Source: Methanosaeta sp. PtaB.Bin039
GTDB taxonomy: Archaea > Halobacteriota > Methanosarcinia > Methanotrichales > Methanotrichaceae
Direction: 5' to 3'
DNA: 64,000 bases
Assembly: GCA_002067795.1 (NCBI GenBank)
Contig: MVQI01000082.1
Span: forward strand, 1 to 64,000
Part shown: one piece after another, positions 1 to 64,000 of the stretch
How positions within the stretch are numbered: position 1 is the first letter of the stretch
Layout: each line of letters starts with the position of its first letter
Translations under genes and position numbers: made by a program
Notes under the pieces: model-generated
Told to the model about the DNA's origin: nothing
The model's database searches: none
What the model saw: only the letters and a program-made list of their open reading frames with translations

Positions 1-292
1 CTTTTTAGAAAAGTCGTTGTCCAAATATGATATCCAGTGATGGTCACCGTCCGAGCCCAGCATGAGGGACATATCGCAACATAATGGATCAGGGGATTGT
101 CGGCAGGTCCATCAGATTGGTCAAGGCCTCAGACAGGGCATTTCTCAAGTTCGTGGATCGCGGCCGAATGACCGATTCGATTCTCGGCCTTCTTGGATGT
201 GCAGCCATTAGCAGACGCGTCCCATGAGGAGCCGACAAGACGTCATTGAAAAAATAAGAGGCAGGTGGCATAAGCGCCACCCTGTTTTGGAT
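1..292. other. Left edge, no supported gene
   Basis: No family-like reading frame is visible. A 63-codon frame on the minus strand (89-280) lies 12 bp past the pyrophosphatase stop, but it has no recognisable domain and an arginine/proline-rich composition typical of chance frames in GC-rich DNA. Confidence 0.5.
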
Positions 293-1228
293 TTATTTCT
301 TGAATGCGGACTCGAGTGGCGGGATCACCTGCTTCTTTCTTGAGAGGCACTTCTCCTTGTAGATGGAGTTGTTGGCGAGCTTTCCGCCAAACGCCTTCTC
401 AAAGCCTGCCGCTGAAGCAGCATTGCCCACGAAGAGCAGGTCGCTGGCTTCCTTCATGACATCGGTGAGCATGAGAACGATCATGTCCAGCTTCTCGGCA
501 TCGGCCTTCTTCTTCATCTCATCGAGGATCGCCGCCCTCTTGGGAGTCAGGTCTGCAAGGTCCATGACCTCGATCTGGCCCACGCCTGCCTTGGTGCCGC
601 TGAAGTCGAACTTCTTGAAGTCGCCCATGAGTATGTCCAGGGCAGACTTGGACTTTATATCGCTCTTGGCCTTCAGCATCTCCATCCCGAACTTCATGGG
701 GTCCTCCCCGCAGATCTGAGAGAGCTTGGAGACTGCTGCCTTGTCCTTCTCGGTGCACGTTGGGGACTTGAAGAGGACGGTGTCGCTCAGGATGGCAGAC
801 ATCATGATTCCTGCCATTGCCTTAGGTATAGCCACGCCGTTTTGCTCATAGAGGCTCGCGATGATGGTCCCGGTGGCTCCAACCGGCTCGTTGTGGAAGA
901 ATATGGGCTTGCCGGTCTGGATATCGCCGATCTTGTGGTGGTCGACGACCTCCACGATATCGCCCTGCATGACATTGTCCACGGCCTGGCCCACCTCATT
1001 ATGATCCACCAGGATGACCTTCTTTCCGGCGGCATCAGTCAGAACCATGGGTGCTGCCAGCCCGAAATGATCCAGAATGAACTTGGTCTCGTTGTTCACG
1101 TTGCCGGCGGCCGCAGCCACCGCCTCTTTCACACCCAGCTGGGCTTTAAGGTTCGCATAGGCAATGGCAGAAGTCACAGAGTCGGTGTCAGGACTCTTGT
1201 GCCCGACGACGTAGATGTTCTCGGTCAA
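293..1228 (-). CDS. ppaC: Manganese-dependent inorganic pyrophosphatase (class II, DHH family)
   Basis: Hydrolyses pyrophosphate to two phosphates in the cytoplasm and so pulls biosynthetic reactions forward. At 311 aa it has the usual length of class II enzymes. Visible metal-site motifs are the N-terminal GHKSPDTDS (His10, Asp14, Asp16), DHNE (Asp75), the DHH signature (Asp96-His97-His98) and Asp149. The C-terminal substrate-binding SRKKQ sits at residues 296-300. The start is TTG at 1228 with a good Shine-Dalgarno sequence (GAGGTG, 6 nt upstream), and a TTTAAG box lies about 40 bp further up, so it appears to be a single-gene unit. Family assignment is firm. Confidence 0.96.
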   Translation of the reverse strand: MTENIYVVGHKSPDTDSVTSAIAYANLKAQLGVKEAVAAAAGNVNNETKFILDHFGLAAPMVLTDAAGKKVILVDHNEVGQAVDNVMQGDIVEVVDHHKIGDIQTGKPIFFHNEPVGATGTIIASLYEQNGVAIPKAMAGIMMSAILSDTVLFKSPTCTEKDKAAVSKLSQICGEDPMKFGMEMLKAKSDIKSKSALDILMGDFKKFDFSGTKAGVGQIEVMDLADLTPKRAAILDEMKKKADAEKLDMIVLMLTDVMKEASDLLFVGNAASAAGFEKAFGGKLANNSIYKEKCLSRKKQVIPPLESAFKK

Positions 1229-1852
1229 GGTTCACACCTCAGGGTTATTAGTGTACAACTTTCACTTAAACCTTGCTGGAATAGACTGCGGCACCTCACC
1301 CACAACCGTCATCCGTCTATCAGGCGGCCGCCCCGACTAAAAAGAAAGTATTTAAGGGAGGAAGGCGACATAATCTGGTCCTCTAAAGAGGGCTGGCCAG
1401 AGCACGACAGGCTGTCGCCATGATGGCCAGTGCAATATGGGGACTACATGCCGCGTTGATAGGTCCTTGGGATAGGATATTGACATTTGCGTCTACCTGT
1501 GACCTCAAGACAACCCAGATGCGGTACAGGGCCCGTTGCGAGGGTTACCGGACCGACTGAGGGCGACCGGCGGATGAGGCACCGGAGTTAGCACCGGGCT
1601 AAATTATATTATTTAATTATAAAATTTTGCGAATGCGATGGGTTTTCATTTGGTCACGTCTCAAAATCCTTTCCAACAAGCAGCCGTCCCTGTAAAATCC
1701 CAATTGCAGAATTCGGGCGCGACGGCCTTCTGCTGCCCGAATATCCCGCTTTGCCCTGGCCAGCCCAGCAGGGAAAATCCCCAGGATGGAAAAGGATTAA
1801 GGCACTGGAAGGGGGACTTTTGGTATCTTTGGGGAGCTTGACTTTGAGAGGT
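1229..1852. other. Intergenic region between divergent ppaC and tmk
   Basis: About 620 bp without a credible protein. A TATTTAAG box near 1350 precedes a GC-rich stretch (about 1375-1600) that can form hairpins, including CGACA/TGTCG inside CTGGCCA/TGGCCAG. That stretch ends in an AT-rich block (1601-1630) that may be the tmk promoter. A small structured RNA is possible, but no known RNA motif was recognised. Confidence 0.4.
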
Positions 1853-2494
1853 ATGCTGATAACCCTGGAAGGCATAGACGGTACCGGCAAGACCACGGTC
1901 CTCGACTCTCTACGAGAGCAGCTTAGCAGGTGGCCTGACGCCGTATTCACAGCCGAGCCCACAGGCGGGGAGGCTGGACAGCTGGTCCGCAAGATGCTGT
2001 CCCGCGATCAGAGGACCGCTGAAGAGAAGCTGGAGCTGCTCTTCCTCTTTCTTGCCGATCACGCCCATCACCTGGACCGAACTGTGATCCCGGCCCTGAA
2101 GAGAGGCGCAATCGTGGTATCCGACCGCTACTCCGACTCGCGGGCTGCGTATCAGGGAGCCACCCTGGAAGGCCTGGTACCGAACAGCCTGGAGTGGGTG
2201 CAGTCCCTGCACCGGCCATGGTCAGCAGTTCCCGATCTGACCCTGCTCTTGGACCTGGATCCAAGACTGGCAGTGCAGAGGTGCCAGGGCCGCCTGGATG
2301 CGGCATCTGCCGGCCAGGAGGCCTTTGAGAGGGTGGAGCTCTTGCGGGAGGTGCGGGCCAACTTTTCCCGACTTGTCGGTCAGCAGCCGCATCGCTTCCA
2401 CGTTATCGATGCCTCGAAAGATCCGGAGCTTGTGGCCGACGAAGCCTGGGCGACGGTCAAGGACCGTCTGAAGAGAGACCGGCCCGGGCAATGA
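1853..2494 (+). CDS. tmk: Thymidylate kinase
   Basis: Phosphorylates dTMP to dTDP with ATP, the step after thymidylate synthase (a thyA gene lies at 14.4 kb). The protein is 213 aa, normal for the family. Residues 1-20 hold the P-loop (EGIDGTGKTT), and the DRY-type motif (SDRYSDSRAAYQG) follows around residue 90. The frame is open upstream to 1751, but the ATG at 1853 puts the P-loop at the very N terminus as in relatives, so I chose it; TTG codons at 1838 and 1844 are alternatives. The 3' end overlaps the convergent mptE by 38 bp. Confidence 0.95.
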   Translation: MLITLEGIDGTGKTTVLDSLREQLSRWPDAVFTAEPTGGEAGQLVRKMLSRDQRTAEEKLELLFLFLADHAHHLDRTVIPALKRGAIVVSDRYSDSRAAYQGATLEGLVPNSLEWVQSLHRPWSAVPDLTLLLDLDPRLAVQRCQGRLDAASAGQEAFERVELLREVRANFSRLVGQQPHRFHVIDASKDPELVADEAWATVKDRLKRDRPGQ

Positions 2495-3110
2495 GCCGCC
2501 TGGCCCAGTCGAGCTTCTTCTTCTTGCGAGGGGTGACTGACGGATCGTCGAGATCGAAGCCCACGAGGCGGATATCCCGGCATCCCATGGCCAGCGCCAT
2601 GAAGACGCAGCGATCCCCGTCGGTGAATCCGCCGAAATTGTGAAGCGGCGGTACTGGAGCAGACTGTGCAGTCCCCACGACCAGAGGGAGTCTGGGTAAG
2701 AACTCACGGAGCCTGTCCATGTTGTCTCCATGTGCATGCACAACCACCACTGCGCCCCTCTGACAAGCAGCTATAATGGCTGGCACGTCCCCATCCAGGT
2801 CGGTGACGATGGCGTCTGGTATGAGGCCTCTGTCGAGCAGGACCGCTGCTGCGCCATCTGCGGCCACCAGAGCCCGGCCATCCAGATCCCGACCTTCAAT
2901 TAAGGCCTGCAGCTCCCCCGGGAGAGAGGGGGCATTTCCAAAGATCGTGGCACTTCGTCCCTCCAGACGGGACCGCAGCAGGACCTCCTGGGTCTGCCTG
3001 CCAGCCAATAGGGCTGAGAGAAGACAGGCTGCCTCCTCGTCTCGCTCCCGGCCAAATCCGAAGTCGTCCAGGATCTCCTGGTAAATGGGCTCCCACTCTT
3101 CAAACCGCAT
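2457..3110 (-). CDS. mptE: 6-hydroxymethyl-7,8-dihydropterin pyrophosphokinase, MptE type (DUF115)
   Basis: Transfers pyrophosphate from ATP to 6-hydroxymethyl-dihydropterin, a step of tetrahydromethanopterin synthesis in methanogens. The 217-aa protein carries DUF115 family features: a Rossmann-like segment (FGNAPSLPGEL, about residues 57-67), VAADGAA (82-88), the acidic VTDLDGD (about 101-107), VVHAHGDN, GFTDGDRC and GFDLDD near the C terminus. The DGDR and DLD clusters are presumed metal or nucleotide ligands. It is convergent with tmk and overlaps its tail. The ATG start at 3110 gives the usual length. Function is assigned by family; the sequence alone does not show pterin specificity. 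Confidence 0.88.
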   Translation of the reverse strand: MRFEEWEPIYQEILDDFGFGRERDEEAACLLSALLAGRQTQEVLLRSRLEGRSATIFGNAPSLPGELQALIEGRDLDGRALVAADGAAAVLLDRGLIPDAIVTDLDGDVPAIIAACQRGAVVVVHAHGDNMDRLREFLPRLPLVVGTAQSAPVPPLHNFGGFTDGDRCVFMALAMGCRDIRLVGFDLDDPSVTPRKKKKLDWARRLIARAGLSSDGP

Positions 3111-3217
3111 GATAGAGGGGGTAGCAACTGCGGATAATTAGCCTTTTCCAATGGTCGCAGCTATCGATGGAGCCAATGACGAAAGAATCGCCCCACAGCA
3201 ATCTATTTCTTTTCCGA

Positions 3218-3253
3218 AAAAGAGGGTGTTTGAGGGGGGGTTACCCCCCTCAA
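3218..3253 (-). terminator. Hairpin terminator of the secreted-protein gene
   Basis: A perfect 10-bp stem (TTGAGGGGGG / CCCCCCTCAA, 4-nt loop) at 3230-3253 lies 22 bp past the stop of the gene at 3276. On the minus strand it is followed by a T-rich tail (CTCTTTTTC). Confidence 0.65.
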
Positions 3254-3275
3254 CTTATGTTGAATTGAATCTCGG

Positions 3276-4244
3276 CTACTCTCCCTGGAACTCAGCCTCA
3301 GAGGGCACCTTATAGCAGGTGCAGTCGAAGATGGGCTTCATACCCTTGTACCAAGCAGGCTGTCTGTAGTCGAAGTCGTCGTAGCCGCCATCGCACAGGC
3401 AGGGCAGCCAGTCGGGGTTCTTCTGAACCAGCTTGTACGGGGTCTCCAGAGTCATGTTCTTCACTATGTCGTAGGTACCGAAGTAGTCCTCATCGATCTC
3501 GATGGCCGGGTTCTTCCAGGCGTTCTTGGCGAAGAAGGACTCAGGAGTCCTGGACTCATAGGCAGCCACGTATGGTTCTGCAGTCCTGTCTATTGCTCCC
3601 TTCAGCACACCGAAGTGGATGCGGCCGTCGTCAACGTGCTCGTTGACCTTCATCTGGATGTAGCCTACGCCGAAGAACTCGGGATCATAGGTGTGGTTGA
3701 ACTTCTCCTTGGCCAGCACATCGACCTCCTTGTCGATGCCGTGGGCGTACTCGATCTCGTGGTGCATCGAGGTTGCAGCGCGGTAGTTCTTTATCCAGAT
3801 CTTCTCCTTGAGCAGGGAGTCGAACAGGATTGGGTTAGCGGCATAGTAGCCGGTGCCGATGGCGATCTGCATCGGGGAGTAGACCATCACATTGTCTTCC
3901 TTCAGGGAGATGCAGTTCTCCAGGTAGTCGTTCCAGTCGGCGTCGTACGGGTGGGTCTCGGTCAGGGAGTCCTGCACGTACATGACAACCTCGTTGTCTA
4001 TGGATCCGGAGCCGTGTACATAGTCATGAACAGCCAGGGCGCCAGCCTTGGCATAGCGGTAGGTCATCCAGTAACCGCTGCCCTGGACCGACTGCTCGAA
4101 GTTGAATGTGACATTCTTGTAAGCTCGCTCATCGGGGTAAGCACCTGCAGTATACCAACCCTCTGGCCTCAACAAATCGCTAACCGCAGCCGCTGAGACC
4201 CCAATGAGAGCCATAATCGCTAGCAGCACAATAACTTTTCTCAA
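3276..4244 (-). CDS. Secreted protein, probably an abundant surface or sheath component
   Basis: No enzyme family is recognised. The 322-aa product starts with a clear signal peptide (Lys near the N terminus, hydrophobic core, likely cleavage after the Ala-rich segment at about 19-20). The mature part is rich in Tyr, Asp and Asn, with three N-x-T glycosylation sequons (NVT, NHT, NMT) and paired cysteines near the C terminus (CLC and CTC). There is no C-terminal membrane anchor. The start is TTG at 4244 with a GGAGG site about 8 nt upstream. Codon choice is strongly biased to AAC, GAC, TAC and AAG, and the gene has its own promoter region and a strong terminator, all suggesting high expression. 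Methanothrix cells have a proteinaceous sheath, so a sheath or surface role is plausible, but this is inference. Confidence 0.7.
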   Translation of the reverse strand: MRKVIVLLAIMALIGVSAAAVSDLLRPEGWYTAGAYPDERAYKNVTFNFEQSVQGSGYWMTYRYAKAGALAVHDYVHGSGSIDNEVVMYVQDSLTETHPYDADWNDYLENCISLKEDNVMVYSPMQIAIGTGYYAANPILFDSLLKEKIWIKNYRAATSMHHEIEYAHGIDKEVDVLAKEKFNHTYDPEFFGVGYIQMKVNEHVDDGRIHFGVLKGAIDRTAEPYVAAYESRTPESFFAKNAWKNPAIEIDEDYFGTYDIVKNMTLETPYKLVQKNPDWLPCLCDGGYDDFDYRQPAWYKGMKPIFDCTCYKVPSEAEFQGE

Positions 4245-5571
4245 ATCTTTCCCTCCATCTAACGCTGATATGGACTATTCTCAGTATGAGCCTGTAATCT
4301 TTAATGCAAACCACCTATTTTAATCTGTTGATTGGCGCCACTAGAAGCCTTGCCGGCATCGATATCTATCCGTGAAGAGACGGGATCGCCCATAAATTCA
4401 GGCGATGTGAAAAATGATAAATTATTTTGTATAACAGAGTGAATATGATTTGAGCTATGCGACCTTGGGGATATTAGCATCGAGGATTCCCAACTCAAAC
4501 GAGATGAACGACGAAGAGATGCGCCCCGTCGATTACGGCGTCAATGATGGGTTTATGCTATATTTTATATACTTATTATATTATTTTAAATATATATGTG
4601 CGTCGGTCTTACTCACATCAAAATTTAAAATAAATAATAATGTTAAACATTAATTTAATAATTTATATAATAATTTTCCAAAATCCTGGATATGAGGATA
4701 GAAGATGTTGCGGATAGGGAGACAATAAAGAGAAGAAGGTAAAGAGAAGAATGAGACAAATAAGTGGCAATAAGAGGCAATAGATGCAATAGATGCAATG
4801 AGGTGGTAATAAGGTGGCAATGATGGCTCAAAACCATGCGCCTCAGCGATTTTCAGGCTCTTCGCTATTTCCTGTGGGTAACTTCAGAATAGCAACTAGC
4901 GGATTCATGATTTAGAGTCATCTGAAGTCGGACCAATAAGGCGAATGATATCGATTAGTTGCTCATGAACAAGGACATTCAGGAATCACTTCGCAGATAC
5001 GAATCCATTGATCTCTGGATTTAGCCACACAAAACAGCGAGGAGCCGATCTTCAGACAGCATCCCCTAAGCAGAGGGGGCTTTATTAGATAAGATATCCT
5101 CACGGACGAGGGATACGCAAATGCATCAGAAAACACACAAATATATCTTAAGGCCAGTGCTGTGGCATAATGCCCCCCTTCTGGCATGAAGCCCGTCTCC
5201 TCAAGCGCAGATGGCGCCACACAGCAGCCTCGCCCGCACATCCTGCAACATAGCTGACCAGCCCTTAACCAAAAGCTTAATACGTTAGTGGAGGTTGAAA
5301 GAATTTTAGCGTAATTACCAGCATCGATCTGGCGAACGGGGATATCTTTTGTCAAGAAGGATCTCGTATCAGCCGGCCAGGCCTGCCGGAAGTATTTCGT
5401 TCCTTCCCAGCAGTGCTTTTCTGGCGCCGATATCTCGCCGGGTCGGGCTGATATGCCGTGAAGGGAACCCCACCTGTTAGCGGCACACAATTGGGATTTG
5501 CGGGTGAGATAATCCCCGGATTCACGGACGAAAACACCAGCATATTGCTGGAACAGGAGGACCAAAGGGGG
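4245..5571. other. Long intergenic region with low-complexity purine-rich stretch
   Basis: Holds the upstream region of the secreted-protein gene (TTAAAATA-type box on the minus strand near 4316), an AT-rich block at 4550-4680 and a purine-rich stretch at 4700-4825 with short direct repeats (CAATAGATG twice, GGCAATAAG variants). I see no credible gene. The long leucine-rich minus-strand frame entering from 6459 is the antisense of the coiled-coil gene. Confidence 0.5.
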
Positions 5572-6432
5572 ATGCTTGCAGAACTGGAAGACAAGAAGGC
5601 CAAGCTGAAGCAGGAGTCGCTCGTCTTTAAGGATAAGCGCAGCCAGCTCAACGCCGAGGCCAGCAAGTGGGCGGCGAAGAGAAACGAGCTCAACAAGAGC
5701 ACCAAGGAGCTCATCGAGAAAGCCCAAGAGCTCAAAAAGCTTCGCGACGAGGACAACAAGAACGTGGCCGAGGCCAAGAAGCAGCGGGACGAGCTCAACG
5801 AGAAGACGAACGAGATCTACGCCAAGATAGACGAGATCAGGAAGCGGTACAACCTCACTGGAGACCGCTCCATCCGTGACCTCCGTCGGGAGATAGACCA
5901 CCTCGAGTTCCGTCAGCAAACCGAGGTGCTCAGCCCGGACAAGGAGAAGCAACTGGTGGACAAGATCGCGTCGCTTCACTCCGAGTTTAAGGGCCGCAAA
6001 GAGCAGCTGGAGAAGAATGACGAGCTGCGCAGGCTTCTGGATGAAGCTCAGGCCCTGCGGGACCAGGCCTCCCAGTTCCATGAGGCAGTCACCAAGTACG
6101 CAGAGCAGGCCCAGGAATATCATGACCAGATGATCGGCACATTCAAGGAAGCCGACCAGAAGAGGGCGGAGGCCGATGCCGCCCATAAGGAGTTCGTGAA
6201 AGCCCAGGAGTCCGCCGACGAGCAGCACAAGGAGTTCATACGGACCCAGCGGGAGATTCGCGACTTCGATAAGGTCATAGTGGGCCTGAAGAAGAAGAAC
6301 CGGGATGCCAGAGAGGACCGGGCCAAAGAGGTCGCCAAGCGCGAGGCCGAGGAGATCCTCAGCCAGTTCCGGGCTGGCGAGAAGCTTGATACATCCGACC
6401 TGCTCCGCCTGCAGCGGGCCGGGCTGGTGTGA
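5572..6432 (+). CDS. Long coiled-coil protein (COG1340-like)
   Basis: A 286-aa protein almost entirely made of charged heptads (Lys, Glu, Arg, Asp, Gln, Leu), with only a short non-helical break around the YNLTGDRS segment. It resembles the archaeal coiled-coil family sometimes misannotated as phosphoserine phosphatase; no catalytic motif is present, so a structural or scaffold role is more likely. I chose ATG 5572 because GGAGG lies 10 nt upstream and the heptads begin there. A GTG at 5458 would add 38 residues that do not look like coiled coil. A hairpin follows the stop directly. No signal peptide or membrane segment is present. Confidence 0.75.
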   Translation: MLAELEDKKAKLKQESLVFKDKRSQLNAEASKWAAKRNELNKSTKELIEKAQELKKLRDEDNKNVAEAKKQRDELNEKTNEIYAKIDEIRKRYNLTGDRSIRDLRREIDHLEFRQQTEVLSPDKEKQLVDKIASLHSEFKGRKEQLEKNDELRRLLDEAQALRDQASQFHEAVTKYAEQAQEYHDQMIGTFKEADQKRAEADAAHKEFVKAQESADEQHKEFIRTQREIRDFDKVIVGLKKKNRDAREDRAKEVAKREAEEILSQFRAGEKLDTSDLLRLQRAGLV

Positions 6433-6433
6433 A

Positions 6434-6465
6434 GGAGGACCCCCCGGGGCCTCCTGCAATTTTCT
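6434..6465 (+). terminator. Hairpin after coiled-coil gene
   Basis: GGAGG (6434-6438) pairs with CCTCC (6450-6454), with further C/G pairs inside. It is followed by AATTTTCTAAT and begins just past the stop codon. Confidence 0.5.
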
Positions 6466-6801
6466 AATAGAACGGTTCTAAGTGCTTATCGGCCGGCTGC
6501 CCTGAGCAGCTGTCCGAGGTGTCGTTTTTCGTCCTTGTCGCGATGGCTGTAGCCCTGGTAACGAGACATGCTGCATATTTTTGCATGAGTTTTCCCAACG
6601 CGGCTGTCGTGGCTCTAGACGAATGGATCGCCGCGCGCCCCTGATTCTGCCGGTAAATACAACACGTACCTCCGATACGAATCCCGACATGCAGTACCGA
6701 TTCGATTCCCCCACCATCAGCAGCCGCCCCAAGCATCCCACCCGGAGGAAAGCCTAAGGAGGCATCAGCTTTAACAGGAGTATAACCAACAATGAGAAGG
6801 C
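6466..6801. other. Intergenic, no supported gene
   Basis: About 335 bp. Two overlapping minus-strand frames of under 90 codons have no recognisable features. I see no clear promoter for the downstream hydrolase apart from scattered AT steps. Confidence 0.4.
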
Positions 6802-7482
6802 ATGAAGATCACATGGCACTCTCATTCCTGTTTCGAGCTGGAGGACTCTCGCAGGATTGTCATCGATCCCTATCTAGATAACAATCCTGCTGCCCATGCC
6901 AAGTCCGTCCAATTCAATCCGGATCTGATCGCACTGACCCACGCCCATGCCGATCACCTGGGCGATGCCGCCCAGATAGCCAGGCGAACAGGCTGCCTGG
7001 TGGTGGCAATCTCGGAGCTGGCCAGATACCTGGACAGGCTGGGCGTCAGGACCGAAGGGATGAACCTAGGAGGCTCGCTTCGGGTGGGAGAGATCGTGTT
7101 GCGCATGACTGCTGCGCTGCACTCCGCAGGAATAACCCAGACTGACCCGCCCCTCTGCGGTGGCCACGCAGCAGGCTTCGTCATCGAGGACGGCACATCG
7201 GTCTACCACGCCGGAGACACCGCGCTCTTCTCAGACATGAAGCTGATCGGGGAGCTGTACCGGCCAGAGGTAGCCTTGCTGCCCATAGGCGGCCGCTGGA
7301 CCATGGGGCCAAGAGAAGCTGCCCTGGCAGCCAGCTGGATCAGGCCGGAGGTTGCCATCCCCATGCACTACAACACAAGTTCTGCCATAGCGGCTGACCC
7401 GGCGGAGTTCCAGGAACTGGTTGAGACCCTTTGCGATACCGAGGTTGTGATCCTTGAGGCAGGGGACTGCCTGGAATATTGA
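6802..7482 (+). CDS. Metal-dependent hydrolase, UPF0173 / UlaG-like metallo-beta-lactamase fold
   Basis: Cytoplasmic metallohydrolase of unknown substrate. The 226-aa protein has the core fold and metal ligands: an N-terminal HSHSCFEL, the THAHADHLGD motif (HxHxDH, about residues 48-57), YHAGDTALF (Asp ligand, about 135-143) and PMHYNT near the C terminus. Length matches the UPF0173 family (about 225-230 aa). ATG 6802 places the first beta strand at the N terminus as in relatives. It precedes cgi121 by 228 bp, and co-transcription is not obvious. Relatives are often labelled as UlaG-like, but no ascorbate pathway gene is near. Confidence 0.88.
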   Translation: MKITWHSHSCFELEDSRRIVIDPYLDNNPAAHAKSVQFNPDLIALTHAHADHLGDAAQIARRTGCLVVAISELARYLDRLGVRTEGMNLGGSLRVGEIVLRMTAALHSAGITQTDPPLCGGHAAGFVIEDGTSVYHAGDTALFSDMKLIGELYRPEVALLPIGGRWTMGPREAALAASWIRPEVAIPMHYNTSSAIAADPAEFQELVETLCDTEVVILEAGDCLEY

Positions 7483-7710
7483 GATCCCCAACCAAACCTC
7501 CATGAACCTGCATCCAATCACGGTCAAAAGCCAGCAGTAAAAGACGAGCGGCATTGGGGATCCGCCAATAGCTCGACAGACTTTACCTGAAAGATCAAGA
7601 GCCAGGACACCAGTTTAGCCTGTGGCTGATGCTGTACAGGCGCTATTGCCGACTTCGAGAGCTTTTGTGGGACAACAAGATTTTAAACGAACCAGCCAAG
7701 TCTTGGAGAG

Positions 7711-8184
7711 ATGAGAGTACGTCTGATCTTCGGCCGGCCATGTGAGGATATGCTGACGGCAGTCAAGAGACTGCGAAGCCAGGGATACCTGATCCAGGCG
7801 TTCGACGCCTCCCTGGTGGTCAGCGCCGACCATCTCTGGTATGCTGCCCAAAAGGCAATGCAGGCAATGTCTCAGGGTAGAAATGTTGCCAGGGACCTGG
7901 GGATCGAGATCCTGCGATACGCCTCCGGCCAGAGGCAGATCGGAAAGGCTCTGCAGATGGGCATCACTCAGGAGACGGAACGGGTTGCGGTTGTTGCAGT
8001 TGGCGATATCGAGGAGGAATTGCTGGCCGGACTGGTGGAGCAGGACGGACGTGATATCTCCTTTGACCGGGGCAGGGTGATGGCGTACTTCGAGATATCG
8101 GACATCGAGCTCGAGGCTGCCGGAAACGAAAGAATTGCCGACCTGGTCTTGGAGAGGGTAGCCCTGGTGAACGCCTATCGTTAG
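7711..8184 (+). CDS. cgi121: KEOPS complex subunit Cgi121
   Basis: Subunit of the KEOPS complex, which makes the t6A modification at tRNA position 37. Cgi121 binds the kinase Bud32 and helps hold the tRNA. The 157-aa protein has the family pattern: FDASLVVSADHL in the first third, a central helix (AAQKAMQAMSQGRN) and the ILRYASGQRQIGKAL segment, the best conserved part. Bud32 is encoded separately at 53.6 kb. GGAGAG sits directly before ATG 7711. Confidence 0.88.
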   Translation: MRVRLIFGRPCEDMLTAVKRLRSQGYLIQAFDASLVVSADHLWYAAQKAMQAMSQGRNVARDLGIEILRYASGQRQIGKALQMGITQETERVAVVAVGDIEEELLAGLVEQDGRDISFDRGRVMAYFEISDIELEAAGNERIADLVLERVALVNAYR

Positions 8185-8280
8185 GACCAGGGCCAGATCC
8201 ATAACCGTGGCAAATCGTGCATCCCGGGCGGATCTGATCCGATGTCTGAGAGGCCAACGCCGGAGTTGGGAGGAGAGAGG

Positions 8281-8889
8281 TTGAAAGAGAAATCGAAGGA
8301 AGAGTTCTACACCCAGAAGCGCTGGACGAACTGGATGAACAAGGTCAAGGAGAGCAAGTTCGAGCTGACCGATTCTGAGCAGGACGCCACCGGGGCGGTC
8401 TTCGTCTATATAATGGACGACGTTGTCCTGGCCTGCCTGAAGGTCATAGCCCGCAAGGAGAAGAACCTGATCACTCAGGAGGAGGCCTTTGCAGCTCTGC
8501 GGATCATCCAGGAGATCGTCTCATCAGAGCACGAGAGCCTGGGGCAGGATGCCGACATGATGCTGGAATCTCTGCAGACCGGGCTCTTTGCGGTATTCAT
8601 ATCCTGCCAGCGATATCTGGAAGGGGATTACGACCAGCAGACCAGGCTTGCGGATCTGGTGGAGCAAGCCAGGCAGGCAGAGGGTGAAGAGAGAATTGAC
8701 GATTGCCTTGGGCTGGTGGGAAGCCTTGGAGCCAGGGTGATCGGCGGAGAGAAGCTGCCTGAGATGCCTGAGATGCCTTACAGCATGGTGGCCGAGCTGA
8801 TGGACGGAGTAGATGCCATCGCTGCAGCCATGATGGGTGATGATAGCTATAAGGAAGAGGACGGGTCCGATCTGGGAGATGAAGCCTGA
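8281..8889 (+). CDS. DUF2150 family protein
   Basis: Archaeal protein of unknown function. It begins with a basic, Trp-containing segment (FYTQKRWTNWMNKVKESKF), typical of DUF2150 as I recall it, followed by helical regions and an acidic C terminus. No catalytic motif, signal peptide or membrane span is visible. I prefer TTG 8281 (202 aa) because GGGAGGAG lies 5-8 nt upstream; ATG 8242 would add 13 residues of low-complexity sequence. It follows cgi121 by about 95 bp on the same strand and may be co-transcribed. Confidence 0.7.
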   Translation: MKEKSKEEFYTQKRWTNWMNKVKESKFELTDSEQDATGAVFVYIMDDVVLACLKVIARKEKNLITQEEAFAALRIIQEIVSSEHESLGQDADMMLESLQTGLFAVFISCQRYLEGDYDQQTRLADLVEQARQAEGEERIDDCLGLVGSLGARVIGGEKLPEMPEMPYSMVAELMDGVDAIAAAMMGDDSYKEEDGSDLGDEA

Positions 8890-9519
8890 GAAAAGAAGCC
8901 GTCGATGTATGCAGGCGGCAATCCGGTCCCCGTCTAGCCCCTCCCAAGCCCCACCTTGCTGCAACCTGAGATGGGCCCCTGAAATGCCCGGAGATGTCCT
9001 CTCTCCAAACGCTTTTGTTCCAGATAGATATCGGCGTTCAGCGGATTTGTCAAGGGATGTCTCTAGCGATATCGGCAGTTCCTTTAATCAAACGAGGATA
9101 TTCTTCATTGTAATATAGTATTTTCCATATAACATAGTATCCTTAGAAATGGTATCCTGGAAATGGCATCCCGGAAAAGTAATATCTTCGAAAGAGCGGA
9201 TTCTGAAGAGATCACCGATGAAACAACAAACGGCAGAACATATTGTCCTGGACGTAAGTTATCGATTGCGGCCTATCGAAAGAGGTCGGTGAACACCTGA
9301 AGCCATCTCTTGAACCATCTCAGAATCTGTCGTTGAAAACCATCATCGTGGACCGGACAATTTGGATACCGATCTTTCTTGGCCTGGCATCCTCATGCAG
9401 GCAGTCGACAATGGCCGTCCGATTATCTCGCCGCCTCAAGATCTGCGTGTCCCTCGATTGCTCTCATGGGGAGACGTCTGGAGTCATATTCAGGTATCGA
9501 CACTTCAGAGCCGTGTCGC
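8890..9519. other. Convergent intergenic region, no supported gene
   Basis: About 630 bp between the DUF2150 gene and the minus-strand methionine aminopeptidase. An AT-rich patch with partly repeated ATAGTAT steps lies at 9100-9135. Several overlapping plus-strand frames at 9333-9675 run antisense into the aminopeptidase and are not protein-like. Confidence 0.45.
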
Positions 9520-10383
9520 TCAGCGAGTTGTGACCTCTTTGCCGTCCTCAGTCACCATAACGGTGTGTTCGGCCTGGGAGACCAGAGCGCCTTCCGCCTC
9601 CCACAGAACAGGGAAGCGATGCACGACACCAGCCCGCAGCAGCTGCAAGAGGGCGTAATCCGTACGCTGGCCTGATAGCCAGCGGCGGGCAAACGGCATG
9701 CCCAAATAGCCCTCGATCTCCTTTAGAAGGGCTCTGGCCTCAGCTGCCCTGACAGGCCTGCGGCATGCCAGTCCGTAGATCTCTGTCACCGGTGACTCGC
9801 TGATTCGGCCGATGCCATCGGTGGCAAAGGGCTCGATAGCTATCACGTCCCCGGCCTGCAGGATTATCCCGACTTCCGTTCCCCTGTTGGGTATGGACGG
9901 CTCGGCGTGAGGTCGGAACCTGGCCAAGCCGTGACCGGTCAGGTTTGATACAGGTCGAAATCCGTATCCTTCGATGGCATCCTCGATGGCCGATCCAAGA
10001 ACAGAGGTGGATACCCCCGGAGCCACAAGCTCGATTGCCGCCTCGAGGGCGGCTTGTGAGGCCTCAACGAGCTCGGGGTGCCCGCTCAGATCGACTGTCA
10101 CCGCGGCGTCAGCGATATAGCCGTCCAGATGTACGCCCACGTCGAGCTTGACCATATCCTCACCAAATAGAAGGGCGTCTGCGGGCGCCGGAGTATAATG
10201 AGCCGCCTCCCTGCCCCTGGATATGTTGCAGGGAAAGGCCGGGCTGGCTCCAGCATCCCGGATAGACCGCTCCACCTCTTCTGCCACCTCCAGAAGGGCG
10301 ACGCCCACCTGGATCTTGGGCGCTGCCTCCCTCAGGACCTTGGAGAGTATTCGGCCAGCCACCCGGTACTTATCCGCATCCAT
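9520..10383 (-). CDS. map: Type II methionine aminopeptidase
   Basis: Removes the initiator methionine from nascent proteins. The 287-aa M24 protein shows the pita-bread metal ligands: VKLDVGVHLDGYIADAAVTVDL (two Asp), the TGHGLARFRPH His motif, IEPFATDG (Glu) and a C-terminal HTVMV segment. Length and the archaeal insertion agree with type II. A TTG at 10428 would add 15 residues overlapping the upstream gene; ATG 10383 (MDADKYRVAGRIL) matches where relatives start. Last gene of the minus-strand run L40e - GGGP synthase - Xaa-Pro peptidase - Map. Confidence 0.92.
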   Translation of the reverse strand: MDADKYRVAGRILSKVLREAAPKIQVGVALLEVAEEVERSIRDAGASPAFPCNISRGREAAHYTPAPADALLFGEDMVKLDVGVHLDGYIADAAVTVDLSGHPELVEASQAALEAAIELVAPGVSTSVLGSAIEDAIEGYGFRPVSNLTGHGLARFRPHAEPSIPNRGTEVGIILQAGDVIAIEPFATDGIGRISESPVTEIYGLACRRPVRAAEARALLKEIEGYLGMPFARRWLSGQRTDYALLQLLRAGVVHRFPVLWEAEGALVSQAEHTVMVTEDGKEVTTR

Positions 10384-10405
10384 GTCGTCAGCCCGATCCC
10401 ACACC

Positions 10406-11560
10406 TCAGACCACCAGGCTCTTCTCAAAACAGGTAAGATTGCGGTGGCCGTTTTCGGAGATCACAACCAGATCCTCAAGCCGCACACCGCCGATCCCCG
10501 GAAAATAAAGCCCAGGCTCTACGGTGACCACATTGCCGGCTCTTAGCACCTCACCGCATAAGCCAAGGGACGGCCTCTCGTGCACTGCCAGGCCTACGCC
10601 GTGGCCAGTGGAATGGATGAAGCCCCGCTCATCGCCCACCGGATAGCCCATATCAAGGAAGGCCTGGCTTACGGCCTGGTGGACCATGGAACCCGAAATC
10701 CCTGGCTTAAGCGCCCTTTGGCCGACCTGCAAGGCCTCCTTCACCGACCGGTACATCTCCAAGACCTCAGGAGAGGGCTCCCCCCGGACCACGGTCCGGG
10801 TCATATCGGCAAAATAGCGGCTGCTGCGTGAGCGTGGGAATATGTCTATGACGATAGGAGAGTTTGCAGGCAGGACCCCTTCCCCCCTCCGATGCGGATC
10901 GGCCGCTTCAGGTCCGCCGCAGACTATTGTATCGACGGCCTCGCACCCACCCTGAAGCAGCCGCATCTCAAGTGCAGAGCGAACCTGCTCAGATGTGAGA
11001 GGCTGTCCGTCAAGCTCCAGGACCTCGCCCCGGGGAGATGAGCGTCTTATCATGTCCACAGCTACGGCCATGGCCCCCTCGCCCTGCCTCTGCACATCCT
11101 CTATGGCCGCAACCTCTGAGCCGCTCTTCTCCACTCGCCAGTCCTGAGCCGGACACTCGAGCAGCCGGACGGAGAAGTCCTGGCAGAGGCTCTTGTAGAT
11201 CTTGGCCGGCGCATTATCTGCCAGCCCGAGGCTATTTACACCCTGAGACTGCAGAAAGTCACGAAGCACAGCTGGATATGCCAGGGTCCGCCCCAGTGCT
11301 TGAAGTTTTTCACGGTACAGGTATTGGCCTGTGGTCTTCACGCAGTCCACCGTGGCCTCGGCCAGAGCCCGGCCGCGCTCCATGGGCGATACCAGTATGG
11401 TCCTCTGCTCTGACAGGAGGAGGGCGAAGCTATCCGAAGACAGGAATCTGGAGAGATAGAATAGGTCGGGATCGCTTACCGAGTCGCCAACCAGCAGAAA
11501 GCCGTCCAGGTCCTCCCTGCGCAGAAAATCGCGGACCTGCGAATCAGAGCCTATCAGCAT
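10406..11560 (-). CDS. pepQ: M24B Xaa-Pro peptidase
   Basis: Cytoplasmic metallopeptidase that cleaves peptides with proline in the second position. The 384-aa protein has an N-terminal creatinase-like domain (about 1-130) and a C-terminal M24 domain. The visible ligand motifs are IDIFPRS (Asp), ADMTRTV (Asp), HSTGHGVGLAVHE (His), VEPGLY (Glu) and VRLEDL (Glu). I prefer ATG 11560, which has GGTG 6 nt upstream, over GTG 11569. It ends 22 bp before map, the other M24 peptidase, so two M24 enzymes sit side by side. Exact dipeptidase or aminopeptidase specificity cannot be read from sequence. Confidence 0.87.
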   Translation of the reverse strand: MLIGSDSQVRDFLRREDLDGFLLVGDSVSDPDLFYLSRFLSSDSFALLLSEQRTILVSPMERGRALAEATVDCVKTTGQYLYREKLQALGRTLAYPAVLRDFLQSQGVNSLGLADNAPAKIYKSLCQDFSVRLLECPAQDWRVEKSGSEVAAIEDVQRQGEGAMAVAVDMIRRSSPRGEVLELDGQPLTSEQVRSALEMRLLQGGCEAVDTIVCGGPEAADPHRRGEGVLPANSPIVIDIFPRSRSSRYFADMTRTVVRGEPSPEVLEMYRSVKEALQVGQRALKPGISGSMVHQAVSQAFLDMGYPVGDERGFIHSTGHGVGLAVHERPSLGLCGEVLRAGNVVTVEPGLYFPGIGGVRLEDLVVISENGHRNLTCFEKSLVV

Positions 11561-11592
11561 AAAAGACACCAGAATCAGAATCGAACTCGATC

Positions 11593-12357
11593 TCAGGGAG
11601 GCCTCTGGACCTTTCCTGGTCCGCCACTGCCTTTGATGGCCGAGGTCAGGCCTGAGACGAAGGACGCCACATCGGCAGTCCTCTCGACCGCCGTCCCCGT
11701 AACCAGAAGGTCAGCCCCTGCTTTGACCAGATCTGAAGCTGCCTGGCTGCTCTTGATTCCGCCGCCGACAACCAGCAGGCTATCCCCAAGGACTCCCTTT
11801 ACCGCCGAGACCATCGGCAGTGGAACCGGTTGATCCGCCCCGGAGCCTGCTTCAAGGTACACCAGCCTCATCCCCAGGAACTTGCCGGCCAGGGCATAAG
11901 CCGCTGCAATCTCTGGTTTCCTGCGTGGAATCAGCCTGGCATCCCCCACCCAGCCGACAGTTCCGCCTGGCTCCACGATGACGTACCCCATGGGGATGGG
12001 CTCCAGCCCATATCTCAGCACCAAAGGCGCTCCAAGGGCCTGGTTATCTATCAAGTAGCTGCTGCTCCTGGAATTTAGCAGGCTCATGAAGAAGACGCCG
12101 TCTGCCCCGGGACAGAGGCCGGCCGCGCTGCTGGGGAAGAGGATCACCGGAAGGTCCACACGGGCTTTTATCGCCCTCACGGTCTCCTCCAGTACCGAGC
12201 CGGTGGCTCCCACCGATCCGCCGACCATGATGGCATCGGTTCCACCCTGCATAGCAGCTTCTGCCTTCTCGGCAGCCTCCTGAACCGTCTGAGAAGCCGG
12301 GTCCAGGAGTGTCAGATGGGCAGCCCCTTCCGACGCCACAACCTGGCGGAGGTGCAT
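11593..12357 (-). CDS. Geranylgeranylglyceryl phosphate synthase
   Basis: Joins geranylgeranyl diphosphate to sn-glycerol 1-phosphate, the first committed step of archaeal ether-lipid synthesis. The 254-aa TIM-barrel protein shows HLTLLDPAS near the N terminus, GGTDAIMVGGSVG, the FPSSAAGL segment, YLEAGSGA and GGGIKSSQ phosphate-binding loops near the C terminus. ATG 12357 (MHLRQVV) matches the family start; ATG 12384 and TTG 12405 are in-frame alternatives. It follows the L40e gene by about 100 bp on the same strand. Confidence 0.93.
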   Translation of the reverse strand: MHLRQVVASEGAAHLTLLDPASQTVQEAAEKAEAAMQGGTDAIMVGGSVGATGSVLEETVRAIKARVDLPVILFPSSAAGLCPGADGVFFMSLLNSRSSSYLIDNQALGAPLVLRYGLEPIPMGYVIVEPGGTVGWVGDARLIPRRKPEIAAAYALAGKFLGMRLVYLEAGSGADQPVPLPMVSAVKGVLGDSLLVVGGGIKSSQAASDLVKAGADLLVTGTAVERTADVASFVSGLTSAIKGSGGPGKVQRPP

Positions 12358-12457
12358 CTCCACCAGGCCAACCTTGACTGACATCAACAACTCGATCGCC
12401 CGCAATCGCAGGCGTATGGAAACGACAGTTCCGCCGATGAAGCGGCGGCAGGTCCGA

Positions 12458-12604
12458 TTATCCTCTGCTCTCCTTGGACTTCATCCGCAGCCCTTCATAG
12501 CCGCACTTGCGGCACCTGGTAGCCTTGACAGGGTTGCGAGCGTTGCAGCGCATGCATATCTTCAGATTCAATATTCTGTTTTCAGCCTCTGGAAACCTGG
12601 CCAT
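12458..12604 (-). CDS. rpl40e: 50S ribosomal protein L40e
   Basis: A 48-aa zinc-ribbon ribosomal protein. Reading the minus strand from ATG 12604 gives a basic peptide with Cys17-x2-Cys20 and Cys31-x2-Cys34, including the CMRCNARNP and [11 protein letters not shown] segments typical of archaeal L40e, and TAA at 12458. A Shine-Dalgarno AGGAG lies 8 nt upstream, and a TTAAAT box at about 12660 fits a promoter. It is the first gene of the operon leading into GGGP synthase. It is shorter than many gene callers accept. Confidence 0.92.
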
Positions 12605-13071
12605 GGTATTGCTCCTGATATTCTCCTTGGATCTGTCGGCATCAAAGCCGAGAAGCTTGAATTTAAGCGCCGGGGTAGGGATTTTCCTGGCGGAACATGG
12701 TGGTTGTCCAACCCTTTGCCGCCAATTTGAACCCTAGCGTCCCTGGAAGGGACAACAGGTCTCGAGCCTGCCGCGTTTGGACTGCCGGTCGGAGGAGCGC
12801 GGCTCCCCGGCCCGGAAATTGTCCGCTCTGCCACCCCGGCCCGGACCTCTGGTCGTGAATTAACCTTTATATCCCTTTGCTTGGAGGTGGAGAGTCCCGG
12901 CCCAGAACCCCAGGGAAGACCTTGCAGCAGGATCTCCAATCCGTCATGTGGCGGTTCGTCCAGGGCTTGGGCTCACCGTCCGGTCCTTTTCCGCCTTGCC
13001 CTTCGATAGGGCGGGTCTGAAAATCCCATGGCTGGACAAGATTTATCTGGGAATCCCTCCTCTGACTACCG
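12605..13071. promoter_or_regulatory. Divergent promoter region of L40e operon and malic enzyme gene
   Basis: On the plus strand TTTATC at 13042-13047 is centred about 27 bp before ATG 13072, which fits a leaderless malic enzyme mRNA. A second strong box, CCTTTATATCC near 12866, has no gene right behind it and could drive a short untranslated RNA or be an upstream promoter. The L40e promoter faces left near 12660. Confidence 0.5.
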
Positions 13072-14310
13072 ATGTCTCTCCGAGAGGAAGCCCTGGAATT
13101 TCACCGGGTGGCTCAAGGCAAGATCGCCATCCACAGCAAAGTACCCTGCAGCACCAAGAAGGACCTGAGCCTGGCCTATACCCCCGGAGTGGCCGAGCCG
13201 TGCCTGGAGATCGAGAAGGATCCCGACCAGGTCTACCAGTACACCTCTAAAGGAAACCTGGTGGCAGTGGTCACCGACGGCACGGCAGTGCTCGGCCTGG
13301 GAGACATAGGACCCATGGCCTCTCTGCCTGTGATGGAGGGAAAGTCCATCCTTTTCAAGAACTTCGCCGGCATCGATGCATTTCCCATAGCCATAGATTC
13401 CCAGGACCCCGACCAGGTTGTGGAGACCGTGAGGCGCATATCTCCGGCCTTTGGTGGGATCAACCTGGAGGATATCAGCGCACCTCGCTGCTTCGAGATA
13501 GAGAATCGCTTGAAGCGAGATCTGGATATCCCGGTATTCCACGACGACCAGCATGGCACAGCCGTGGTCACACTCAGCGGCATGATAAACGCCCTGAAGA
13601 TCGTAGGCAAGGAATTCTCGCAGATACGGGTGGCCGTATCAGGGGCCGGGGCTGCTGCTGTGGCTGTGACCAGATTTCTGATGAGCTTTGGCACAAGAGA
13701 TGTGGTCATGTGCGACCGAAAGGGTGCAATACATCCAGGTCGGACCGACCTGAACCCGGCCAAGACCGAGATCGCCAAGATAACCAATCCGCGACAGGTA
13801 ACAGGATCGCTGGCAGATGCCATGAAGGGCACCGACGTCTTCATAGGGCTTTCCGCAGCTGGCCTGGTCACCTCCGAGATGGTCAGCTCAATGGCAGCCG
13901 ATCCGGTTGTCTTTGCAATGGCCAATCCGGTCCCTGAGATCATGCCAGACCTGGCCCGTGCAGCCGGCGCACGCGTGATGGCCACCGGACGCTCGGACTT
14001 CCCCAATCAGGTCAACAACGTCCTGGGTTTTCCCGGAATCTTTCGCGGCGCCCTGGACGTGCGGGCCAAGGACATCAACGAGGAGATGAAGATGGCCGCC
14101 GCTCGTGCCATCGCAGGGCTGGTAGAAGACGTCACCCCGGACTGCATCATACCCTCGCCACTGGACCGCAGGGTGGTTCCCGCTGTCGCCGAGGCAGTGG
14201 CAAGGGCAGCTATCGAGAGCGGTGTGGCCCGCCGCCCTCGCGATCCTGTGGAGGTGGGCCGCAGGGCTGCTGAGATGGTGCGAATTGCGGATGGGAATCC
14301 GGCCTGCTAA
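13072..14310 (+). CDS. maeB: Malic enzyme (malate dehydrogenase, oxaloacetate-decarboxylating)
   Basis: Oxidatively decarboxylates malate to pyruvate with NAD(P). The 412-aa protein has the malic N-domain (YTPGVAEPC around residue 41; TDGTAVLGLGDIGP; the Lys/Asp-rich FKNFAGIDAFPIAID and FGGINLEDISAPRCFEIE with metal ligands; DDQHGTAVV) and a Rossmann NAD(P) domain (VSGAGAAAVAV, about 188-198). ANPVPEIMPD and SDFPNQVNNVLGFPGIFRGALD follow. It lacks the phosphotransacetylase-like C-terminal domain found in long bacterial MaeB. Cofactor preference is not certain. The start is ATG 13072, apparently leaderless. Confidence 0.93.
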   Translation: MSLREEALEFHRVAQGKIAIHSKVPCSTKKDLSLAYTPGVAEPCLEIEKDPDQVYQYTSKGNLVAVVTDGTAVLGLGDIGPMASLPVMEGKSILFKNFAGIDAFPIAIDSQDPDQVVETVRRISPAFGGINLEDISAPRCFEIENRLKRDLDIPVFHDDQHGTAVVTLSGMINALKIVGKEFSQIRVAVSGAGAAAVAVTRFLMSFGTRDVVMCDRKGAIHPGRTDLNPAKTEIAKITNPRQVTGSLADAMKGTDVFIGLSAAGLVTSEMVSSMAADPVVFAMANPVPEIMPDLARAAGARVMATGRSDFPNQVNNVLGFPGIFRGALDVRAKDINEEMKMAAARAIAGLVEDVTPDCIIPSPLDRRVVPAVAEAVARAAIESGVARRPRDPVEVGRRAAEMVRIADGNPAC

Positions 14311-14439
14311 AAAAAAACGACCGATGCCAGCCGGAGATTATCATCCCTCGCAAAGCCCTGCCTGGACCCTGACGAGGATCGTGAAAGGGCGGTACGAGTC
14401 CGGAAATCTAACTGGAAGCGCTCGCACCCGGGAATCGGA

Positions 14440-15105
14440 TCAGGGCTGCTCCCATTCGCGCAGGCCTGTGACAAGCTCCCCTACCCAGTCCCAGTCGTGC
14501 TCGTATATGTGTGCCGAGGCGCTCAGCGTTGTGATGCTGCCCGGAATAGCCCCGACCTCACAGGCGACATAGGCGAGCACCTCGGAGAGGCCGAAAAGAT
14601 TGGCAGGATAGGCCCCGGCAAAGTCGTGGCTGCGGAAGAATGCGGTTAGATGCAGCCGTCCGTCCCTGAGCTTGAAGTCATCGACGATCATGCAGGGCAC
14701 CTCCTCCCTGGAGCAGTCCACCGGCGGGATCCAGGTGACCGCCGTTGCCCGCCGTGTCTGAGGCGACGCCCGCAGCCGCTGTATGGCCTGGACAAGCTGG
14801 TCAACTGACGAGCCGTCCTGGCAAGACCAGCTGCGCAGCCGCTCTCCGTAAGTGTACTCAAAGCCCGGATTGTCCCCAGACAGGAGCTGAGAGGCATACT
14901 CATCAAGGCGGTCCTGGCTCCAGGCATATTCGGCTGGCACCCGGTCCTCTCCCGGTCGCTCCACCACCACCTGGAGGTTCAAAAGCTCCTTGATGCGGGT
15001 CCTCCTCTCGTCCTCTATCTCCTGCCCTTGACGCCATATCAGGTACAGTCCGCGGCGCCAGGCCTTGGTGATTGTTGGGGCCCGTATGAACCTGCCAGAC
15101 CGCAT
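14440..15105 (-). CDS. thyA: Archaeal-type thymidylate synthase
   Basis: Makes dTMP from dUMP using a methylene-pterin donor, in methanogens presumably a tetrahydromethanopterin derivative. The 221-aa protein is shorter than bacterial ThyA and matches the archaeal subgroup. It has Arg-rich nucleotide binding (SPQTRRATAVTW, about 114-125), the catalytic Cys138 in EEVPCMIVDDF, FFRSHDFAGAYPANLFGLSEVL (dUMP contacts) and a C-terminal SAHIYEHDWDWV. Its 3' end faces the malic enzyme gene. Thymidylate kinase is at 1.9 kb. Confidence 0.9.
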   Translation of the reverse strand: MRSGRFIRAPTITKAWRRGLYLIWRQGQEIEDERRTRIKELLNLQVVVERPGEDRVPAEYAWSQDRLDEYASQLLSGDNPGFEYTYGERLRSWSCQDGSSVDQLVQAIQRLRASPQTRRATAVTWIPPVDCSREEVPCMIVDDFKLRDGRLHLTAFFRSHDFAGAYPANLFGLSEVLAYVACEVGAIPGSITTLSASAHIYEHDWDWVGELVTGLREWEQP

Positions 15106-15471
15106 GATCTACGCCGCCCCCCGATCCATCCGGGATTCCATACGCGTGGCGCTCGCGATATCGGTCCTCCTTAGGCCTCGGGATGACGGTGTCCTTCGGT
15201 ACTTGGCCAGATAAGCGCCATCTTTCATTTTATCCTGAGCTGCCAGATTCTCCGGGATCATGCCTATCATCATCCTTCTGGGTGACTGAGAGATTAAGCT
15301 CTTGCCCCACATTCGGTCCTATCGCCAGCGCTGAACCCAACCGTGGAAGGACAGGGTTCCTGAGGTCTAATGGGGCACTGGCAGGTCCCGCAGTCGCGAA
15401 CCTGAGCGTTTCCATGAGGATCGATTCCGGCCTGGTAGGCCTTAAGTCCTCCCACAGGCCATGCAGGTATC
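15106..15471. other. Divergent intergenic region thyA / Hjc-like gene
   Basis: 366 bp without a family-like frame. No obvious strong TATA box or repeat is visible. Confidence 0.4.
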
Positions 15472-16008
15472 ATGAACTTCGAGCACGCCCTGGTGCGGGC
15501 TTTCAACCGCTTCTTCGAAGAGGCAGGGGTCCATGCGGTGGCCTTTCGCTTGAAGCAGTCCCGATTCGCTCCCCAGGTCATGGACGTGCTGGTGGACTCG
15601 CGCTTCCCCGAGTATTATCTAGCAGTGGAGTGCAAGAGCCTGGACGCCCGAAAGGCCGGATGCCTGTACTTCCGCCAGCACTTCAGCGTTGCCAGTGGTG
15701 AGCACCAGCTGGATCGGGAGGACCGTTTCGTGCAGGCATCGGGCCGGTCCGGGCTGCTGGCGGTCGAGCTTCGCTGGGGCGGTGGGAGAACGAAGGAGGC
15801 CCACATGCTCCCCTGGACGGCTGTCATGGATGCGTATCGCTCCGGACAAGCCGGCCTGACTATGGAGGGAATCGTCAGCTACCCGGCCCTCGGGAGGCAG
15901 GCCGGGCAGTACCTGATATCGCATGAGCTCATCTCCAGATTGCACTCTATCCGACCCCCCGATCCGCAGGAGGAGATCGAGCCGGATGGGGCGGATGCGG
16001 ACTGGTGA
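15472..16008 (+). CDS. hjc: Hjc-like Holliday junction resolvase (PD-(D/E)xK nuclease)
   Basis: Probable structure-selective endonuclease that cuts Holliday junctions. The 178-aa protein starts with a helix carrying Glu4 (NFEHALVRAFNRFFEE). Asp38 in VMDVLV and Glu53-Cys-Lys55 in LAVECKS form a PD-(D/E)xK active site, and later strands include GLLAVELRWG. The C-terminal 40 residues extend past the usual Hjc core (about 130-140 aa). The nuclease core is clear; assignment to Hjc rather than another small archaeal nuclease rests on the pattern of the first 60 residues. Confidence 0.68.
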   Translation: MNFEHALVRAFNRFFEEAGVHAVAFRLKQSRFAPQVMDVLVDSRFPEYYLAVECKSLDARKAGCLYFRQHFSVASGEHQLDREDRFVQASGRSGLLAVELRWGGGRTKEAHMLPWTAVMDAYRSGQAGLTMEGIVSYPALGRQAGQYLISHELISRLHSIRPPDPQEEIEPDGADADW

Positions 16009-16087
16009 TCAGGCCTTGATGAGATTGCCCACATGCTCCGACAGCCTAAGAAAAGCTATCTTTCCTTGGATCAATTAATATTGGATT

Positions 16088-16100
16088 AACCTTATATCCC
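16088..16100 (+). promoter_or_regulatory. TATA box of the cbi operon
   Basis: AACCTTATATCCC precedes cbiT. Its centre is about 27 bp before ATG 16121 (third codon of the cbiT frame), so the operon mRNA may be leaderless and start there. An AT-rich BRE-like stretch lies just upstream. Confidence 0.55.
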
Positions 16101-16114
16101 CCAGCCCCCACCCT

Positions 16115-16633
16115 ATGCCCATGAAGCTGCCGGGAACGGCTACCCAGCCGGAGAATATCTACATAGCCCTGGGCAAGCTCGGCCTTGGTCCCGGGATGGT
16201 ATTCTTGGACCTGGGCTGCGGTTCAGGAGCAGTCTGCCGTCAGGCAGCCCTCTTTACCGACCGGATATACGGCGTGGACCGGCGGCCGGAGGCTGTGCAG
16301 GCCTCAAGGGAACTTGTCCCGCAGGGGACGTTCGTGCTTGGGGAAGCGGCAGATGTGCTGGACAGCCTGCCAAGACCAGACCGGTGCTTCGTGGGCGGGA
16401 CCCGTGGCATAGAGGACTTTCTGCCGGTGCTGGCAGGGCGGGCGGCTCCTGGGTTTCGGTTGGTCGTCTCCCTGGCGAGGATAGGTGCGGCAGCCCGTGT
16501 TGCCGGACTTGTAAAGAAGCATTTCGTCGAGGAGGAATTTCTCCAGATAACCATTAACCGGGGATACGAGCTGGCCGGCGACCTGGCGCTTCGGCCTGTC
16601 AATCCCATATTCATGGTGGTGGCTAGGAGATGA
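16115..16633 (+). CDS. cbiT: Cobalt-precorrin-6B C15-methyltransferase / decarboxylase subunit CbiT
   Basis: Methylates C15 and decarboxylates the acetate side chain during anaerobic corrin-ring synthesis. The 172-aa protein is a class I SAM methyltransferase: FLDLGCGSGAV (motif I, about 29-39), IYGVDRRPEAV (motif II), and GGTRGIEDFL in place of the usual catalytic loop. It is stand-alone rather than fused to CbiE as in CobL; CbiE is the last gene of this operon. ATG 16115 and ATG 16121 are both possible starts. First gene of the operon, 4 bp before cbiL. Confidence 0.92.
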   Translation: MPMKLPGTATQPENIYIALGKLGLGPGMVFLDLGCGSGAVCRQAALFTDRIYGVDRRPEAVQASRELVPQGTFVLGEAADVLDSLPRPDRCFVGGTRGIEDFLPVLAGRAAPGFRLVVSLARIGAAARVAGLVKKHFVEEEFLQITINRGYELAGDLALRPVNPIFMVVARR

Positions 16634-16637
16634 TGGT

Positions 16638-17246
16638 TTGTTGATTGGGGTGAGCCTGGGTCCTGGAGATCCGGAACTGCTGACCCTCAAATCCATAGCG
16701 GCTCTGAAAAGCAGCCACAAGGTATTCGTACCCGGTGAGATGGCTGCACAGCTGGCCAGGCCTTACTGCCAGCCGGAGGTTTTGGAGTTCCCCATGATAG
16801 AGGACGAGACAGCGCTTGAGAGGGTCTGGGAGCACAACGCCGATATAGTTGCTCAGGCTGCCAGTGCAGGCCAGACCGCTTTTGCCTGCATGGGTGATGC
16901 GAACACGTTCTCCACCTTTACCCACCTCAAGCGCCTGGTAGAGGAACGGCATCCAAAAGTCGTCGTGGAGAGCATCCCTGGCGTTGGCGCCGTCCAGGCC
17001 CTGGCTGCCCGCCTGGGTGCCGGACTGGATCGCTCTTTTCAGGTCTCAGACGGCTCCCCACTCGATGCTGTCATCCGGCTCAAGGCCACAAAGCCAGCTC
17101 AGATTGCCGAAGAGCTGGCTGCCCAGGGTTTTATCGAGTTCGCCCTTGGAGTGCGCCTCTGTACCGAGGAGGAGCAGGTTGTAAGGGGGAAAATGCCTGA
17201 GCAGAGCGGTTATTTCAGCGTGCTATTAGCCAGGAGGGCCAGATGA
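16638..17246 (+). CDS. cbiL: Cobalt-factor II C20-methyltransferase CbiL
   Basis: Transfers a methyl group from SAM to C20 of cobalt-factor II, an early step after sirohydrochlorin cobalt insertion. The 202-aa tetrapyrrole methylase has [16 protein letters not shown] at the N terminus, the [16 protein letters not shown] segment and [16 protein letters not shown]. There is no in-frame ATG; TTG 16638 (or TTG 16641) follows GGAGATGATGG, giving a good ribosome site. It overlaps cbiF by 4 bp (ATGA), indicating coupled translation. Confidence 0.92.
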
Positions 17247-18022
17247 GCCAAATTCCGCCAAATCAGGCAAAGATAGTCGATTCTGCCGGACATCCGCATT
17301 GCGGATCTGCCGGTCCCGTATATTTTGTGGGAGCCGGCCCCGGCGATCCGGAGCTGATCACGGTCAAGGGCCGGCGACTCCTGGAAGCAGCCGACCTGAT
17401 AATATACGCTGGCTCCCTGGTCAATCCGGCGCTGCTGGAAGGCCTGAAAGGAGAGACGGTGGATAGCAACGGCCTCTCCCTTGAGGAGACTACGGCCAGG
17501 ATAATTCAAGCACTGCACGAAGGGCGAAACGTGGTGCGGCTGCATAGCGGAGATCCATCGCTCTACGGGGCGATACTCGAGCAGATCAAGCCGCTGGAGG
17601 ATGCGGGAGTCGATGTTGTGGTGGTCCCCGGAGTATCCTCCCTATTCGCAGCGGCTGCCGCCTTGAAGACCCAGCTGACCCTAAAGGGCGTATCTGAATC
17701 CCTGGTTGTGACAAGGCCGGCAGGGACAACGCTTGAGGAGGACCAGGTAGCTGGCCTCTCGCGACATGGGACGACTATGGCCGTCTTCCTGGGCACTGAG
17801 AGGCTGAGGGAGGTCTTAGCGACTCTCGAACGCCCCTTGGACACGCCGGTAGCTGTGGTCTACCACGCGTCCTGGCCCGACCAGAAGATCATCTCGGGCA
17901 CGCTGGCCGATATAGCCCAGAAGGTCGAGAGAGCTGGCATCCGGCGCAGCGCCATGATACTGGTAGGCGGAGTGGTGAGCCGCAGCGGCTTTAGGAGGTC
18001 TCATCTATACCGAAATCGGTAG
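17243..18022 (+). CDS. cbiF: Cobalt-precorrin-4 C11-methyltransferase CbiF
   Basis: SAM-dependent methylation of C11 in the anaerobic pathway. The 259-aa protein has a short N-terminal extension (about 25 aa) before [17 protein letters not shown], then [35 protein letters not shown], and the C-terminal [17 protein letters not shown] typical of CbiF/CobM. Its stop lies inside the coding part of cbiG. Confidence 0.94.
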
Positions 18023-18906
18023 CCGTTTTTGTCTTTCCTCGCGACAAAGAGCAGGGGGAGAGCCTGTGCCAGGCCCTGGCAAATGACTACTCCCCGCAGC
18101 TGACCCTGTATTCGTCGGATAGGCCAAGGACGGGACAGGTGCAGGATCTGATGGAGAAGGCCGACATAGTCGTGGCGGTCATGGCAGTAGGAATTATCGT
18201 GCGCTGGTTATGCCCACTGCTGAGGGACAAGTGGACCGACCGCCCGGTTGTGGCGGTAGACTCCGCTCTTCGCTGCGCTGTGCCGGTGGTCGGCGGTCAC
18301 CACGGCGCAAACGAGCTGGCGAACACCCTGGCACGCCGAATAGGCCTCTTTCCGGCAGTGACCACGGCAACCGAAGCGGCTGGCAGGCCCCATCTGGAGG
18401 CCCTGCAGGACATGCTGAGTGCGGATCTGGAGAACAGGGAGGCATCCAAAGCGGTCAACCTGGCTTTCTTGAGAAAGGATGTGCCAGTGGCGAGGCTGAC
18501 CGGCCCGCTGGTGGTTCTGGTGGACAGGGACGTGGCTGTCCTAAGAAGTCGCGAAGGGGTTGTGGTTGGCCTGGGAGCCAGGAAGGGCGTATCCAGCGAG
18601 GAGGTGCTGAAAGCTGTATGCGCAGCTCTCTCGGAGGTTGAGAGGAGCCCAGAGGAGATCCGGCTGCTGGCCACTGCCGATCTGAAGCGTGGGGAACAGG
18701 GCATGATCGAGGCAGCCCGGGCTCTGAAAAAACCCCTGATATTCTTGTCGCAAGATGTCCTCAACGCCCAGGCACCGCCCAGCCCTTCCAGGGCACGAGA
18801 TCTGGGACTTTGCGGCGTGGCAGAGCCGGCCGCCCTTGCCCTGGCAGAGGGTCTGATATCTCCAAAGAAGGTCTACGGGAGGGTGACGGTTGCCCTCGGC
18901 TGGTAA
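18007..18906 (+). CDS. cbiG: Cobalt-precorrin-5A hydrolase CbiG, apparently with an ATA start
   Basis: Opens the delta-lactone ring of cobalt-precorrin-5A and releases acetaldehyde. The protein is about 299 aa: an N-terminal region ([15 protein letters not shown]), a middle segment with [23 protein letters not shown] and [12 protein letters not shown], then a C-terminal CbiG/CobE domain ([16 protein letters not shown]). Conserved sequence extends 44 codons upstream of the first usable canonical start (GTG 18139) as far as an in-frame TAG at 17992, and no ATG, GTG or TTG occurs between. AGGAGGT at 17993-17999 lies 8 nt before ATA 18007, where the family start should fall, so I placed the start there. 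A point change from ATG is the other reading. It overlaps cbiF by 16 bp and cbiH by 17 bp. Confidence 0.8.
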
Positions 18907-20296
18907 GCTGTCCATTGTGGGGATAGGCCCGGGAGACCTATCCCAGATTACCAGAGCCGCTGCCCAGGCGATCTCCAATGCCCATTTCGTGGTCGGATAC
19001 CGCCCGTATCTGGAGCTGATCGGGGATCTGATTCCTGGCAAACAGGTAGTGGAGAGCGGCATGGGCCAGGAGGTTGAGAGGGTCAAGACGGCTGTCGAGC
19101 TGGCCGCAGATGCCCCGGTGGCCCTGATCAGCAGCGGCGACCCAAACGTCTACGGGATGGGAGGGCTTGGAATGGAGATGGCCGGCGGAAAGGCTGAGGT
19201 CATCCCAGGCGTCACATCGTTCGCTGCAGCCGCCTGCCGGGCCGGCCTGACATTCTCTCGAGGAGTGGCCGCCCTCAGCCTGAGCGACCTGCTGACGCCC
19301 TGGGCAGAGATACTGGGCCGGGTGAGGGCGGCTGCGGATCTTGATCTGCCCCTGGCCCTGTACAATCCGCGCAGCCGAAAGAGAGATTGGCAGCTTGTCC
19401 GTGTACTTGAGGAGCTGCAGGAGGCTGGCAAGGGCGGCCGGCAGATGCTGGCAGCCAGGAACGTGTACCGTTCGGCCGAGGAGATGTTGTGGACCTCGGT
19501 TGATGAACTGTTGGCAGAAGAGGACCTGCGGTCCAGGGTGGATATGTTCACGCTCTTGATCGTAGGCGGCAAGAGACGACCGTCAGACGTGCATTTTGGC
19601 TGCCCGGGCCTGCCGGTGATCGGCATCGGACCCGGCAGCCCGGACCACCTCACAGCCCTGGCCGAAGAACGGATCCGCACCTCGACCCATCTGCTTGGAC
19701 CTGCCCGTTACACTCGCCTGATAGAGGGGCTACAGACAGGCCAGGTCATCGCCGCAGACGGCCCCTGTCCAGAACGATTGACCAGGCGGATTGAGCAGGC
19801 ATTGGCAGCCTTGCGGCAGGGCGGGCAGCCCGCCCTCCTTGTCGGCGGAGATCCCAGCATCTTCAGCTCAGCCGGCCGGATAATGGATCTGACCTCTGGG
19901 AAGGCGAGGGTGGAGATGATGCCGGGGGTAAGCGCGTTCTCCATGATGGCTGCAAGAGCAGGCGCGCCTCTGGCCAACGACTTCGCTGTCATCTCCGGGC
20001 CAGGTCACGAGTTTCAGAAGCTGTTGGACTCAGGTTTCGCTGTATTCTTCTACAACCTGCCCGCAGATAGCATAAGAGAGGTGCTGGCAGGCCTGCCTGA
20101 GAAACAGCCTTGTGCCCTGGCCAGGGATCTGACAAGGCCAGGAGAGATGCTTCATGCAGGCTGGGCAGCGGATATATCTATTCCGCCCGGAGAAGAGGCC
20201 TCCCGATGCACCCTGCTGGTAGCCTCCCCAGGGTCCGTTCTGCTGGGAGACAAGATCGTGGCAAGCCGGGGTTATCAAAAGAAGTACAGGTTTTAG
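18890..20296 (+). CDS. cbiH: CbiH-type methyltransferase, tandem two-domain fusion
   Basis: Cobalt-precorrin-3 C17-methyltransferase. The 468-aa product is twice the usual length. Domain 1 (about 6-235) has IVGIGPGDLSQIT, SSGDPNVYGMGGL, IPGVTSFAAAA, the CbiH-typical LSLSDLLTPW and LYNPRS. Domain 2 (about 242-468) repeats the fold: VIGIGPGSPDHLT, GGDPSIFSSAGR, MPGVSAFSMMAARAGAPL and VFFYNLP, but it lacks the SDLLTPW loop and carries ISGPGHEF there. Domain 1 is probably the C17 enzyme. Domain 2 may act on another intermediate or be regulatory. TTG 18890 is the start (GGAGG 7 nt upstream) and lies within the end of cbiG. Confidence 0.88.
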   Translation: MPSAGKLSIVGIGPGDLSQITRAAAQAISNAHFVVGYRPYLELIGDLIPGKQVVESGMGQEVERVKTAVELAADAPVALISSGDPNVYGMGGLGMEMAGGKAEVIPGVTSFAAAACRAGLTFSRGVAALSLSDLLTPWAEILGRVRAAADLDLPLALYNPRSRKRDWQLVRVLEELQEAGKGGRQMLAARNVYRSAEEMLWTSVDELLAEEDLRSRVDMFTLLIVGGKRRPSDVHFGCPGLPVIGIGPGSPDHLTALAEERIRTSTHLLGPARYTRLIEGLQTGQVIAADGPCPERLTRRIEQALAALRQGGQPALLVGGDPSIFSSAGRIMDLTSGKARVEMMPGVSAFSMMAARAGAPLANDFAVISGPGHEFQKLLDSGFAVFFYNLPADSIREVLAGLPEKQPCALARDLTRPGEMLHAGWAADISIPPGEEASRCTLLVASPGSVLLGDKIVASRGYQKKYRF

Positions 20297-20310
20297 AGAG
20301 GATGTTGATC

Positions 20311-20967
20311 ATGAAAGGAAGCTACTTGGACCTGGGGGCCACGACTCCTCAGGCTCTCGACATATCGAGGAAGAGCCGGGAACTGATCGCCGGTCTGGTC
20401 GGCGATGAGACCCTGGAGGACAGGATTAAGCAGCGCTGCGTTATCGCCACCGGCGACCCGGCAATTGCCGAGACGATTCGTTTTCGCTGCGGTCCAGTCG
20501 AGGCCGGGCTGCGTGCCATTGGCTCCGGTGCACACATATTCGCTGATATAGGCATGGTCGAGGCAGGCATTGTCAAGATTGGCCACCGCTCCCCTATAAC
20601 CACCTTCCTGGGAAAGGGGGACGAAATCGCCAAGAGGACGGGCATCACCCGCACCTCAGCCGGAGTCCTGTCGGTTCTCGATGAGCTTTCAGGCTCTATT
20701 GTCGTGATAGGAAACGCCCCTTCCGCCCTGATGGCCTTATGCGAGAGAATGGAGAGAGGGAAAGCAACCCCTGCCCTCGTGATAGGTATGCCCGTAGGCT
20801 TCGTCAACGCCGCAGAGAGCAAGGAGCGGCTTCGTCAGATAGAGATCCCTTCGATCTCCAATGTGGGGACCCGGGGGGGAACGCCGCTGGCGGTGGCCTG
20901 CATCAACGAGATCATCAACCTGCACTTCCGAGAAGATCAAGGGATGGATGAAGGCCAGGAATGCTGA
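20311..20967 (+). CDS. cbiC: Cobalt-precorrin-8 methylmutase CbiC
   Basis: Moves the methyl group from C11 to C12, the last ring rearrangement before cobyrinate. The 218-aa protein contains SRELIAGLVGD, RCVIATGDPAIAE, IFADIGMVEAGI, the IVVIGNAPSALMAL segment and PVGFVNAAESKERL. The catalytic histidine would be expected in this fold, but I could not place it with certainty. The frame is open well upstream; ATG 20311 (MKGSYLDLG) or ATG 20302 fits the family, and both follow GAGAGG. It overlaps cbiD by 20 bp. Confidence 0.9.
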   Translation: MKGSYLDLGATTPQALDISRKSRELIAGLVGDETLEDRIKQRCVIATGDPAIAETIRFRCGPVEAGLRAIGSGAHIFADIGMVEAGIVKIGHRSPITTFLGKGDEIAKRTGITRTSAGVLSVLDELSGSIVVIGNAPSALMALCERMERGKATPALVIGMPVGFVNAAESKERLRQIEIPSISNVGTRGGTPLAVACINEIINLHFREDQGMDEGQEC

Positions 20968-22069
20968 GCCGAAGGAGGCTTCATCGACCGGTGACGGGAT
21001 AAAAGGCTATCCTCTGAGGGACCCTGTGAGCGGATTTTCCCTTCCGTATGAGTGGGCTAAGAGATCTGGGGACCCGCTGGTAAGGGAGAAGGTCCTCTCC
21101 GGGCGATGGGTGCTCCTCTCAGACGGACGTATCCTTCGCCGTGGTCTGACCACAGGAACTACAGCCGCGGCGGCAGCCAAGGCAGCCATCCTGTCCCTGG
21201 CCAAGGCCGTGGATCGGGTGGATGTTCCAACACCATGTGGCGTCAGGGTGACCATGGATGTGCAATGCCAGCCTGGGCTCTGCCAGGCGGTCAAGGATGG
21301 TGGGGATCACGAGATGGACGTCACATCCGGACTGGTCATCGCTGCCTCAGCTGCCTCAGCGCCGCATCTGGAGCTGGCCTTCGGCCGAGGAGTGGGAAGG
21401 ATTCAGAGAAGGGGCCTGTGCGACACGCCTGGGCGGCCAGCCGTCAGCCCCACTGCTCGGGAGCAGATCTTGCTGTCGGCTGTAGAAGCGCTGCAAACGG
21501 CTGGACTTCCCGGCGCCCGGGTTGAGATTTCCGTGCCGCAAGGCGAGGCCGCTGCCTCCCGCACCCTCAATCCATCACTGGGGATTGTCGGTGGCCTCTC
21601 CATCCTGGGGTCAACAGGTTTTGTCGAACCATGGAATGAGCACCTGGAATCGGACTGCCTGCAAGGGCTGAAGCGTGAGAAGAAGGTGATAATCACCACT
21701 GGCAGAACCGGCCTGCGATATAGCCGAATTCTCTTCCCGGGCCACTGCGCGTTCCTGCTGGGATCGAAGCTGGACCGCCTGAACCTGTCCCCAGACCAGG
21801 AGAGCGTTCTCTTGGGCCTTCCAGGGCTGATCCTGCGCTGGGGCGATCCGGCCTTGCTTGAGGGGACCGGGTACGCCACCGTCGCGGAGATGATGAGCAT
21901 TGAACCTGACCACCCCGCACTCTTCTCGGCTCTGGAATCCGTCAGGCAGAAGCTCCCCTACACTACAGTGGTCCTGATAGATCGTGATGGCAAAGTGATC
22001 CTCCAGGCCCATCCGATTGACAAAGGCCGCAAGGCATCTTCTGAACTCTCCAAGGAGGCGGATGGGTGA
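20948..22069 (+). CDS. cbiD: Cobalt-precorrin-5B C1-methyltransferase CbiD
   Basis: Methylates C1 of cobalt-precorrin-5B. The 373-aa protein has a roughly 55-residue leader before the conserved LRRGLTTGTTAAAAAKAA. It then shows DVTSGLVIAASA, GVGRIQRRGL, RTLNPSLGIVGGLSILGSTGFVEP and ITTGRTGLRYS, all typical of CbiD. ATG 20948 sits inside the end of cbiC, and the stop overlaps the cbiE start (GTGA). Relatives often start nearer the LRRGLTTG block, so the N-terminal length is less certain than the identity. Confidence 0.92.
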   Translation: MKARNAEPKEASSTGDGIKGYPLRDPVSGFSLPYEWAKRSGDPLVREKVLSGRWVLLSDGRILRRGLTTGTTAAAAAKAAILSLAKAVDRVDVPTPCGVRVTMDVQCQPGLCQAVKDGGDHEMDVTSGLVIAASAASAPHLELAFGRGVGRIQRRGLCDTPGRPAVSPTAREQILLSAVEALQTAGLPGARVEISVPQGEAAASRTLNPSLGIVGGLSILGSTGFVEPWNEHLESDCLQGLKREKKVIITTGRTGLRYSRILFPGHCAFLLGSKLDRLNLSPDQESVLLGLPGLILRWGDPALLEGTGYATVAEMMSIEPDHPALFSALESVRQKLPYTTVVLIDRDGKVILQAHPIDKGRKASSELSKEADG

Positions 22070-22638
22070 AGGTGGTGGGAGTGGGTGCTGGCCCTGGCCT
22101 GCTCACCCAAGAGGCCATTTCGGTCCTGCAAGGAGCCGACCTTGTATATGGCTCGGATCGGGCCATAGAGCTGGCCCGGCCATATATCAGAGACGGGTGC
22201 CTGGTTCACCAGATAGAAGACTATCGATCTTTGAGAGATCTGCCAGGCAGTGCTGTGGTCCTATCCACCGGCGATCCTATGCTGAGCGGCCTGGGGTATC
22301 TGGGCGGCCAGATCGTGCCCGGAATATCGAGCCTGCAGTTGGCCTGCGCCCGGCTGGGAGTAAGCCTGCTGCGCACAGTCCCGATAACATTCCACGGGCG
22401 CCGGATGGAGCCAGAGTCGGTGGCTGACGAGCTCAGACGAGGCCGCTGCGTTTTCCTGTTGACTGACGAGAGCACTGATATGGCTGGCCTGTGCCGGTAT
22501 CTGGAGGAGGGGGGCCTGTCCCGCAAGATCGCGGTGTTGACAGACCTTGGATACCCGCAGGAGAGGATACAGCAGGGATTTACCTGCACGCCCCTGGCTG
22601 TGCCCGGTCTGTCGTGTGTGATGATCGGAGACTGGTAA
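22066..22638 (+). CDS. cbiE: Cobalt-precorrin-7 C5-methyltransferase CbiE
   Basis: SAM-dependent methylation at C5, working with CbiT. The 190-aa tetrapyrrole methylase has VVGVGAGPGLLTQEA at the N terminus, VLSTGDPMLSGLGYL, IVPGISSLQLACARLG and a C-terminal SCVMIGDW. It starts at GTG 22066, overlapping cbiD by 4 bp. It is the last recognisable gene of the cbiTLFGHCDE operon; cobalt chelatase, CbiJ and CbiA are not in this window. Confidence 0.93.
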   Translation: MKVVGVGAGPGLLTQEAISVLQGADLVYGSDRAIELARPYIRDGCLVHQIEDYRSLRDLPGSAVVLSTGDPMLSGLGYLGGQIVPGISSLQLACARLGVSLLRTVPITFHGRRMEPESVADELRRGRCVFLLTDESTDMAGLCRYLEEGGLSRKIAVLTDLGYPQERIQQGFTCTPLAVPGLSCVMIGDW

Positions 22639-22804
22639 GCAGAAAAGCCCATCAGCACAGCAGATCTGTAGGACACCAGTCCGGAGCGAAGCATCGAAGA
22701 CATCTTTAGCGAAATAGGATTTGGCGCGGTTGTCGTGACAGGCGGCTGGCGCCCCAGCGGGCCTTTTATCGATGAGATTTGCCGCGCGAGTGGAAAAGCC
22801 CTTG

Positions 22805-23737
22805 TCAGGGCAGGCACACTTTGCATGGAAGGTATCCCCTGGCCTCCGCGGTTTGCGCATCTGGGAATATGATCGTTAAGTCAGACCGGATCTTGGCAGC
22901 GTAGCGGCATGATGGCAGATGATACTTACGGGAGCTCTTGCTGGCAATATAGCCTGCAAGAGATCGGCTTTCGCCCGAGGTGTCGCTGGCATGATCCAGC
23001 GGCGAGAAGAGCGCCAGATCTTCAGGCGCCTGGTTGCCAGGATGCAGCAAATCCTGGGGCCCGGGTGCCTCATCCTCGCCGCCTATAGCCGAGAGATCCG
23101 GGGAGGAGAGGCCCGCGTCCGAAAGGCGTCCTTTGTTATCAGCCAGTACATCAGCCGTCTCCTGAACCAAACGCATGCGTGCAGGTTTCTGACCGGCATT
23201 CGGATCCGAAGCAGCTCGATCATTCGGCTTTGACCAGGATGGCGGCAGATATCTCCGCCCCAAATCCCCATCATCGATGGCCAGGCATTGCCTCTCCTCC
23301 TGGTGAAGCGGTCCGGCCGGGCTTGAGACCTCCAGCCTGCAGATGTAGTCTCTGCCCATGGCGAGGTTCCTGGTCCTCGCCATCTCGAAGCTGCGCTGCC
23401 CCCGAACCACTCCGATCATCAAAAAACGGGAGCTGTCAACCAGAGCACCCGATCTCCATAAGGAGGCGTTGAGCATCAGGAAGGAGTAGTTATTCTGCAC
23501 CTCCAGGCGGCCCCATGTGCGAAATAGGGTCGGGCTTACAGATGACTGGAAATCCAGCACTACAGGCCTGGAAGTCCGGGACCCTTCATCCTTCATCAGG
23601 CCTGGGGCCTGGCCGCCAGCATCGGAGATCCCAGCGGCCTTTGGACCATTCTCAGATGCCGGCACATCCCCACCTGGCTGAATACATCCTTGTAAAAATA
23701 TTATTAACAATATCAATAGAGTTGCAGTGATCTTCAA
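22805..23737 (-). CDS. Predicted lipoprotein with C-terminal Cys/His metal-binding motif
   Basis: No family is recognised for the main body. From TTG 23737 the 310-aa product has a textbook lipoprotein signal (MKITATLLILLIIFLQGC, lipobox LQGC at about 15-18). A beta-rich middle follows (FRTWGRLEVQNNYSFLMLNASLW), then a low-complexity linker. The C-terminal motif YHLPSCRYAAKI...YLPCKVC resembles the Ada-like zinc-binding tail of several secreted nucleases and ComE-like proteins. It is probably anchored outside the membrane. The frame is open to ATG 23944, but the extra 69 residues would put the signal inside the protein and would cover an ORB-like element (23774-23793), so I prefer the shorter form. 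Confidence 0.6.
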   Translation of the reverse strand: MKITATLLILLIIFLQGCIQPGGDVPASENGPKAAGISDAGGQAPGLMKDEGSRTSRPVVLDFQSSVSPTLFRTWGRLEVQNNYSFLMLNASLWRSGALVDSSRFLMIGVVRGQRSFEMARTRNLAMGRDYICRLEVSSPAGPLHQEERQCLAIDDGDLGRRYLPPSWSKPNDRAASDPNAGQKPARMRLVQETADVLADNKGRLSDAGLSSPDLSAIGGEDEAPGPQDLLHPGNQAPEDLALFSPLDHASDTSGESRSLAGYIASKSSRKYHLPSCRYAAKIRSDLTIIFPDAQTAEARGYLPCKVCLP

Positions 23738-23773
23738 GTGTATCTCGAAGATATTGGGCGACAAAAGCTCGAA

Positions 23774-23793
23774 CCCCTTTATTTCCAGTGGAA
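23774..23793 (-). promoter_or_regulatory. Isolated origin-recognition-box (ORB) element
   Basis: Read on the minus strand it is TTCCACTGGAAATAAAGGGG, matching the ORBs next to orc1 (CTCCACTGGAAATTAAGGGG) at 17 of 20 positions, including the G-string. It lies about 2.6 kb from the origin core, in the same orientation as the left ORB. Confidence 0.6.
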
Positions 23794-23943
23794 CAACTGG
23801 AGCACGCCGGTTAGGAGGCGGAGCCATCCCATCGTAGGATTGCCGGCCTTTAAGAGGGCTGGCAAAAATGGCGTGAGCCGTCTCGTATCTTCCATCGCAG
23901 TCTTTCTCCCTTGCGAAAAAGCCCCTCTTGAATATCCGCTCCA

Positions 23944-24420
23944 TCACTCCTTATCCAGGATCTGCAATGCCCTTAGAGCAGCCTCCAGGCAGTCCAGCTG
24001 GCTGCGAAGCTGGTCGTAGTCTTGCTCCTCTCTCACCTCCGAGGCCAGTCCCTCCATCCTGGCCAGCAGAGCATCCCTGACCTGCCTGAGGATATGCTCG
24101 CGGCTGCGCCTGTCCGGATAAGTCCCGATTGCCTGCCGATCTCGCGCTTTGTCGGAAACGCCGGATTCATCAGGCCGTGACTGTGATGACCTGGGGGGTT
24201 CAGCCGCCTCATCCGCCCTGTTCGAATCCGTGGCCTTTGGCGTGATATCAGGCTGAGCCATCTGACTGCTCTGTCCCTGCTCGGAAAACGAACATACTGG
24301 GCACACAACCTGTCCCTGGAAACGGAAAAGCGGCGCTCCACAGTCGTGATGCGTCGCCAGCATAGTGCCGCCCTTTTCTAGAAGGTGGGTAATCCGGTCC
24401 AAGATCTCCTCTTCGTCCAT
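23944..24420 (-). CDS. SSSCA1 / autoantigen p27 family zinc protein
   Basis: Small archaeal member of the Sjogren syndrome/scleroderma autoantigen 1 family, of unknown function. The 158-aa protein begins MDEEEILDRITHLLEKGGTMLATHHDCGAPLFRFQ, with a zinc site formed by HHDCG and the later CPVC. A low-complexity polar linker and a C-terminal helix (LRSQLDCLEAALRALQIL) follow. ATG 24420 is preferred because GGTGA lies 7 nt upstream; ATG 24456 would add 12 residues. The downstream lipoprotein start is about 200 bp away. Confidence 0.8.
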   Translation of the reverse strand: MDEEEILDRITHLLEKGGTMLATHHDCGAPLFRFQGQVVCPVCSFSEQGQSSQMAQPDITPKATDSNRADEAAEPPRSSQSRPDESGVSDKARDRQAIGTYPDRRSREHILRQVRDALLARMEGLASEVREEQDYDQLRSQLDCLEAALRALQILDKE

Positions 24421-25177
24421 CTTATATTCACCATCCAGGACCTCAGCCTTCACCATATAACCGTCTTCGCAGGCAAGAGACGTCCCAGGCAGAAGGTCAA
24501 TCTGCCAGACTTATAACCTATCTCTATTCCTGCCCATATCTCAAGACCAGACCCGCCGCGAATACAATGGGACGTCGATGCAGATCTCAGATAGAGCCGC
24601 TTTTTCTAGCACTGAGACAAGACGATCTTGACCACACGATACCCCAAGGAAGTGAAAAGGAACTCCGGCCATGCCAGCTGGGCCGGCAGCCTTTGATCTG
24701 CTTGTCTCTTGGCTCATGAAAATCGACCTCTTGCTCCTGAGCTCCTGCCTTCGCCCCATGATATCAGCATCTCAAGAGATCTGAGCAGCTGGCTGAAACG
24801 CCGCGAGGATGGGTTAGCCTGAAATGGATCAGGAAATCTTGCCCTAAGATATATTTTCTTGATCGTGTTCTTTATCATGCCTGCAGCCGTTTATGATATA
24901 ACCAAATTATAATAATATTTCTGCCTGTTCACCATGCAATGCACCGATCTCTTTTCTCCCATTCGATCTTGCACCTGTTAGCCTCTCTTGCCGTATAACC
25001 GGCAATTCCAGCCGTTTGACTTCATCTATTTCTTTTGCCCTTCTGGTTTATCAAACCTACCATGTCAGAAATTGACAATTTTTGGAGATGATGGAAATGA
25101 GCATGGCCGAGAGCACCGATCTCACCATTCAATTGCTGCCCGTCTGGCGACCTCACGGAGGATTATGAAGGGACTAT
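24421..25177. other. Intergenic region, no supported gene
   Basis: About 750 bp. A 72-codon minus-strand frame (24541-24759) has no recognisable pattern. AT-rich sequence at 24840-24930 (ATAATAATATT) could be promoter DNA for the minus-strand gene pair or part of the extended origin region. Confidence 0.45.
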
Positions 25178-25359
25178 CGCTTTCCAATATCGAGTTCAAA
25201 TACCGCTTTCCAATATCGAGTTCAAATACCGCTTTCCAATATCGAGTTCAAATACCGCTTTCCAATATCGAGTTCAAATACCGCTTTCCAATATCGAGTT
25301 CAAATACCGCTTTCCAATATCGAGTTCAAATACCGCTTTCCAATATCGAGTTCAAATAA
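25178..25359 (+). repeat. Seven perfect tandem copies of a 26-bp unit
   Basis: The unit (CGCTTTCCAATATCGAGTTC plus AAATAC) repeats head to tail at 25178, 25204, 25230, 25256, 25282, 25308 and 25334 without a mismatch, except that the final base of the last copy is A instead of C. There are no spacers, so it is not CRISPR. The 26-bp period is not a multiple of 3, so it is not evolving as protein. It lies about 1.0 kb from the origin core. Confidence 0.95.
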
Positions 25360-25526
25360 TAACTGCATGATTAAAAATCCTACTTTAATAGAGAGTGAAT
25401 GGAGAGAGCTGCTGGGAATACGGTTCGAATACTTTAAATACGACCTTGAACTGATGATTGAGCAGACTAGGGCAGGAGTTATGGACAACCCTTTTGCCGC
25501 CCTGGAGGAATAACGGTGGTGGTTTT

Positions 25527-25787
25527 ATTTCGGCTGATAAGGTCATCAAGCAGTGCATCGAGGTTTTAGAAAGGATTATGGGGGACGACGCAGTTCCTAG
25601 AAATATCCGGCGGTCTGCCGAGAACGTCAAGGCTATACTCTTGCAGGAGGGCCTGACTGAGGCAGTTAAGGCTGCCTCAGCAATATCGGTCCTGGACGAG
25701 ATCAGTAACGATCCTAACATTCCTCTCCACACCAGAACCCTTATCTGGAACGTGGCCAGCCAGCTGGAGACAATTCCAGTAGCTTGA
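25527..25787 (+). CDS. UPF0147 family protein, start uncertain
   Basis: Small all-helical archaeal protein of unknown function. The family block [30 protein letters not shown], then [31 protein letters not shown], is fully present and fills the whole family length (about 86 aa) if counted from ATT 25527. No ATG or GTG lies in frame near that point. TTG 25494 or TTG 25458 would add 11 or 23 unrelated residues. GGTGGTGG (25515-25522) lies 4 nt before the ATT. A separate ATG 25481 frame with a good GGAG site reads [10 protein letters not shown] and stops, which may be an N terminus lost by a frameshift. Confidence 0.8.
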
Positions 25788-26362
25788 AAGGTCAGAGCAG
25801 CACTGATGGCGAGGATTTTTCCGGAAGCAAAATAGGGCGCGTGGTACTGGATATAGGCACGCCCACATTAAGGCCGCCTGATGTTCAGCGGCTTATGCCA
25901 GGCACGGCTTAACAGGTCTGCTGACTTCTATTGCATGTCAGGAGCCTGTCCGGATACCATCAATCACCCCTTTCAGTCCATCTCCGCAGCAGAAAAGTCC
26001 TGGACTAAATTGGGCTCGTGGCGAGTTCGTAATACCTATAAGGAGCAGAGGCGGCCCTGGCAACAGGCCCAATCGGAAGAAAAGGCGAAGTGATTAATGG
26101 GCCGCACGAGGTAGCCTGAGCACGATCGGGAATAAAGACATCAAGTATGTGAGCATATCCGGATGTCAAACCGCCACGGATCACGTTTTTACGACGGATT
26201 CCTTTTTCATTCCATTCTTTTCTGCGATGGCATATTTGGGGCAGCGAAATCAGGTGGACGACAGGCTCACAAATATGAGCGATTATATTATGATATCTCT
26301 GAGCCATAATATTGTGATATGCAAGATATTGCGTTACATGCGATTTAATCAGGAAGGGGGGA
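25788..26362. other. Intergenic, left shoulder of the predicted origin
   Basis: No credible gene. Short frames at 25881-26093 and 26149-26544 have no family features. The sequence becomes AT-rich toward the right. Confidence 0.45.
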
Positions 26363-26382
26363 CCCATTCATTTCCAGTGGAG
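26363..26382 (-). promoter_or_regulatory. ORB element, left, inverted
   Basis: On the minus strand it reads CTCCACTGGAAATGAATGGG, followed by TCCCCCC. The dyad core TCCACTGGA and the G-string match the two right-hand ORBs but point the other way. Confidence 0.75.
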
Positions 26383-26859
26383 ATTTTCGTCGTGACCGAA
26401 GCTTGCATGCAGAGGGTCATAAAGAGCCTGCATAAATACAGTTCGTATGTACCATTTACAGAGATAAATCCGAGATCGGAGGTCATTAGGAATCCTCCAA
26501 ATAGACTTATAAAGATTATATGTAATAATAAACAAATAGAATAATTTAATTATAAATTTAATATCATTTAAAAATATTTAATATAACTGTTTCATAAATA
26601 TCGGGCATGGGGGTATTGGAGATATTAAAATAGATGTATTATTGATGGAAGTTTTATCAGTATATAGATTCTTGGATAAAGATGTTTATTATTATATGAA
26701 TATCAAAATGTAAGAGTCCATCGGGAGAATTACATATGATCGTCAATTGTAAATTCATCGCGGTAATCAAGAAAAGATTTAAGTAATTGAAATGTCCATG
26801 GTTACATCGGATAAATTTTTTACAAATATCAATCAATCAAATAAAAATTTTTATCTCAC

Positions 26860-26879
26860 CTCCACTGGAAGCAATGGGG
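26860..26879 (+). promoter_or_regulatory. ORB element, right copy 1
   Basis: CTCCACTGGAAGCAATGGGG. The core dyad and G-string are intact. It starts 28 bp before the second copy, close to an integral number of helical turns. Confidence 0.78.
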
Positions 26880-26887
26880 TGTCCCCC

Positions 26888-26907
26888 CTCCACTGGAAAT
26901 TAAGGGG
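26888..26907 (+). promoter_or_regulatory. ORB element, right copy 2
   Basis: CTCCACTGGAAATTAAGGGG, 43 bp upstream of the orc1 start. It could let Orc1 regulate its own transcription as well as origin firing. Confidence 0.78.
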
Positions 26908-26949
26908 TCATAACCATAACTCTTAATTAGCGGCGGGCCAAGTTTAAAA

Positions 26950-28194
26950 ATGTCCGAGGGAGTTTTGGTGTCAACATCAAGCGGGTTATTCGCGGGTCTT
27001 TTGGGGCAAGCAGGCATATTTGAGTCGAGGGATGTACTTCGTCCATCCTATACGCCCAGAGAATTGCCCCACAGAGAGGATCAGATAAACAGCTTGGCCT
27101 CAGCCCTGGTCCCTGCGCTGAGGGGCGAGACGCCCTCCAATATCCTGATTTACGGAAAGACCGGCACAGGCAAGACTGCCGTGGCAAAGTACGTGGGAAA
27201 GGAGCTGGAGGAAGCAAGGAGCGAAACCCGCTGCACCGTGATTTACCTCAACTGCGAGGTGGTTGACACCCAGTATCGTGTTTTAGCGCATCTTGCACGG
27301 CATTTCGATAAGGACATACCGATGACCGGATGGCCAACTGATCAGGTCTATTCTGAATTCAGAGATGCTCTCGATCAGTCAGGCCGCGTTGTCGTCATCA
27401 TGCTGGATGAAGTGGATAAGCTCGTCCGAAAAGGGGACGATATCCTATACAACCTCTCACGCATCAATTCGGATCTTGTCAGGAGCCGGGTAAGCCTCAT
27501 CGGCATATCCAACGACCTCAAATTCACCGAGTTTTTGGACCCACGGGTGAGGTCGTCACTGGGAGAGGACGAGATAATTTTTCCGCCCTATAACGCCGAG
27601 CAGATTCAAGATATACTACAGCAGAGGGCCTCGACAGCTTTTCGTCCGGGAATCCTGGAAGACGACGTAATACCGCTCTGTGCAGCCTTCGCTGCTCAAG
27701 AGCACGGGGACGCGAGAAAAGCCTTGGACCTCCTGCGCATATCCGGAGAGCTGGCCGAGCGCGGCCGCAGCTCGGCAGTATCTGAAAATCACGTCCGGCA
27801 GGCTCGAGAGAAGATAGAGCAGGATCGCGTAGAGGAAGTTGTCAAGACCCTGCCTACCCAGAGCAAGCTGGTCCTCTATAGCGTGCTGCTTTTAGAGGAG
27901 CAGGCTGTGCGCAACATCACGACCAGCTCCGTCTATAACATGTACAAACTGCTGTGTCCCCTGGTGGAAACCGATCACCTGACCCACAGGCGCATAACCG
28001 ATCTTATATCGGAGCTCGATATGCTTGGGATTTTGCATACGGTGGTCATCAGCAAGGGACGCTACGGTCGCACCAAGGAGATAACCCTCAGCGTATTTCC
28101 GCCCAAGCTAAAACAGGTCCTACTGCAGGACTACCGCCTTAAGGTACTCTCCTCTATGACCGTCCCCACGCAGGCCAGGCTCGGGATGGGATAA
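26950..28194 (+). CDS. cdc6: Orc1/Cdc6 replication initiator
   Basis: Origin-binding AAA+ ATPase that recognises ORB elements and loads MCM helicase. The 414-aa protein has Walker A GKTGTGKT (residues 69-76), Walker B VVIMLDEVDKL (about 150-160), sensor 1 IGISNDLKFTEFLDPRVRSSL, a sensor 2 region with GDARKALDLLR, and a C-terminal winged-helix domain (about 300-400) for DNA binding. The start at ATG 26950 is 43 bp downstream of an ORB, and the gene reads away from the predicted origin. A second orc1 paralogue is not in this window. Confidence 0.96.
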   Translation: MSEGVLVSTSSGLFAGLLGQAGIFESRDVLRPSYTPRELPHREDQINSLASALVPALRGETPSNILIYGKTGTGKTAVAKYVGKELEEARSETRCTVIYLNCEVVDTQYRVLAHLARHFDKDIPMTGWPTDQVYSEFRDALDQSGRVVVIMLDEVDKLVRKGDDILYNLSRINSDLVRSRVSLIGISNDLKFTEFLDPRVRSSLGEDEIIFPPYNAEQIQDILQQRASTAFRPGILEDDVIPLCAAFAAQEHGDARKALDLLRISGELAERGRSSAVSENHVRQAREKIEQDRVEEVVKTLPTQSKLVLYSVLLLEEQAVRNITTSSVYNMYKLLCPLVETDHLTHRRITDLISELDMLGILHTVVISKGRYGRTKEITLSVFPPKLKQVLLQDYRLKVLSSMTVPTQARLGMG

Positions 28195-28577
28195 ACAGAG
28201 CTCGTGGCATTTTGGCGGCTATCCCATCATGCACCCTGCCAGGGCCTATCCATCTTTTTGGGCAGCGATGTTCGATACGCGAACGAGCGATTCGGATTTG
28301 CGGCCTCCTGGAAGTTTAGCTTGAGGTGCTTTGAAATATACGGCTGGGAAATACAGGCGGATGGAGGCTCATGAGGCGAGTTTCGTTGTGAGGTACATGT
28401 CAAAAACCGCGACTTTTTCTCCGACATCATGGATGGCCAGATTGGAATTCCGCTTCAAGCGGCTTATGTGTTTGCGGTAACTTGCGGCTTTTGCATCGTC
28501 GCGCAGATTTGCCCTTTCGCAGGCGAGCGGAGATGTCTTTGGTGCAATGCACAGATCCGCTGCGAAAGCTATCCGAG
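28195..28577. other. Intergenic downstream of orc1, no supported gene
   Basis: No recognisable gene. A 67-codon minus-strand frame (28227-28430) looks like chance. Confidence 0.45.
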
Positions 28578-28706
28578 ATGCGTTTGATCTCTGGAGGAAT
28601 GCGTTTGATCTCTGGAGGAATGCGTTGGGTCTCTGGAGGATATGCTTTGGATCTCTGGAGGATATGCTTTGGATCTCTGGAGGATATGCTTTGGATCTCT
28701 AGAGGA
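28578..28706 (+). repeat. Six tandem copies of a 21-22 bp unit
   Basis: Units start at 28578, 28599, 28620 (21 bp each, ATGCGTTTGATCTCTGGAGGA type) and 28641, 28663, 28685 (22 bp each, TATGCTTTGGATCTCTGGAG plus GA type). Copies within each half are nearly identical, while the halves differ by a few bases and one insertion, which suggests two rounds of duplication. Every copy except the last holds CTCTGGAGG; the last has CTCTAGAGG. Confidence 0.92.
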
Positions 28707-29523
28707 GATAGGTCCATCTGGCAGTCGCCGCCCCCATTGGCACCGAAAAAAAAATCTCGATAATGGCGAGATCACGACAGCTTCGGAGCAGAGCGGAGCT
28801 CCTTGGCCAGCTGGCAGAAATAAACGCTCAATCATATCCAATGAGCTCTTAAGTAATTATGGTCATATGCTTGAAGAAGGAAGAAAACTAATTAAGCATC
28901 ATAATTCCTATAATTACGGAACTGGCAATGAAGGAGCGGGAGTCGATTTGCAACCCTCCGTGCTACAACTCGTTACTTCCGCTTCTGAGCTGGTTGCAAT
29001 TACTTTTTCCAATTATAATAATTTCCATCAGCTCCTTTGGCTTAACGTTCGTCGATGATGGGTAAGACATCTCCTGGATACACGCATCTGGCGAGAGTAC
29101 GGAGAGCTCTGATGATGCCGACCTTCCTTCGCCTTTCGCCTGTAAGGGCCTTCAAGTACTGCCATATCTGCCGATTTGGCCGCTAAAATGCTTAAATTTG
29201 CATCAATATATGTCTGGCTCTTCATTATTTTGAATACCCCGCAGCTCTGCTGCGGGGCGCGCCGCCGCCGTTTAACTCAGCAGGAACTATGAATTGAACG
29301 GAAATATGTCCGGAGATCCCTGGCCATAACGACCATATTCCGGTTCGTGTCTTAGGGGGTATTCTTCTCAGGGCGTCGGTTTCCTTGTGATGAGTCCTGG
29401 ATTGCATCTTAAGGCCGTCATTATCATCCTGCAAATCCATGGCCTGCGCCAGGTCCAGATGACGCCAGTAATGAGAGTGATGCGTCATATTGCTAAATAA
29501 AAACTTGTTACTTAGTGATAATA
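28707..29523. other. Intergenic region, no supported gene
   Basis: About 800 bp, with an A-run (AAAAAAAA near 28747) and an AT-rich block at 28845-29040. Short frames on both strands lack family features. It may be part of the wider origin-flanking non-coding DNA. Confidence 0.45.
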
Positions 29524-29595
29524 TGCGCCGATCGGGATTCGAACCCGAGTTTAGGCGTTGGCAACGCCTAGTGATAACCGCTACACTATCGGCGC
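29524..29595 (-). tRNA. tRNA-Gly (anticodon GCC)
   Basis: On the minus strand the acceptor stem GCGCCGA/TCGGCGC closes perfectly. The anticodon stem TAGGCG/CGCCTA flanks the loop TTGCCAA (anticodon GCC), and the T arm is GGG-TTCGAAT-CCC. The discriminator base is A, CCA is not encoded, and no intron is present. An AT-rich box about 30 bp upstream (near 29626) fits an archaeal promoter. Confidence 0.96.
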
Positions 29596-29748
29596 GTACG
29601 ACTCCCTCCCATTACCTTCTAAGCTAAAAACATTGCGGGCGAGCAGGGGCGGATGTCTGGCTTAAAAGAGGATCTCCCAGTAAGAAAATGACTTTCTGCC
29701 TCACTGTTTTATAGTATGAGCCGTGGAAAGGGATAATGGTGTTCCCAA

Positions 29749-30654
29749 TTGCATGATGTCGTCGTCGTGGGGGCCGGCCCAGCCGGTCTGACCGCTGGAA
29801 TGTACTGCGCCAGGGGGGGCAAGAGCACCCTAATCCTGGGCAACCTGTACGGTTCTCAGCAGTCCATGGGTGGGCTATACGAGAACTACCCCGGCTTTCC
29901 GGAGGGGATCCAGGGAATAGAGCTCTCAGAACGGATGCTGGCCCAGGCCCAGAAGTACGGGGCGGAATATAAGCAGGAGATGGTTGAGAAGGTGGTCCAT
30001 CTCGGGGACGTATTCCGGATCAAGACGGAGAGCTGGGAATATCAAGCCCGTGCCCTGATACTGGCAACTGGCGCATCCCACCGGAAGCTCGGGGTTCCGG
30101 GAGAGGATCGATATATAACTCGTGGGCTGTCCTACTGCGTATATTGTGATGGTGCTCTATTTCGCGGCCGCACCACGGCCATTGTCGGCCATGGAAATGG
30201 GGCGGCCCGGGCAGCCCTGTATCTCTCGGGGATCTGCAATAAGGTCCACCTCCTGTGCCCCAAGGACAGGCTGGTCGCAGAGGCGGTTTATCTTGACCGT
30301 CTCAAGGGCACGTCCAACCTGTCCTCCACGTTTGGGGTGGAGGTAACGGAGATCACAGGAGACGACTTCGTTGGTGGTGTGGAGTATCGAGTTGGGAGCA
30401 CACCACGTTCGGTAAAGGTGGATGGTGTATTCGTTGAGATGGGCGTGGCTCCAAGCGTCGGACTTGCCCTGGACCTGGGGCTGGAGATGACACCAGGCGG
30501 TTTCGTCAGGGTGAATCGCCTCAACCAGGAGACTTCAATGGCAGGCATATTCGCCGCAGGGGATGCCACTGGAGGACGGATGCAGGTTGCAACAGCGGTT
30601 GGCGCGGGATCATCTGCGGCGATTAGCGCGATGCAGTATCTGGACCGGAAATGA
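29749..30654 (+). CDS. trxB: Thioredoxin reductase-like flavoprotein
   Basis: FAD disulfide reductase. The 301-aa protein has the N-terminal FAD motif VVVGAGPAGLTAGMYCARGG (about 4-23), LATGASHRKLGVPGE, the redox CVYC (Cys130/Cys133), a second dinucleotide fold (VGHGNGAARAALYL) and the C-terminal FAAGDATGG. The HRRxxxR motif that binds the NADPH phosphate in classical enzymes is missing (LCPKDRLVAEAV instead), so the electron donor may be F420H2 or NADH. TTG 29749 is the only fitting start, with GGTG upstream. It overlaps the RaSEA gene by 4 bp. Confidence 0.87.
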   Translation: MHDVVVVGAGPAGLTAGMYCARGGKSTLILGNLYGSQQSMGGLYENYPGFPEGIQGIELSERMLAQAQKYGAEYKQEMVEKVVHLGDVFRIKTESWEYQARALILATGASHRKLGVPGEDRYITRGLSYCVYCDGALFRGRTTAIVGHGNGAARAALYLSGICNKVHLLCPKDRLVAEAVYLDRLKGTSNLSSTFGVEVTEITGDDFVGGVEYRVGSTPRSVKVDGVFVEMGVAPSVGLALDLGLEMTPGGFVRVNRLNQETSMAGIFAAGDATGGRMQVATAVGAGSSAAISAMQYLDRK

Positions 30655-31628
30655 GGCCGTCTCATCCGCCGATTGACCTGTCCAGGCCGGTTTCCTGCTG
30701 GCAGGGGCAGGATCTCTTGGACGGCCAGGCTGTCGGCTCGCTGACGGTTATCCTGCGCACAAGGGGCTGCCGCTGGAGGAGCTGCAAGATGTGCGGCTAT
30801 GCCCTTGAGGGGGCTGAAGCCACTGGCCAGGATCTGCTAAACCAGATGGAAAACGCCCTTTCCAGGGCTGCCCCGGCTCGGATGGTGAAGATATACACAA
30901 GCGGGAGCTTTCTTGATCCCGTGGAGGTGCCTCCTGATGCTCGGGATAGGATCCTGGAAATGGCAGCTTCCTGGGGCGCGCAGCACCTTGTACTGGAATC
31001 CCGGCCCGAGTTCATCACGTCAGAATCCGTTTCAGGATGCGTCCGAATACTGCCAACCACACTTGGAATAGGGCTTGAGACGGCCAGCGATCTGATACGA
31101 GAGCGTATCATCAACAAAGGCTTCTCATTCCAGGACTTCGCCGGCGCCTCCAGGGTAGCCCGGGATGGTGGAGCCACGGTCAAGGCCTATCTGCTGATGA
31201 AGCCTCCTCACCTCTCTGAGGAGGAAGCCCTCGCCGATACGATATCCTCAATTAGGAAGGCAGAACCGCATTCCGATCTCATATCACTGAACCTCTGCAA
31301 TGTGCAGAGAGGTACCCCTCTGGAACGAATATGGGCACGAGGTGGTTTTCGTCCACCATGGCTCTGGTCAGCGGTGCAGGTGCTGAAGGGCGCTTCTGGG
31401 CGGGCTGTCCCAGTTATATGCGATCCGGTAGGGGCGGGCTCCAGCCGTGGTCCTCATAATTGTGGAAAATGCGATAGCGATTTCGCCTCAGCTATCCGCC
31501 GTCATGCACTGGAGCAGGATGGGAGCGTTTTCGATGATCTGAATTGTCGATGTCACGAGGTGTGGAGAGCCGCCCTTCGCCTTGAGCAGCGCGCCTTCGG
31601 CAGTCCGCTGGGCATGATGATCGTATAA
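30651..31628 (+). CDS. Archaeosine synthase radical-SAM subunit RaSEA
   Basis: Radical-SAM partner of ArcS that converts the lysine adduct on preQ0-modified tRNA position 15 to archaeosine. The 325-aa protein carries a cysteine cluster RGCRWRSCKMCGY near residues 39-50 (spacing C-x4-C-x2-C). It also has a (beta/alpha) pattern including KIYTSGSFLDP, GIGLETASDLIRERIINKG and YLLMKPPHLSEEEA, and a C-terminal extension with CNVQRGTPLE and a CGKC motif that may bind a second metal. Together these match the archaeal TIGR01210 family. ATGA overlap with the flavoprotein gene suggests a coupled pair. Confidence 0.86.
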   Translation: MRPSHPPIDLSRPVSCWQGQDLLDGQAVGSLTVILRTRGCRWRSCKMCGYALEGAEATGQDLLNQMENALSRAAPARMVKIYTSGSFLDPVEVPPDARDRILEMAASWGAQHLVLESRPEFITSESVSGCVRILPTTLGIGLETASDLIRERIINKGFSFQDFAGASRVARDGGATVKAYLLMKPPHLSEEEALADTISSIRKAEPHSDLISLNLCNVQRGTPLERIWARGGFRPPWLWSAVQVLKGASGRAVPVICDPVGAGSSRGPHNCGKCDSDFASAIRRHALEQDGSVFDDLNCRCHEVWRAALRLEQRAFGSPLGMMIV

Positions 31629-31871
31629 TCCTTTCATGCTTGGCACTCCACCTTCCCATCCTATAACATGACTTGCGCCCTTGCGGCCGTGTGCTACCAT
31701 CTGTTCACATCTCGATAAATCTGGTAGCCAATCAGAATTCATGATATTATATTCTTTTAGGAGGATGCATTGGCGAATTGGAGATGATTCACTTGCCATG
31801 CGTCATTTGATAGAAATATTCTTACCTTATTAGCTCCTAAGTACATCTGTTAGTTTATGGAGGATCAGCAT

Positions 31872-32738
31872 ATGTTTGAAAAGATTTTGGTGCCAGTAGA
31901 CTTTTCGACGCACTCAGCAAAGAGCGCTCAATGTGCCGCCCAGTTCCCCGGAGTAAAAGAGATGGTTCTTCTTCATGTCATGGTGAAAGATCCCCTGGCC
32001 AGGATCTGGGATCCTGTAGAGGACTTGAAGAAAGCCCGGTCCAAACTGGATGCCATGGGCGGGGAGATAGCCAAATCGGGGGTATCGGTCAAGACCCGAG
32101 TGGAGACGTTGCTCGGTGGAGACGCCTACCACGCTGTGCAGAGGGTGGCCTCCGAAGAGGGTGTATCCATGGTGGTAATGGGTGCCCGGGGCAAAGGGGC
32201 TGTGAAGAGCCTGCTTTTGGGCAGTGTATCCCGTGGGATGCTAACATATGGCAAGGAGCACCTGCTGATCATGCGCTATAAATCACTGGAGGGAGACCTG
32301 CATGAGTTCTGCCCGCAGATTTTCTTCCGAGTGCTTGTCCCCACAGATTTCTCCGAGCCCTCTATAGCTGCTATAAACTTCATCAGCAAGCTGCCTGGAA
32401 TCAATGAGTTGTCCTTGGCCCACGTGATAGCCAGCGGTGAGAGTCAGTCGGAGATAGACGTCAAGAGCGGAGAAGCCTCCAAGACTCTTAATGCTATGGC
32501 AGATGAACTGGCCAAGAGCGGGCTAAGAGTCACCGTACATGTCTCGAGCGGAGATGAGGCCAAGCAGATAAATGCCATGGCTGAGACAATCGACGCCTCA
32601 TTGATCGCGCTTAGCTCCATCGGCTCTGGTTCCCCCCATGGTGTAGAGATTGGACGGACCGCCTACGACACAGCCAACCAGGCCAAGCGGCCAGTTCTGA
32701 TACTGAGAGCTTCCCGGGGTCTCAAATATCAGTTCTAA
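31872..32738 (+). CDS. Double-domain universal stress protein (UspA)
   Basis: Two fused Usp domains in 288 aa. Domain 1 (about 1-140) starts MFEKILVPVDFSTHS and keeps the ATP-binding pattern GARGKGAVKSLLLGSVS. Domain 2 (about 150-288) starts FRVLVPTDFSEPS, but its nucleotide loop (SSIGSGSPHGVEIG) is degenerate, so it may be a structural half. I chose ATG 31872 because GGAGGATC is correctly spaced; ATG 31857 lies before that site. It has its own terminator and faces the DUF1646 gene convergently. Confidence 0.88.
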   Translation: MFEKILVPVDFSTHSAKSAQCAAQFPGVKEMVLLHVMVKDPLARIWDPVEDLKKARSKLDAMGGEIAKSGVSVKTRVETLLGGDAYHAVQRVASEEGVSMVVMGARGKGAVKSLLLGSVSRGMLTYGKEHLLIMRYKSLEGDLHEFCPQIFFRVLVPTDFSEPSIAAINFISKLPGINELSLAHVIASGESQSEIDVKSGEASKTLNAMADELAKSGLRVTVHVSSGDEAKQINAMAETIDASLIALSSIGSGSPHGVEIGRTAYDTANQAKRPVLILRASRGLKYQF

Positions 32739-32741
32739 ACG

Positions 32742-32770
32742 TGGGGGACCCCCCTCCCCATTTATTATTT
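32742..32770 (+). terminator. Hairpin terminator after the UspA gene
   Basis: TGGGG / CCCCA arms (32742-32760) are followed directly by TTTATTATTT, 4 bp past the stop. Confidence 0.55.
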
Positions 32771-32894
32771 AACTATAATTTATACAAATTAACTCATCTG
32801 CCGTCATCTTGGGCATTTTATATCACAGGATCGCGTGCCTCTCAGGGAATAGCGTTAATCCACTGAGATCTCCCTGTTTGAGCCTCTTTATTAA

Positions 32895-32927
32895 ATGAAA
32901 AGAAGGGAAGAGCGATCTCGTCGCTCT
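32895..32927 (-). terminator. Hairpin terminator of the first DUF1646 gene
   Basis: AGAGCGA/TCGCTCT, a 7-bp stem with 5-nt loop at 32909-32927, starts directly after the stop on the minus strand and is followed by TTCCCTTCTTTTC. Confidence 0.6.
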
Positions 32928-34022
32928 TTACATTCCCAGGGTCGGATTGATGCCAAGCACGAACACGATTACGAAGTAGATAGCGTTGAGCACCAGTCCG
33001 AACGGCACGCCCAGCTTGGCCCATTCAGAGCTGGTAATACCCAGCTTGCCGGCCGAGATGATGTTGGGGATGTTGCCTGGGATAAGCATTCCACCGGAGA
33101 TCAGCAGGCCGTACAGGGCGGCGTTGATCTGCCTCTGTGTCATGGCCGGGGAGATCTCAGCTGCGGTCAGGGTGGCGTTGTCCAGGATGGCGGAGATCAT
33201 GTTCACCCAGAAAAGTATGTAGTCGGGGATCTTGGTGAAGTACTTGTATATGATGACCTCCATTCCGGCGCCAAGCAGGAACAGGGCTGCCACGAAGGCA
33301 TACACCTTGATGGCCCTCATGAAGACCTCCCGCAGACCACCTTCTTCCTCAGTGCTGGCGGCTACCTCAACCTTGGTTGCCCTCTTGCCCACATAGAACA
33401 TGCCGAAGAGAGCGCATCCCAGCACTCCCAGGGTGATCAGGATGCCCAACTGGTCAAGCAGGTAGAAGAAGCCGGCGTTGTAGGGCTCTCCCTGCAGCTT
33501 GGTGACCGCGATCGTGGACAGCGGCTCGCCCAGCGGTGTGAGAACGGCGCCAAGGCCTATTGAGAAGCAGGCGATGATCACCAGGTTGATTTTGTCCTTG
33601 CGCTCGAGCGGCATGAGGTTGGTGATCTCCACCAGGAACAGGGACGCAATAATGGCGGTGATCACGCTTGATATAAGCCCGAGTATGGCCACAACAGCGA
33701 ATATGAATATGTTGAGCGGTATGGTCTTCAAAAGCCCGTTCACCATCTTCTGAAACGGCTTCTTGCCGTAGTAGAAGATCAATCCAGCAATCAGCACTGC
33801 CGGGACGATGCCCTTCATTACGGGCTCCTCGGCAGCCAGCTTGATCAGCTCAAAAGCCCACTTGTTGGTCACGGTGACTGCAGCCGCACCCATAATGAAG
33901 AGAAATACCTCTAGATTTTTCTCAACTGCCTTTACCTTGAATGGAAATATCAGCACAACCAGGAATATGGCAAATAAGGCCAGATCTACTGCGGTTACGT
34001 CAAACCCCGCAATCATCGGCAT
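32928..34022 (-). CDS. DUF1646 family membrane transporter (predicted cation transporter), copy A
   Basis: Integral membrane protein of 364 aa with about ten predicted hydrophobic spans, the first at residues 12-30. Conserved polar segments inside the membrane are GAVLTPLGEPLSTIAVTKL, NMISAILDNATLTAAEISPAM and GGMLIPGNIPNIISAGKLGI. Asp and Glu within such segments are typical of ion-coupled transporters of the NhaD/ArsB type. DUF1646 is a predicted cation transporter family without a known substrate as far as I know. A near-identical block order occurs in the divergent copy at 34456. Start ATG 34022. Confidence 0.85.
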   Translation of the reverse strand: MPMIAGFDVTAVDLALFAIFLVVLIFPFKVKAVEKNLEVFLFIMGAAAVTVTNKWAFELIKLAAEEPVMKGIVPAVLIAGLIFYYGKKPFQKMVNGLLKTIPLNIFIFAVVAILGLISSVITAIIASLFLVEITNLMPLERKDKINLVIIACFSIGLGAVLTPLGEPLSTIAVTKLQGEPYNAGFFYLLDQLGILITLGVLGCALFGMFYVGKRATKVEVAASTEEEGGLREVFMRAIKVYAFVAALFLLGAGMEVIIYKYFTKIPDYILFWVNMISAILDNATLTAAEISPAMTQRQINAALYGLLISGGMLIPGNIPNIISAGKLGITSSEWAKLGVPFGLVLNAIYFVIVFVLGINPTLGM

Positions 34023-34230
34023 ACTAACACCTCTTCTCCTTCAATCTCTTCGGTCTCCAGATTGGAGATTTGAACGGTGCAGTTCTCCCTCCCATTTAAC
34101 GCTTTTGGTTTGATTGTCAAAATCAAGGGATTAATATCTCATAATTTGTCAATATTTGCACAAAAAACAGAAAACTGATAATTTCAATAATTAGTTATTA
34201 TCCATTAGTATATCCTTGTTTTTGGATAAA

Positions 34231-34246
34231 AATGGTGATCACCATT
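34231..34246. promoter_or_regulatory. 16-bp perfect palindrome between divergent DUF1646 genes
   Basis: AATGGTGATCACCATT reads the same on both strands and lies near the middle of the roughly 430-bp divergent promoter region. TATCC...GGATA arms lie just upstream (34211-34228). It could be an operator that sees both genes. Confidence 0.5.
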
Positions 34247-34455
34247 AAGCCAAAATGGGAAATATTGGATAAGGAAACAATATGCTTAGATCCACCATTC
34301 CGGTTAAGTTGCCTGGCCAATAATGTTCAACGCATCGGCAGAGCCATTCTTGACCAAAACGATTTAATACAGGCGACGTTCTCCACTTCTCCCAGCTTTC
34401 TGCTGTAGGAGGAAGCAATTCGGATACGATGGATAGTATCCTGGAGGAGATAGCC

Positions 34456-35532
34456 ATGGAATCGCCAACGATGGTCGATATTGGTCTATTCGTAATAGTT
34501 TTGGCTGTTCTGATCGGGCCATTCATGGTCAAAAAGATCGAACATAACCTGGAAGCCTTTCTATTTGTGATGGGTGTCCTGGCCGTTACCATATCCAGTT
34601 CCTGGCATATGGAGCTGATTGAAGAAGCGTTGATGGAACCCATTATCAAGGGTATAGTCCCGGCGGTGCTGGTTGCCGGAACATTGTTCTATTATGGCCG
34701 TTCCCATGTCCAGAAAGGAATCGACGCCCTGCTGAAGGCCGTGCCGCTTAAGGTATTGGTCTTGGTCATAGTCGTAATCCTGGGCCTGGCCTCGAGCATA
34801 ATCACTGCTATAATTGCCTCGTTGCTTCTGGTGGAACTGGTAAATGCCATGCCACTTGATAGAAGTACCCGCATAAATCTTGTTATAATCGCCTGCTTCT
34901 CAATAGGCCTTGGCGCGGTGCTCACCCCGGTGGGAGAGCCGCTATCCACGATCGCCATCACCAAGCTGCAAGGAGAGCCTTATCAAGCCGGCTTCTTCTT
35001 CCTGTTCAATAAGCTGGCAGTGTACATCATAACCGGCTGTGTGGCCATGGGCCTTCTCTCCATGTTCTTCACAGGCAAGGCCTGTGCAACCAAGGATGCC
35101 TCCTGCGCTCCGGTGCAGGACACAATGAAGGATGTTGTGATGCGCGGGGTAAAGGTGTACGTCTTCGTGATGGCACTTCTCCTCCTGGGTGCAGGGATGA
35201 AGGTTATCATAGACAAGTACCTGCTGACAGTCCCTTCGGAGATCCTTTATTGGGTGAACATGATCTCCGCTATCCTGGACAACGCCACCCTGACTGCAGC
35301 CGAGATCAGCCCGAGCATGAAGATCGAACAGATCAAGGCCGTTCTGATGGGGCTTCTCATATCGGGTGGAATGCTGATCCCAGGCAACATCCCCAACATC
35401 ATCTCCGCCAACAAGCTGTCCATCACCAGCAAGGAGTGGGCCAAGCTGGGCGTTCCTCTGGGCCTGATCCTGATGGGCCTGTATTATGTCTGGCTCTTCT
35501 ATCTGCCCTTCCACTTCGAGTTCAATCTGTGA
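34456..35532 (+). CDS. DUF1646 family membrane transporter, copy B
   Basis: Paralogue of the gene at 32928, read in the opposite direction. The 358-aa protein has the same arrangement of about ten hydrophobic spans and the same core motifs (GAVLTPVGEPLSTIAITKL, ILDNATLTAAEISPSM, GGMLIPGNIPNIISANKLSI). It differs in the first 60 residues and in the central hydrophilic loop, where it carries four cysteines (ACATKDASCAP region) against none in copy A. ATG 34456 has GGAGGAGAT 6 nt upstream and is preferred to ATG 34429. A strong intrinsic-type terminator follows. Confidence 0.84.
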   Translation: MESPTMVDIGLFVIVLAVLIGPFMVKKIEHNLEAFLFVMGVLAVTISSSWHMELIEEALMEPIIKGIVPAVLVAGTLFYYGRSHVQKGIDALLKAVPLKVLVLVIVVILGLASSIITAIIASLLLVELVNAMPLDRSTRINLVIIACFSIGLGAVLTPVGEPLSTIAITKLQGEPYQAGFFFLFNKLAVYIITGCVAMGLLSMFFTGKACATKDASCAPVQDTMKDVVMRGVKVYVFVMALLLLGAGMKVIIDKYLLTVPSEILYWVNMISAILDNATLTAAEISPSMKIEQIKAVLMGLLISGGMLIPGNIPNIISANKLSITSKEWAKLGVPLGLILMGLYYVWLFYLPFHFEFNL

Positions 35533-35533
35533 G

Positions 35534-35565
35534 ATCGGCCCTGGGCAGGCCGATATTTTCTTTTT
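35534..35565 (+). terminator. Terminator of DUF1646 copy B
   Basis: ATCGGCC/GGCCGAT stem (35534-35540 with 35548-35554, 7-nt loop) is followed by ATTTTCTTTTT. Confidence 0.72.
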
Positions 35566-36007
35566 GGCTCTTCTTGCCCCTGATAGGTGCCAGCTCTATC
35601 GATAACTGCGGGACTTTCAGGCGCAAAGGATGGCTCTTGAGAGTCGATCGTGTTTACTCAATCGTGCCTCAACGAGAGAATGATGCCGATCATCGATGTC
35701 AGGTGGCTGGCCTATCAGCCGATACATATCATTTCCCTGTGCATATCGGCGCTATGATCCGGTCTCCCTCTTCTCTGCAGTGTTGGGATTTGAGGCTATA
35801 ACCTTGGATTGAGAGCTGGTCGATTGGCCTCTCATCGTCTCTATGCCCGGCAGCGCTCCCCTCGCAAGCACGCCCATGGGGCGTGCGGCTGCGGAAATCG
35901 CCGCTTCCGCCTTCTCCAGTCGGCCAAATGCGGACCAAAACGCCCGTATCCGAAACGCTGAAAATGGCTCTAGGAGATCTCCCTAGAATAGTGGCAGGCA
36001 TGCTTTT
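35566..36007. other. Convergent intergenic region, no firm gene
   Basis: About 440 bp. A 90-codon minus-strand frame (35729-36001) starts 6 bp past the stop at 36008, so it could be a third gene of that operon, but its composition is not protein-like. Confidence 0.4.
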
Positions 36008-36436
36008 TCAGCACAGGCCGAGGTCTTGGCGATTTCCTGCAACCCCCGCATTTTCTGTCCGGCTGGCTGATTGGTCGTCCGAGGAGCTGGGGGAGAGGCG
36101 ATTCTCAGTTGATCTCCGATCGGTCATCGTATCGGCTGCGATTTCATTTCCGACCTGGCTTGCCGGAGAGCTGGTGAGATACCAGCGTCCCTTCTTCCCT
36201 TTCATGAAGCTCAGCGCATCCGGGTAAGAATCGAAGCATGTCGTCTCGCCGCTATCCATATTCAGCAGCGTGACCCCTCTGTTAGCTGGACATGATGAGG
36301 AGAGGCGCCTGGCCAACTCCTGGCGAAGCCGGCTCTCTCTGCTCTTAAGATACAGTTCCTCCCCCTCATCGATCTCAGGGAGGGATGCTGATGCCTCGGT
36401 GCTCTCTGGCGGCTCTTCCTCGTTTTTGGCGGTCAT
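36008..36436 (-). CDS. Hypothetical protein
   Basis: Not recognised. The 142-aa product has an acidic N terminus rich in Glu and Ser, then a basic helix (RESRLRQELARRLSSSC) and a short folded-looking block (GVTLLNMDSGETTCFDSYPDALSFMKGKKGRWYLTS) that could be a small beta domain. The tail is Ser-rich and disordered. ATG 36436 follows AGGAGG by 9 nt, while ATG 36457 overlaps the previous gene and lacks a site. The gene directly follows the amidotransferase-like gene and is probably co-transcribed with it. Confidence 0.5.
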   Translation of the reverse strand: MTAKNEEEPPESTEASASLPEIDEGEELYLKSRESRLRQELARRLSSSCPANRGVTLLNMDSGETTCFDSYPDALSFMKGKKGRWYLTSSPASQVGNEIAADTMTDRRSTENRLSPSSSDDQSASRTENAGVAGNRQDLGLC

Positions 36437-36453
36437 CGGCCAATGCCTCCTCA

Positions 36454-37017
36454 TCATATCTTGGCTGGCCTGCCGCGCCCGGCCATCTGCTGTAGAAACT
36501 GCGCCGAAGGGAACTCGTGAATCGTGGTTGCCAGGATAATCCCCTGGCCCAGCTCGGCAGAACAGAGCACAGGACGGTTCTGAGCGTCCCGGAGCAGGGT
36601 TGAGACGCCTTCTCCTGGAGTCAGGTAGCCGTCACAATCCCCTCGTCCTTCGGGACAGATGCAGGAATCCTCCGCCTCGCCAGAAGATAGCTGCTGCGCC
36701 TGGCTGTAGGAACCGGAGTAGCTCAGTGCAACCGGCAGCCAATCGTAATCGTGCTCTGTGACCAGCGGCCCGAATATCAGAAGCACCCCTCCAGCATTCA
36801 CGAATCTGGACAGGGATGACCGGGCGCTGCGGAGGTGCGGCAGGGCGCAGGAGTACTGGGGATTGGCAAATCCCGTTGGGATGATGATCATCCTGTAGCG
36901 TGGGAGGAAAGGGCTGGCCAGCATCTCAGGCCGGATGAACTGACAATCCAGGCCCGCCTCCGAGAATAGCTTCTCGTACAGAAAGGTGCGATCTCCTATG
37001 AGCGCAACGTCGGGCAT
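36454..37017 (-). CDS. Class I glutamine amidotransferase-like fold protein
   Basis: 187 aa. The N-terminal half looks like a GATase1-like / ThuA-type Rossmann domain: DVALIGDRTFLYEKLFSEAGLDCQFI, MIIIPTGFANPQYSCAL, SLSRFVNAGGVLLIFGP. Later segments include LGQGIILATTIHEFPSAQFL. No catalytic Cys-His pair is evident in the expected place, so it is probably a non-enzymatic or divergent member. A CICPEGRGDCDGY cluster might bind metal. Function unknown. Start ATG 37017; it heads a two-gene minus-strand unit. Confidence 0.5.
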   Translation of the reverse strand: MPDVALIGDRTFLYEKLFSEAGLDCQFIRPEMLASPFLPRYRMIIIPTGFANPQYSCALPHLRSARSSLSRFVNAGGVLLIFGPLVTEHDYDWLPVALSYSGSYSQAQQLSSGEAEDSCICPEGRGDCDGYLTPGEGVSTLLRDAQNRPVLCSAELGQGIILATTIHEFPSAQFLQQMAGRGRPAKI

Positions 37018-37303
37018 AACGCTTTGGACAGCTTTCCCAAGCTAAAAGGCCTTCTATTCAAATCAATGACGCGGCCGTATGGGAAGAACGGCGATATGCA
37101 TAGCTGATAATGAAGAATCCATCATAATCTCAAACCCGTCGCTAAGAAAGCTATCGTAGCACCCCGAAGTGGATGAGATTCTATCCCTGCTTCCTGGTTG
37201 CCTTCCAAGTTGACCTCTGGTCTGGTCTTTCTTTGGCTCAAATGGGTTTGATATCTCTGCTCAGTATTGGAACTTCGGTACAATCAATGACGGAAAGATT
37301 ATT
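37018..37303. other. Divergent intergenic region upstream of nikR
   Basis: Nothing recognisable up to the inverted repeat at 37304. The last 80 bp before nikR are AT-rich. Confidence 0.4.
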
Positions 37304-37332
37304 ATTTAGTTGTATATTACTTATTACTAAAT
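37304..37332. promoter_or_regulatory. Candidate NikR operator
   Basis: A perfect inverted repeat ATTTAGT-N15-ACTAAAT, 38 bp before the nikR start. NikR tetramers bind two half-sites set about this far apart (GTATGA-N16-TCATAC in E. coli), so the spacing fits self-regulation even though the half-site sequence differs. Confidence 0.5.
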
Positions 37333-37369
37333 CAGACTGATATATTGAATACAGGAGGTATGTGGTCTT

Positions 37370-37792
37370 ATGGAACAGGAGCTTATGCGCATAGGGGTGT
37401 CCTTGCCGGAGAAGCTGTTGACCCGCTTTGATGATATAATCTCTCAACGCGGCTACTCGTCCCGGTCCGAGGGCATACGTGACGCCATACGGAATTACAT
37501 TGTGCATTACGAGTGGATGAGCGACGTCCAGGGAGAGCGGGTGGGGATAATCACCTTGGTCTATTCACATCACCAGCGGGGCCTGGTTGACAACCTTACC
37601 GAGATTCAGCACGACTTTGGGACCATCATCGAATCCAGCCTGCACGTCCATCTCGATCACGACAACTGCCTCGAAGTGGTCATACTGCGTGGGGAGGGGC
37701 AGGAGGTCAGGAAGGCTGCAGAGCGCATGATGGCGCTTAAGGGGGTCAAGCACGTCAAGCTGACTACCACCTCTCTTGGAAGCGATCTCTGA
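37370..37792 (+). CDS. nikR: Nickel-responsive regulator NikR
   Basis: Ni-dependent transcription repressor that limits nickel uptake, relevant for F430, CODH and hydrogenase metallation in methanogens. The 140-aa protein has an N-terminal ribbon-helix-helix DNA-binding domain ([39 protein letters not shown]) and a C-terminal ACT-like metal domain. His81, His92, His94 and Cys100 match the E. coli ligands His76, His87, His89 and Cys95 with a constant offset of 5. The start at ATG 37370 has AGGAGG upstream; ATG 37385 is also possible. flpA follows after 2 bp. Confidence 0.95.
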
Positions 37793-37794
37793 TA

Positions 37795-38490
37795 ATGACG
37801 ACTCGCAACGAGCCGGTGACGATCCTGCCCCGGGCCCTGATGCTGGAGACTGCATCTGGGCCCAGGCTGGCCACCAGGGCAGCCGCACAAGGATCGGTAT
37901 ATGGCGAGCGCCTGTTGGGGGATCTTCGGATATGGGACCCATTCAGATCGAAGCTGGCCTCCCTGATCCTCTCGTCGGCTTCAGCAACCCGTCACTTATC
38001 GTATCTCCCTGCTGATTGCCGTATTCTCTATCTTGGGGCAGCCACCGGCACAACTGTGAGCCATGTCAGCGATTTATTTCCCGGAGGCACGATATATGCT
38101 GTGGAGATCTCGCCACGGTCAATGCACGGCCTTCTCGGGCTGGCCAAGGCCAGATCAAACATAATGCCGATACTCGCTGATGCCGCCATTCCGGATAGCT
38201 ACTCCCGCTTGGTGGAGCCAGTGGATCTTATCTACCAGGACCTGGCTCAGCGAAATCAGGCCGATATAGCTCTCAGAAACGCCCGCATTTACCTGAAGCC
38301 AGGCGGCCTCTTGGTGCTGATGATAAAGGCGCGCTGCATAGATTCCACCTCTCCGGTTGGGGAGATATGCCGCTCCGAGATGGGGCGCCTGACGGGATTT
38401 TCCGTTTTGGACGCGTCCCCTCTTCTGCCCTATCATCAGGATCACCTGGCCGTATTGGCCCGGAAGATATCTGACGAGAACCCGCGCTGA
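37795..38490 (+). CDS. flpA: Fibrillarin-like rRNA/tRNA 2'-O-methyltransferase FlpA
   Basis: Catalytic subunit of box C/D sRNPs that methylates ribose 2'-OH on rRNA and tRNA. The 231-aa protein has VYGERLL and RIWDPFRSKLASLIL in the N-terminal domain. Its SAM fold contains ILYLGAATGTTVSHVSDL (motif I, about 76-93), IYAVEISPRSM, MPILADAAIP, VDLIYQDLAQRNQADI and LVLMIKARCIDST, all diagnostic for fibrillarin. It is normally next to nop5; here it sits directly behind nikR, and nop5 is not in the window. Confidence 0.94.
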   Translation: MTTRNEPVTILPRALMLETASGPRLATRAAAQGSVYGERLLGDLRIWDPFRSKLASLILSSASATRHLSYLPADCRILYLGAATGTTVSHVSDLFPGGTIYAVEISPRSMHGLLGLAKARSNIMPILADAAIPDSYSRLVEPVDLIYQDLAQRNQADIALRNARIYLKPGGLLVLMIKARCIDSTSPVGEICRSEMGRLTGFSVLDASPLLPYHQDHLAVLARKISDENPR

Positions 38491-38529
38491 TTAGGGCATT
38501 TCCAGCTAACCGAAAAATTGCTCATCCCC

Positions 38530-39312
38530 TTATCCGCCGCCAAGCACCTCTTTGATGAAGTTGCTTGCCATCCCAGGCAGCAACCTCAGGTATCCGATAT
38601 AGGGGACCTTGAATCTGGCAACTCCTATCACCCACTCCTCGCGCACAGGTGTGAGATAGCTTATGCCTGTCCCAACCAGCGTCTGATTATCGACGGCAAA
38701 GAGGGTGAGCCCGGAATCCAGGTCGAGCCATCTGCCCTCTCCCACGGGGAGTATGCTTCCAGGATGATCGGTAAGGTAGCTGGGATTGGCCACCCCGAAT
38801 ATCTCCCCTGCCCTCTGGTCGATGACCTCGTTATGATCTCCTTTGGTTATATATCCGGCAAATGGTGCAGCCGGCCCACCTTCCCACATGGGCTCCCCTC
38901 TATTTACCCTCTTCAAAGCTCTGTGAATTATTGGGGTGGCCTTGTCAGCTGGCAAGGTGCGGCCAAGCAGGCTGGCCAGGGCGTCAAATAGCCCAAGTTT
39001 CTCCTTTCCATAGGGCCGATAGAGGATCACGTCCCCGGGCATGTTGAAGGCCAGATGGCCGCTGGCCTGTCCTTCCTCAGATGTCGTCACCGAGGTTCTG
39101 GCTATCCCCTGGACAAGCACGATATCCCCGATATTCAGGTTGGGTACCATGCTCCCGGATTCAACAGCTACCATGGGCGTCCATATTCCCAGTGATATCT
39201 GGGAGATCAGGGATATGCATCCCACCACGGCGGCCACGAAGATGATATCCCGGACCAGGCCAGGGAGGCGATCCCAATTCTTCTTCCACTCTGCCGGCGG
39301 GTTGCGCGTCAT
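38530..39312 (-). CDS. Archaeal signal peptidase I (S26B)
   Basis: Membrane-bound protease that removes signal peptides from secreted proteins. The 260-aa protein has a membrane span (about 20-45), the catalytic serine in VESGSMVPNL (about 50-60) and NIGDIVLVQG. The catalytic histidine is in IIHRALKRV, where bacterial enzymes have lysine. GYITKGDHNEVID holds the Asp. A second hydrophobic stretch lies near the C terminus. Relative to SipW-like enzymes it has an extra beta-rich insertion. It is divergent from the PolD small subunit gene with only 40 bp between starts. Confidence 0.88.
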   Translation of the reverse strand: MTRNPPAEWKKNWDRLPGLVRDIIFVAAVVGCISLISQISLGIWTPMVAVESGSMVPNLNIGDIVLVQGIARTSVTTSEEGQASGHLAFNMPGDVILYRPYGKEKLGLFDALASLLGRTLPADKATPIIHRALKRVNRGEPMWEGGPAAPFAGYITKGDHNEVIDQRAGEIFGVANPSYLTDHPGSILPVGEGRWLDLDSGLTLFAVDNQTLVGTGISYLTPVREEWVIGVARFKVPYIGYLRLLPGMASNFIKEVLGGG

Positions 39313-39352
39313 CAGCCACCTTTATCTCTTGGTCGGCATTATACCTCTTTCG
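39313..39352. promoter_or_regulatory. 40-bp overlapping divergent promoter
   Basis: Rightward TTTATC (39321-39326) is centred about 27-30 bp before ATG 39353, implying a leaderless mRNA. Leftward GTATAATG (about 39337-39344) serves the signal peptidase gene. The two core promoters overlap physically, so they should compete. Confidence 0.5.
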
Positions 39353-40945
39353 ATGCTCAGCGTGGTTCGCAGGCTTGCCGAGATGGGTTACCAGATAGAG
39401 CCGGATGCCCTGGAAATGATCTGCTCCACATCTGAAGACCATGCCGGCCTTCTGGACCGGCTGGTTGGCAGGCTGGATCTATCCACAGTGGTGGTGGGAG
39501 CTGACCATGTCCGGGCCTGCTTGACTCAGCCTGCGTCCTCATCCAGGATCATGCCTTCCGAGGTGAATCTCCAGGACCTGCCTTTGGAGTCATCCGGCTT
39601 GCTGGACCCACCAACGTCCAGGCATATGCAAAGTTGCCACGGGTGCGGGGCCATCATGCCAGAATCTAACCTTGATTACGATCGTGATGTGCCGGATCTT
39701 CCTGGCCGCCCACGTGATGCTCATGATTCAGACGCGTCTGCTCCAGTGGAGGTGATATGCGACATCACCGGCCAGTCAACATGCCAGGGCCGGTATTCGG
39801 ACTTCGTTCACTACTTTCGCGACCGATACAGCAGGCTTAAGGAGATGCTCTCGCACCGCATGAACTCCCGGCCAATTGAGAGCCTTGGCAAGAACACAGC
39901 CGGAAGAGAGGTCTCTGTCATTGGGATGGTCATGGATATCCGCGCAACCGGCAAGGGTCATCGTGTGGTGGAGTTGGAGGACCCAACGGGCATGGTTACG
40001 GTCCTGTTCCAGAAAGATGCGCCCCTCTATGAGCAATCACTGCAGCTGGTTACCGATGAGGTGGTGGGCGTGTCCGGCACCTCGGATGGTGCCGGCCGGA
40101 TATTCGCATCCAACCTTGTGTGGCCTGATCTGCAGGCTCAGTCGTCTCCCCTCTGCCCCGGTGAAGGCGGAGCCATCCTGCTGTCCGACCTGCATGTAGG
40201 CAGCAGATACTTCCTTCAGGAGGCCTGGAACAGGTTTACCTCCTGGTTGTGTGGTGAGATGGAAGACCCTTCCGGGCTTGCCGAAGGAGTGAGGTACCTG
40301 GTCATCGCCGGGGATGTTGTTGATGGAATCGGGGTGTACCCGGGTCAGGAGCAGGACCTGGCCATCAAGGATATCTATGATCAGTACGAGCTGGCCGCGG
40401 AATGCCTGCGTGCCATTCCATCCGGTCTCCGAATCATCCTTGCCCCTGGCAATCATGATATGGTCAGGCAGGCAGAGCCACAGCCCTCGCTTCCCAGGGA
40501 GATCCAGGCACTATTTCCACCCCATGTGACCTTTGTAGGCAATCCATCTTATGTATCGCTGGGCAAAGTCTCATCCCTGATTTATCATGGGCGATCCATA
40601 GACGACCTCGTTATGAAGGTGCCGGGGCTCTCCTATCAGGAGCCAGAGAAGGCCATGGTGGAGATGCTCCGCCGCAGACACCTATGTCCAATCTACGGCC
40701 AGAGAGTCTCGATCGCCCCTGAGGGGCAGGACCATTACGTAATCTCACGCCCGCCTGCTATCCTGCACTGCGGACATGTTCACATCTTCGGTGCCACCCG
40801 TTATAAGGGGGTGCTCGCGGTCAACAGCGGCACGTGGCAGTCCCAGACCGATTTTCAGAAGAAGATGAACATCCAGCCTACGCCGGCCATCGCTGCCAAT
40901 GTTGACCTGGCCACAATGAAGGTCAGAAAGCTGCTATTCGCCTGA
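39353..40945 (+). CDS. polB: DNA polymerase D small subunit DP1
   Basis: Exonuclease subunit of the archaeal replicative PolD. The 530-aa protein has an N-terminal helical region (1-60), a low-complexity linker, an OB fold (VSVIGMVMDIRATGKGHRVVELEDP, about 188-215) and a calcineurin-like phosphoesterase domain: LLSDLHVGS (about 274), VIAGDVVDGIG (about 318), LAPGNHDM (about 364), YHGRSIDD and LHCGHVHIFG (about 472). All metal ligands of the 3'-5' exonuclease look intact. The C-terminal VNSGTWQSQTDFQKKMNIQPTPA contacts the large subunit in relatives. ATG 39353 is preferred; the frame is open further up but overlaps the signal peptidase gene. Confidence 0.94.
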   Translation: MLSVVRRLAEMGYQIEPDALEMICSTSEDHAGLLDRLVGRLDLSTVVVGADHVRACLTQPASSSRIMPSEVNLQDLPLESSGLLDPPTSRHMQSCHGCGAIMPESNLDYDRDVPDLPGRPRDAHDSDASAPVEVICDITGQSTCQGRYSDFVHYFRDRYSRLKEMLSHRMNSRPIESLGKNTAGREVSVIGMVMDIRATGKGHRVVELEDPTGMVTVLFQKDAPLYEQSLQLVTDEVVGVSGTSDGAGRIFASNLVWPDLQAQSSPLCPGEGGAILLSDLHVGSRYFLQEAWNRFTSWLCGEMEDPSGLAEGVRYLVIAGDVVDGIGVYPGQEQDLAIKDIYDQYELAAECLRAIPSGLRIILAPGNHDMVRQAEPQPSLPREIQALFPPHVTFVGNPSYVSLGKVSSLIYHGRSIDDLVMKVPGLSYQEPEKAMVEMLRRRHLCPIYGQRVSIAPEGQDHYVISRPPAILHCGHVHIFGATRYKGVLAVNSGTWQSQTDFQKKMNIQPTPAIAANVDLATMKVRKLLFA

Positions 40946-41543
40946 CTTCCATGCTCTGGTTGCAGCCCTCGGTTCGTAGCGTATGCCTGGATTTGCGATC
41001 CCGGGTGCGGAAAAAGTCTGTCTTTTGATCCCGGCGCGATTCTCGCTCAATAGGCCATCTGCTAGGGGCGTGGCAGCCGATTTGGGAAGAGATATATAGT
41101 TGCCATCCCAATAGGATATCCGGGGTAGTAGCATGAAGTGGCAGCGTTAGTGCTGGATCAATGCCAGAATGGCCAGGCCGGCTTTTCGTCGGGTTATTGG
41201 ACAATCGCGTTCGCTTGCATGTTTCTCGCATTGTACAGTGTTAGCTTTATTTTGATGTAACATATTTAAATATAATTTCTGTATATGCTGGCAGATATTC
41301 CCGGAAGGATATCCGACGTCTCTGGTCAGCTGGATCATCTGGCTCAAGCAACATGGTTTTTCTGAAAAATGCTCTCCGGATGATCGGCTCTGCTCTCCCC
41401 CTATTCAAATAGTAGCATAGCGTCGTTGACATATTCTACTTAATATATTTCGATTAAACATTTTCAAGATACCAAAAAATATAAATATCACCAAGGAATA
41501 GTAATCGTACAAATTCAAGGATGTATGGGTGGTGAGAGTAATT
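40946..41543. other. Intergenic region upstream of the secreted pair
   Basis: About 600 bp; no credible gene. AT-rich sequence at 41240-41275 and 41425-41500 may hold the promoter of the next gene. Confidence 0.45.
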
Positions 41544-41918
41544 ATGAAAACTGCAATTGTATTCGCACTAACAGTGGCTCTCCTGGCTATCCCAGGGATG
41601 GCCGCTGAAGCTGCTGCCGGCGAGGGTATATTCCAGGCTGGAGAAGATGCCTTCAGTCTGCCAGTTCTGGACAATGGAGCTACCAACAACATCGCCATAA
41701 CCAGCGTGGGTAACGACAGGGCCAACGCCTTCGGAGTTCCGATGTGGTGCTGCGCTTTTGGCAAGACCCCCGTGGCCACCAATAACCTGGATATCACCAG
41801 GGACCAGTCGGTTGCAAGTGTCAACATCGACATCGTGAAGGTCGGCGACAGGACCGCTCTGGCCTTCGGCAGGGCTGAGGCAACCAATAACGTGGCCATT
41901 GACACCTTGCAGCATTAG
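41544..41918 (+). CDS. Small secreted protein with internal repeat (pair member A)
   Basis: Unrecognised. A signal peptide (MKTAIVFALTVALLAIPGMAAEA) is followed by about 100 residues of beta-prone sequence. Segments TNNIAITSVGNDRANAFG, TNNLDITRDQSVASVNIDIVKVGDRTALAFGRA and TNNVAIDTLQ repeat a TNN-hydrophobic-D/T pattern. Such Asn/Val/Gly repeats are seen in amyloid-like or fibre-forming surface proteins, so a cell-surface or sheath role is possible. It has a CC pair in the middle. ATG 41544 has GGTGAG 7 nt upstream. It is 18 bp from member B. Confidence 0.62.
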   Translation: MKTAIVFALTVALLAIPGMAAEAAAGEGIFQAGEDAFSLPVLDNGATNNIAITSVGNDRANAFGVPMWCCAFGKTPVATNNLDITRDQSVASVNIDIVKVGDRTALAFGRAEATNNVAIDTLQH

Positions 41919-41936
41919 ATCTTCGATAAGATAACC

Positions 41937-42512
41937 ATGAATAGCATGAGATCGCCCTCCGGAATCAACAAGGTGCTGGGGGGCGGGATTCTCCTTTTTG
42001 CAGTTATCATCGCCGTCGGCGCGGCCGCGTCGGCAGCATCACAGTCGATAAATCCTCAGCCTGGCACAGGCACAGCCAGTATGCCCTCGCTGGACGCCTC
42101 CACAGACAAATGGTTCTCTTCATCGGTGGGCAATTTCTCAGGCCTGCAGGCTTCATGGCCGGCCAAGAAGCCCGATTCCACCTCCCTTCAGGCCGGTATG
42201 CCAGTTGGGATGTCAAGGGTCCAGGAGAGCTTTCAGCTGCTGCGCAGCCAAACCGCCGAGGCCGGAGCCGCCAGCCAGCTGGTAGCCATAAACAGCCAGA
42301 TGGACCGCCGCCTGTTCTACGGTGGGAGCATGGAGGGCACCGTCCTTCCTGGTGGAGCGGTCAACTACCTGGACATAACGGTAAGCCCAATAACCGTGCT
42401 CGCCATAAATGCAGTGGAAGGCGGAACCGCGGTGGCCAGATCCGAGCTGATCATCAAGCCCGTGCAGATTGTTATATGCCCTCCGTCGGAGATGAACGAC
42501 AAGGTTGGCTAG
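41937..42512 (+). CDS. Secreted or membrane-anchored protein (pair member B)
   Basis: Unrecognised, 191 aa. It has an N-terminal hydrophobic segment (VLGGGILLFAVIIAVGAAASAA) that could be a signal or anchor, a Ser/Pro/Thr-rich spacer, a helical middle (SRVQESFQLLRSQTAEAGAASQLVAINSQMD) and a C-terminal block VNYLDITVSPITVLAINAVEGGTAVARSELIIKP. That block echoes the repeat of member A (LDIT...VNIDIVKVGDRTALAFGRA). Close spacing and the shared motif suggest the two products are exported together and may assemble. Confidence 0.58.
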   Translation: MNSMRSPSGINKVLGGGILLFAVIIAVGAAASAASQSINPQPGTGTASMPSLDASTDKWFSSSVGNFSGLQASWPAKKPDSTSLQAGMPVGMSRVQESFQLLRSQTAEAGAASQLVAINSQMDRRLFYGGSMEGTVLPGGAVNYLDITVSPITVLAINAVEGGTAVARSELIIKPVQIVICPPSEMNDKVG

Positions 42513-42694
42513 CGCCGACTGGTAAAATCCACTCGTCGCCTGTTTCCGTGAGTGGCAAAAGTGCCATTTTCGACCGATCCAGCATCTCCTCTCAGAAGTT
42601 ACCGGGGCGGGTGAATACTTCTTCCGCTCACGAGGCCTATTAGCCTGTTGGGGGCGCAAGATATAAGCCGCTTTTATTACATGCCATCCTGCGG

Positions 42695-44038
42695 ATGATA
42701 CAGAGACCCAGAGGAACGCGCGACTTCCCGCCGGATGAGGCCTTTAGGCGGGCAGTGGTCCGGGAGAGGATGGCCCGGGTCATGGAGCGGTGGGGATATC
42801 AGGAGATCGGGACGCCTACATTCGAGCATCTTGAGCTCTTCACCCAGAAGTCCGGGCCAGGAGTCCTTGAGGAGATCTACAGCTTCAAGGACAAGGGTGG
42901 AAGGGACCTGGCGCTGAGGCCTGAGCTGACCGCACCTGTAATGCGAATGTATGTCAGCGAGATGCAGAATGTCCCGAGGCCCCTTCGTCTTTATTATTAT
43001 GGAAACTGCTTCCGCTACGAACGACCTCAAAAGGGCCGGTTCCGGGAGTTCTGGCAGCTGGGCTGCGAGCTGATCGGCGGGCGCAGGGCAGATTCGGAGG
43101 CCGAGGTGATTTCTCTGGCCCAGTCAGTGACCAGGTCAGTTGGAATAAAAGGAGATCTCCACATAGGCTACCTGGGCCTGATACGCACGGTCTTGCGCAA
43201 GCTGGCTGCCGAAGATAGGCCTGCGATAATGAGGATGATCGATAAGAAGGAGCGAAAGCCGCTGGCTGAGCGCCTGGAGGCAATTGGGGCCGACCACCTG
43301 GGGCTGCTCGAGCTGATCGACTCAAAAGGGCGCCTTGCTCTCGATCGCGCTGCTGAGATGGCCGAGGTGCTCGAGAAGATGCCCAACAGAGATGGCCCTG
43401 CCAGCCCTATCCCTTCAGCAGCTTCAGAGGGCGCTCGATCCTCGGCCCGGGAGGGACGGGCGGTGGAGGCAGAGCTGGGGCTACCCGATTTTGAGGAGAC
43501 GATATCCCTTCTTGACGGATACGGCGTCGACTACACGATAGACTTCGAGATCGTGCGGGGGCTTGAGTACTATACGGGCACGGTCTTTGAGATGTATGCC
43601 AGCGGGCTTGGCGCCCAGAGCCAGATCTGCGGCGGCGGGACCTATGAACTCATATCCCTTCTGGGGGGAGCTCAGACACCGTCCACTGGTTTCGGCCTCG
43701 GCTTTGACCGGATACTGGAGGTCGTAACGGGGCTGCCTCCCAGAAGACCTCCCCTGGTGATGGCTTTTACCCCCCAGGTGCGCAAGGAGGCCCTGGCTGC
43801 GGCCCGGCAGCTGCGTGAGAGTACGGCTGTGGTAACCGATGTGATGGGCCGAGGCCTGGGGGCTCAGCTCAAGGCGGCGGCCTCCCTGGGTGCAGAGCAG
43901 GTCGTGATCCTCGGCGAGAAGGAAGTCGAGCAGGGAGTCTTCATCCTGCGTGATATGAGATCGGGAGAGCAGAGAAGCCTCTCGATGGATGAGCTGATTG
44001 AGGCGGTGGGCAGAGGCGACTTTAGTCAGGCGGAGTGA
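42695..44038 (+). CDS. hisS: Histidyl-tRNA synthetase
   Basis: Charges tRNA-His. The 447-aa class II synthetase starts IQRPRGTRDFPPDEA and shows motif 1 (GYQEIGTPTFEHLELF), motif 2 (FRYERPQKGRFREFWQLGCELIG), the HisA motifs (LEYYTGTVFEMY, ICGGGTYELISLLGG), motif 3 (GFGLGFDRILEVV) and a C-terminal anticodon domain (about 350-435). A Pro/Ser/Ala-rich insertion at about 230-260 in the catalytic region looks disordered and lineage-specific. Start ATG 42695. Confidence 0.95.
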   Translation: MIQRPRGTRDFPPDEAFRRAVVRERMARVMERWGYQEIGTPTFEHLELFTQKSGPGVLEEIYSFKDKGGRDLALRPELTAPVMRMYVSEMQNVPRPLRLYYYGNCFRYERPQKGRFREFWQLGCELIGGRRADSEAEVISLAQSVTRSVGIKGDLHIGYLGLIRTVLRKLAAEDRPAIMRMIDKKERKPLAERLEAIGADHLGLLELIDSKGRLALDRAAEMAEVLEKMPNRDGPASPIPSAASEGARSSAREGRAVEAELGLPDFEETISLLDGYGVDYTIDFEIVRGLEYYTGTVFEMYASGLGAQSQICGGGTYELISLLGGAQTPSTGFGLGFDRILEVVTGLPPRRPPLVMAFTPQVRKEALAAARQLRESTAVVTDVMGRGLGAQLKAAASLGAEQVVILGEKEVEQGVFILRDMRSGEQRSLSMDELIEAVGRGDFSQAE

Positions 44039-44493
44039 AAAACCGTCATCACCGAGGCCGACAGTGCTCATTGACCTATCGGAAATTGGGGCAAGGATCT
44101 CATCATGGTGTGATTTGATCTTCATCTTGCCAGCAGCATCTATTCTTCCAAAGGATTGCTGGCGGGGCACATCTCCTATCTCCTCTCTTTCGGGCAAGCA
44201 CAAGACCGCAGAATTGGCCTCTCATGCCAAATCTCTGATAAGGGGGTGGGCATGGCCGTTTGATATCTTTCCGCCTCAATCTTTTCCGAAAAGGATCATT
44301 CGTGAATTGCCCCCGGAAATGCAGTTGGATCGATCCCAAGCGCATTGATCATATCAGCTGAGATCGCGAAAAATAATAATCCGTCTTGAAATTAATTACC
44401 CTATCGACGGATACGAAAAAGGAGCCTGCCCAAAGCCCGGTTCCCGGATCACGGATGCGGTTGGGCGTCTTGATCAGCAGTCTCCTGGGATTT
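44039..44493. other. Convergent intergenic region hisS / tbp
   Basis: About 455 bp without a family-like frame; A/T tracts at 44366-44395. No clear hairpin terminator for either gene. Confidence 0.4.
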
Positions 44494-45045
44494 TCAGAGA
44501 AGTCCCATATTCTCAAGCTGCTGACGGACTATCTTGACCCCTTCCTCGCACTCTTCAGGGGACTTTCCGCCGGTTACAACCAGCTTTCCTGAGCTGAAAA
44601 TCAGGACAACCACCTTTGGCTGCTTGATGCGGTAGACCAGCCCGGGGAACTGCTCCGGCTCATACTCGATGTTCTCAAGGCCCAGTCCAAGGGCGATTGC
44701 ATTTAAGTTCAAGTCGGTCTTAAGATCGGCTGAGGCCACAATGTTCTGAACGTGGATCTCGGGCTGCAGATCGATCTTGTCAAATCCTATCGACTTGAGG
44801 GTCCTGGCCATATTGGTGATCACCGTCCGCACATCCTCCACGTTCTTGGCGCCGGTACAGACCACCTTGCCAGATGTGAATATCAGGAAAGCTGCCTTTG
44901 GAGCCTTGACCCGGTATACGAGGCCGGGAAATTTCTCCTTGTTGTACTCGGCACCCTCGAGTTCTGCCTCGATCTTTATGAGGTCGAACTCATCGGCCAG
45001 CTTCGTTGAAGCCACCACGTTCTCGATATTTATTGTGGACTCCAT
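44494..45045 (-). CDS. tbp: TATA-box-binding protein
   Basis: General transcription factor that nucleates archaeal preinitiation complexes. The 183-aa protein consists of the two direct repeats of the TBP saddle: repeat 1 ([22 protein letters not shown]...[30 protein letters not shown]) and repeat 2 ([22 protein letters not shown]...[30 protein letters not shown]). The DNA-facing Phe and Val positions are kept. There is no acidic tail, only a short NMGLL end. Start ATG 45045. The promoter has an unusual twin-TATA palindrome. Confidence 0.97.
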
Positions 45046-45070
45046 ACTTCGGCATCTCCCATTCCCTTTT

Positions 45071-45120
45071 TAAACCAGGGGGTATATAAAGGTAGTATAT
45101 AAAGTGGAGTGCCTGGTTTA
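45071..45120 (-). promoter_or_regulatory. tbp promoter: twin TATA boxes inside an inverted repeat
   Basis: Two copies of TTTATATA on the minus strand (45083-45090 and 45096-45103, period 13 bp) are enclosed by a perfect 9-bp inverted repeat TAAACCAGG (45071-45079) / CCTGGTTTA (45112-45120). The proximal box is correctly placed for a start about 15 nt before the tbp ATG. Confidence 0.7.
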
Positions 45121-45220
45121 TGCAAAGCCTCTGCAAAAAAAAGTCCGGAAAGGCTGAGCTTCAGCAGCCGACTCGCGGCCGAGAGGTTCCAGGGGCAAAC
45201 AGCCCATTTTCCGAAAGGAA

Positions 45221-45337
45221 AGCCGCCGATGGGATTCGAACCCATGAACTGCTGATCTGCCGGGCTTCTCAAGAAAACTCGCTTTTTCCAAGAAGCCTTA
45301 CGAATCAGCCGCTCTAACCGGGCTAAGCCACGGCGGC
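45221..45337 (-). tRNA. tRNA-Thr (anticodon CGT) with a 42-nt intron
   Basis: The acceptor stem GCCGCCG/CGGCGGC, anticodon stem GCTGA/TCAGC and T arm ATGGG-TTCGAAT-CCCAT all form on the minus strand. The loop reads TTCGTA|A after removal of nt 45257-45298. The intron sits at the canonical 37/38 site. It closes with GGCTTCT/AGAAGCC and makes a bulge-helix-bulge: three-base bulges TA^A and AG^A around a short helix (TTCG against CGGC, three of four pairs). The discriminator is T, usual for archaeal tRNA-Thr. CCA is not encoded. Confidence 0.93.
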
Positions 45338-45364
45338 CCTCTTTTCTGGTGGCAAGGCTTCGAT

Positions 45365-46600
45365 TTAAGCGTTGCGATCTCCCTTCTCCCCCATCTTCCT
45401 GACCTCATCGGCCAGCCTGGGCAGAAATACGCCCACGTCGGTGACGAGCCCTATCGCCTGGGCGGTTCCCCGGTCCATTAGCTTGGTCACAGTAGAAGGA
45501 TTTATGTCGATGCATATGGTCTTGACCGACGAGGGCAGCAGGTTTCCGGTTGCTATGGAGTGCAGCATCGTGGACATCATCAGGGCCATAGTCACGCCCT
45601 TTAGTGAAGCGGCCATGGCATCTTTGGCCTTGACAGTATCGGTAATCACCTCTGGCAAGGGCCCGTCGTCCCTGATGGACCCGGCAAGGACGAAGGGCAC
45701 TTCATTTGCTATGCATTCGTACATGATCCCAGCCTTTATCTTCCCCTCTCTGATTGCATTTTGAATGGAGCCACTGGCCATGATCTCCGATATCGCATAG
45801 AGGTGGTTGCGGTGTCCTCCCAGGGTCACATTGCCCTGGCAGTCCATCCCAAGGCTGGTTCCGAATAGCTGCCTCTCGATATCGTGAGCTGCCAGAGCGT
45901 TTCCCGCTAGGAGCAGGTGGATGTATCCATCCCTGATGAGCTGGGCAAGGGCTGAGGAAGCTCCGGTATGCACCACTGCGGGGCCACATATGGCTGCAAT
46001 TCGGCCACCCTGTTGTCTGGTTCTCACGATCTCTGAGGCAAGCTGTCTCACGATCTCGACAGAAGGCCTCTCAGAGGACACCTCGTTGCTCATGAAACCG
46101 AATAGAGACCTCTCCCTGGGCCTCTCCGGAGGGACAACCTTGACCCCGGTCGTCCCAACCACTACCCGGTCCCCCCTCTTGATATGATGCAGGGGAGTGC
46201 ACCTGGCCCGTCCTTCTTTGACCACTATCAGGCAGTCCATCCTGCTGCCCTCCACCTCGATCCAGGAGCCGCCGTACCGGATGAAGGTTGGATGGTTGGT
46301 GGTCGAGTAGAAGCCTCTGGGAACCACCATATCTCCGGCGCATACATCCAGACGGGCATCCTCCATATCCACCAGACGTGCTCCAAGTGCATTCAGCTCC
46401 TCGAGGATCTGGTTGAGCTGGGGCTCGTCTTTTCCCTTTACGGTGATATGCACATGGCTGGGTTCGTTCTTGAGCTTGCCTATGCTGAATTTCCTGATCT
46501 CGAACTCTCCACCCAGGTCCATGATCTTGTCGAGGGCTCTGGTGAGGATGAGGGAGTCTATGAGATGCCCATCCATCTCCACATCCGCGATGTAGTTCAT
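45365..46600 (-). CDS. TIGR00300 (LOR/SDH-type) protein, archaeal ornithine cyclodeaminase-like
   Basis: 411 aa. The N-terminal domain (about 1-100, MNYIADVEMDGHLIDSLILTRALDKIMDLGGEF) is the LOR/SDH conserved region. Next comes a beta segment with DMVVPRGFYSTTNHPTFIR, then a nucleotide-binding part with IAAICGPAVVHTGAS, HLLLAGNALAAHDIERQLFGTSLG, GHRNHLYAISEI and a C-terminal TICIDINPSTVTKLMDRGT. A Methanococcus homologue has been reported as an alternative ornithine cyclodeaminase (ornithine to proline), which I take as the likely role. It is the last gene of the CBS/RNA-ligase run, 54 bp after the ligase. Confidence 0.82.
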   Translation of the reverse strand: MNYIADVEMDGHLIDSLILTRALDKIMDLGGEFEIRKFSIGKLKNEPSHVHITVKGKDEPQLNQILEELNALGARLVDMEDARLDVCAGDMVVPRGFYSTTNHPTFIRYGGSWIEVEGSRMDCLIVVKEGRARCTPLHHIKRGDRVVVGTTGVKVVPPERPRERSLFGFMSNEVSSERPSVEIVRQLASEIVRTRQQGGRIAAICGPAVVHTGASSALAQLIRDGYIHLLLAGNALAAHDIERQLFGTSLGMDCQGNVTLGGHRNHLYAISEIMASGSIQNAIREGKIKAGIMYECIANEVPFVLAGSIRDDGPLPEVITDTVKAKDAMAASLKGVTMALMMSTMLHSIATGNLLPSSVKTICIDINPSTVTKLMDRGTAQAIGLVTDVGVFLPRLADEVRKMGEKGDRNA

Positions 46601-46654
46601 ATCTGCTCGGTCCTATCTAGCCAAAACGGCCTTTTCCGATCAGGTCTGGCGACC

Positions 46655-47776
46655 TCACCAGAACTGCCCTTTCACGAGGGCCTCAGTCTTGTCGTTGGTC
46701 GACATCACCGGCTTGATGATGTGAATCAGATACTCGTCTCCGTCAGGCTCAGGGATGTCGAATATGGCCCTGGTGCCGCTGCGGCGGAGATGCTGCTCGA
46801 AGTCCCGGGCGGTCTGGATGGACCTGACCCTTATCTGGACCTGCTGCACTATCTGCTCCCCGGCCATCTTATTCCTTATGGTCTCAGAGAGGGGCCCAAT
46901 TATGCTCTCTCCCAGTCTTAAAGCCCTCGCTTTGAACTCCTCTGGCCCCTCTCCCCATTCCACAGACTGAAATCCCTCCCGCACGGCTCGGGATACGAAG
47001 AAGTCCAGAGCATTGTCATTATAATAGCGGAATGCGAACTGCAGATCGCTGCAGTTGCTCTCCGATGTGGTGTACTTGACTGGCCCCACCCGGTTTTCGC
47101 TATCCTTGATGATCACCCCTTCCCTTCCGGCCCTTCCCAGGCGGCGGACTATCTCCACTATCTGGGGATACGCCCTGTCTGCCTGAAACTCTCCCAGCAA
47201 GGGCGCAGTCCTTATTCCGTATTCCTTGGCAAGCTCGTGAGTCCTGGCAACGCCCATCAATCGCTTGCTGTTCTTGTGAGAGAGGTCGAACAGGAAGAAC
47301 TCTATGCTCTTTACCTGGTAGATCCTCTTTGGGACGTAGGGATTATCCGGACCAACCATCTCACCGCATAGCACGAGGTCGGGATTGTCCTCGAAGATGC
47401 GGGGGTGTAGATTCTTTCTGGCCACTTCGGTTGAGAATGGGCAGATGAAGCCACCTCTTGTCAGGGCAAGCAGGTCTCCGTGATAGCTCACTATCCGGAC
47501 GTTGTAGCCGTTCATCTTCTCCTCTACAGCCACATTCCCGGAAAAATGGGTGTTTAGGGCCGGCCCAAGCATCATGGCCCTTCTGATCTTGGGGTAGCCG
47601 TGGACGATCTCCCCATTCTCAAAAATGACCGTTCCGGCCTCAACACCAGAGGCCGGCTTATCGAATCGCCAGAGGCGGGGTTCTGGCCAGCTGGACCGTT
47701 TTATCACCGTCTTATGAAGCGCCTCAAGACGCTCCCTGGATAGCCCGAGCTTCCCTGCCACGCGCTCGGGATTCAT
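46655..47776 (-). CDS. ATP-dependent RNA ligase, Rnl3 (archaeal) type
   Basis: Seals RNA 5'-phosphate and 3'-OH ends through an enzyme-AMP intermediate. The 373-aa protein has a helical N-terminal part. Nucleotidyltransferase motif I is EKMNGYNVR with lysine 87, followed by TRGGFICPFS (motif Ia), VLCGEMVGPDNPY (motif III), EFFLFDL, REGVIIKD (motif IV) and VGPVKYTT (motif V). A C-terminal dimerisation domain follows (about 240-373). All adenylylation motifs are present. ATG 47776 overlaps the stop of the upstream CBS gene, so translation is coupled. Confidence 0.9.
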   Translation of the reverse strand: MNPERVAGKLGLSRERLEALHKTVIKRSSWPEPRLWRFDKPASGVEAGTVIFENGEIVHGYPKIRRAMMLGPALNTHFSGNVAVEEKMNGYNVRIVSYHGDLLALTRGGFICPFSTEVARKNLHPRIFEDNPDLVLCGEMVGPDNPYVPKRIYQVKSIEFFLFDLSHKNSKRLMGVARTHELAKEYGIRTAPLLGEFQADRAYPQIVEIVRRLGRAGREGVIIKDSENRVGPVKYTTSESNCSDLQFAFRYYNDNALDFFVSRAVREGFQSVEWGEGPEEFKARALRLGESIIGPLSETIRNKMAGEQIVQQVQIRVRSIQTARDFEQHLRRSGTRAIFDIPEPDGDEYLIHIIKPVMSTNDKTEALVKGQFW

Positions 47777-48549
47777 CAGTCTCTCACCAGATAGTCTATC
47801 AGGCTCCTCCTGGTTATCATGCCCACCAGATCGCCTTCCTGGTTCAGTACGGGCAGGCCTCCACGATCCTCTGAGAGTATTATCTCCCTTGCCTTGTCCA
47901 GAGGTGTGTCGGGCCTTACGTACTGGACATCCTGTGTCATCACGTCTGCGACTAGCAGATTCTTGATCCGGGCGTCTTGCTGGCGGGAAGATACCAGGTC
48001 GCGGAAGGCCTTCAGCGCTTTGGCCACGTCGTGCTCGGTGACTATCCCGGAAAGCTTGCCGTCATCGATTACCGGAAGGCGGCCTACATCCCTGTCCAGC
48101 ATCATGCGCCTTGCATGTATCAGCCGGTCCTTGGACCCCACGGAGAGGGGCACCCTCATGGCGTCTCTGGCAGTTCCGGACATCTTCATTGCTGCCAGGA
48201 TCTCCCTGGGCCTGACCCACCCGAGGATCTTGTCGTCCTTTACGACGACAAGGACCGATGTCTTCTGTAGCAGGCGAGCGCCATCCTCTACATCCATGTC
48301 CGGAAGGACCTGTATAAACGCGTCCAATGTCGCGGATGCCACGTGGAGAGAGGAAGCGGGCAGCCCCAGGCTTCGCCTGGTCCCAAGCACCCTCATGATC
48401 TGGCGCATGGTGACAATTCCGCCCAGCCGGCCATTGTTTGTCACCAGCAGCCGCCTAAGCCCATGCTTCTCCATCAGATCCAGAGCTGTGGTAAGCCTCT
48501 CAGACTTGTCCACAGTCACCGGCTTGGTCATTATATCCTTGACTTGCAC
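47776..48549 (-). CDS. Four-CBS-domain protein (cluster gene 5)
   Basis: 257 aa made of four CBS modules in two Bateman pairs and nothing else. Modules begin near KDIMTKPVTVDKSE, HVASATLDAFIQVLPD, MRVPLSVGSKDRLIHAR and VADVMTQDVQYVRPD, and the usual GxVTxxD/GIVTEHDV ends are visible. CBS pairs bind adenosine nucleotides or SAM and regulate partners. The start is GTG 48549, 3 bp after the upstream stop, with GGAGGTGGTGA overlapping that stop. Its own stop overlaps the RNA ligase start, which ties it directly to that enzyme. Confidence 0.88.
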   Translation of the reverse strand: MQVKDIMTKPVTVDKSERLTTALDLMEKHGLRRLLVTNNGRLGGIVTMRQIMRVLGTRRSLGLPASSLHVASATLDAFIQVLPDMDVEDGARLLQKTSVLVVVKDDKILGWVRPREILAAMKMSGTARDAMRVPLSVGSKDRLIHARRMMLDRDVGRLPVIDDGKLSGIVTEHDVAKALKAFRDLVSSRQQDARIKNLLVADVMTQDVQYVRPDTPLDKAREIILSEDRGGLPVLNQEGDLVGMITRRSLIDYLVRD

Positions 48550-48552
48550 CGC

Positions 48553-49401
48553 TCACCACCTCCCGATCTCAGCCACGATCTCCCTGGTGGAGAAGAATCC
48601 GACCATGGACTCCTCCTCGATAACCGGCAGACCGCATATGCTCTTCTCCATCAGCAGTTTGGCGCTTTCCACCGCCTTATCCGCGGTCTTTGCTCCCATC
48701 ACCGGTGAGGACATTATATCCTCAGCCACTAGGGGGACCTCTTTTATATACCGGTACTGCTTTCGGCCAGCTGCGCTCTCTTTTCTCACCATCTTGATGG
48801 TCTTGGACTTGGCCTGATCTCCTGAATCGAACATGCCGGCGAATGTCAGGTTGGACCTGGTTATCACTCCAACCGGCCGCATGTTGTCCTCATAGACCAT
48901 GACACGGCTGACGCCGTGAAGGTTCATCTGCTCGATGACATGGGCTATGGTATGGTGGCGGTGCACGCTTACCATGCCCTCTGCCATGAGATCCCCTACC
49001 TTGGTGCTCAGGTTCTGCTCTGAGAAATAGCGCAGCATGTCCCTGGAGGTTATGATCCCCACCAGCTCCCCGCTTCTCTCCACCGGCAGCCCGTCGATCT
49101 CGTTTTCGATCATGAGCTCAGCAGCCTGCATCATGGTGGCCTCGGGGAAGATGGTGATGGGATTTTCGGTCATCACCAGTTGAATGGGAACCCGGTCGAT
49201 AGGCCGCCGACGCCACTGAGGTGCAGCCTGTCCCAGGCGGTTTGATATATCGTACTTGGTGACTATGCCAACCAGTTTGCCATTGTCCAGTACTGGAAGT
49301 CGGCTGATATCGTGCTTGAACATCAGGTTCCTGGCCCTCTGAATGGGCTCGTTTCTCTCCACCACCCTTACGGGCGATGCCATGTAATCCTTGACCTTCA
49401 T
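48553..49401 (-). CDS. Four-CBS-domain protein (cluster gene 4)
   Basis: 282 aa, four CBS modules (KVKDYMASPVRV, LVMTENPITIFPEA, VGDLMAEGMVSVHR, AEDIMSSPVMGAK), with a basic hinge of about 35 residues (DSGDQAKSKTIKMVRKESAAGRKQYRYIKEV) between modules 3 and 4. No catalytic domain, membrane span or DNA-binding domain is present. The start ATG 49401 overlaps the upstream stop by 4 bp. Ligand unknown; the Thr/Ser-x-x-Asp ends typical of ribose contacts are kept in most modules. Confidence 0.88.
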   Translation of the reverse strand: MKVKDYMASPVRVVERNEPIQRARNLMFKHDISRLPVLDNGKLVGIVTKYDISNRLGQAAPQWRRRPIDRVPIQLVMTENPITIFPEATMMQAAELMIENEIDGLPVERSGELVGIITSRDMLRYFSEQNLSTKVGDLMAEGMVSVHRHHTIAHVIEQMNLHGVSRVMVYEDNMRPVGVITRSNLTFAGMFDSGDQAKSKTIKMVRKESAAGRKQYRYIKEVPLVAEDIMSSPVMGAKTADKAVESAKLLMEKSICGLPVIEEESMVGFFSTREIVAEIGRW

Positions 49402-50351
49402 CCTGTGATCCCTCTCTCTTCTGCCAATGCCCGGAGGAAGTCCCGCTCGGTGATTATGCCTGCCATGGACCCCCCTTCCATAACCGGCAGGGATCCTATG
49501 TCCTTCTCCACCATCTGCTGGGCGGCCTCTCCCAATTCCATACGGGGCTCTGTGGTTATCAGCGCTTTGCGCACCAGTGTCTTGATGGGTTGCTCCATCA
49601 CGTCCCTTACGTCACCGGTTATTATCTTCTTGAAGGCCTCCCCCGATCCCATATATTTCATTATGTCAGAGGCAGTTATTATGCCGATCAATATCCCATC
49701 CTGGATGATCGGCAGACGCCGAAATCCCTTCTGCACGATCATCTTGGTAGTCTTCTCTATCGACATCTGGGCCGGCGTGCTTACCACCTGCCGGCTCATG
49801 TAGTCCTGTACCGTCATCCCGGTTCTTCTTCCGGCGGTCATTGCTACGAAGTCCTCCTCAGTGATTATGGCTTTGATGCGCCCCTTCTCATCCACAATCG
49901 GCAGACCGCCCACGTTCTTCTCGTACATCAGGCGGACGGCATCCTCGAGGGAGGAGGAGTCCTCTATGGAGATCACCTTTGGATTCATTATCTCCCGGAT
50001 GTCGGCATTTATGGCTGCCAGGATGTTGCCCTCGAACTTCTTTCTTACCAGGTTGTGCCGAATTCCGCCACCCAGAAAGTCCACGATGTCGACACAGGTT
50101 ACAAATCCGATCAGCCGGTTGCTTCCTGCATCTGCAATGGGCAATCTCCTGAATCCATAACCGGTCATGGTCTTGATGGCCCCGATTATGGTGGTGGTGG
50201 GAGGTACCGTCACCACCTCCGGGGTGGCCACGCTGAGCACCTCCCCCACCTTCTTGGCTACCCGAGAATTGAACTCCAGGGGCCCCCTATCCATGCCGCC
50301 CGGATTGACCGGTATCTTCGTGCTCTTCTGTTCAGCTCCAACTTTTCTCAT
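49398..50351 (-). CDS. Four-CBS-domain protein (cluster gene 3)
   Basis: 317 aa with a polar N-terminal segment of about 40 residues ahead of four CBS modules (VLSVATPEVVTVPPTT, IREIMNPKVISIEDS, VQDYMSRQVVSTPAQ, VRDVMEQPIKTLVRK). Module ends such as GIITERDF and AIITEEDF are clear. I chose ATG 50351, 1 bp after the upstream stop, because GGAG is 9 nt away; ATG 50366 lies inside the previous gene. Confidence 0.87.
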   Translation of the reverse strand: MRKVGAEQKSTKIPVNPGGMDRGPLEFNSRVAKKVGEVLSVATPEVVTVPPTTTIIGAIKTMTGYGFRRLPIADAGSNRLIGFVTCVDIVDFLGGGIRHNLVRKKFEGNILAAINADIREIMNPKVISIEDSSSLEDAVRLMYEKNVGGLPIVDEKGRIKAIITEEDFVAMTAGRRTGMTVQDYMSRQVVSTPAQMSIEKTTKMIVQKGFRRLPIIQDGILIGIITASDIMKYMGSGEAFKKIITGDVRDVMEQPIKTLVRKALITTEPRMELGEAAQQMVEKDIGSLPVMEGGSMAGIITERDFLRALAEERGITG

Positions 50352-50352
50352 T

Positions 50353-51138
50353 TCATGCCTCTCCAAGGACCGCCTTGATCAGATCGTATCTGTCCACTAT
50401 CCCAACAAGCTTCTCGCCTTCAACCACGGATATCCTCCCCACGTCACGCCTCATCATGATCTCGACCGCCTCTTTGATGGTTGTATCAGGGCTTATGCTG
50501 AATAGAGGTGTGCTCATAAGCTTCTCAACCTTGAGCCTGGCAGTATCCCTGGACTTTGCCTGGTCTTCCTTGCCCAGGCGCGCCCAGCCCCTCTTCAGGA
50601 TATCGAATCTGGTTATCATGCCTACCGGCCGGCCGCCTTCCAGCACCGGCAAGCCGGTAAAATCCTCTTCCAGCATTCGATCCCAGATCTTGGTTATCGG
50701 ATCATCAGGAGCTGCAGTGGCGACCTGCCTGGACATTATCTCATCTATTGGCCTTTGAGGCAGTCCTTCTGGATCGAGGGATCGGAACACATCGACAAGG
50801 CTTATGACGCCTCTTAGGGCAGCACTTCCCTCCTGCACAACCGGCAGAAGGGTGATCTTCTCCCTCAGCATCAACCGGGCCGCCTGCATGGCATCCATAT
50901 CCTCGGTCACCAGTGGAACTGGCACCACAAAGCCGGCTACCGTCACATTTGATCGGGTGGAGGTGATCCGCAGCATATCCTGGTTGGTGACTATGCCCTT
51001 GATCCGTCCATCTGAATCGAGAACGGGCAGACCTCTCAAATGGTTATCCCGGACCACCTGACGGGCTTTGGTTACAAAGGCCTTTTCTTCCACGTATAGA
51101 GGGTCCGTGGACATAATATCTGCTACCTTTATTGCCAT
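50353..51138 (-). CDS. Four-CBS-domain protein (cluster gene 2)
   Basis: 261 aa, four CBS modules (VADIMSTDPLYVEE, GFVVPVPLVTEDMDA, IDEIMSRQVATAAPDD, VEKLMSTPLFSISPD). A TATA-like AT-rich stretch (51160-51180) and GGGGAGGT just before ATG 51138 suggest an internal promoter, so genes 2-5 may also be expressed without gene 1. The hinge GWARLGKEDQAKSRDTARLK resembles that of gene 4, which suggests the four-module proteins arose by duplication. Confidence 0.88.
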   Translation of the reverse strand: MAIKVADIMSTDPLYVEEKAFVTKARQVVRDNHLRGLPVLDSDGRIKGIVTNQDMLRITSTRSNVTVAGFVVPVPLVTEDMDAMQAARLMLREKITLLPVVQEGSAALRGVISLVDVFRSLDPEGLPQRPIDEIMSRQVATAAPDDPITKIWDRMLEEDFTGLPVLEGGRPVGMITRFDILKRGWARLGKEDQAKSRDTARLKVEKLMSTPLFSISPDTTIKEAVEIMMRRDVGRISVVEGEKLVGIVDRYDLIKAVLGEA

Positions 51139-51201
51139 CTCTGACCTCCCCTAGGATTTATAATATTGATATATTAAATTATCCGGGGTGGGGCTGAGGG
51201 C

Positions 51202-51762
51202 TCACTGGCCAATATCCCGGCAGCTCCAGCAAAGCAGGTCTCCGTCCACTGAGACCAGGTTATCGGAGATCTGCCCGCAGCGCTCGCAGATACCCCTAAC
51301 CATCTCCCGGGGTTCTTGGAAATGCACATTTTCTCTATGCATCTCGATCAGGTCGTGCAGAACCTCACCAAGCCCAATTGTCGATGACCCGGATACCAGG
51401 TCTGTATCGGTGAGAATCCCAAGCAGCTTTCCGTCATCGGAGATGACTGGAAGCCTCTTGACCCCGGATTTGAGCATCAGAACGGCGGCATCCCGGAGGC
51501 TGGCATCAGGACCGATCTTTATAAGGGGGGCATTCATTACCTCTCCCACCTGTACCCTGGTGGGGTCTCTGGCTTTGGCCAGAACCTTCTTGACGAGGTC
51601 GCGCTCGGTCAGTATGCCTATGGGCTTCTTCTCTCGCACCACGATCAGGCTGCCGACGTTGACTGAGATCATCTTGTTGGCTGCCGCGAACACGTCCAAA
51701 TCGACTTCAGCGGTCAGCACCGGTCTGCTCATGACCTCCCGAACTCGGATCTCGGTCTCCAT
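51202..51762 (-). CDS. CBS pair fused to a C-terminal zinc ribbon (cluster gene 1)
   Basis: 186 aa: two CBS modules (VREVMSRPVLTAEVD and VGEVMNAPLIKIGPD, ending GILTERDL and GILTDTDL), a helix (VLHDLIEMHRENVHF) and a zinc ribbon with CERC and CWSC. Zinc-ribbon CBS proteins are common in methanogens and could contact nucleic acid or a protein partner. ATG 51762 is preferred over TTG 51768, with AGGAGAT 9 nt upstream. TTTTATAGG near 51830 is the likely promoter of the whole run. Confidence 0.86.
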   Translation of the reverse strand: METEIRVREVMSRPVLTAEVDLDVFAAANKMISVNVGSLIVVREKKPIGILTERDLVKKVLAKARDPTRVQVGEVMNAPLIKIGPDASLRDAAVLMLKSGVKRLPVISDDGKLLGILTDTDLVSGSSTIGLGEVLHDLIEMHRENVHFQEPREMVRGICERCGQISDNLVSVDGDLLCWSCRDIGQ

Positions 51763-51825
51763 CGCCAATATCTCCTTTTAAGCCCTCTCTTCCGAATTGC
51801 CTTTAATTTCCTTGCGGTCTTATCC

Positions 51826-51837
51826 TATAAAAGAGTC
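51826..51837 (-). promoter_or_regulatory. Probable promoter of the CBS/RNA-ligase operon
   Basis: CTTTTATAGG on the minus strand lies about 65-70 bp before ATG 51762. It predicts a 5' leader of about 40 nt that contains the ribosome site. Confidence 0.45.
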
Positions 51838-51889
51838 TCCGTAGGAGGATTCTACCTCCAGCTGCCAGAGAAGTCCAAGGCCGGGTCGG

Positions 51890-52375
51890 TCAATTCATTC
51901 TGACGTGGGTCAGGATATGATCCAGTTCTGCCAGGATCAGGGCAGTCCCCAACCTGGCGGCTCCGGTTGAGCCAGGCAGGCAGAAGACCGGCGTCTTTCG
52001 GATCAGTCCAGCCGAGGCACGGGTCAGCATGGCCCGGGTTCCGACCTCCCTTTGGCTTTCCATGCGGAACACCTCCCCAAAGCCAGGAATTGCCTTCTCG
52101 TATAGCGGTTCCACTGCCTCTATTGTCAGGTCAAGTGGGGCAAGCCCGGTGCCACCGCAGAGTATCACAGCGTCGCCGCCGATCTCTACCAGCTCGAGCA
52201 CGGCCGATCGCAGCTCCATGCCGTCGGGCAATAATCGATACGTCCAGGATATATTGGCTTTCTCGATCATCTTCAGTATGATCTGGCCAGATCCGTCTTC
52301 TGCCAGGTCCGGATGGATAGCAGGGCCGTACTTCTGGTAACGGGAGGTGCTTACCGTGATGATGTGAACGATCAT
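51890..52375 (-). CDS. moaB: Molybdenum cofactor biosynthesis protein MoaB/Mog type
   Basis: Adenylates molybdopterin before metal insertion; the product serves the molybdopterin enzyme formylmethanofuran dehydrogenase encoded at 59-63 kb. The 161-aa protein from ATG 52375 (MIVHIITVSTSRYQK) has the family core: DAVILCGGTGLAPLDLTIEAV (the GGTG loop), IPGFGEVFRMESQREVGTRAMLTRASAG and VFCLPGSTGAARLG. The frame is open 54 codons further but that part is not conserved. It is divergent from the DUF1786 gene. Confidence 0.92.
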   Translation of the reverse strand: MIVHIITVSTSRYQKYGPAIHPDLAEDGSGQIILKMIEKANISWTYRLLPDGMELRSAVLELVEIGGDAVILCGGTGLAPLDLTIEAVEPLYEKAIPGFGEVFRMESQREVGTRAMLTRASAGLIRKTPVFCLPGSTGAARLGTALILAELDHILTHVRMN

Positions 52376-52502
52376 GTGTGCTTGATTTCCCGCAGCTCTT
52401 TTGGGATTAAAGTCTTTCTCTGCAAGCCTGCAGTTCGATCGTCCGAAAACCTGGTCCTGGTGCAAGCCAAGGCTTAAGGCCGGGGCTGCCAACTTCTGGG
52501 AT

Positions 52503-53537
52503 ATGTCAGTCTTGGCTGTGGACGTGGGAGCAGGCACCCAGGATGTCCTGCTTTTCCAGGAATCACAGGATGCCGAGGGCTCTTTGAAAATGGTGTTGCC
52601 CAGCCCAACGGTGGTCGTGGCAAAGAGGATCGAGCAGTGTACTCAACGTGGGGTGGGAATATATCTCGATGGGTGGACCATGGGCGGTGGATCCTCGGTC
52701 TCGGCTGTTCTGGAACACCTGCGGTCTGGTCTGCCGGTTTATGCCACATCTGCGGCTGCCCTGACGATCAACGACGATCTATCCAGGGTGCGCGCCTTGG
52801 GAGTGAGGGTTGGGCAGATGCCACCAGATGGTGTGGAGAGGATCCGGATGGGGGATCTGGATATGATTGGTCTGGCCTGGGCTTTTCGGCTATTCGGGGT
52901 GGACCTTCCAAGTGATGTGGCCGTCGCAGTCCAGGATCATGGCTTTTCCCCCGGTGCTTCCAACCGGATTGCCCGGTTTCGGCACATGGCCAGGTTCATC
53001 AGGCAGGGCGGGCGCGTCACAAATTTCTCTTTTTGCAGGCCTCCTGAGTTCTTGAGTCGTATGGCAGCTGCAGGCCTCTGCCTGGAAGGTCAGGGATTTT
53101 CGCCTCTTCTCATGGATACCGGGCCGGCAGCGATATTTGGGGCCATGCAGGATGAGAGGGTGACGCAGCCCGCCCTGGCCCTGAATGTGGGAAACGGTCA
53201 TACCATAGCCGCCCTGGTGGACGACGACCGTATCTTTGGCCTCTTCGAGCACCACACCCCCTCCCTAAGCCCATCCAGGATAGCAGATATGATGGGGCGG
53301 TTTGTGAAAGGGGAGTTGACGCAGGATGAGGTCTTCGGCGATGGTGGCCATGGGGTTTATATAGAAGAGGTTTCCGACCGGCTGGAGTGCGTGGTGGTCA
53401 CCGGACCACAGCGCCACCGCCTCAAGAGCGGCCTCTCTGGCCTCGGCGATGTTGTCATGGCAGCGCCATGGGGTGACATGATGATCGCGGGCTGCGTGGG
53501 GCTTGTTGAGGCCTGGAGATGTGCCGGCCGCAGATAA
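52503..53537 (+). CDS. DUF1786 family protein
   Basis: Archaeal/anaerobe family of unknown role, sometimes annotated as pyruvate formate-lyase activating enzyme without motif support; no radical-SAM cysteine cluster is visible here. The 344-aa protein opens with MSVLAVDVGAGTQDVLLF, a phosphate-1-like loop of the ASKHA (actin/hexokinase) fold. A second loop, LALNVGNGHTIAALVDDDRIFGLFEHH, comes later, so an ATP-binding or sugar-kinase-like fold is plausible. It is 29 bp upstream of bud32 and probably co-transcribed. ATG 52503 matches the expected N terminus; the frame extends to 52401. Confidence 0.78.
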   Translation: MSVLAVDVGAGTQDVLLFQESQDAEGSLKMVLPSPTVVVAKRIEQCTQRGVGIYLDGWTMGGGSSVSAVLEHLRSGLPVYATSAAALTINDDLSRVRALGVRVGQMPPDGVERIRMGDLDMIGLAWAFRLFGVDLPSDVAVAVQDHGFSPGASNRIARFRHMARFIRQGGRVTNFSFCRPPEFLSRMAAAGLCLEGQGFSPLLMDTGPAAIFGAMQDERVTQPALALNVGNGHTIAALVDDDRIFGLFEHHTPSLSPSRIADMMGRFVKGELTQDEVFGDGGHGVYIEEVSDRLECVVVTGPQRHRLKSGLSGLGDVVMAAPWGDMMIAGCVGLVEAWRCAGRR

Positions 53538-53566
53538 AAATATGAGCTGATGAGGTTGATAGCGAT

Positions 53567-54151
53567 ATGGCCGAATGTCTGGAGATAGGTCGGGGCGCAG
53601 AGGCAGTTGTGATCCGGGAGGGCTTGCTGGTCCGCAAGCGCCGATTGGCAAAGAGCTACCGTGTGGCAGCGCTCGACCTGGTCATCAGGCAGGAGCGGAC
53701 GATGATGGAGTCCCGGATCATGGCGGAGGCCAGGCGAGCTGGTGTGCCCACGCCGATAATCCGGGATGTGGATGCCTTCGACCTGCAGATGGAGTTCATC
53801 GACGGGATCCGGCTGAAGTCGGTGGTCTCAGCCCCTTTATCCGACATGGTGGGGGAGCTGGTTGGCCGGCTGCACCGGGCAGGGATCGTCCATGGCGACC
53901 TGACCACTTCCAATATCATGCTGAGGGATGGGCGGCTCTTTTTCATAGACTTCGGGCTGGCCTACCACGATCCAGGGCTCGAGGCCCAGGGCGTGGATGT
54001 GCACGTATACTTCCAGACCCTCTACAGCACTCATGATCAGGCGGCAGAGCTGGTGGAGGCCTTCAAAGATGGGTACCGTAGATCCTATGAGAATGCAGAT
54101 GAGGTACTTGCAAGAGTCGAGGAGATCAAGTCCAGAGGCCGCTATCTCTAA
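53567..54151 (+). CDS. bud32: KEOPS kinase/ATPase subunit Bud32
   Basis: Small atypical RIO-like kinase of the KEOPS t6A complex. The 194-aa protein has a glycine-poor loop (IGRGAEAVV), the catalytic Lys in RKRRLAKSYR, Glu in the ERTMMESRIM helix, and the catalytic loop VHGDLTTSNIML (about 107-118). DFGLA (about 126-130) binds metal, and a basic C-terminal tail ends SRGRYL. It is separate from Kae1, although the two are fused in many methanogens; kae1 is not in this window. Its partner Cgi121 is at 7.7 kb. Confidence 0.93.
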   Translation: MAECLEIGRGAEAVVIREGLLVRKRRLAKSYRVAALDLVIRQERTMMESRIMAEARRAGVPTPIIRDVDAFDLQMEFIDGIRLKSVVSAPLSDMVGELVGRLHRAGIVHGDLTTSNIMLRDGRLFFIDFGLAYHDPGLEAQGVDVHVYFQTLYSTHDQAAELVEAFKDGYRRSYENADEVLARVEEIKSRGRYL

Positions 54152-54447
54152 CGATCTAATCCAGGTGCCACGATCTGTTCCAGCCTCTAATCTCGTTGCC
54201 CCTCATCCGAAATGGCCTCTCATCTCTGGCATAAATATCAGCCATTAGCTCAAGGCCAGAGCGGGGTGCGGTGGCAGCAAACCGTCATCTCGCCACTTCT
54301 TCAACTTTCAGATAAATCTCTCAGTTGGACGCGGCGGCTGTTTTTGCGCTCGTGAACTCAGCCCTTTGCCGGTCTTTCTCACGCGAGGTAAATTTATCTA
54401 GGATATGGTAGTAAAATCGGCCAGGAGTCAGCAGGCGGTGATCAATG

Positions 54448-54723
54448 ATGGCAGAAGATGATGTTGTATTCGTCGGCAACAAACCAGTGATGAACTATGT
54501 ACTGGCCGTGGTAACTCAATTCAACAGCGGAACCAAGGAGGTCAGGATAATGGCCAGAGGGCGGGCTATATCCAGGGCGGTGGATGTGGCGGAGGTGTCC
54601 AGGGCTCGCTTTCTGCATGAGCAGGGCGTCGTGGTCAAGGATATCAAGATCTCCACTGAGAAGCTGAATACCGACCGGGGAGAGACCAACGTCTCGGCCA
54701 TAGAGATTGTGCTCGGAAAATAA
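54448..54723 (+). CDS. albA: DNA/RNA-binding protein Alba
   Basis: Abundant chromatin protein that also binds RNA. The 91-aa protein shows [20 protein letters not shown], the [22 protein letters not shown] helix-strand core with the conserved Lys/Arg face, and the [10 protein letters not shown] end. The codon at the position of the acetylated Lys in Sulfolobus Alba lies in the GNKPVMNY segment (Lys present). ATG 54448 is preferred to ATG 54445, since a perfect GGTGATC site ends 4 nt before it. TTTATC near 54400 is the likely promoter, within a roughly 300-bp gap after bud32 that otherwise holds nothing recognisable. Confidence 0.95.
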
Positions 54724-54741
54724 GATGAGATCTCAAGCCCG

Positions 54742-55395
54742 ATGTTCATGAGCTGCGGCGGGTCTGAGGAGAGGGTGCTGCCCAAAATCGGCGTGATCTC
54801 GTCGGGGCGGGGTGAGAACCTCCGTCATATCTTAAAGGCTGTGCAGTCCGGCTACCTCAAGGCCCGGGTGGTCATAGTCCTGGCGAATCAGCCCGATGCC
54901 GGGGCTCTGCAGATCGCTCGGGAATATGGAGTCGCATCCGAGTTCATCGATCCGGCTGGCAGCAGCCGCCAGGAATACGATCAGATACTGCTTGAACGGC
55001 TCGGGATAGCCAATGTGGACCTGGTAGTCCTGACCGGGTACATGCGCCTGCTGTCACCTGCATTCATCTCACGATACAAGAACCGCATATTGAACATACA
55101 TCCTGCACTTCTACCGAGTTTCAAGGGGGTTGATGCATTCTCTCAGGCACTGCAGTACGGCGTTTGCTGGACCGGTACAACCATTCATATCGTGGACGAG
55201 GATATGGACAGCGGGCCGATTGTCTATCAGGTGCCTGTGCCGGTGAGGCCGGATGATACCCGGGAGACTCTCAAGGCACGCATCCAGAGGACAGAGTACC
55301 GGGCTTATCCCAGGGCAATCAAGATGTTCTTGGAAGGCCGCCCCCGTCTGGAGGGACGGCGTCTCCTGATAGATCGTCCCGATACGGTATTATAA
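54742..55395 (+). CDS. purN: Phosphoribosylglycinamide formyltransferase PurN
   Basis: Third step of purine synthesis, formylating GAR with a formyl-tetrahydropterin donor. The 217-aa protein has PKIGVISSGRGENL near the N terminus, VVIVLANQPDAGALQIA, LVVLTGYMRLLSPAFI and the catalytic NIHPALLPSFKG (Asn and His). The Asp is in HIVDEDMDSGPIVYQ. It starts 18 bp after alba; GTG 54775 would trim 11 residues and matches where many relatives begin. Folate-dependent PurN is not universal in methanogens, many of which use formate-dependent PurT, so its donor is of interest. Confidence 0.9.
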   Translation: MFMSCGGSEERVLPKIGVISSGRGENLRHILKAVQSGYLKARVVIVLANQPDAGALQIAREYGVASEFIDPAGSSRQEYDQILLERLGIANVDLVVLTGYMRLLSPAFISRYKNRILNIHPALLPSFKGVDAFSQALQYGVCWTGTTIHIVDEDMDSGPIVYQVPVPVRPDDTRETLKARIQRTEYRAYPRAIKMFLEGRPRLEGRRLLIDRPDTVL

Positions 55396-55446
55396 CACAA
55401 TGCTTCACCTGGACCAGTCGGATATCACTTTGTATTGGTGGACTTT

Positions 55447-55941
55447 ATGCAAACCATCTGGGCGCCCTGGCGGGTCGAGTATATTCTTGGCGAGAAGGCT
55501 AAAGGCTGCATATTCTGCGACAAACCGAAAGAGAATCGGGACCGGGATAATCTGATCCTCTATCGTGGCCGCAGCCATTTCATTATCATGAACGCCTATC
55601 CATACAATAACGGTCATCTGATGGTGGTTCCGTACAAGCACACCTCTGCCCTCTCAGGCTGGTCTGGGGAGGACCGCCAGGAGATGATGGAGTTGGCCGA
55701 CCTTGGAGTAGAGGTGCTTCGATGCGCCATGAGGCCGGACGGATTCAACCTTGGGATCAACCTTGGCCAGGTGGCAGGGGCCGGTATAGCCGAGCACGTT
55801 CACCTGCATATAGTGCCCCGCTGGAGCGGCGACACAAATTTTATGCCGGTGCTGGCCGATACCAGGGTGATCCCTGAGCACATATCCGCGACCTACGACA
55901 AGCTTCTCGTCGCCCTTGAGCAGATAATCCGTGTTCATTAA
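55447..55941 (+). CDS. HIT family nucleotide hydrolase/phosphorylase
   Basis: 164 aa. Resembles Ap4A phosphorylase/Fhit-like HIT proteins: MQTIWAPWRVEYI, a zinc-like CIFC pair (GCIFCDKP), YPYNNGHLMVVPYKH, FNLGINLGQVAGAGIAEHVHLHIVPRW with the HxHxH triad, and a C-terminal helix. It probably cleaves dinucleoside polyphosphates or AMP conjugates. ATG 55447 has GGTGG 6 nt upstream and gives the family N terminus; upstream TTG 55435 and GTG 55438 are alternatives. Confidence 0.9.
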   Translation: MQTIWAPWRVEYILGEKAKGCIFCDKPKENRDRDNLILYRGRSHFIIMNAYPYNNGHLMVVPYKHTSALSGWSGEDRQEMMELADLGVEVLRCAMRPDGFNLGINLGQVAGAGIAEHVHLHIVPRWSGDTNFMPVLADTRVIPEHISATYDKLLVALEQIIRVH

Positions 55942-57023
55942 CCCTGTCAGTCACAGGCATGCTGGACGCTGCGGGGTGTCCACACACGATCCAGGTCATT
56001 TCATCACGCCAATTCCCGGTTCCTGAAATATGACCGAGGGGCTGGGCCAGAAAATACTGCCCAAAAAGAATGATTAAAGGCCAAATATCCTTTGTGAGTG
56101 GGCAGAGATCTCCCTGCCCACTCATTTCATTGATGGAGGGTGGCAAAAGTCTTCTTAGGAGGGAGGATAGGAGGAGGAACGACTCTTGCCACACATCCTT
56201 CGGCATTAAGCGAATATATATCTTTCGGCCATTCGACCATTAACGGGTGAGCCGCTGTCTCCTATCATCATTCGCGGCTTGTCCGAATGTGCTGGCCGAG
56301 GTGGACAAAAGATGCTGGGTGGCTATCGGGGCTGCATCAAGTCACTTTCGCCAAGACTTCGCCTTCTGCGGGGCCTTGGGACCTGCCCCGTCTCCGCCAC
56401 CCGTACTGGAGGGATCCGGGCGACCGATCTATGTAATCCTGCCTCTTATCGCAGAGGCTGGTGGCCCGGTTATGTGCCGCCCAACTTCCCCGGACGAAGG
56501 TCTTCTGGCATCAAGGGATGATGGATTGCTACGCGAATTACTGCGTGCAACTCTTTAACCATCGCCCCATTTCCAGACGCGACCGAAATGGATGCCACGA
56601 CGGCGCCCACCTCACCCGGCTGGTACCGCGGGATACCGGCTGATGCCCACCATGGCAGGCAGCAACCTCCGGGAGAGCAATGCCGATCGGTTCAGACCAC
56701 GCCTCACCCGCCACCCGTGCTCAGGGCGGCAAATTCAATATAACTCACTTATAACTATTTAATGGTTTCTCTCAAAATTGGTTCCTGGTGCAGAGGCAAG
56801 CGCTCCTTTGGCCAAGAGACCCTTCATGCCCACCACGATGGATAGCTCCGTATCGGCAACGGAATATCGATGCAAGTTTCCGTCCGAAACATCGAGCTCA
56901 GGGTCGTCATTTCAGGTCGCCCAAAGCCTCCGGCGGTACCGGCTGAACCGGGTTGCCATATCAGAAACACCAATGCAAAGCAAGGCCTTCTGATCGGGTC
57001 CCAGGGTGAGCCAAATTGCAGCC
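55942..57023. other. Long intergenic region, possible structured RNA
   Basis: 1.08 kb without a protein-like frame. AATATATAT near 56212 could be a promoter. The following 310 bp (about 56240-56555) can form many hairpins: AGCCGC/GCGGCT, TTGTCC/GGACAA, GGGTGGC/GCCACCC around CGGGGC/GCCCCG, CCGGGC/GCCCGG around GCCTCT/AGAGGC, and TTGC-ACGC/GCGT-GCAA. I found no SRP, RNase P or tRNA signature. GC-rich DNA gives some of these by chance. Confidence 0.35.
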
Positions 57024-57458
57024 TTACTGCGGCTTTATCCCAATATCAATCGCCGTCTCGTTCTGCTTGAGGCGCTTGTAGAAACGTATCCCGTCCAGGT
57101 CGTCGAGGAATACTATCCTCTCGGAGAGCTCGCCTACCAGCAGCTTTATCGTATTTGTGTGGAACTCGTCGACGTACTCCAGTCCAGTGATCTTCTCCAG
57201 CGGTATGGTCTGCACCCTGTCCCACACTATGCCGGTGCGGATGAAATGGAGGTTTTTGTCGGTGATAACCAGGTGGCTGGCGCTATGGGGGACAGCGTTG
57301 CCAAGCCTGGCCATGGCCAGTGTCTGCTGGCTGCAGTACCTCTCCAGCAGGGCGGGGACGAAGAACAGCACCTCCTCCCCGCCACTTGCCAGCTTGTCAA
57401 ATGTTCTGCGCAGCGCTTTTGGGACTTCCTCTGGCCCGGCCAATACTGCATCCTCCAT
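57024..57458 (-). CDS. PH-domain-like protein
   Basis: 144 aa, soluble. A short helical N terminus (EDAVLAGPEEVPKALRRTFDKLASGGEEVLFFVP) leads into a beta-rich core (SHLVITDKNLHFIRTGIVWDRVQTIPLEKITGLEYVDEFHTNTIKLLVG) that has the look of bacterial/archaeal PH domains (bPH), ending in a helix (DLDGIRFYKRLKQ). Function unknown. It starts 1 bp after the purP stop (TAA A ATG), so it is the last gene of the fwd-purP operon. The frame continues upstream, but that part is antisense-like and overlaps purP. Confidence 0.7.
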   Translation of the reverse strand: MEDAVLAGPEEVPKALRRTFDKLASGGEEVLFFVPALLERYCSQQTLAMARLGNAVPHSASHLVITDKNLHFIRTGIVWDRVQTIPLEKITGLEYVDEFHTNTIKLLVGELSERIVFLDDLDGIRFYKRLKQNETAIDIGIKPQ

Positions 57459-57459
57459 T

Positions 57460-58605
57460 TTAGGTGACGATCTTTTCCAGGTCATCCCTCTCCAAGGCAA
57501 GGCGGACTTCCCTGGCCAGGCGGCGACCTGTGGACATGTTTGTCCTCCAAAGGGCGTTTCCGTAAGGGTGGCCAACTGCCATGTGCACGTTAGTCCCGCC
57601 ACCTATTCGAGGTGCAACGTCGTATATGAAGAAGTTCATATCCTTATCCACGCATGTCTGCAGGCAGAATGGACCGATTATTCCGGGCTGGTACCACTCC
57701 TGGGTCGCCTCGACGTACTTCTCAGCCAGTCCGAATGCCCGGTCGAGCAGCGACTCTCGCAGCGTGGCCGAGTTGTGGCCGCAGACTGTGTACTCCGGAT
57801 TTATCTGCGCGTCGTTCAGGCTGAGCTGCTGTGGTGCCGGCAAGCGGACATGGCCGTCGAGGCTGGTCTCAAATCGCCAGTCTATGCCTATAAGCTCGAT
57901 CCTCCCGGTAAGCGGCGAATAGAAGAAGTCCAGATTGAATACCGGCCCTATGATATACCTCTCCACCCTGGCCAGGTCCAGGCCGTCTTGGTCTATCACT
58001 CCCTGTCGAAGCAAAGCCTCCGATTTTTCGTAGTACTCGTCGCTTGAGGCCGCGGTGAAAAATCCCCTCTCAAGTGTCTTGACCGCATGGGGAAGCTTGA
58101 CCATCACCAGAGAGTCGATATCATCAGGCTCGACCTGCTCTGGGAATGGCAGGCCTGCCTTCTCCAAGAGCCAGTAGTAATCCCTCTTGTCCCCACGTTC
58201 CTCAGAGCGCAGCAGGTTCCTGGAGCCCACGAGGGGGACTGCGAACTCGTCCTCTACGGAATCAATGCCGCAGTAGGAGGTAAATGAGCGGTTCGGAACG
58301 AAGAGGACGTTCTTTTCCACAAGATGCTCCTGCCTCTCCGGCTCAAGTATCTGCTTGAACCTCTTGAGAATCACTATCTCGTCGATCATCCCGCTGACAA
58401 TGCGGCCGTCTGCGGCGCGTTCCGACCGGAAGTACTTGACATACGGCTTCTCCCGGCCTTCCTGGCATACTGCCAGGGTCTTAAACCCCTCCTCCACAGC
58501 CCCATCGGCGACATCTAGGGCGGAATGGGACGCGATCATGCCGATCCGAGCGGCCTCCCTGTCGTATCCGTCCAAGATCTCGTGAATCTTGCTGCGATCT
58601 ATCAA
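57460..58605 (-). CDS. purP: FAICAR synthetase PurP (formate-dependent, ATP-grasp)
   Basis: Archaeal replacement for PurH transformylase: formylates AICAR with formate and ATP. The 381-aa protein starts MIDRSKIHEILDGYDREAARIGMIASHSALDVADGA. The ATP-grasp core includes VEDEFAVPLVGSRNLLRSEERGDKRDYYWLLEKAGLPFP, VMVKLPHA, GPVFNLDFFYSP and the FIYDVAPRIGGGTNVHMAVGHPYGNALW end that binds metal and nucleotide. TTG 58605 with GAGGTG 5 nt upstream matches the family N terminus better than TTG 58626. Located directly after fwdC, placing a formate-using purine enzyme in a formyl-group operon. Confidence 0.94.
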   Translation of the reverse strand: MIDRSKIHEILDGYDREAARIGMIASHSALDVADGAVEEGFKTLAVCQEGREKPYVKYFRSERAADGRIVSGMIDEIVILKRFKQILEPERQEHLVEKNVLFVPNRSFTSYCGIDSVEDEFAVPLVGSRNLLRSEERGDKRDYYWLLEKAGLPFPEQVEPDDIDSLVMVKLPHAVKTLERGFFTAASSDEYYEKSEALLRQGVIDQDGLDLARVERYIIGPVFNLDFFYSPLTGRIELIGIDWRFETSLDGHVRLPAPQQLSLNDAQINPEYTVCGHNSATLRESLLDRAFGLAEKYVEATQEWYQPGIIGPFCLQTCVDKDMNFFIYDVAPRIGGGTNVHMAVGHPYGNALWRTNMSTGRRLAREVRLALERDDLEKIVT

Positions 58606-58640
58606 ATCAACACCTCGATACCTCAAAACTAAGATTTCAG

Positions 58641-59408
58641 TCAGACAGTCTCCGCGACCAAGATCTCCCCTTTTCCATTCTCAACCAAGTCGCCGGAGAA
58701 CTTGACGAACCTTTCTCCCTCCATCTCCACATCTTCCATCCGCACGAAGCTGGGCAGCATGTGGGCATGGCCGCCCACGATGATGCTGCCCTTGACCATC
58801 TCGGCACCGGGGAGGTGGGTCGATCCGCCTATGAATATGCTTCCACCCTGGTTTGCGGCTCCAGGGAAGTCACCGCAATTGCCTTCTACCCGAATTGAGC
58901 CACCGCAGAGGTGTTCCCCAAGGAAGGCACCGGCACTGCCAGCTATAACTATATCGCCTCCCCGCATACCGCATCTTTCCCCCCGATACCCAGCACCCAC
59001 GTAGTTTCCGGCGTCGCCATCCACCACGATCTTTCCGCCGCGCATCTCCCTGCCCAGCCAATCGCCGGCATCGCCCATGATATGAATATCTCCACCGATC
59101 ATGTTGTTTCCGGCATGCATGCCCAGGTTACCCTTTGCTATGACCGATCCCGCCGTCATCCTCTCCCCCACCCTCTTGACTCGGGAGAAGTCCCCCTCGA
59201 GGACTATCGTTGTGCTTTCCGGTCCTTGGGCTTCTCCTTCGACCTGGATGGAGAAAAGCGCGTCCAGGGTGATGCGACGGTTCCCCAGCCAGGCTTCCAG
59301 GCATTTGATCTGATCCAGCTCCAGGCCAGCCATCTGGTCCGGGCTGATCCTCTCGGCCTCGATGGGAACAGTCTCTTCCGTCGTAAGCGATAGCCTGATC
59401 GTCTTCAT
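58641..59408 (-). CDS. fwdC: Formylmethanofuran dehydrogenase subunit C
   Basis: Structural subunit of the enzyme that reduces CO2 to formylmethanofuran or, in aceticlasts, works in reverse. The 255-aa protein is a right-handed beta-helix (GltS alpha-like), seen as repeated G-x-x-G turns: GNLGMHAGNNMIGGDIHIMGDAGDWLG, GGKIVVDGDAGNYVGAGYRG, GGDIVIAGSAGAFLG and GGSIRVEGNCGDFPG. ATG 59408 is used; TTG 59417 overlaps fwdA. Order in this operon is D-B-A-C. Isoform (Mo or W) cannot be told. Confidence 0.94.
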   Translation of the reverse strand: MKTIRLSLTTEETVPIEAERISPDQMAGLELDQIKCLEAWLGNRRITLDALFSIQVEGEAQGPESTTIVLEGDFSRVKRVGERMTAGSVIAKGNLGMHAGNNMIGGDIHIMGDAGDWLGREMRGGKIVVDGDAGNYVGAGYRGERCGMRGGDIVIAGSAGAFLGEHLCGGSIRVEGNCGDFPGAANQGGSIFIGGSTHLPGAEMVKGSIIVGGHAHMLPSFVRMEDVEMEGERFVKFSGDLVENGKGEILVAETV

Positions 59409-59413
59409 GGCTC

Positions 59414-61144
59414 TCAAGCCTCCCTGGCAAGGGCATGGCTGGAGCGATCCTCTCCCTCCCTTACCTGCAGCCCTGCTCTGATCACATTGGGATGGCTGAT
59501 ATAGGCATCCTGTACCATATAATTCGAGATCTGGATGCTGTAATATCTATCGAACTTATCCTTCAGATCAGCCATAAGACGGTTGGCATCAGCTTCGGCA
59601 ACGCCGGCATCCACCCAATATGTCCGCCCAGGCGGAGCCGACAGGATCTCCCCGTCCCTGGCCACCAGTGTACCTCCCTTTATGGTGTATCTGGCTTTCG
59701 CCAAGGCTGCCTTGACCAGGGCATGATCCCTGGACGGGTCTATCTCGTCCGGTCGGAGGTTGTAGACCGCTACATCTCCGTCAGCCCCTTTCCCAAGGTG
59801 GCCCTTGTCCTCCAGCCCAAGGATGCGAGCCGGCCCGGCTCTGGTCATCACCGCGATGTCGGTCCAGTCCATCTCCCGCTCAAGAGTGGGCAGAGCGGTT
59901 CGGCTCTTCACCAGCTCGTGCACGGTGGCGATCTCCTCCTCCCTCTTAGGCCGGGACATAAGAAGGGCTATCACCTCTGGGTAGTTGACGAAGGGGGCAC
60001 CGTTGGGGTGGTCTGTGGTCATTATCACCTTCCAGGGATCTTTGGTCATAAGGGCCAGCTCGAGGCCTATTGCCCACTGGATTGCATTTATGGGCATCTT
60101 TCGCCCGTAGACCAGGGGGACGACGCCAGATGAGTCTTCCAGCTCGTAGTCGCAGTTGGCCCACTTGGCATGCAGCAGCCGGGAGTTGGCATACTCCAGC
60201 GGCCCGTCCGCGGTCATGGTGGTGGCCGGGCCGAACAGGACCATCCCCAGATCCATCGTGGCGTGTGAGTGGCGATTGAAGTAATCCGCAATGGCAGGTC
60301 CCTTGGATTCGAAGTCCTTCCATCCGGTACCGCCGTAAGCGGAGAACTGCATATGAGCGATGTGTACCACCTGGCGCATTCGAGATGCCTGCACTCCTTT
60401 TAGCAGATCGAGGGTCTCAATTGCCGTTGTGTAGTTGCCTGGCTTGCCGAGGTTGTTGAAGTGGAGGTGGATGGAATGTGGCAGTCCTAGCATCTCGTTT
60501 GCCTTTGCCAGGGACTCGATGATCTCGGCGGGGGTTACGTCGAAGTTGGGGACCGTGTCATAAAGCCCCTTCACATTGGCGCCGAAACCCCAGGCCTCGC
60601 CACCGCCTGGATTGACTATCTTGACCCCGTAGCCACGCGAGGCCCGCAGCCCCCAGGCCACGTAGGCTGCCAGCTTTGCAAGGTCTTTGTCGCGCACACA
60701 TTCCAGGACGGTCCAGTTGCTGCCAAACAGGGTCAGAGCCCCTTTGTCGAGGATTGGGATCTCCTCCAGCTCCTCGTGTGTGTGGCGAGCGTTGATTATC
60801 GGGGTGGCTGCCTCAAAAGCAGTGGTGTAACCCATCCTCGCATATCGGTAGCCAATGGCGTAGCAGTTGGGAACGGTATAGCCGGTGCATGGTCTGCACA
60901 CGGGGTTTCTGGGCTCGGTGCCCATACGCGAATCGTCGGGACGCATGATGCGGCCGGTATTGACCTTGGTGCCGGCGATATGGGAGTGGGCGTCAACTCC
61001 GCCAGGCATAACCAGGAGGCCGGATGCATCCAGCTCCGGGCCCGCAGCCTCCTCCGCAATCCGGCCGCCTTCGATGAACAGGTCCATCTCCTCTCCATAG
61101 ATCCCGTTGGCCGGATCGTACACTATCCCTCCACGGATTATCAT
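59414..61144 (-). CDS. fwdA: Formylmethanofuran dehydrogenase subunit A
   Basis: Amidohydrolase-fold subunit that condenses formate with methanofuran. The 576-aa protein has His53-x-His55 in DAHSHIAGTK, the carbamylated-lysine candidate Lys175 in GYGVKIVNPGG, His residues in HSIHLHFNNLG and VVHIAHMQFSAYG, and Asp in IMTTDHPNGAPF. The binuclear zinc site therefore seems complete. The C-terminal YVDAG-like/YYSIQISNYMV region matches the family. It overlaps fwdB by 4 bp. Confidence 0.96.
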   Translation of the reverse strand: MIIRGGIVYDPANGIYGEEMDLFIEGGRIAEEAAGPELDASGLLVMPGGVDAHSHIAGTKVNTGRIMRPDDSRMGTEPRNPVCRPCTGYTVPNCYAIGYRYARMGYTTAFEAATPIINARHTHEELEEIPILDKGALTLFGSNWTVLECVRDKDLAKLAAYVAWGLRASRGYGVKIVNPGGGEAWGFGANVKGLYDTVPNFDVTPAEIIESLAKANEMLGLPHSIHLHFNNLGKPGNYTTAIETLDLLKGVQASRMRQVVHIAHMQFSAYGGTGWKDFESKGPAIADYFNRHSHATMDLGMVLFGPATTMTADGPLEYANSRLLHAKWANCDYELEDSSGVVPLVYGRKMPINAIQWAIGLELALMTKDPWKVIMTTDHPNGAPFVNYPEVIALLMSRPKREEEIATVHELVKSRTALPTLEREMDWTDIAVMTRAGPARILGLEDKGHLGKGADGDVAVYNLRPDEIDPSRDHALVKAALAKARYTIKGGTLVARDGEILSAPPGRTYWVDAGVAEADANRLMADLKDKFDRYYSIQISNYMVQDAYISHPNVIRAGLQVREGEDRSSHALAREA

Positions 61145-62424
61145 GCTCTAAGCCTCCTTACGTTGTCGATTATCCGCTGCAAGATCGCCTCGTCGCTTGG
61201 GAACTCCGAGTCCACCAGCTTACGCAAGCGCAGGCACATGCCGTCCATGCGATAGGCAGTCCCTTCAGCCTCCACCCCGGCGATGGCGCTGGGGATGACC
61301 ACGTCGGCCAGAAGGGTGGTGGGATTCTCGAAGGGATCTATCTGTATGACTGGGACCTCTGCTAGGGCCTCCACCGTGCTGCGTGGGAAGTTTGAGGCCG
61401 GATCGGCCGCGATCACCAGGGCGGCATCGGCCTCTTTGCGGTTCAGGAGGTCGCATATGGTTGTCTCTCCCGGATTGAAGTACGGCGCTCCCCTGGAATA
61501 GTCCACTGACATCGGATAGCCGGAAGCGCATGCCATCACCTGCCCTATTCCGGCCACGTTATAGTGGCCTCTCATGGCCATCACCACGAACTTGGTGAAA
61601 GCGTTCAGCTCTGCCACCAGGGAAAGCGCGTTGTCCACATTCTTGTAACGTCCACGGCTGTGGGTCATGCCAAGGCCGAAGAAGATAACGCCAAACCTGG
61701 CATTCTTCATGATCTCCACCGTCTCGACGAGCTGGGTCTTGGGCAGGCCTGCCACCGTCTCCGGCACCACGTCCGCCTTGCCGCCCAGTATCATCCGCAT
61801 GGCGGATATCACCTCGTAATCGGTGCCCGGAATCAGCCGGAGGAACTTGTCGGCGTTCTTGGCGGAGCGGGTCTCCCTCACGTCCACAACCATCACCTTT
61901 CGGCCGGAGCGCCCTTCTGGGGTGAACCGGCCGCAGGCATTGGATGAGTAGCGCAGGGCGTGGCGGGGGTGGGCCTCGGCAGGATTGCATCCCCAGAATA
62001 TTATCAGGTCTGCCCGGTTCTTCACCTGGCCAAGAGTGGCCCCTGCCAGGCCTTTCTCCTCGATTCCCAGGATAGAGGGGCCGTGGCAGACGGTGGCTGT
62101 GGTGTCCATCACCCCGCCCACCTCCTCGGCCAGAAGAATGCCTTTCCTGTCAGCCTCGCAGGATGTTGAGGCCCAGCCGTAAAGCACAGGGCGCTTGGCC
62201 TCCAGCAGGATCTGAGCTGCCCTCGCGCAAGCCTGATCGTAGGTGGCCTCTCTCAGCACCCCATCTTCCCGGATCATCGGGGTCTTGATGCGGTCGTGTC
62301 CCATTATCTTGGAGGCCCCGAGCCGACAGGCTCCACGCACCTTCTGAACCCGTCCGTCAGCCACCTCTACTCTGAGATCGTCGCAAAGGCAGCCGCAAAA
62401 TGTGCACAGTACGTCTTCGGTCAT
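61141..62424 (-). CDS. fwdB: Formylmethanofuran dehydrogenase subunit B
   Basis: Molybdopterin/tungstopterin catalytic subunit that interconverts CO2 and formate. The 427-aa protein has an N-terminal 4Fe-4S site (Cys7, Cys10, Cys14 in CTFCGCLC, and Cys33). The metal-ligand cysteine is Cys113 in TATVCHGPSILG (a Cys codon, not selenocysteine TGA). IIFWGCNPAEAHPRH, HSRGRYKNVDNAL, the AMRGHYNVAGIGQV segment and LVIAADPASNFP bind the pterin cofactor. A start ATG at 62424 gives the family N terminus. Confidence 0.96.
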   Translation of the reverse strand: MTEDVLCTFCGCLCDDLRVEVADGRVQKVRGACRLGASKIMGHDRIKTPMIREDGVLREATYDQACARAAQILLEAKRPVLYGWASTSCEADRKGILLAEEVGGVMDTTATVCHGPSILGIEEKGLAGATLGQVKNRADLIIFWGCNPAEAHPRHALRYSSNACGRFTPEGRSGRKVMVVDVRETRSAKNADKFLRLIPGTDYEVISAMRMILGGKADVVPETVAGLPKTQLVETVEIMKNARFGVIFFGLGMTHSRGRYKNVDNALSLVAELNAFTKFVVMAMRGHYNVAGIGQVMACASGYPMSVDYSRGAPYFNPGETTICDLLNRKEADAALVIAADPASNFPRSTVEALAEVPVIQIDPFENPTTLLADVVIPSAIAGVEAEGTAYRMDGMCLRLRKLVDSEFPSDEAILQRIIDNVRRLRA

Positions 62425-62428
62425 GCTC

Positions 62429-62806
62429 TCAGATCCTCTGCAGCGCAGCGAAGAGCTCCCGAATATTCTTCACCGGCTCCTTGGTTGGGGTGACCTCGAC
62501 CTCCACGCCTTTATAGTTGGGCATGCCGCAGCCGTATGTGTCAGGACCAACCAGGGAGTTTGCCCAGGGGCCCATGGGTATGAATACCATGCCACTGGGC
62601 AGACCCTTGTCGGCCCGTATGCGAAGCACTTCCCGGCCAAATGGGCTGGCTATCAGGACGTTGCCTCCTCCGGAGAGGCCCATGACACTTAGGTCGTCCT
62701 CGCTCAGCGCACAGGTGGAGGTCTCCTCACCAAATGCAAGCCCCATCTTTGCCTCAGTTGACGCCCCCTGGTTCAGGGTTCTACCGGATATCATGATCGC
62801 CCTCAA
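62429..62806 (-). CDS. fwdD: Formylmethanofuran dehydrogenase subunit D
   Basis: Small subunit that caps the molybdopterin dinucleotide, equivalent to the C-terminal domain of formate dehydrogenase. The 125-aa protein begins MRAIMISGRTLNQGAS, contains LSEDDLSVMGLSGGGNVLIASPFGREVLRI and ends with GMVFIPMGPWANSLVGPDTYGCGMPNYKGVEVEVTPTKEPV, all typical. TTG 62806 with GGTGGTG upstream gives the family length; ATG 62794 is alternative. First gene of fwdDBAC-purP; subunits E, F and G are not here. Confidence 0.94.
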   Translation of the reverse strand: MRAIMISGRTLNQGASTEAKMGLAFGEETSTCALSEDDLSVMGLSGGGNVLIASPFGREVLRIRADKGLPSGMVFIPMGPWANSLVGPDTYGCGMPNYKGVEVEVTPTKEPVKNIRELFAALQRI

Positions 62807-63007
62807 ATTGCACCACCAACCGTATTGCTGCCCAAATCAGTCCAACTGGCCCTTCGCAATTTCCCGGCTAAAAAGTGAGCGGTCACCTCGCGGCCAGACT
62901 GTAGCCGACTGAGATGCCCCTCCATCGAATGCCGCTTCCGACATCCCACAGTTTCTTTTCTATGCGGATTCCTGCCGCAGGATGCGGTATCGGCACCGGG
63001 CCATCAG

Positions 63008-63016
63008 TTTATATAT
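63008..63016 (+). promoter_or_regulatory. TATA box of leuD
   Basis: TTTATATAT at 63008-63016 is about 27 bp before the expected transcription start (about 63038). The GGTTGGAG ribosome site begins at 63044. Confidence 0.55.
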
Positions 63017-63060
63017 CTCTTTGTTATTCCTAAATACTCCACCGGTTGGAGTTGGGTATA

Positions 63061-63546
63061 TTGGCAAGAGCTTGGAAGTTCGGGGACGATATCGACACTG
63101 ACGTCATAATTCCGGGCCGCTACCTGGTCATCAATGACCCGGGGGAGCTGGCCCACCACATCTTCGAGGGCATACGCCCCGAGTTTGCTCGCGATGTTCG
63201 GCCCGGAGATCTGGTGGTTGGCGGATCCAACTTCGGCTGCGGGTCGTCACGGGAGCACGCCCCGCTCGCCATCCGGGGCGCCGGAGTAGCTGCGGTTGTG
63301 GCGAGGTCATTCGCCCGCATTTTCTTCCGAAACGCCGTCAATATAGGCCTCACGGTGCTGGTCTGCGCCGAGGTGGACCGGATATCCGATGGCGATAGCC
63401 TGGAGCTGGACCTGGGGGCTGGCATCATTCGCAATCTGACCAGTGGCGAGGCATACCAGACCACACCGCTTCCGCCATTTCTGCGGGAGATCGTGGAGGT
63501 CGGAGGCCTGGTCAACTATACCAAAAAGCAGGTGGGAACGGCATGA
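63061..63546 (+). CDS. leuD: 3-isopropylmalate dehydratase small subunit
   Basis: Swivelling subunit of isopropylmalate isomerase (leucine pathway). The 161-aa protein has [62 protein letters not shown] and [15 protein letters not shown]. The loop at residues 21-24 is YLVI; homoaconitase small subunits of methanogens have YLRT, so isopropylmalate specificity is more likely, fitting the leuB neighbour. TTG 63061 is preferred over TTG 63046 by comparison with the family. Its stop overlaps the leuB ATG. Confidence 0.92.
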
Positions 63547-64000
63547 ACTACAAGATACCGGTGATTCCTGGAGACGGCATAGGTCCAGAGATCGTGGCGG
63601 AGGGCCAGAAGGTTCTGCAGGCCGCTGCTGAAAGGCATGGATTCGGCCTGGAGTGGATACCTTTCGACCTGGGTGCGGAGCATTACCTCAGGACCGGTGA
63701 GCTGGTGAGCGAGGAGACGCTGAAGGAACTCTCAGGCTACCGGGCCATCTATCTTGGGGCCATCGGCGATCCAAGGGTCCGCCCAGGCGTCTTGGAGAAA
63801 GGCGTTCTCTTAGCCATGCGCTTCTACTTCGATCAGTACATCAACCTGCGTCCGGTCAAACTCCTTGAAGGCGTGTGGACCCCTCTGAAGGATAAGGGTC
63901 CTAAGGATATCGATTTCGTAGTGGTACGGGAGAACACCGAGGACTTCTATGTAGGTCAGGGTGGGCGGGCCAGGCGAGGCAAGAGCCATGCCCATCTCGA
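63543..64000 (+). CDS. leuB: 3-isopropylmalate dehydrogenase, partial (cut by window end)
   Basis: Oxidative decarboxylation of 3-isopropylmalate with NAD. About 152 residues are in the window: [19 protein letters not shown] at the N terminus, [39 protein letters not shown] (substrate Arg residues) and [18 protein letters not shown]. The frame is intact to base 64000, so this is a boundary truncation. ATG 63543 overlaps the leuD stop by 4 bp. Paralogues acting on homoisocitrate or tartrate share these motifs, but the leuD neighbour favours leucine synthesis. Confidence 0.9.

Follow-up and report, generated by a model that had tools for sequence, protein, structure and literature searches.

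An oriC1-type replication origin proposed for a Methanotrichaceae archaeon, with opposed ORB elements upstream of orc1

The locus upstream of the orc1/cdc6 gene in the window, the 64,000-nucleotide stretch of DNA analysed here, is most probably (about 0.87 by our estimate) a chromosomal replication origin of the oriC1 type in this uncultured, methane-producing Methanotrichaceae archaeon. Several consensus ORB elements are set in opposed orientation around an AT-rich zone, beside a gene of the orc1-1 type, and their position is conserved among relatives. The predicted origin is of the ordinary oriC1 kind and is larger than the sequence-only reading had described: judging from the predicted sites, we accept an ORB domain of about 3.1 kb, not 0.5 kb. 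Since GC skew gave no support, the case for an active origin is built on anatomy and conservation.

Three 20-bp elements had been reported, at 26363-26382 (minus), 26860-26879 (plus) and 26888-26907 (plus), and all were found exactly as quoted. Each extends to a 21-nt ORB with a G-string at its end: the left proximal ORB CTCCACTGGAAATGAATGGGT (26362-26382, minus; 26.8 bits), right ORB 1 CTCCACTGGAAGCAATGGGGT (26860-26880, plus; 29.5 bits), kept at about -90 of orc1 in relatives, and right ORB 2 CTCCACTGGAAATTAAGGGGT (26888-26908, plus; 31.8 bits), kept at about -62. The three copies are real, but the set was incomplete, as a fourth ORB of perfect consensus had been overlooked. This distal ORB, TTCCACTGGAAATAAAGGGGT (23773-23793, minus; 0 mismatches), lies in the gap separating an Auto_anti-p27 gene from a putative lipoprotein gene, and its 36.4 bits are the top score of the 198-kb contig. 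The weight matrix was built from the ORBs of relatives only, and the four scores of 26.8-36.4 bits compare with a maximum of 13.9 in a Markov simulation of 2.45 Mb. With up to one mismatch allowed, the full motif YTCCANTGGAARNNANGGGGT has four sites in the 2.45-Mb genome, all of them in this 3.1-kb stretch beside orc1, and the reversed control of the degenerate 21-mer has none at the same threshold; at three mismatches a background emerges in this genome that is not above the reversed control. The motif is in agreement with the Methanomicrobia ORB of Ori-Finder 2, TCCA[GC]T[GT]GAAA[CT][AG]A[AT]GGGGT (PMC4164010), and by sequence the window elements classify as full ORBs of this published type.

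That the matches are chance occurrences or ordinary repeats would be suggested by the 10-mer core CTCCACTGGA taken alone, which has eight copies in the genome, including five at places other than the three sites first reported, and by an 11-mer that is enriched just mildly in the window. However, those five copies (on contigs C36, C45, C51 and C71, and at window position 39742) are partial and are missing from the full-motif search even at three mismatches, whereas the full 21-mer is conserved together with its positions. We regard this explanation as refuted and its probability as negligible. Another ORB-like sequence, TTCCACCGGAAATCAAGGGGT in genomes G010 and G013, falls within a coding frame and looks coincidental.

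The initiator gene (26950-28194, plus) encodes a protein of the Orc1-1 type (NF001625, 659 bits; cut-off 501) with Cdc6_lid and Cdc6_C domains; the closest solved structures are 2qby_A (the Cdc6 homologue 1 chain; Sso Cdc6-1) and the homologue 2v1u. As had been claimed, the elements lie directly upstream of this gene, the last ORB being 41 nt from the start codon at 26950, and the opposed elements do enclose an AT-rich stretch. The zone is AT-rich over 26460-26850, and its segment 26507-26706 (18.5% GC), the second lowest in GC of all 200-nt segments of the 198-kb contig, is a candidate duplex unwinding element (DUE). In most relatives the AT-rich minimum is found at about -280 to -500 relative to orc1. 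The origin reading is supported, but to call the prediction precise was too strong, because the conserved ORB domain extends as far as 23.77 kb and AT content is the only basis for placing the melting point.

The ORB domain encloses two genes that are conserved neighbours, one of the Auto_anti-p27 family (PF06677; 23944-24456, minus; Pfam 46.7 bits) and one of the UPF0147 family (PF03685; 25458-25787, plus; Pfam 120.6 bits). The putative lipoprotein gene (22805-23737, minus) was recognized from its sequence; its likely start is the TTG at 23737 (MKITATLLILLIIFLQGC), 35 nt beyond the distal ORB, and there is a weak Ada_Zn_binding match at the gene end. Two open reading frames overlapping the left ORB (26005-26367, minus, and 26149-26544, plus) match no Pfam family and were not counted as genes. 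Two tandem repeats are also present, seven all but identical copies of 26 nt inside the ORB domain (25178-25358) and six copies of 22 nt on the opposite side of the origin core (28578-28706). Neither has a counterpart in the loci of relatives, and the idea that the 26-nt repeat is an iteron was dropped, as it is unique to the window's genome. Elsewhere in the window, an Rfam tRNA match (45221-45337, minus) is 117 nt long, and therefore the gene probably contains an intron.

Conservation among relatives, proposed by the sequence-only reading as a check on the three elements, is very strong. Most of the relatives compared were Methanothrix/Methanosaeta, and the outgroups were Methanoperedenaceae and haloarchaea. 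Across 29 Methanotrichaceae orc1 loci, which are not 29 independent species since some genomes were counted through two collections, all 48 ORBs within 150 nt of orc1 are on the plus strand and all 51 ORBs at 150-5000 nt are on the minus strand; none was found elsewhere in these loci. The absence of any exception in orientation is the point that counts here, rather than the number of loci. A left minus ORB is present in all 27 loci with at least 3 kb of upstream sequence, and a right plus ORB in every locus where the upstream sequence is usable. Where enough upstream sequence is available, nearly all relatives have the distal minus ORB flanked by the same pair of genes, 1.4 to 4.5 kb from orc1. 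Minus ORBs at positions comparable to the left proximal ORB occur in many relatives, several of them degenerate, and none was detected there in genus g9. Members of genus g7 have an additional ORB beyond the lipoprotein gene, and right ORB 2 is degenerate in this genus. In genus g9 the orientation of the ORBs is retained although the intervening UPF0147 and Auto_anti-p27 genes have been inverted or rearranged. In G048 at least six ORBs of a single sense form a 123-bp tandem array (L251:64-699, G048:C69) on the UPF0147/Auto_anti-p27 side of the origin, and the contig ends inside it. An Orc1-1 orthologue is listed, by a strong full or partial match, in 44 of 50 family genomes, and 49 of the 50 carry the ORB motif. 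The constancy of ORB orientation across all 29 loci, even where the intervening genes have been rearranged, supports a model of facing initiators.

From this layout we infer that Orc1-1, made from the adjacent gene, would bind each ORB in a fixed direction. Because the left ORBs are on the minus strand, the right ORBs are on the plus strand and every G-string is directed outwards from the AT-rich zone, the bound initiators would face each other across that zone, at about 26.5-26.85 kb. There they would recruit two MCM helicases, melting would start and replication would fire bidirectionally. The distal ORB at 23.77 kb may be an outer binding site or a titrator of Orc1, and Orc1 bound to the right ORBs would abut the orc1 core promoter, probably regulating its own synthesis. 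In the published model, Orc1/Cdc6 takes its orientation from the polarity of the ORBs, and two MCM complexes are thereby loaded facing each other across the DUE (PMC6742236, PMC12141716); the orientation pattern of the window fits this model.

The same mechanism has been proposed for oriC1 of Saccharolobus/Sulfolobus, which likewise has opposed ORBs around an AT-rich DUE beside orc1-1; its ORB3-DUE-ORB2 core is about 130 bp long, whereas about 500 bp separate the proximal ORBs of the window (PMC12141716, PMC6742236). The Methanomicrobia oriC regions of DoriC/Ori-Finder 2 resemble the window in their ORB motif, including the GGGGT G-string, in adjoining an orc1/cdc6 gene and in having an AT-rich zone, but the ORB domain of the window extends over 3.1 kb and encloses two genes and the distal ORB (PMC4164010). 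Ori-Finder 2 examines only intergenic stretches beside replication genes (PMC4164010), an approach that would miss the distal ORB. In Haloarcula hispanica, oriC1 and oriC2 have inverted ORBs with G-strings like those of the window, the G-strings are essential, and an ORB cluster away from the core, oriC2D, titrates the initiator (PMC3936714). Extra ORBs away from the core are thus common to both, but the window has one distal site beyond the core, in contrast to a cluster downstream of the initiator gene in H. hispanica (PMC3936714). The Methanomassiliicoccales have a 21-22 nt box nearly identical to that of the window, and again the main initiator gene is near ORBs and a second orc1/cdc6 is not; their boxes occur on both sides of orc1/cdc6.1, whereas those of the window are all upstream (PMC4153887).

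Skew analysis, also suggested beforehand as a check, gave no support at orc1. On the 198-kb contig of a genome that is in 82 contigs, the cumulative skew curve does not turn at 26.9 kb. For G046 (1,879,471 bp), the nearest relative with a complete genome, we computed raw and detrended GC, AT, RY and MK skews, the skew at fourfold sites, and gene orientation. Neither of the last two points to orc1-1 there, and the strongest skew axis, near 0.84/1.72-1.74 Mb, was reached by 9 of 100 block permutations. As skew is weak everywhere in this relative, we read the outcome as a lack of signal, uninformative rather than contradictory.

Many archaea have several origins. The locus could accordingly be one of several, or dormant, with most initiation at another site that lacks consensus ORBs. 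A second Orc1/Cdc6 paralogue is indeed encoded on contig C13 (G000 C13:37673-38743; L040, L198), and the weak axis of G046 falls near a solitary ORB at 0.827 Mb and not at orc1-1. However, the genome of the window has no other ORB with up to one mismatch, no ORB occurs in 9.4 kb around the C13 copy or near its counterparts in G015 and G046, and the G046 axis is matched by the permutations mentioned above. We therefore consider this explanation unlikely, and a second origin at the C13 gene, which has no ORB in the 9.4 kb around it, is unsupported.

An alignment of orc1 upstream regions, in which row L050 was disregarded (the L050 genome was covered by the spacing scan), revealed a further conserved element, ACCATAACTCTTAAT (26913-26927, plus), 4 nt past the last ORB and 22 nt ahead of the orc1 start codon. 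It is conserved at least as well as the ORBs, and an exact match to its 14-nt core occurs just once in the genome. The counterpart in Methanoperedenaceae is ACCAAAAGTCTTAATA, at an unchanged distance from the ORB, so that the 4-nt spacing is fixed from Methanotrichaceae to Methanoperedenaceae. By its form and position ACCATAACTCTTAAT is probably the BRE/TATA core promoter of orc1, in which case the mRNA would be nearly leaderless; alternatively, it may be an element of the origin. Such constant spacing between a site for the initiator and the promoter of the initiator gene suggests autoregulation by Orc1. An arrangement of this kind is known from dnaA, whose promoter contains DnaA boxes (cited in PMC3936714), and the orc1 locus is similar in that ORB 2, an initiator-binding site, lies at the probable promoter of orc1 itself. 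In the literature searched, which left most subscription journals outside, we found no report of archaeal Orc1 autoregulation of this kind.

Many Methanotrichaceae genomes also contain an additional ORB far from orc1. Among loci encoding a NosD-type beta-helix protein with a readable N-terminus, 19 of 28 have a full ORB upstream, about 150 nt before aligned residue 21 and roughly 90 nt before the start, in diverged flanks; solitary sites of full consensus are exemplified by L201:7036-7056, L214:2177-2197 and L216:7084-7104. The genome of the window has no NosD relative at the threshold used and no solitary ORB. Genus g9 likewise has no NosD-type gene at this threshold, and each of its six genomes (G041-G046; L252-L256) has a solitary ORB by an alcohol-dehydrogenase-like gene, an lhr-type helicase gene, or both. 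The skew axis of G046, weak and not significant, falls near the solitary ORB of that genome (C1:826735-826755). Solitary ORBs may be operators, titration sites or remnants. A tentative and rather doubtful extension is that Orc1-1 of the Methanotrichaceae also serves as a sequence-specific transcriptional regulator: it would act on its own promoter via the fixed 4-nt contact between ORB and promoter, on the lipoprotein gene via the distal ORB, and in many relatives on the distant gene of the NosD-like surface protein via one conserved solitary ORB.

Regulation could also be all that the ORBs serve, as mere operators for the control by Orc1-1 of its own gene and its neighbours, with replication starting elsewhere. 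Several observations are compatible with this: the right ORBs adjoin the probable orc1 promoter at a fixed spacing, the lipoprotein gene starts about 35 nt from the distal ORB, solitary ORBs elsewhere precede the NosD-like gene, and the orc1 locus is unmarked by skew. However, operators would leave unexplained the strict opposed orientation around the AT-rich zone, the multi-ORB arrays on the left side and the agreement with mapped archaeal origins, and we consider it highly improbable that the sites have this function only. 

The Methanothrix family comprises major acetate-using methanogens. In the literature searched we found no mapped origin for the family, and a specific one is now proposed. 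The results also offer a case in which initiator autoregulation can be tested directly, as can the retention of isolated ORBs outside an origin. If Orc1-1 does act as a regulator in these archaea, the activity of the initiator would be tied to gene expression, or the solitary site would be a titrator similar to datA.
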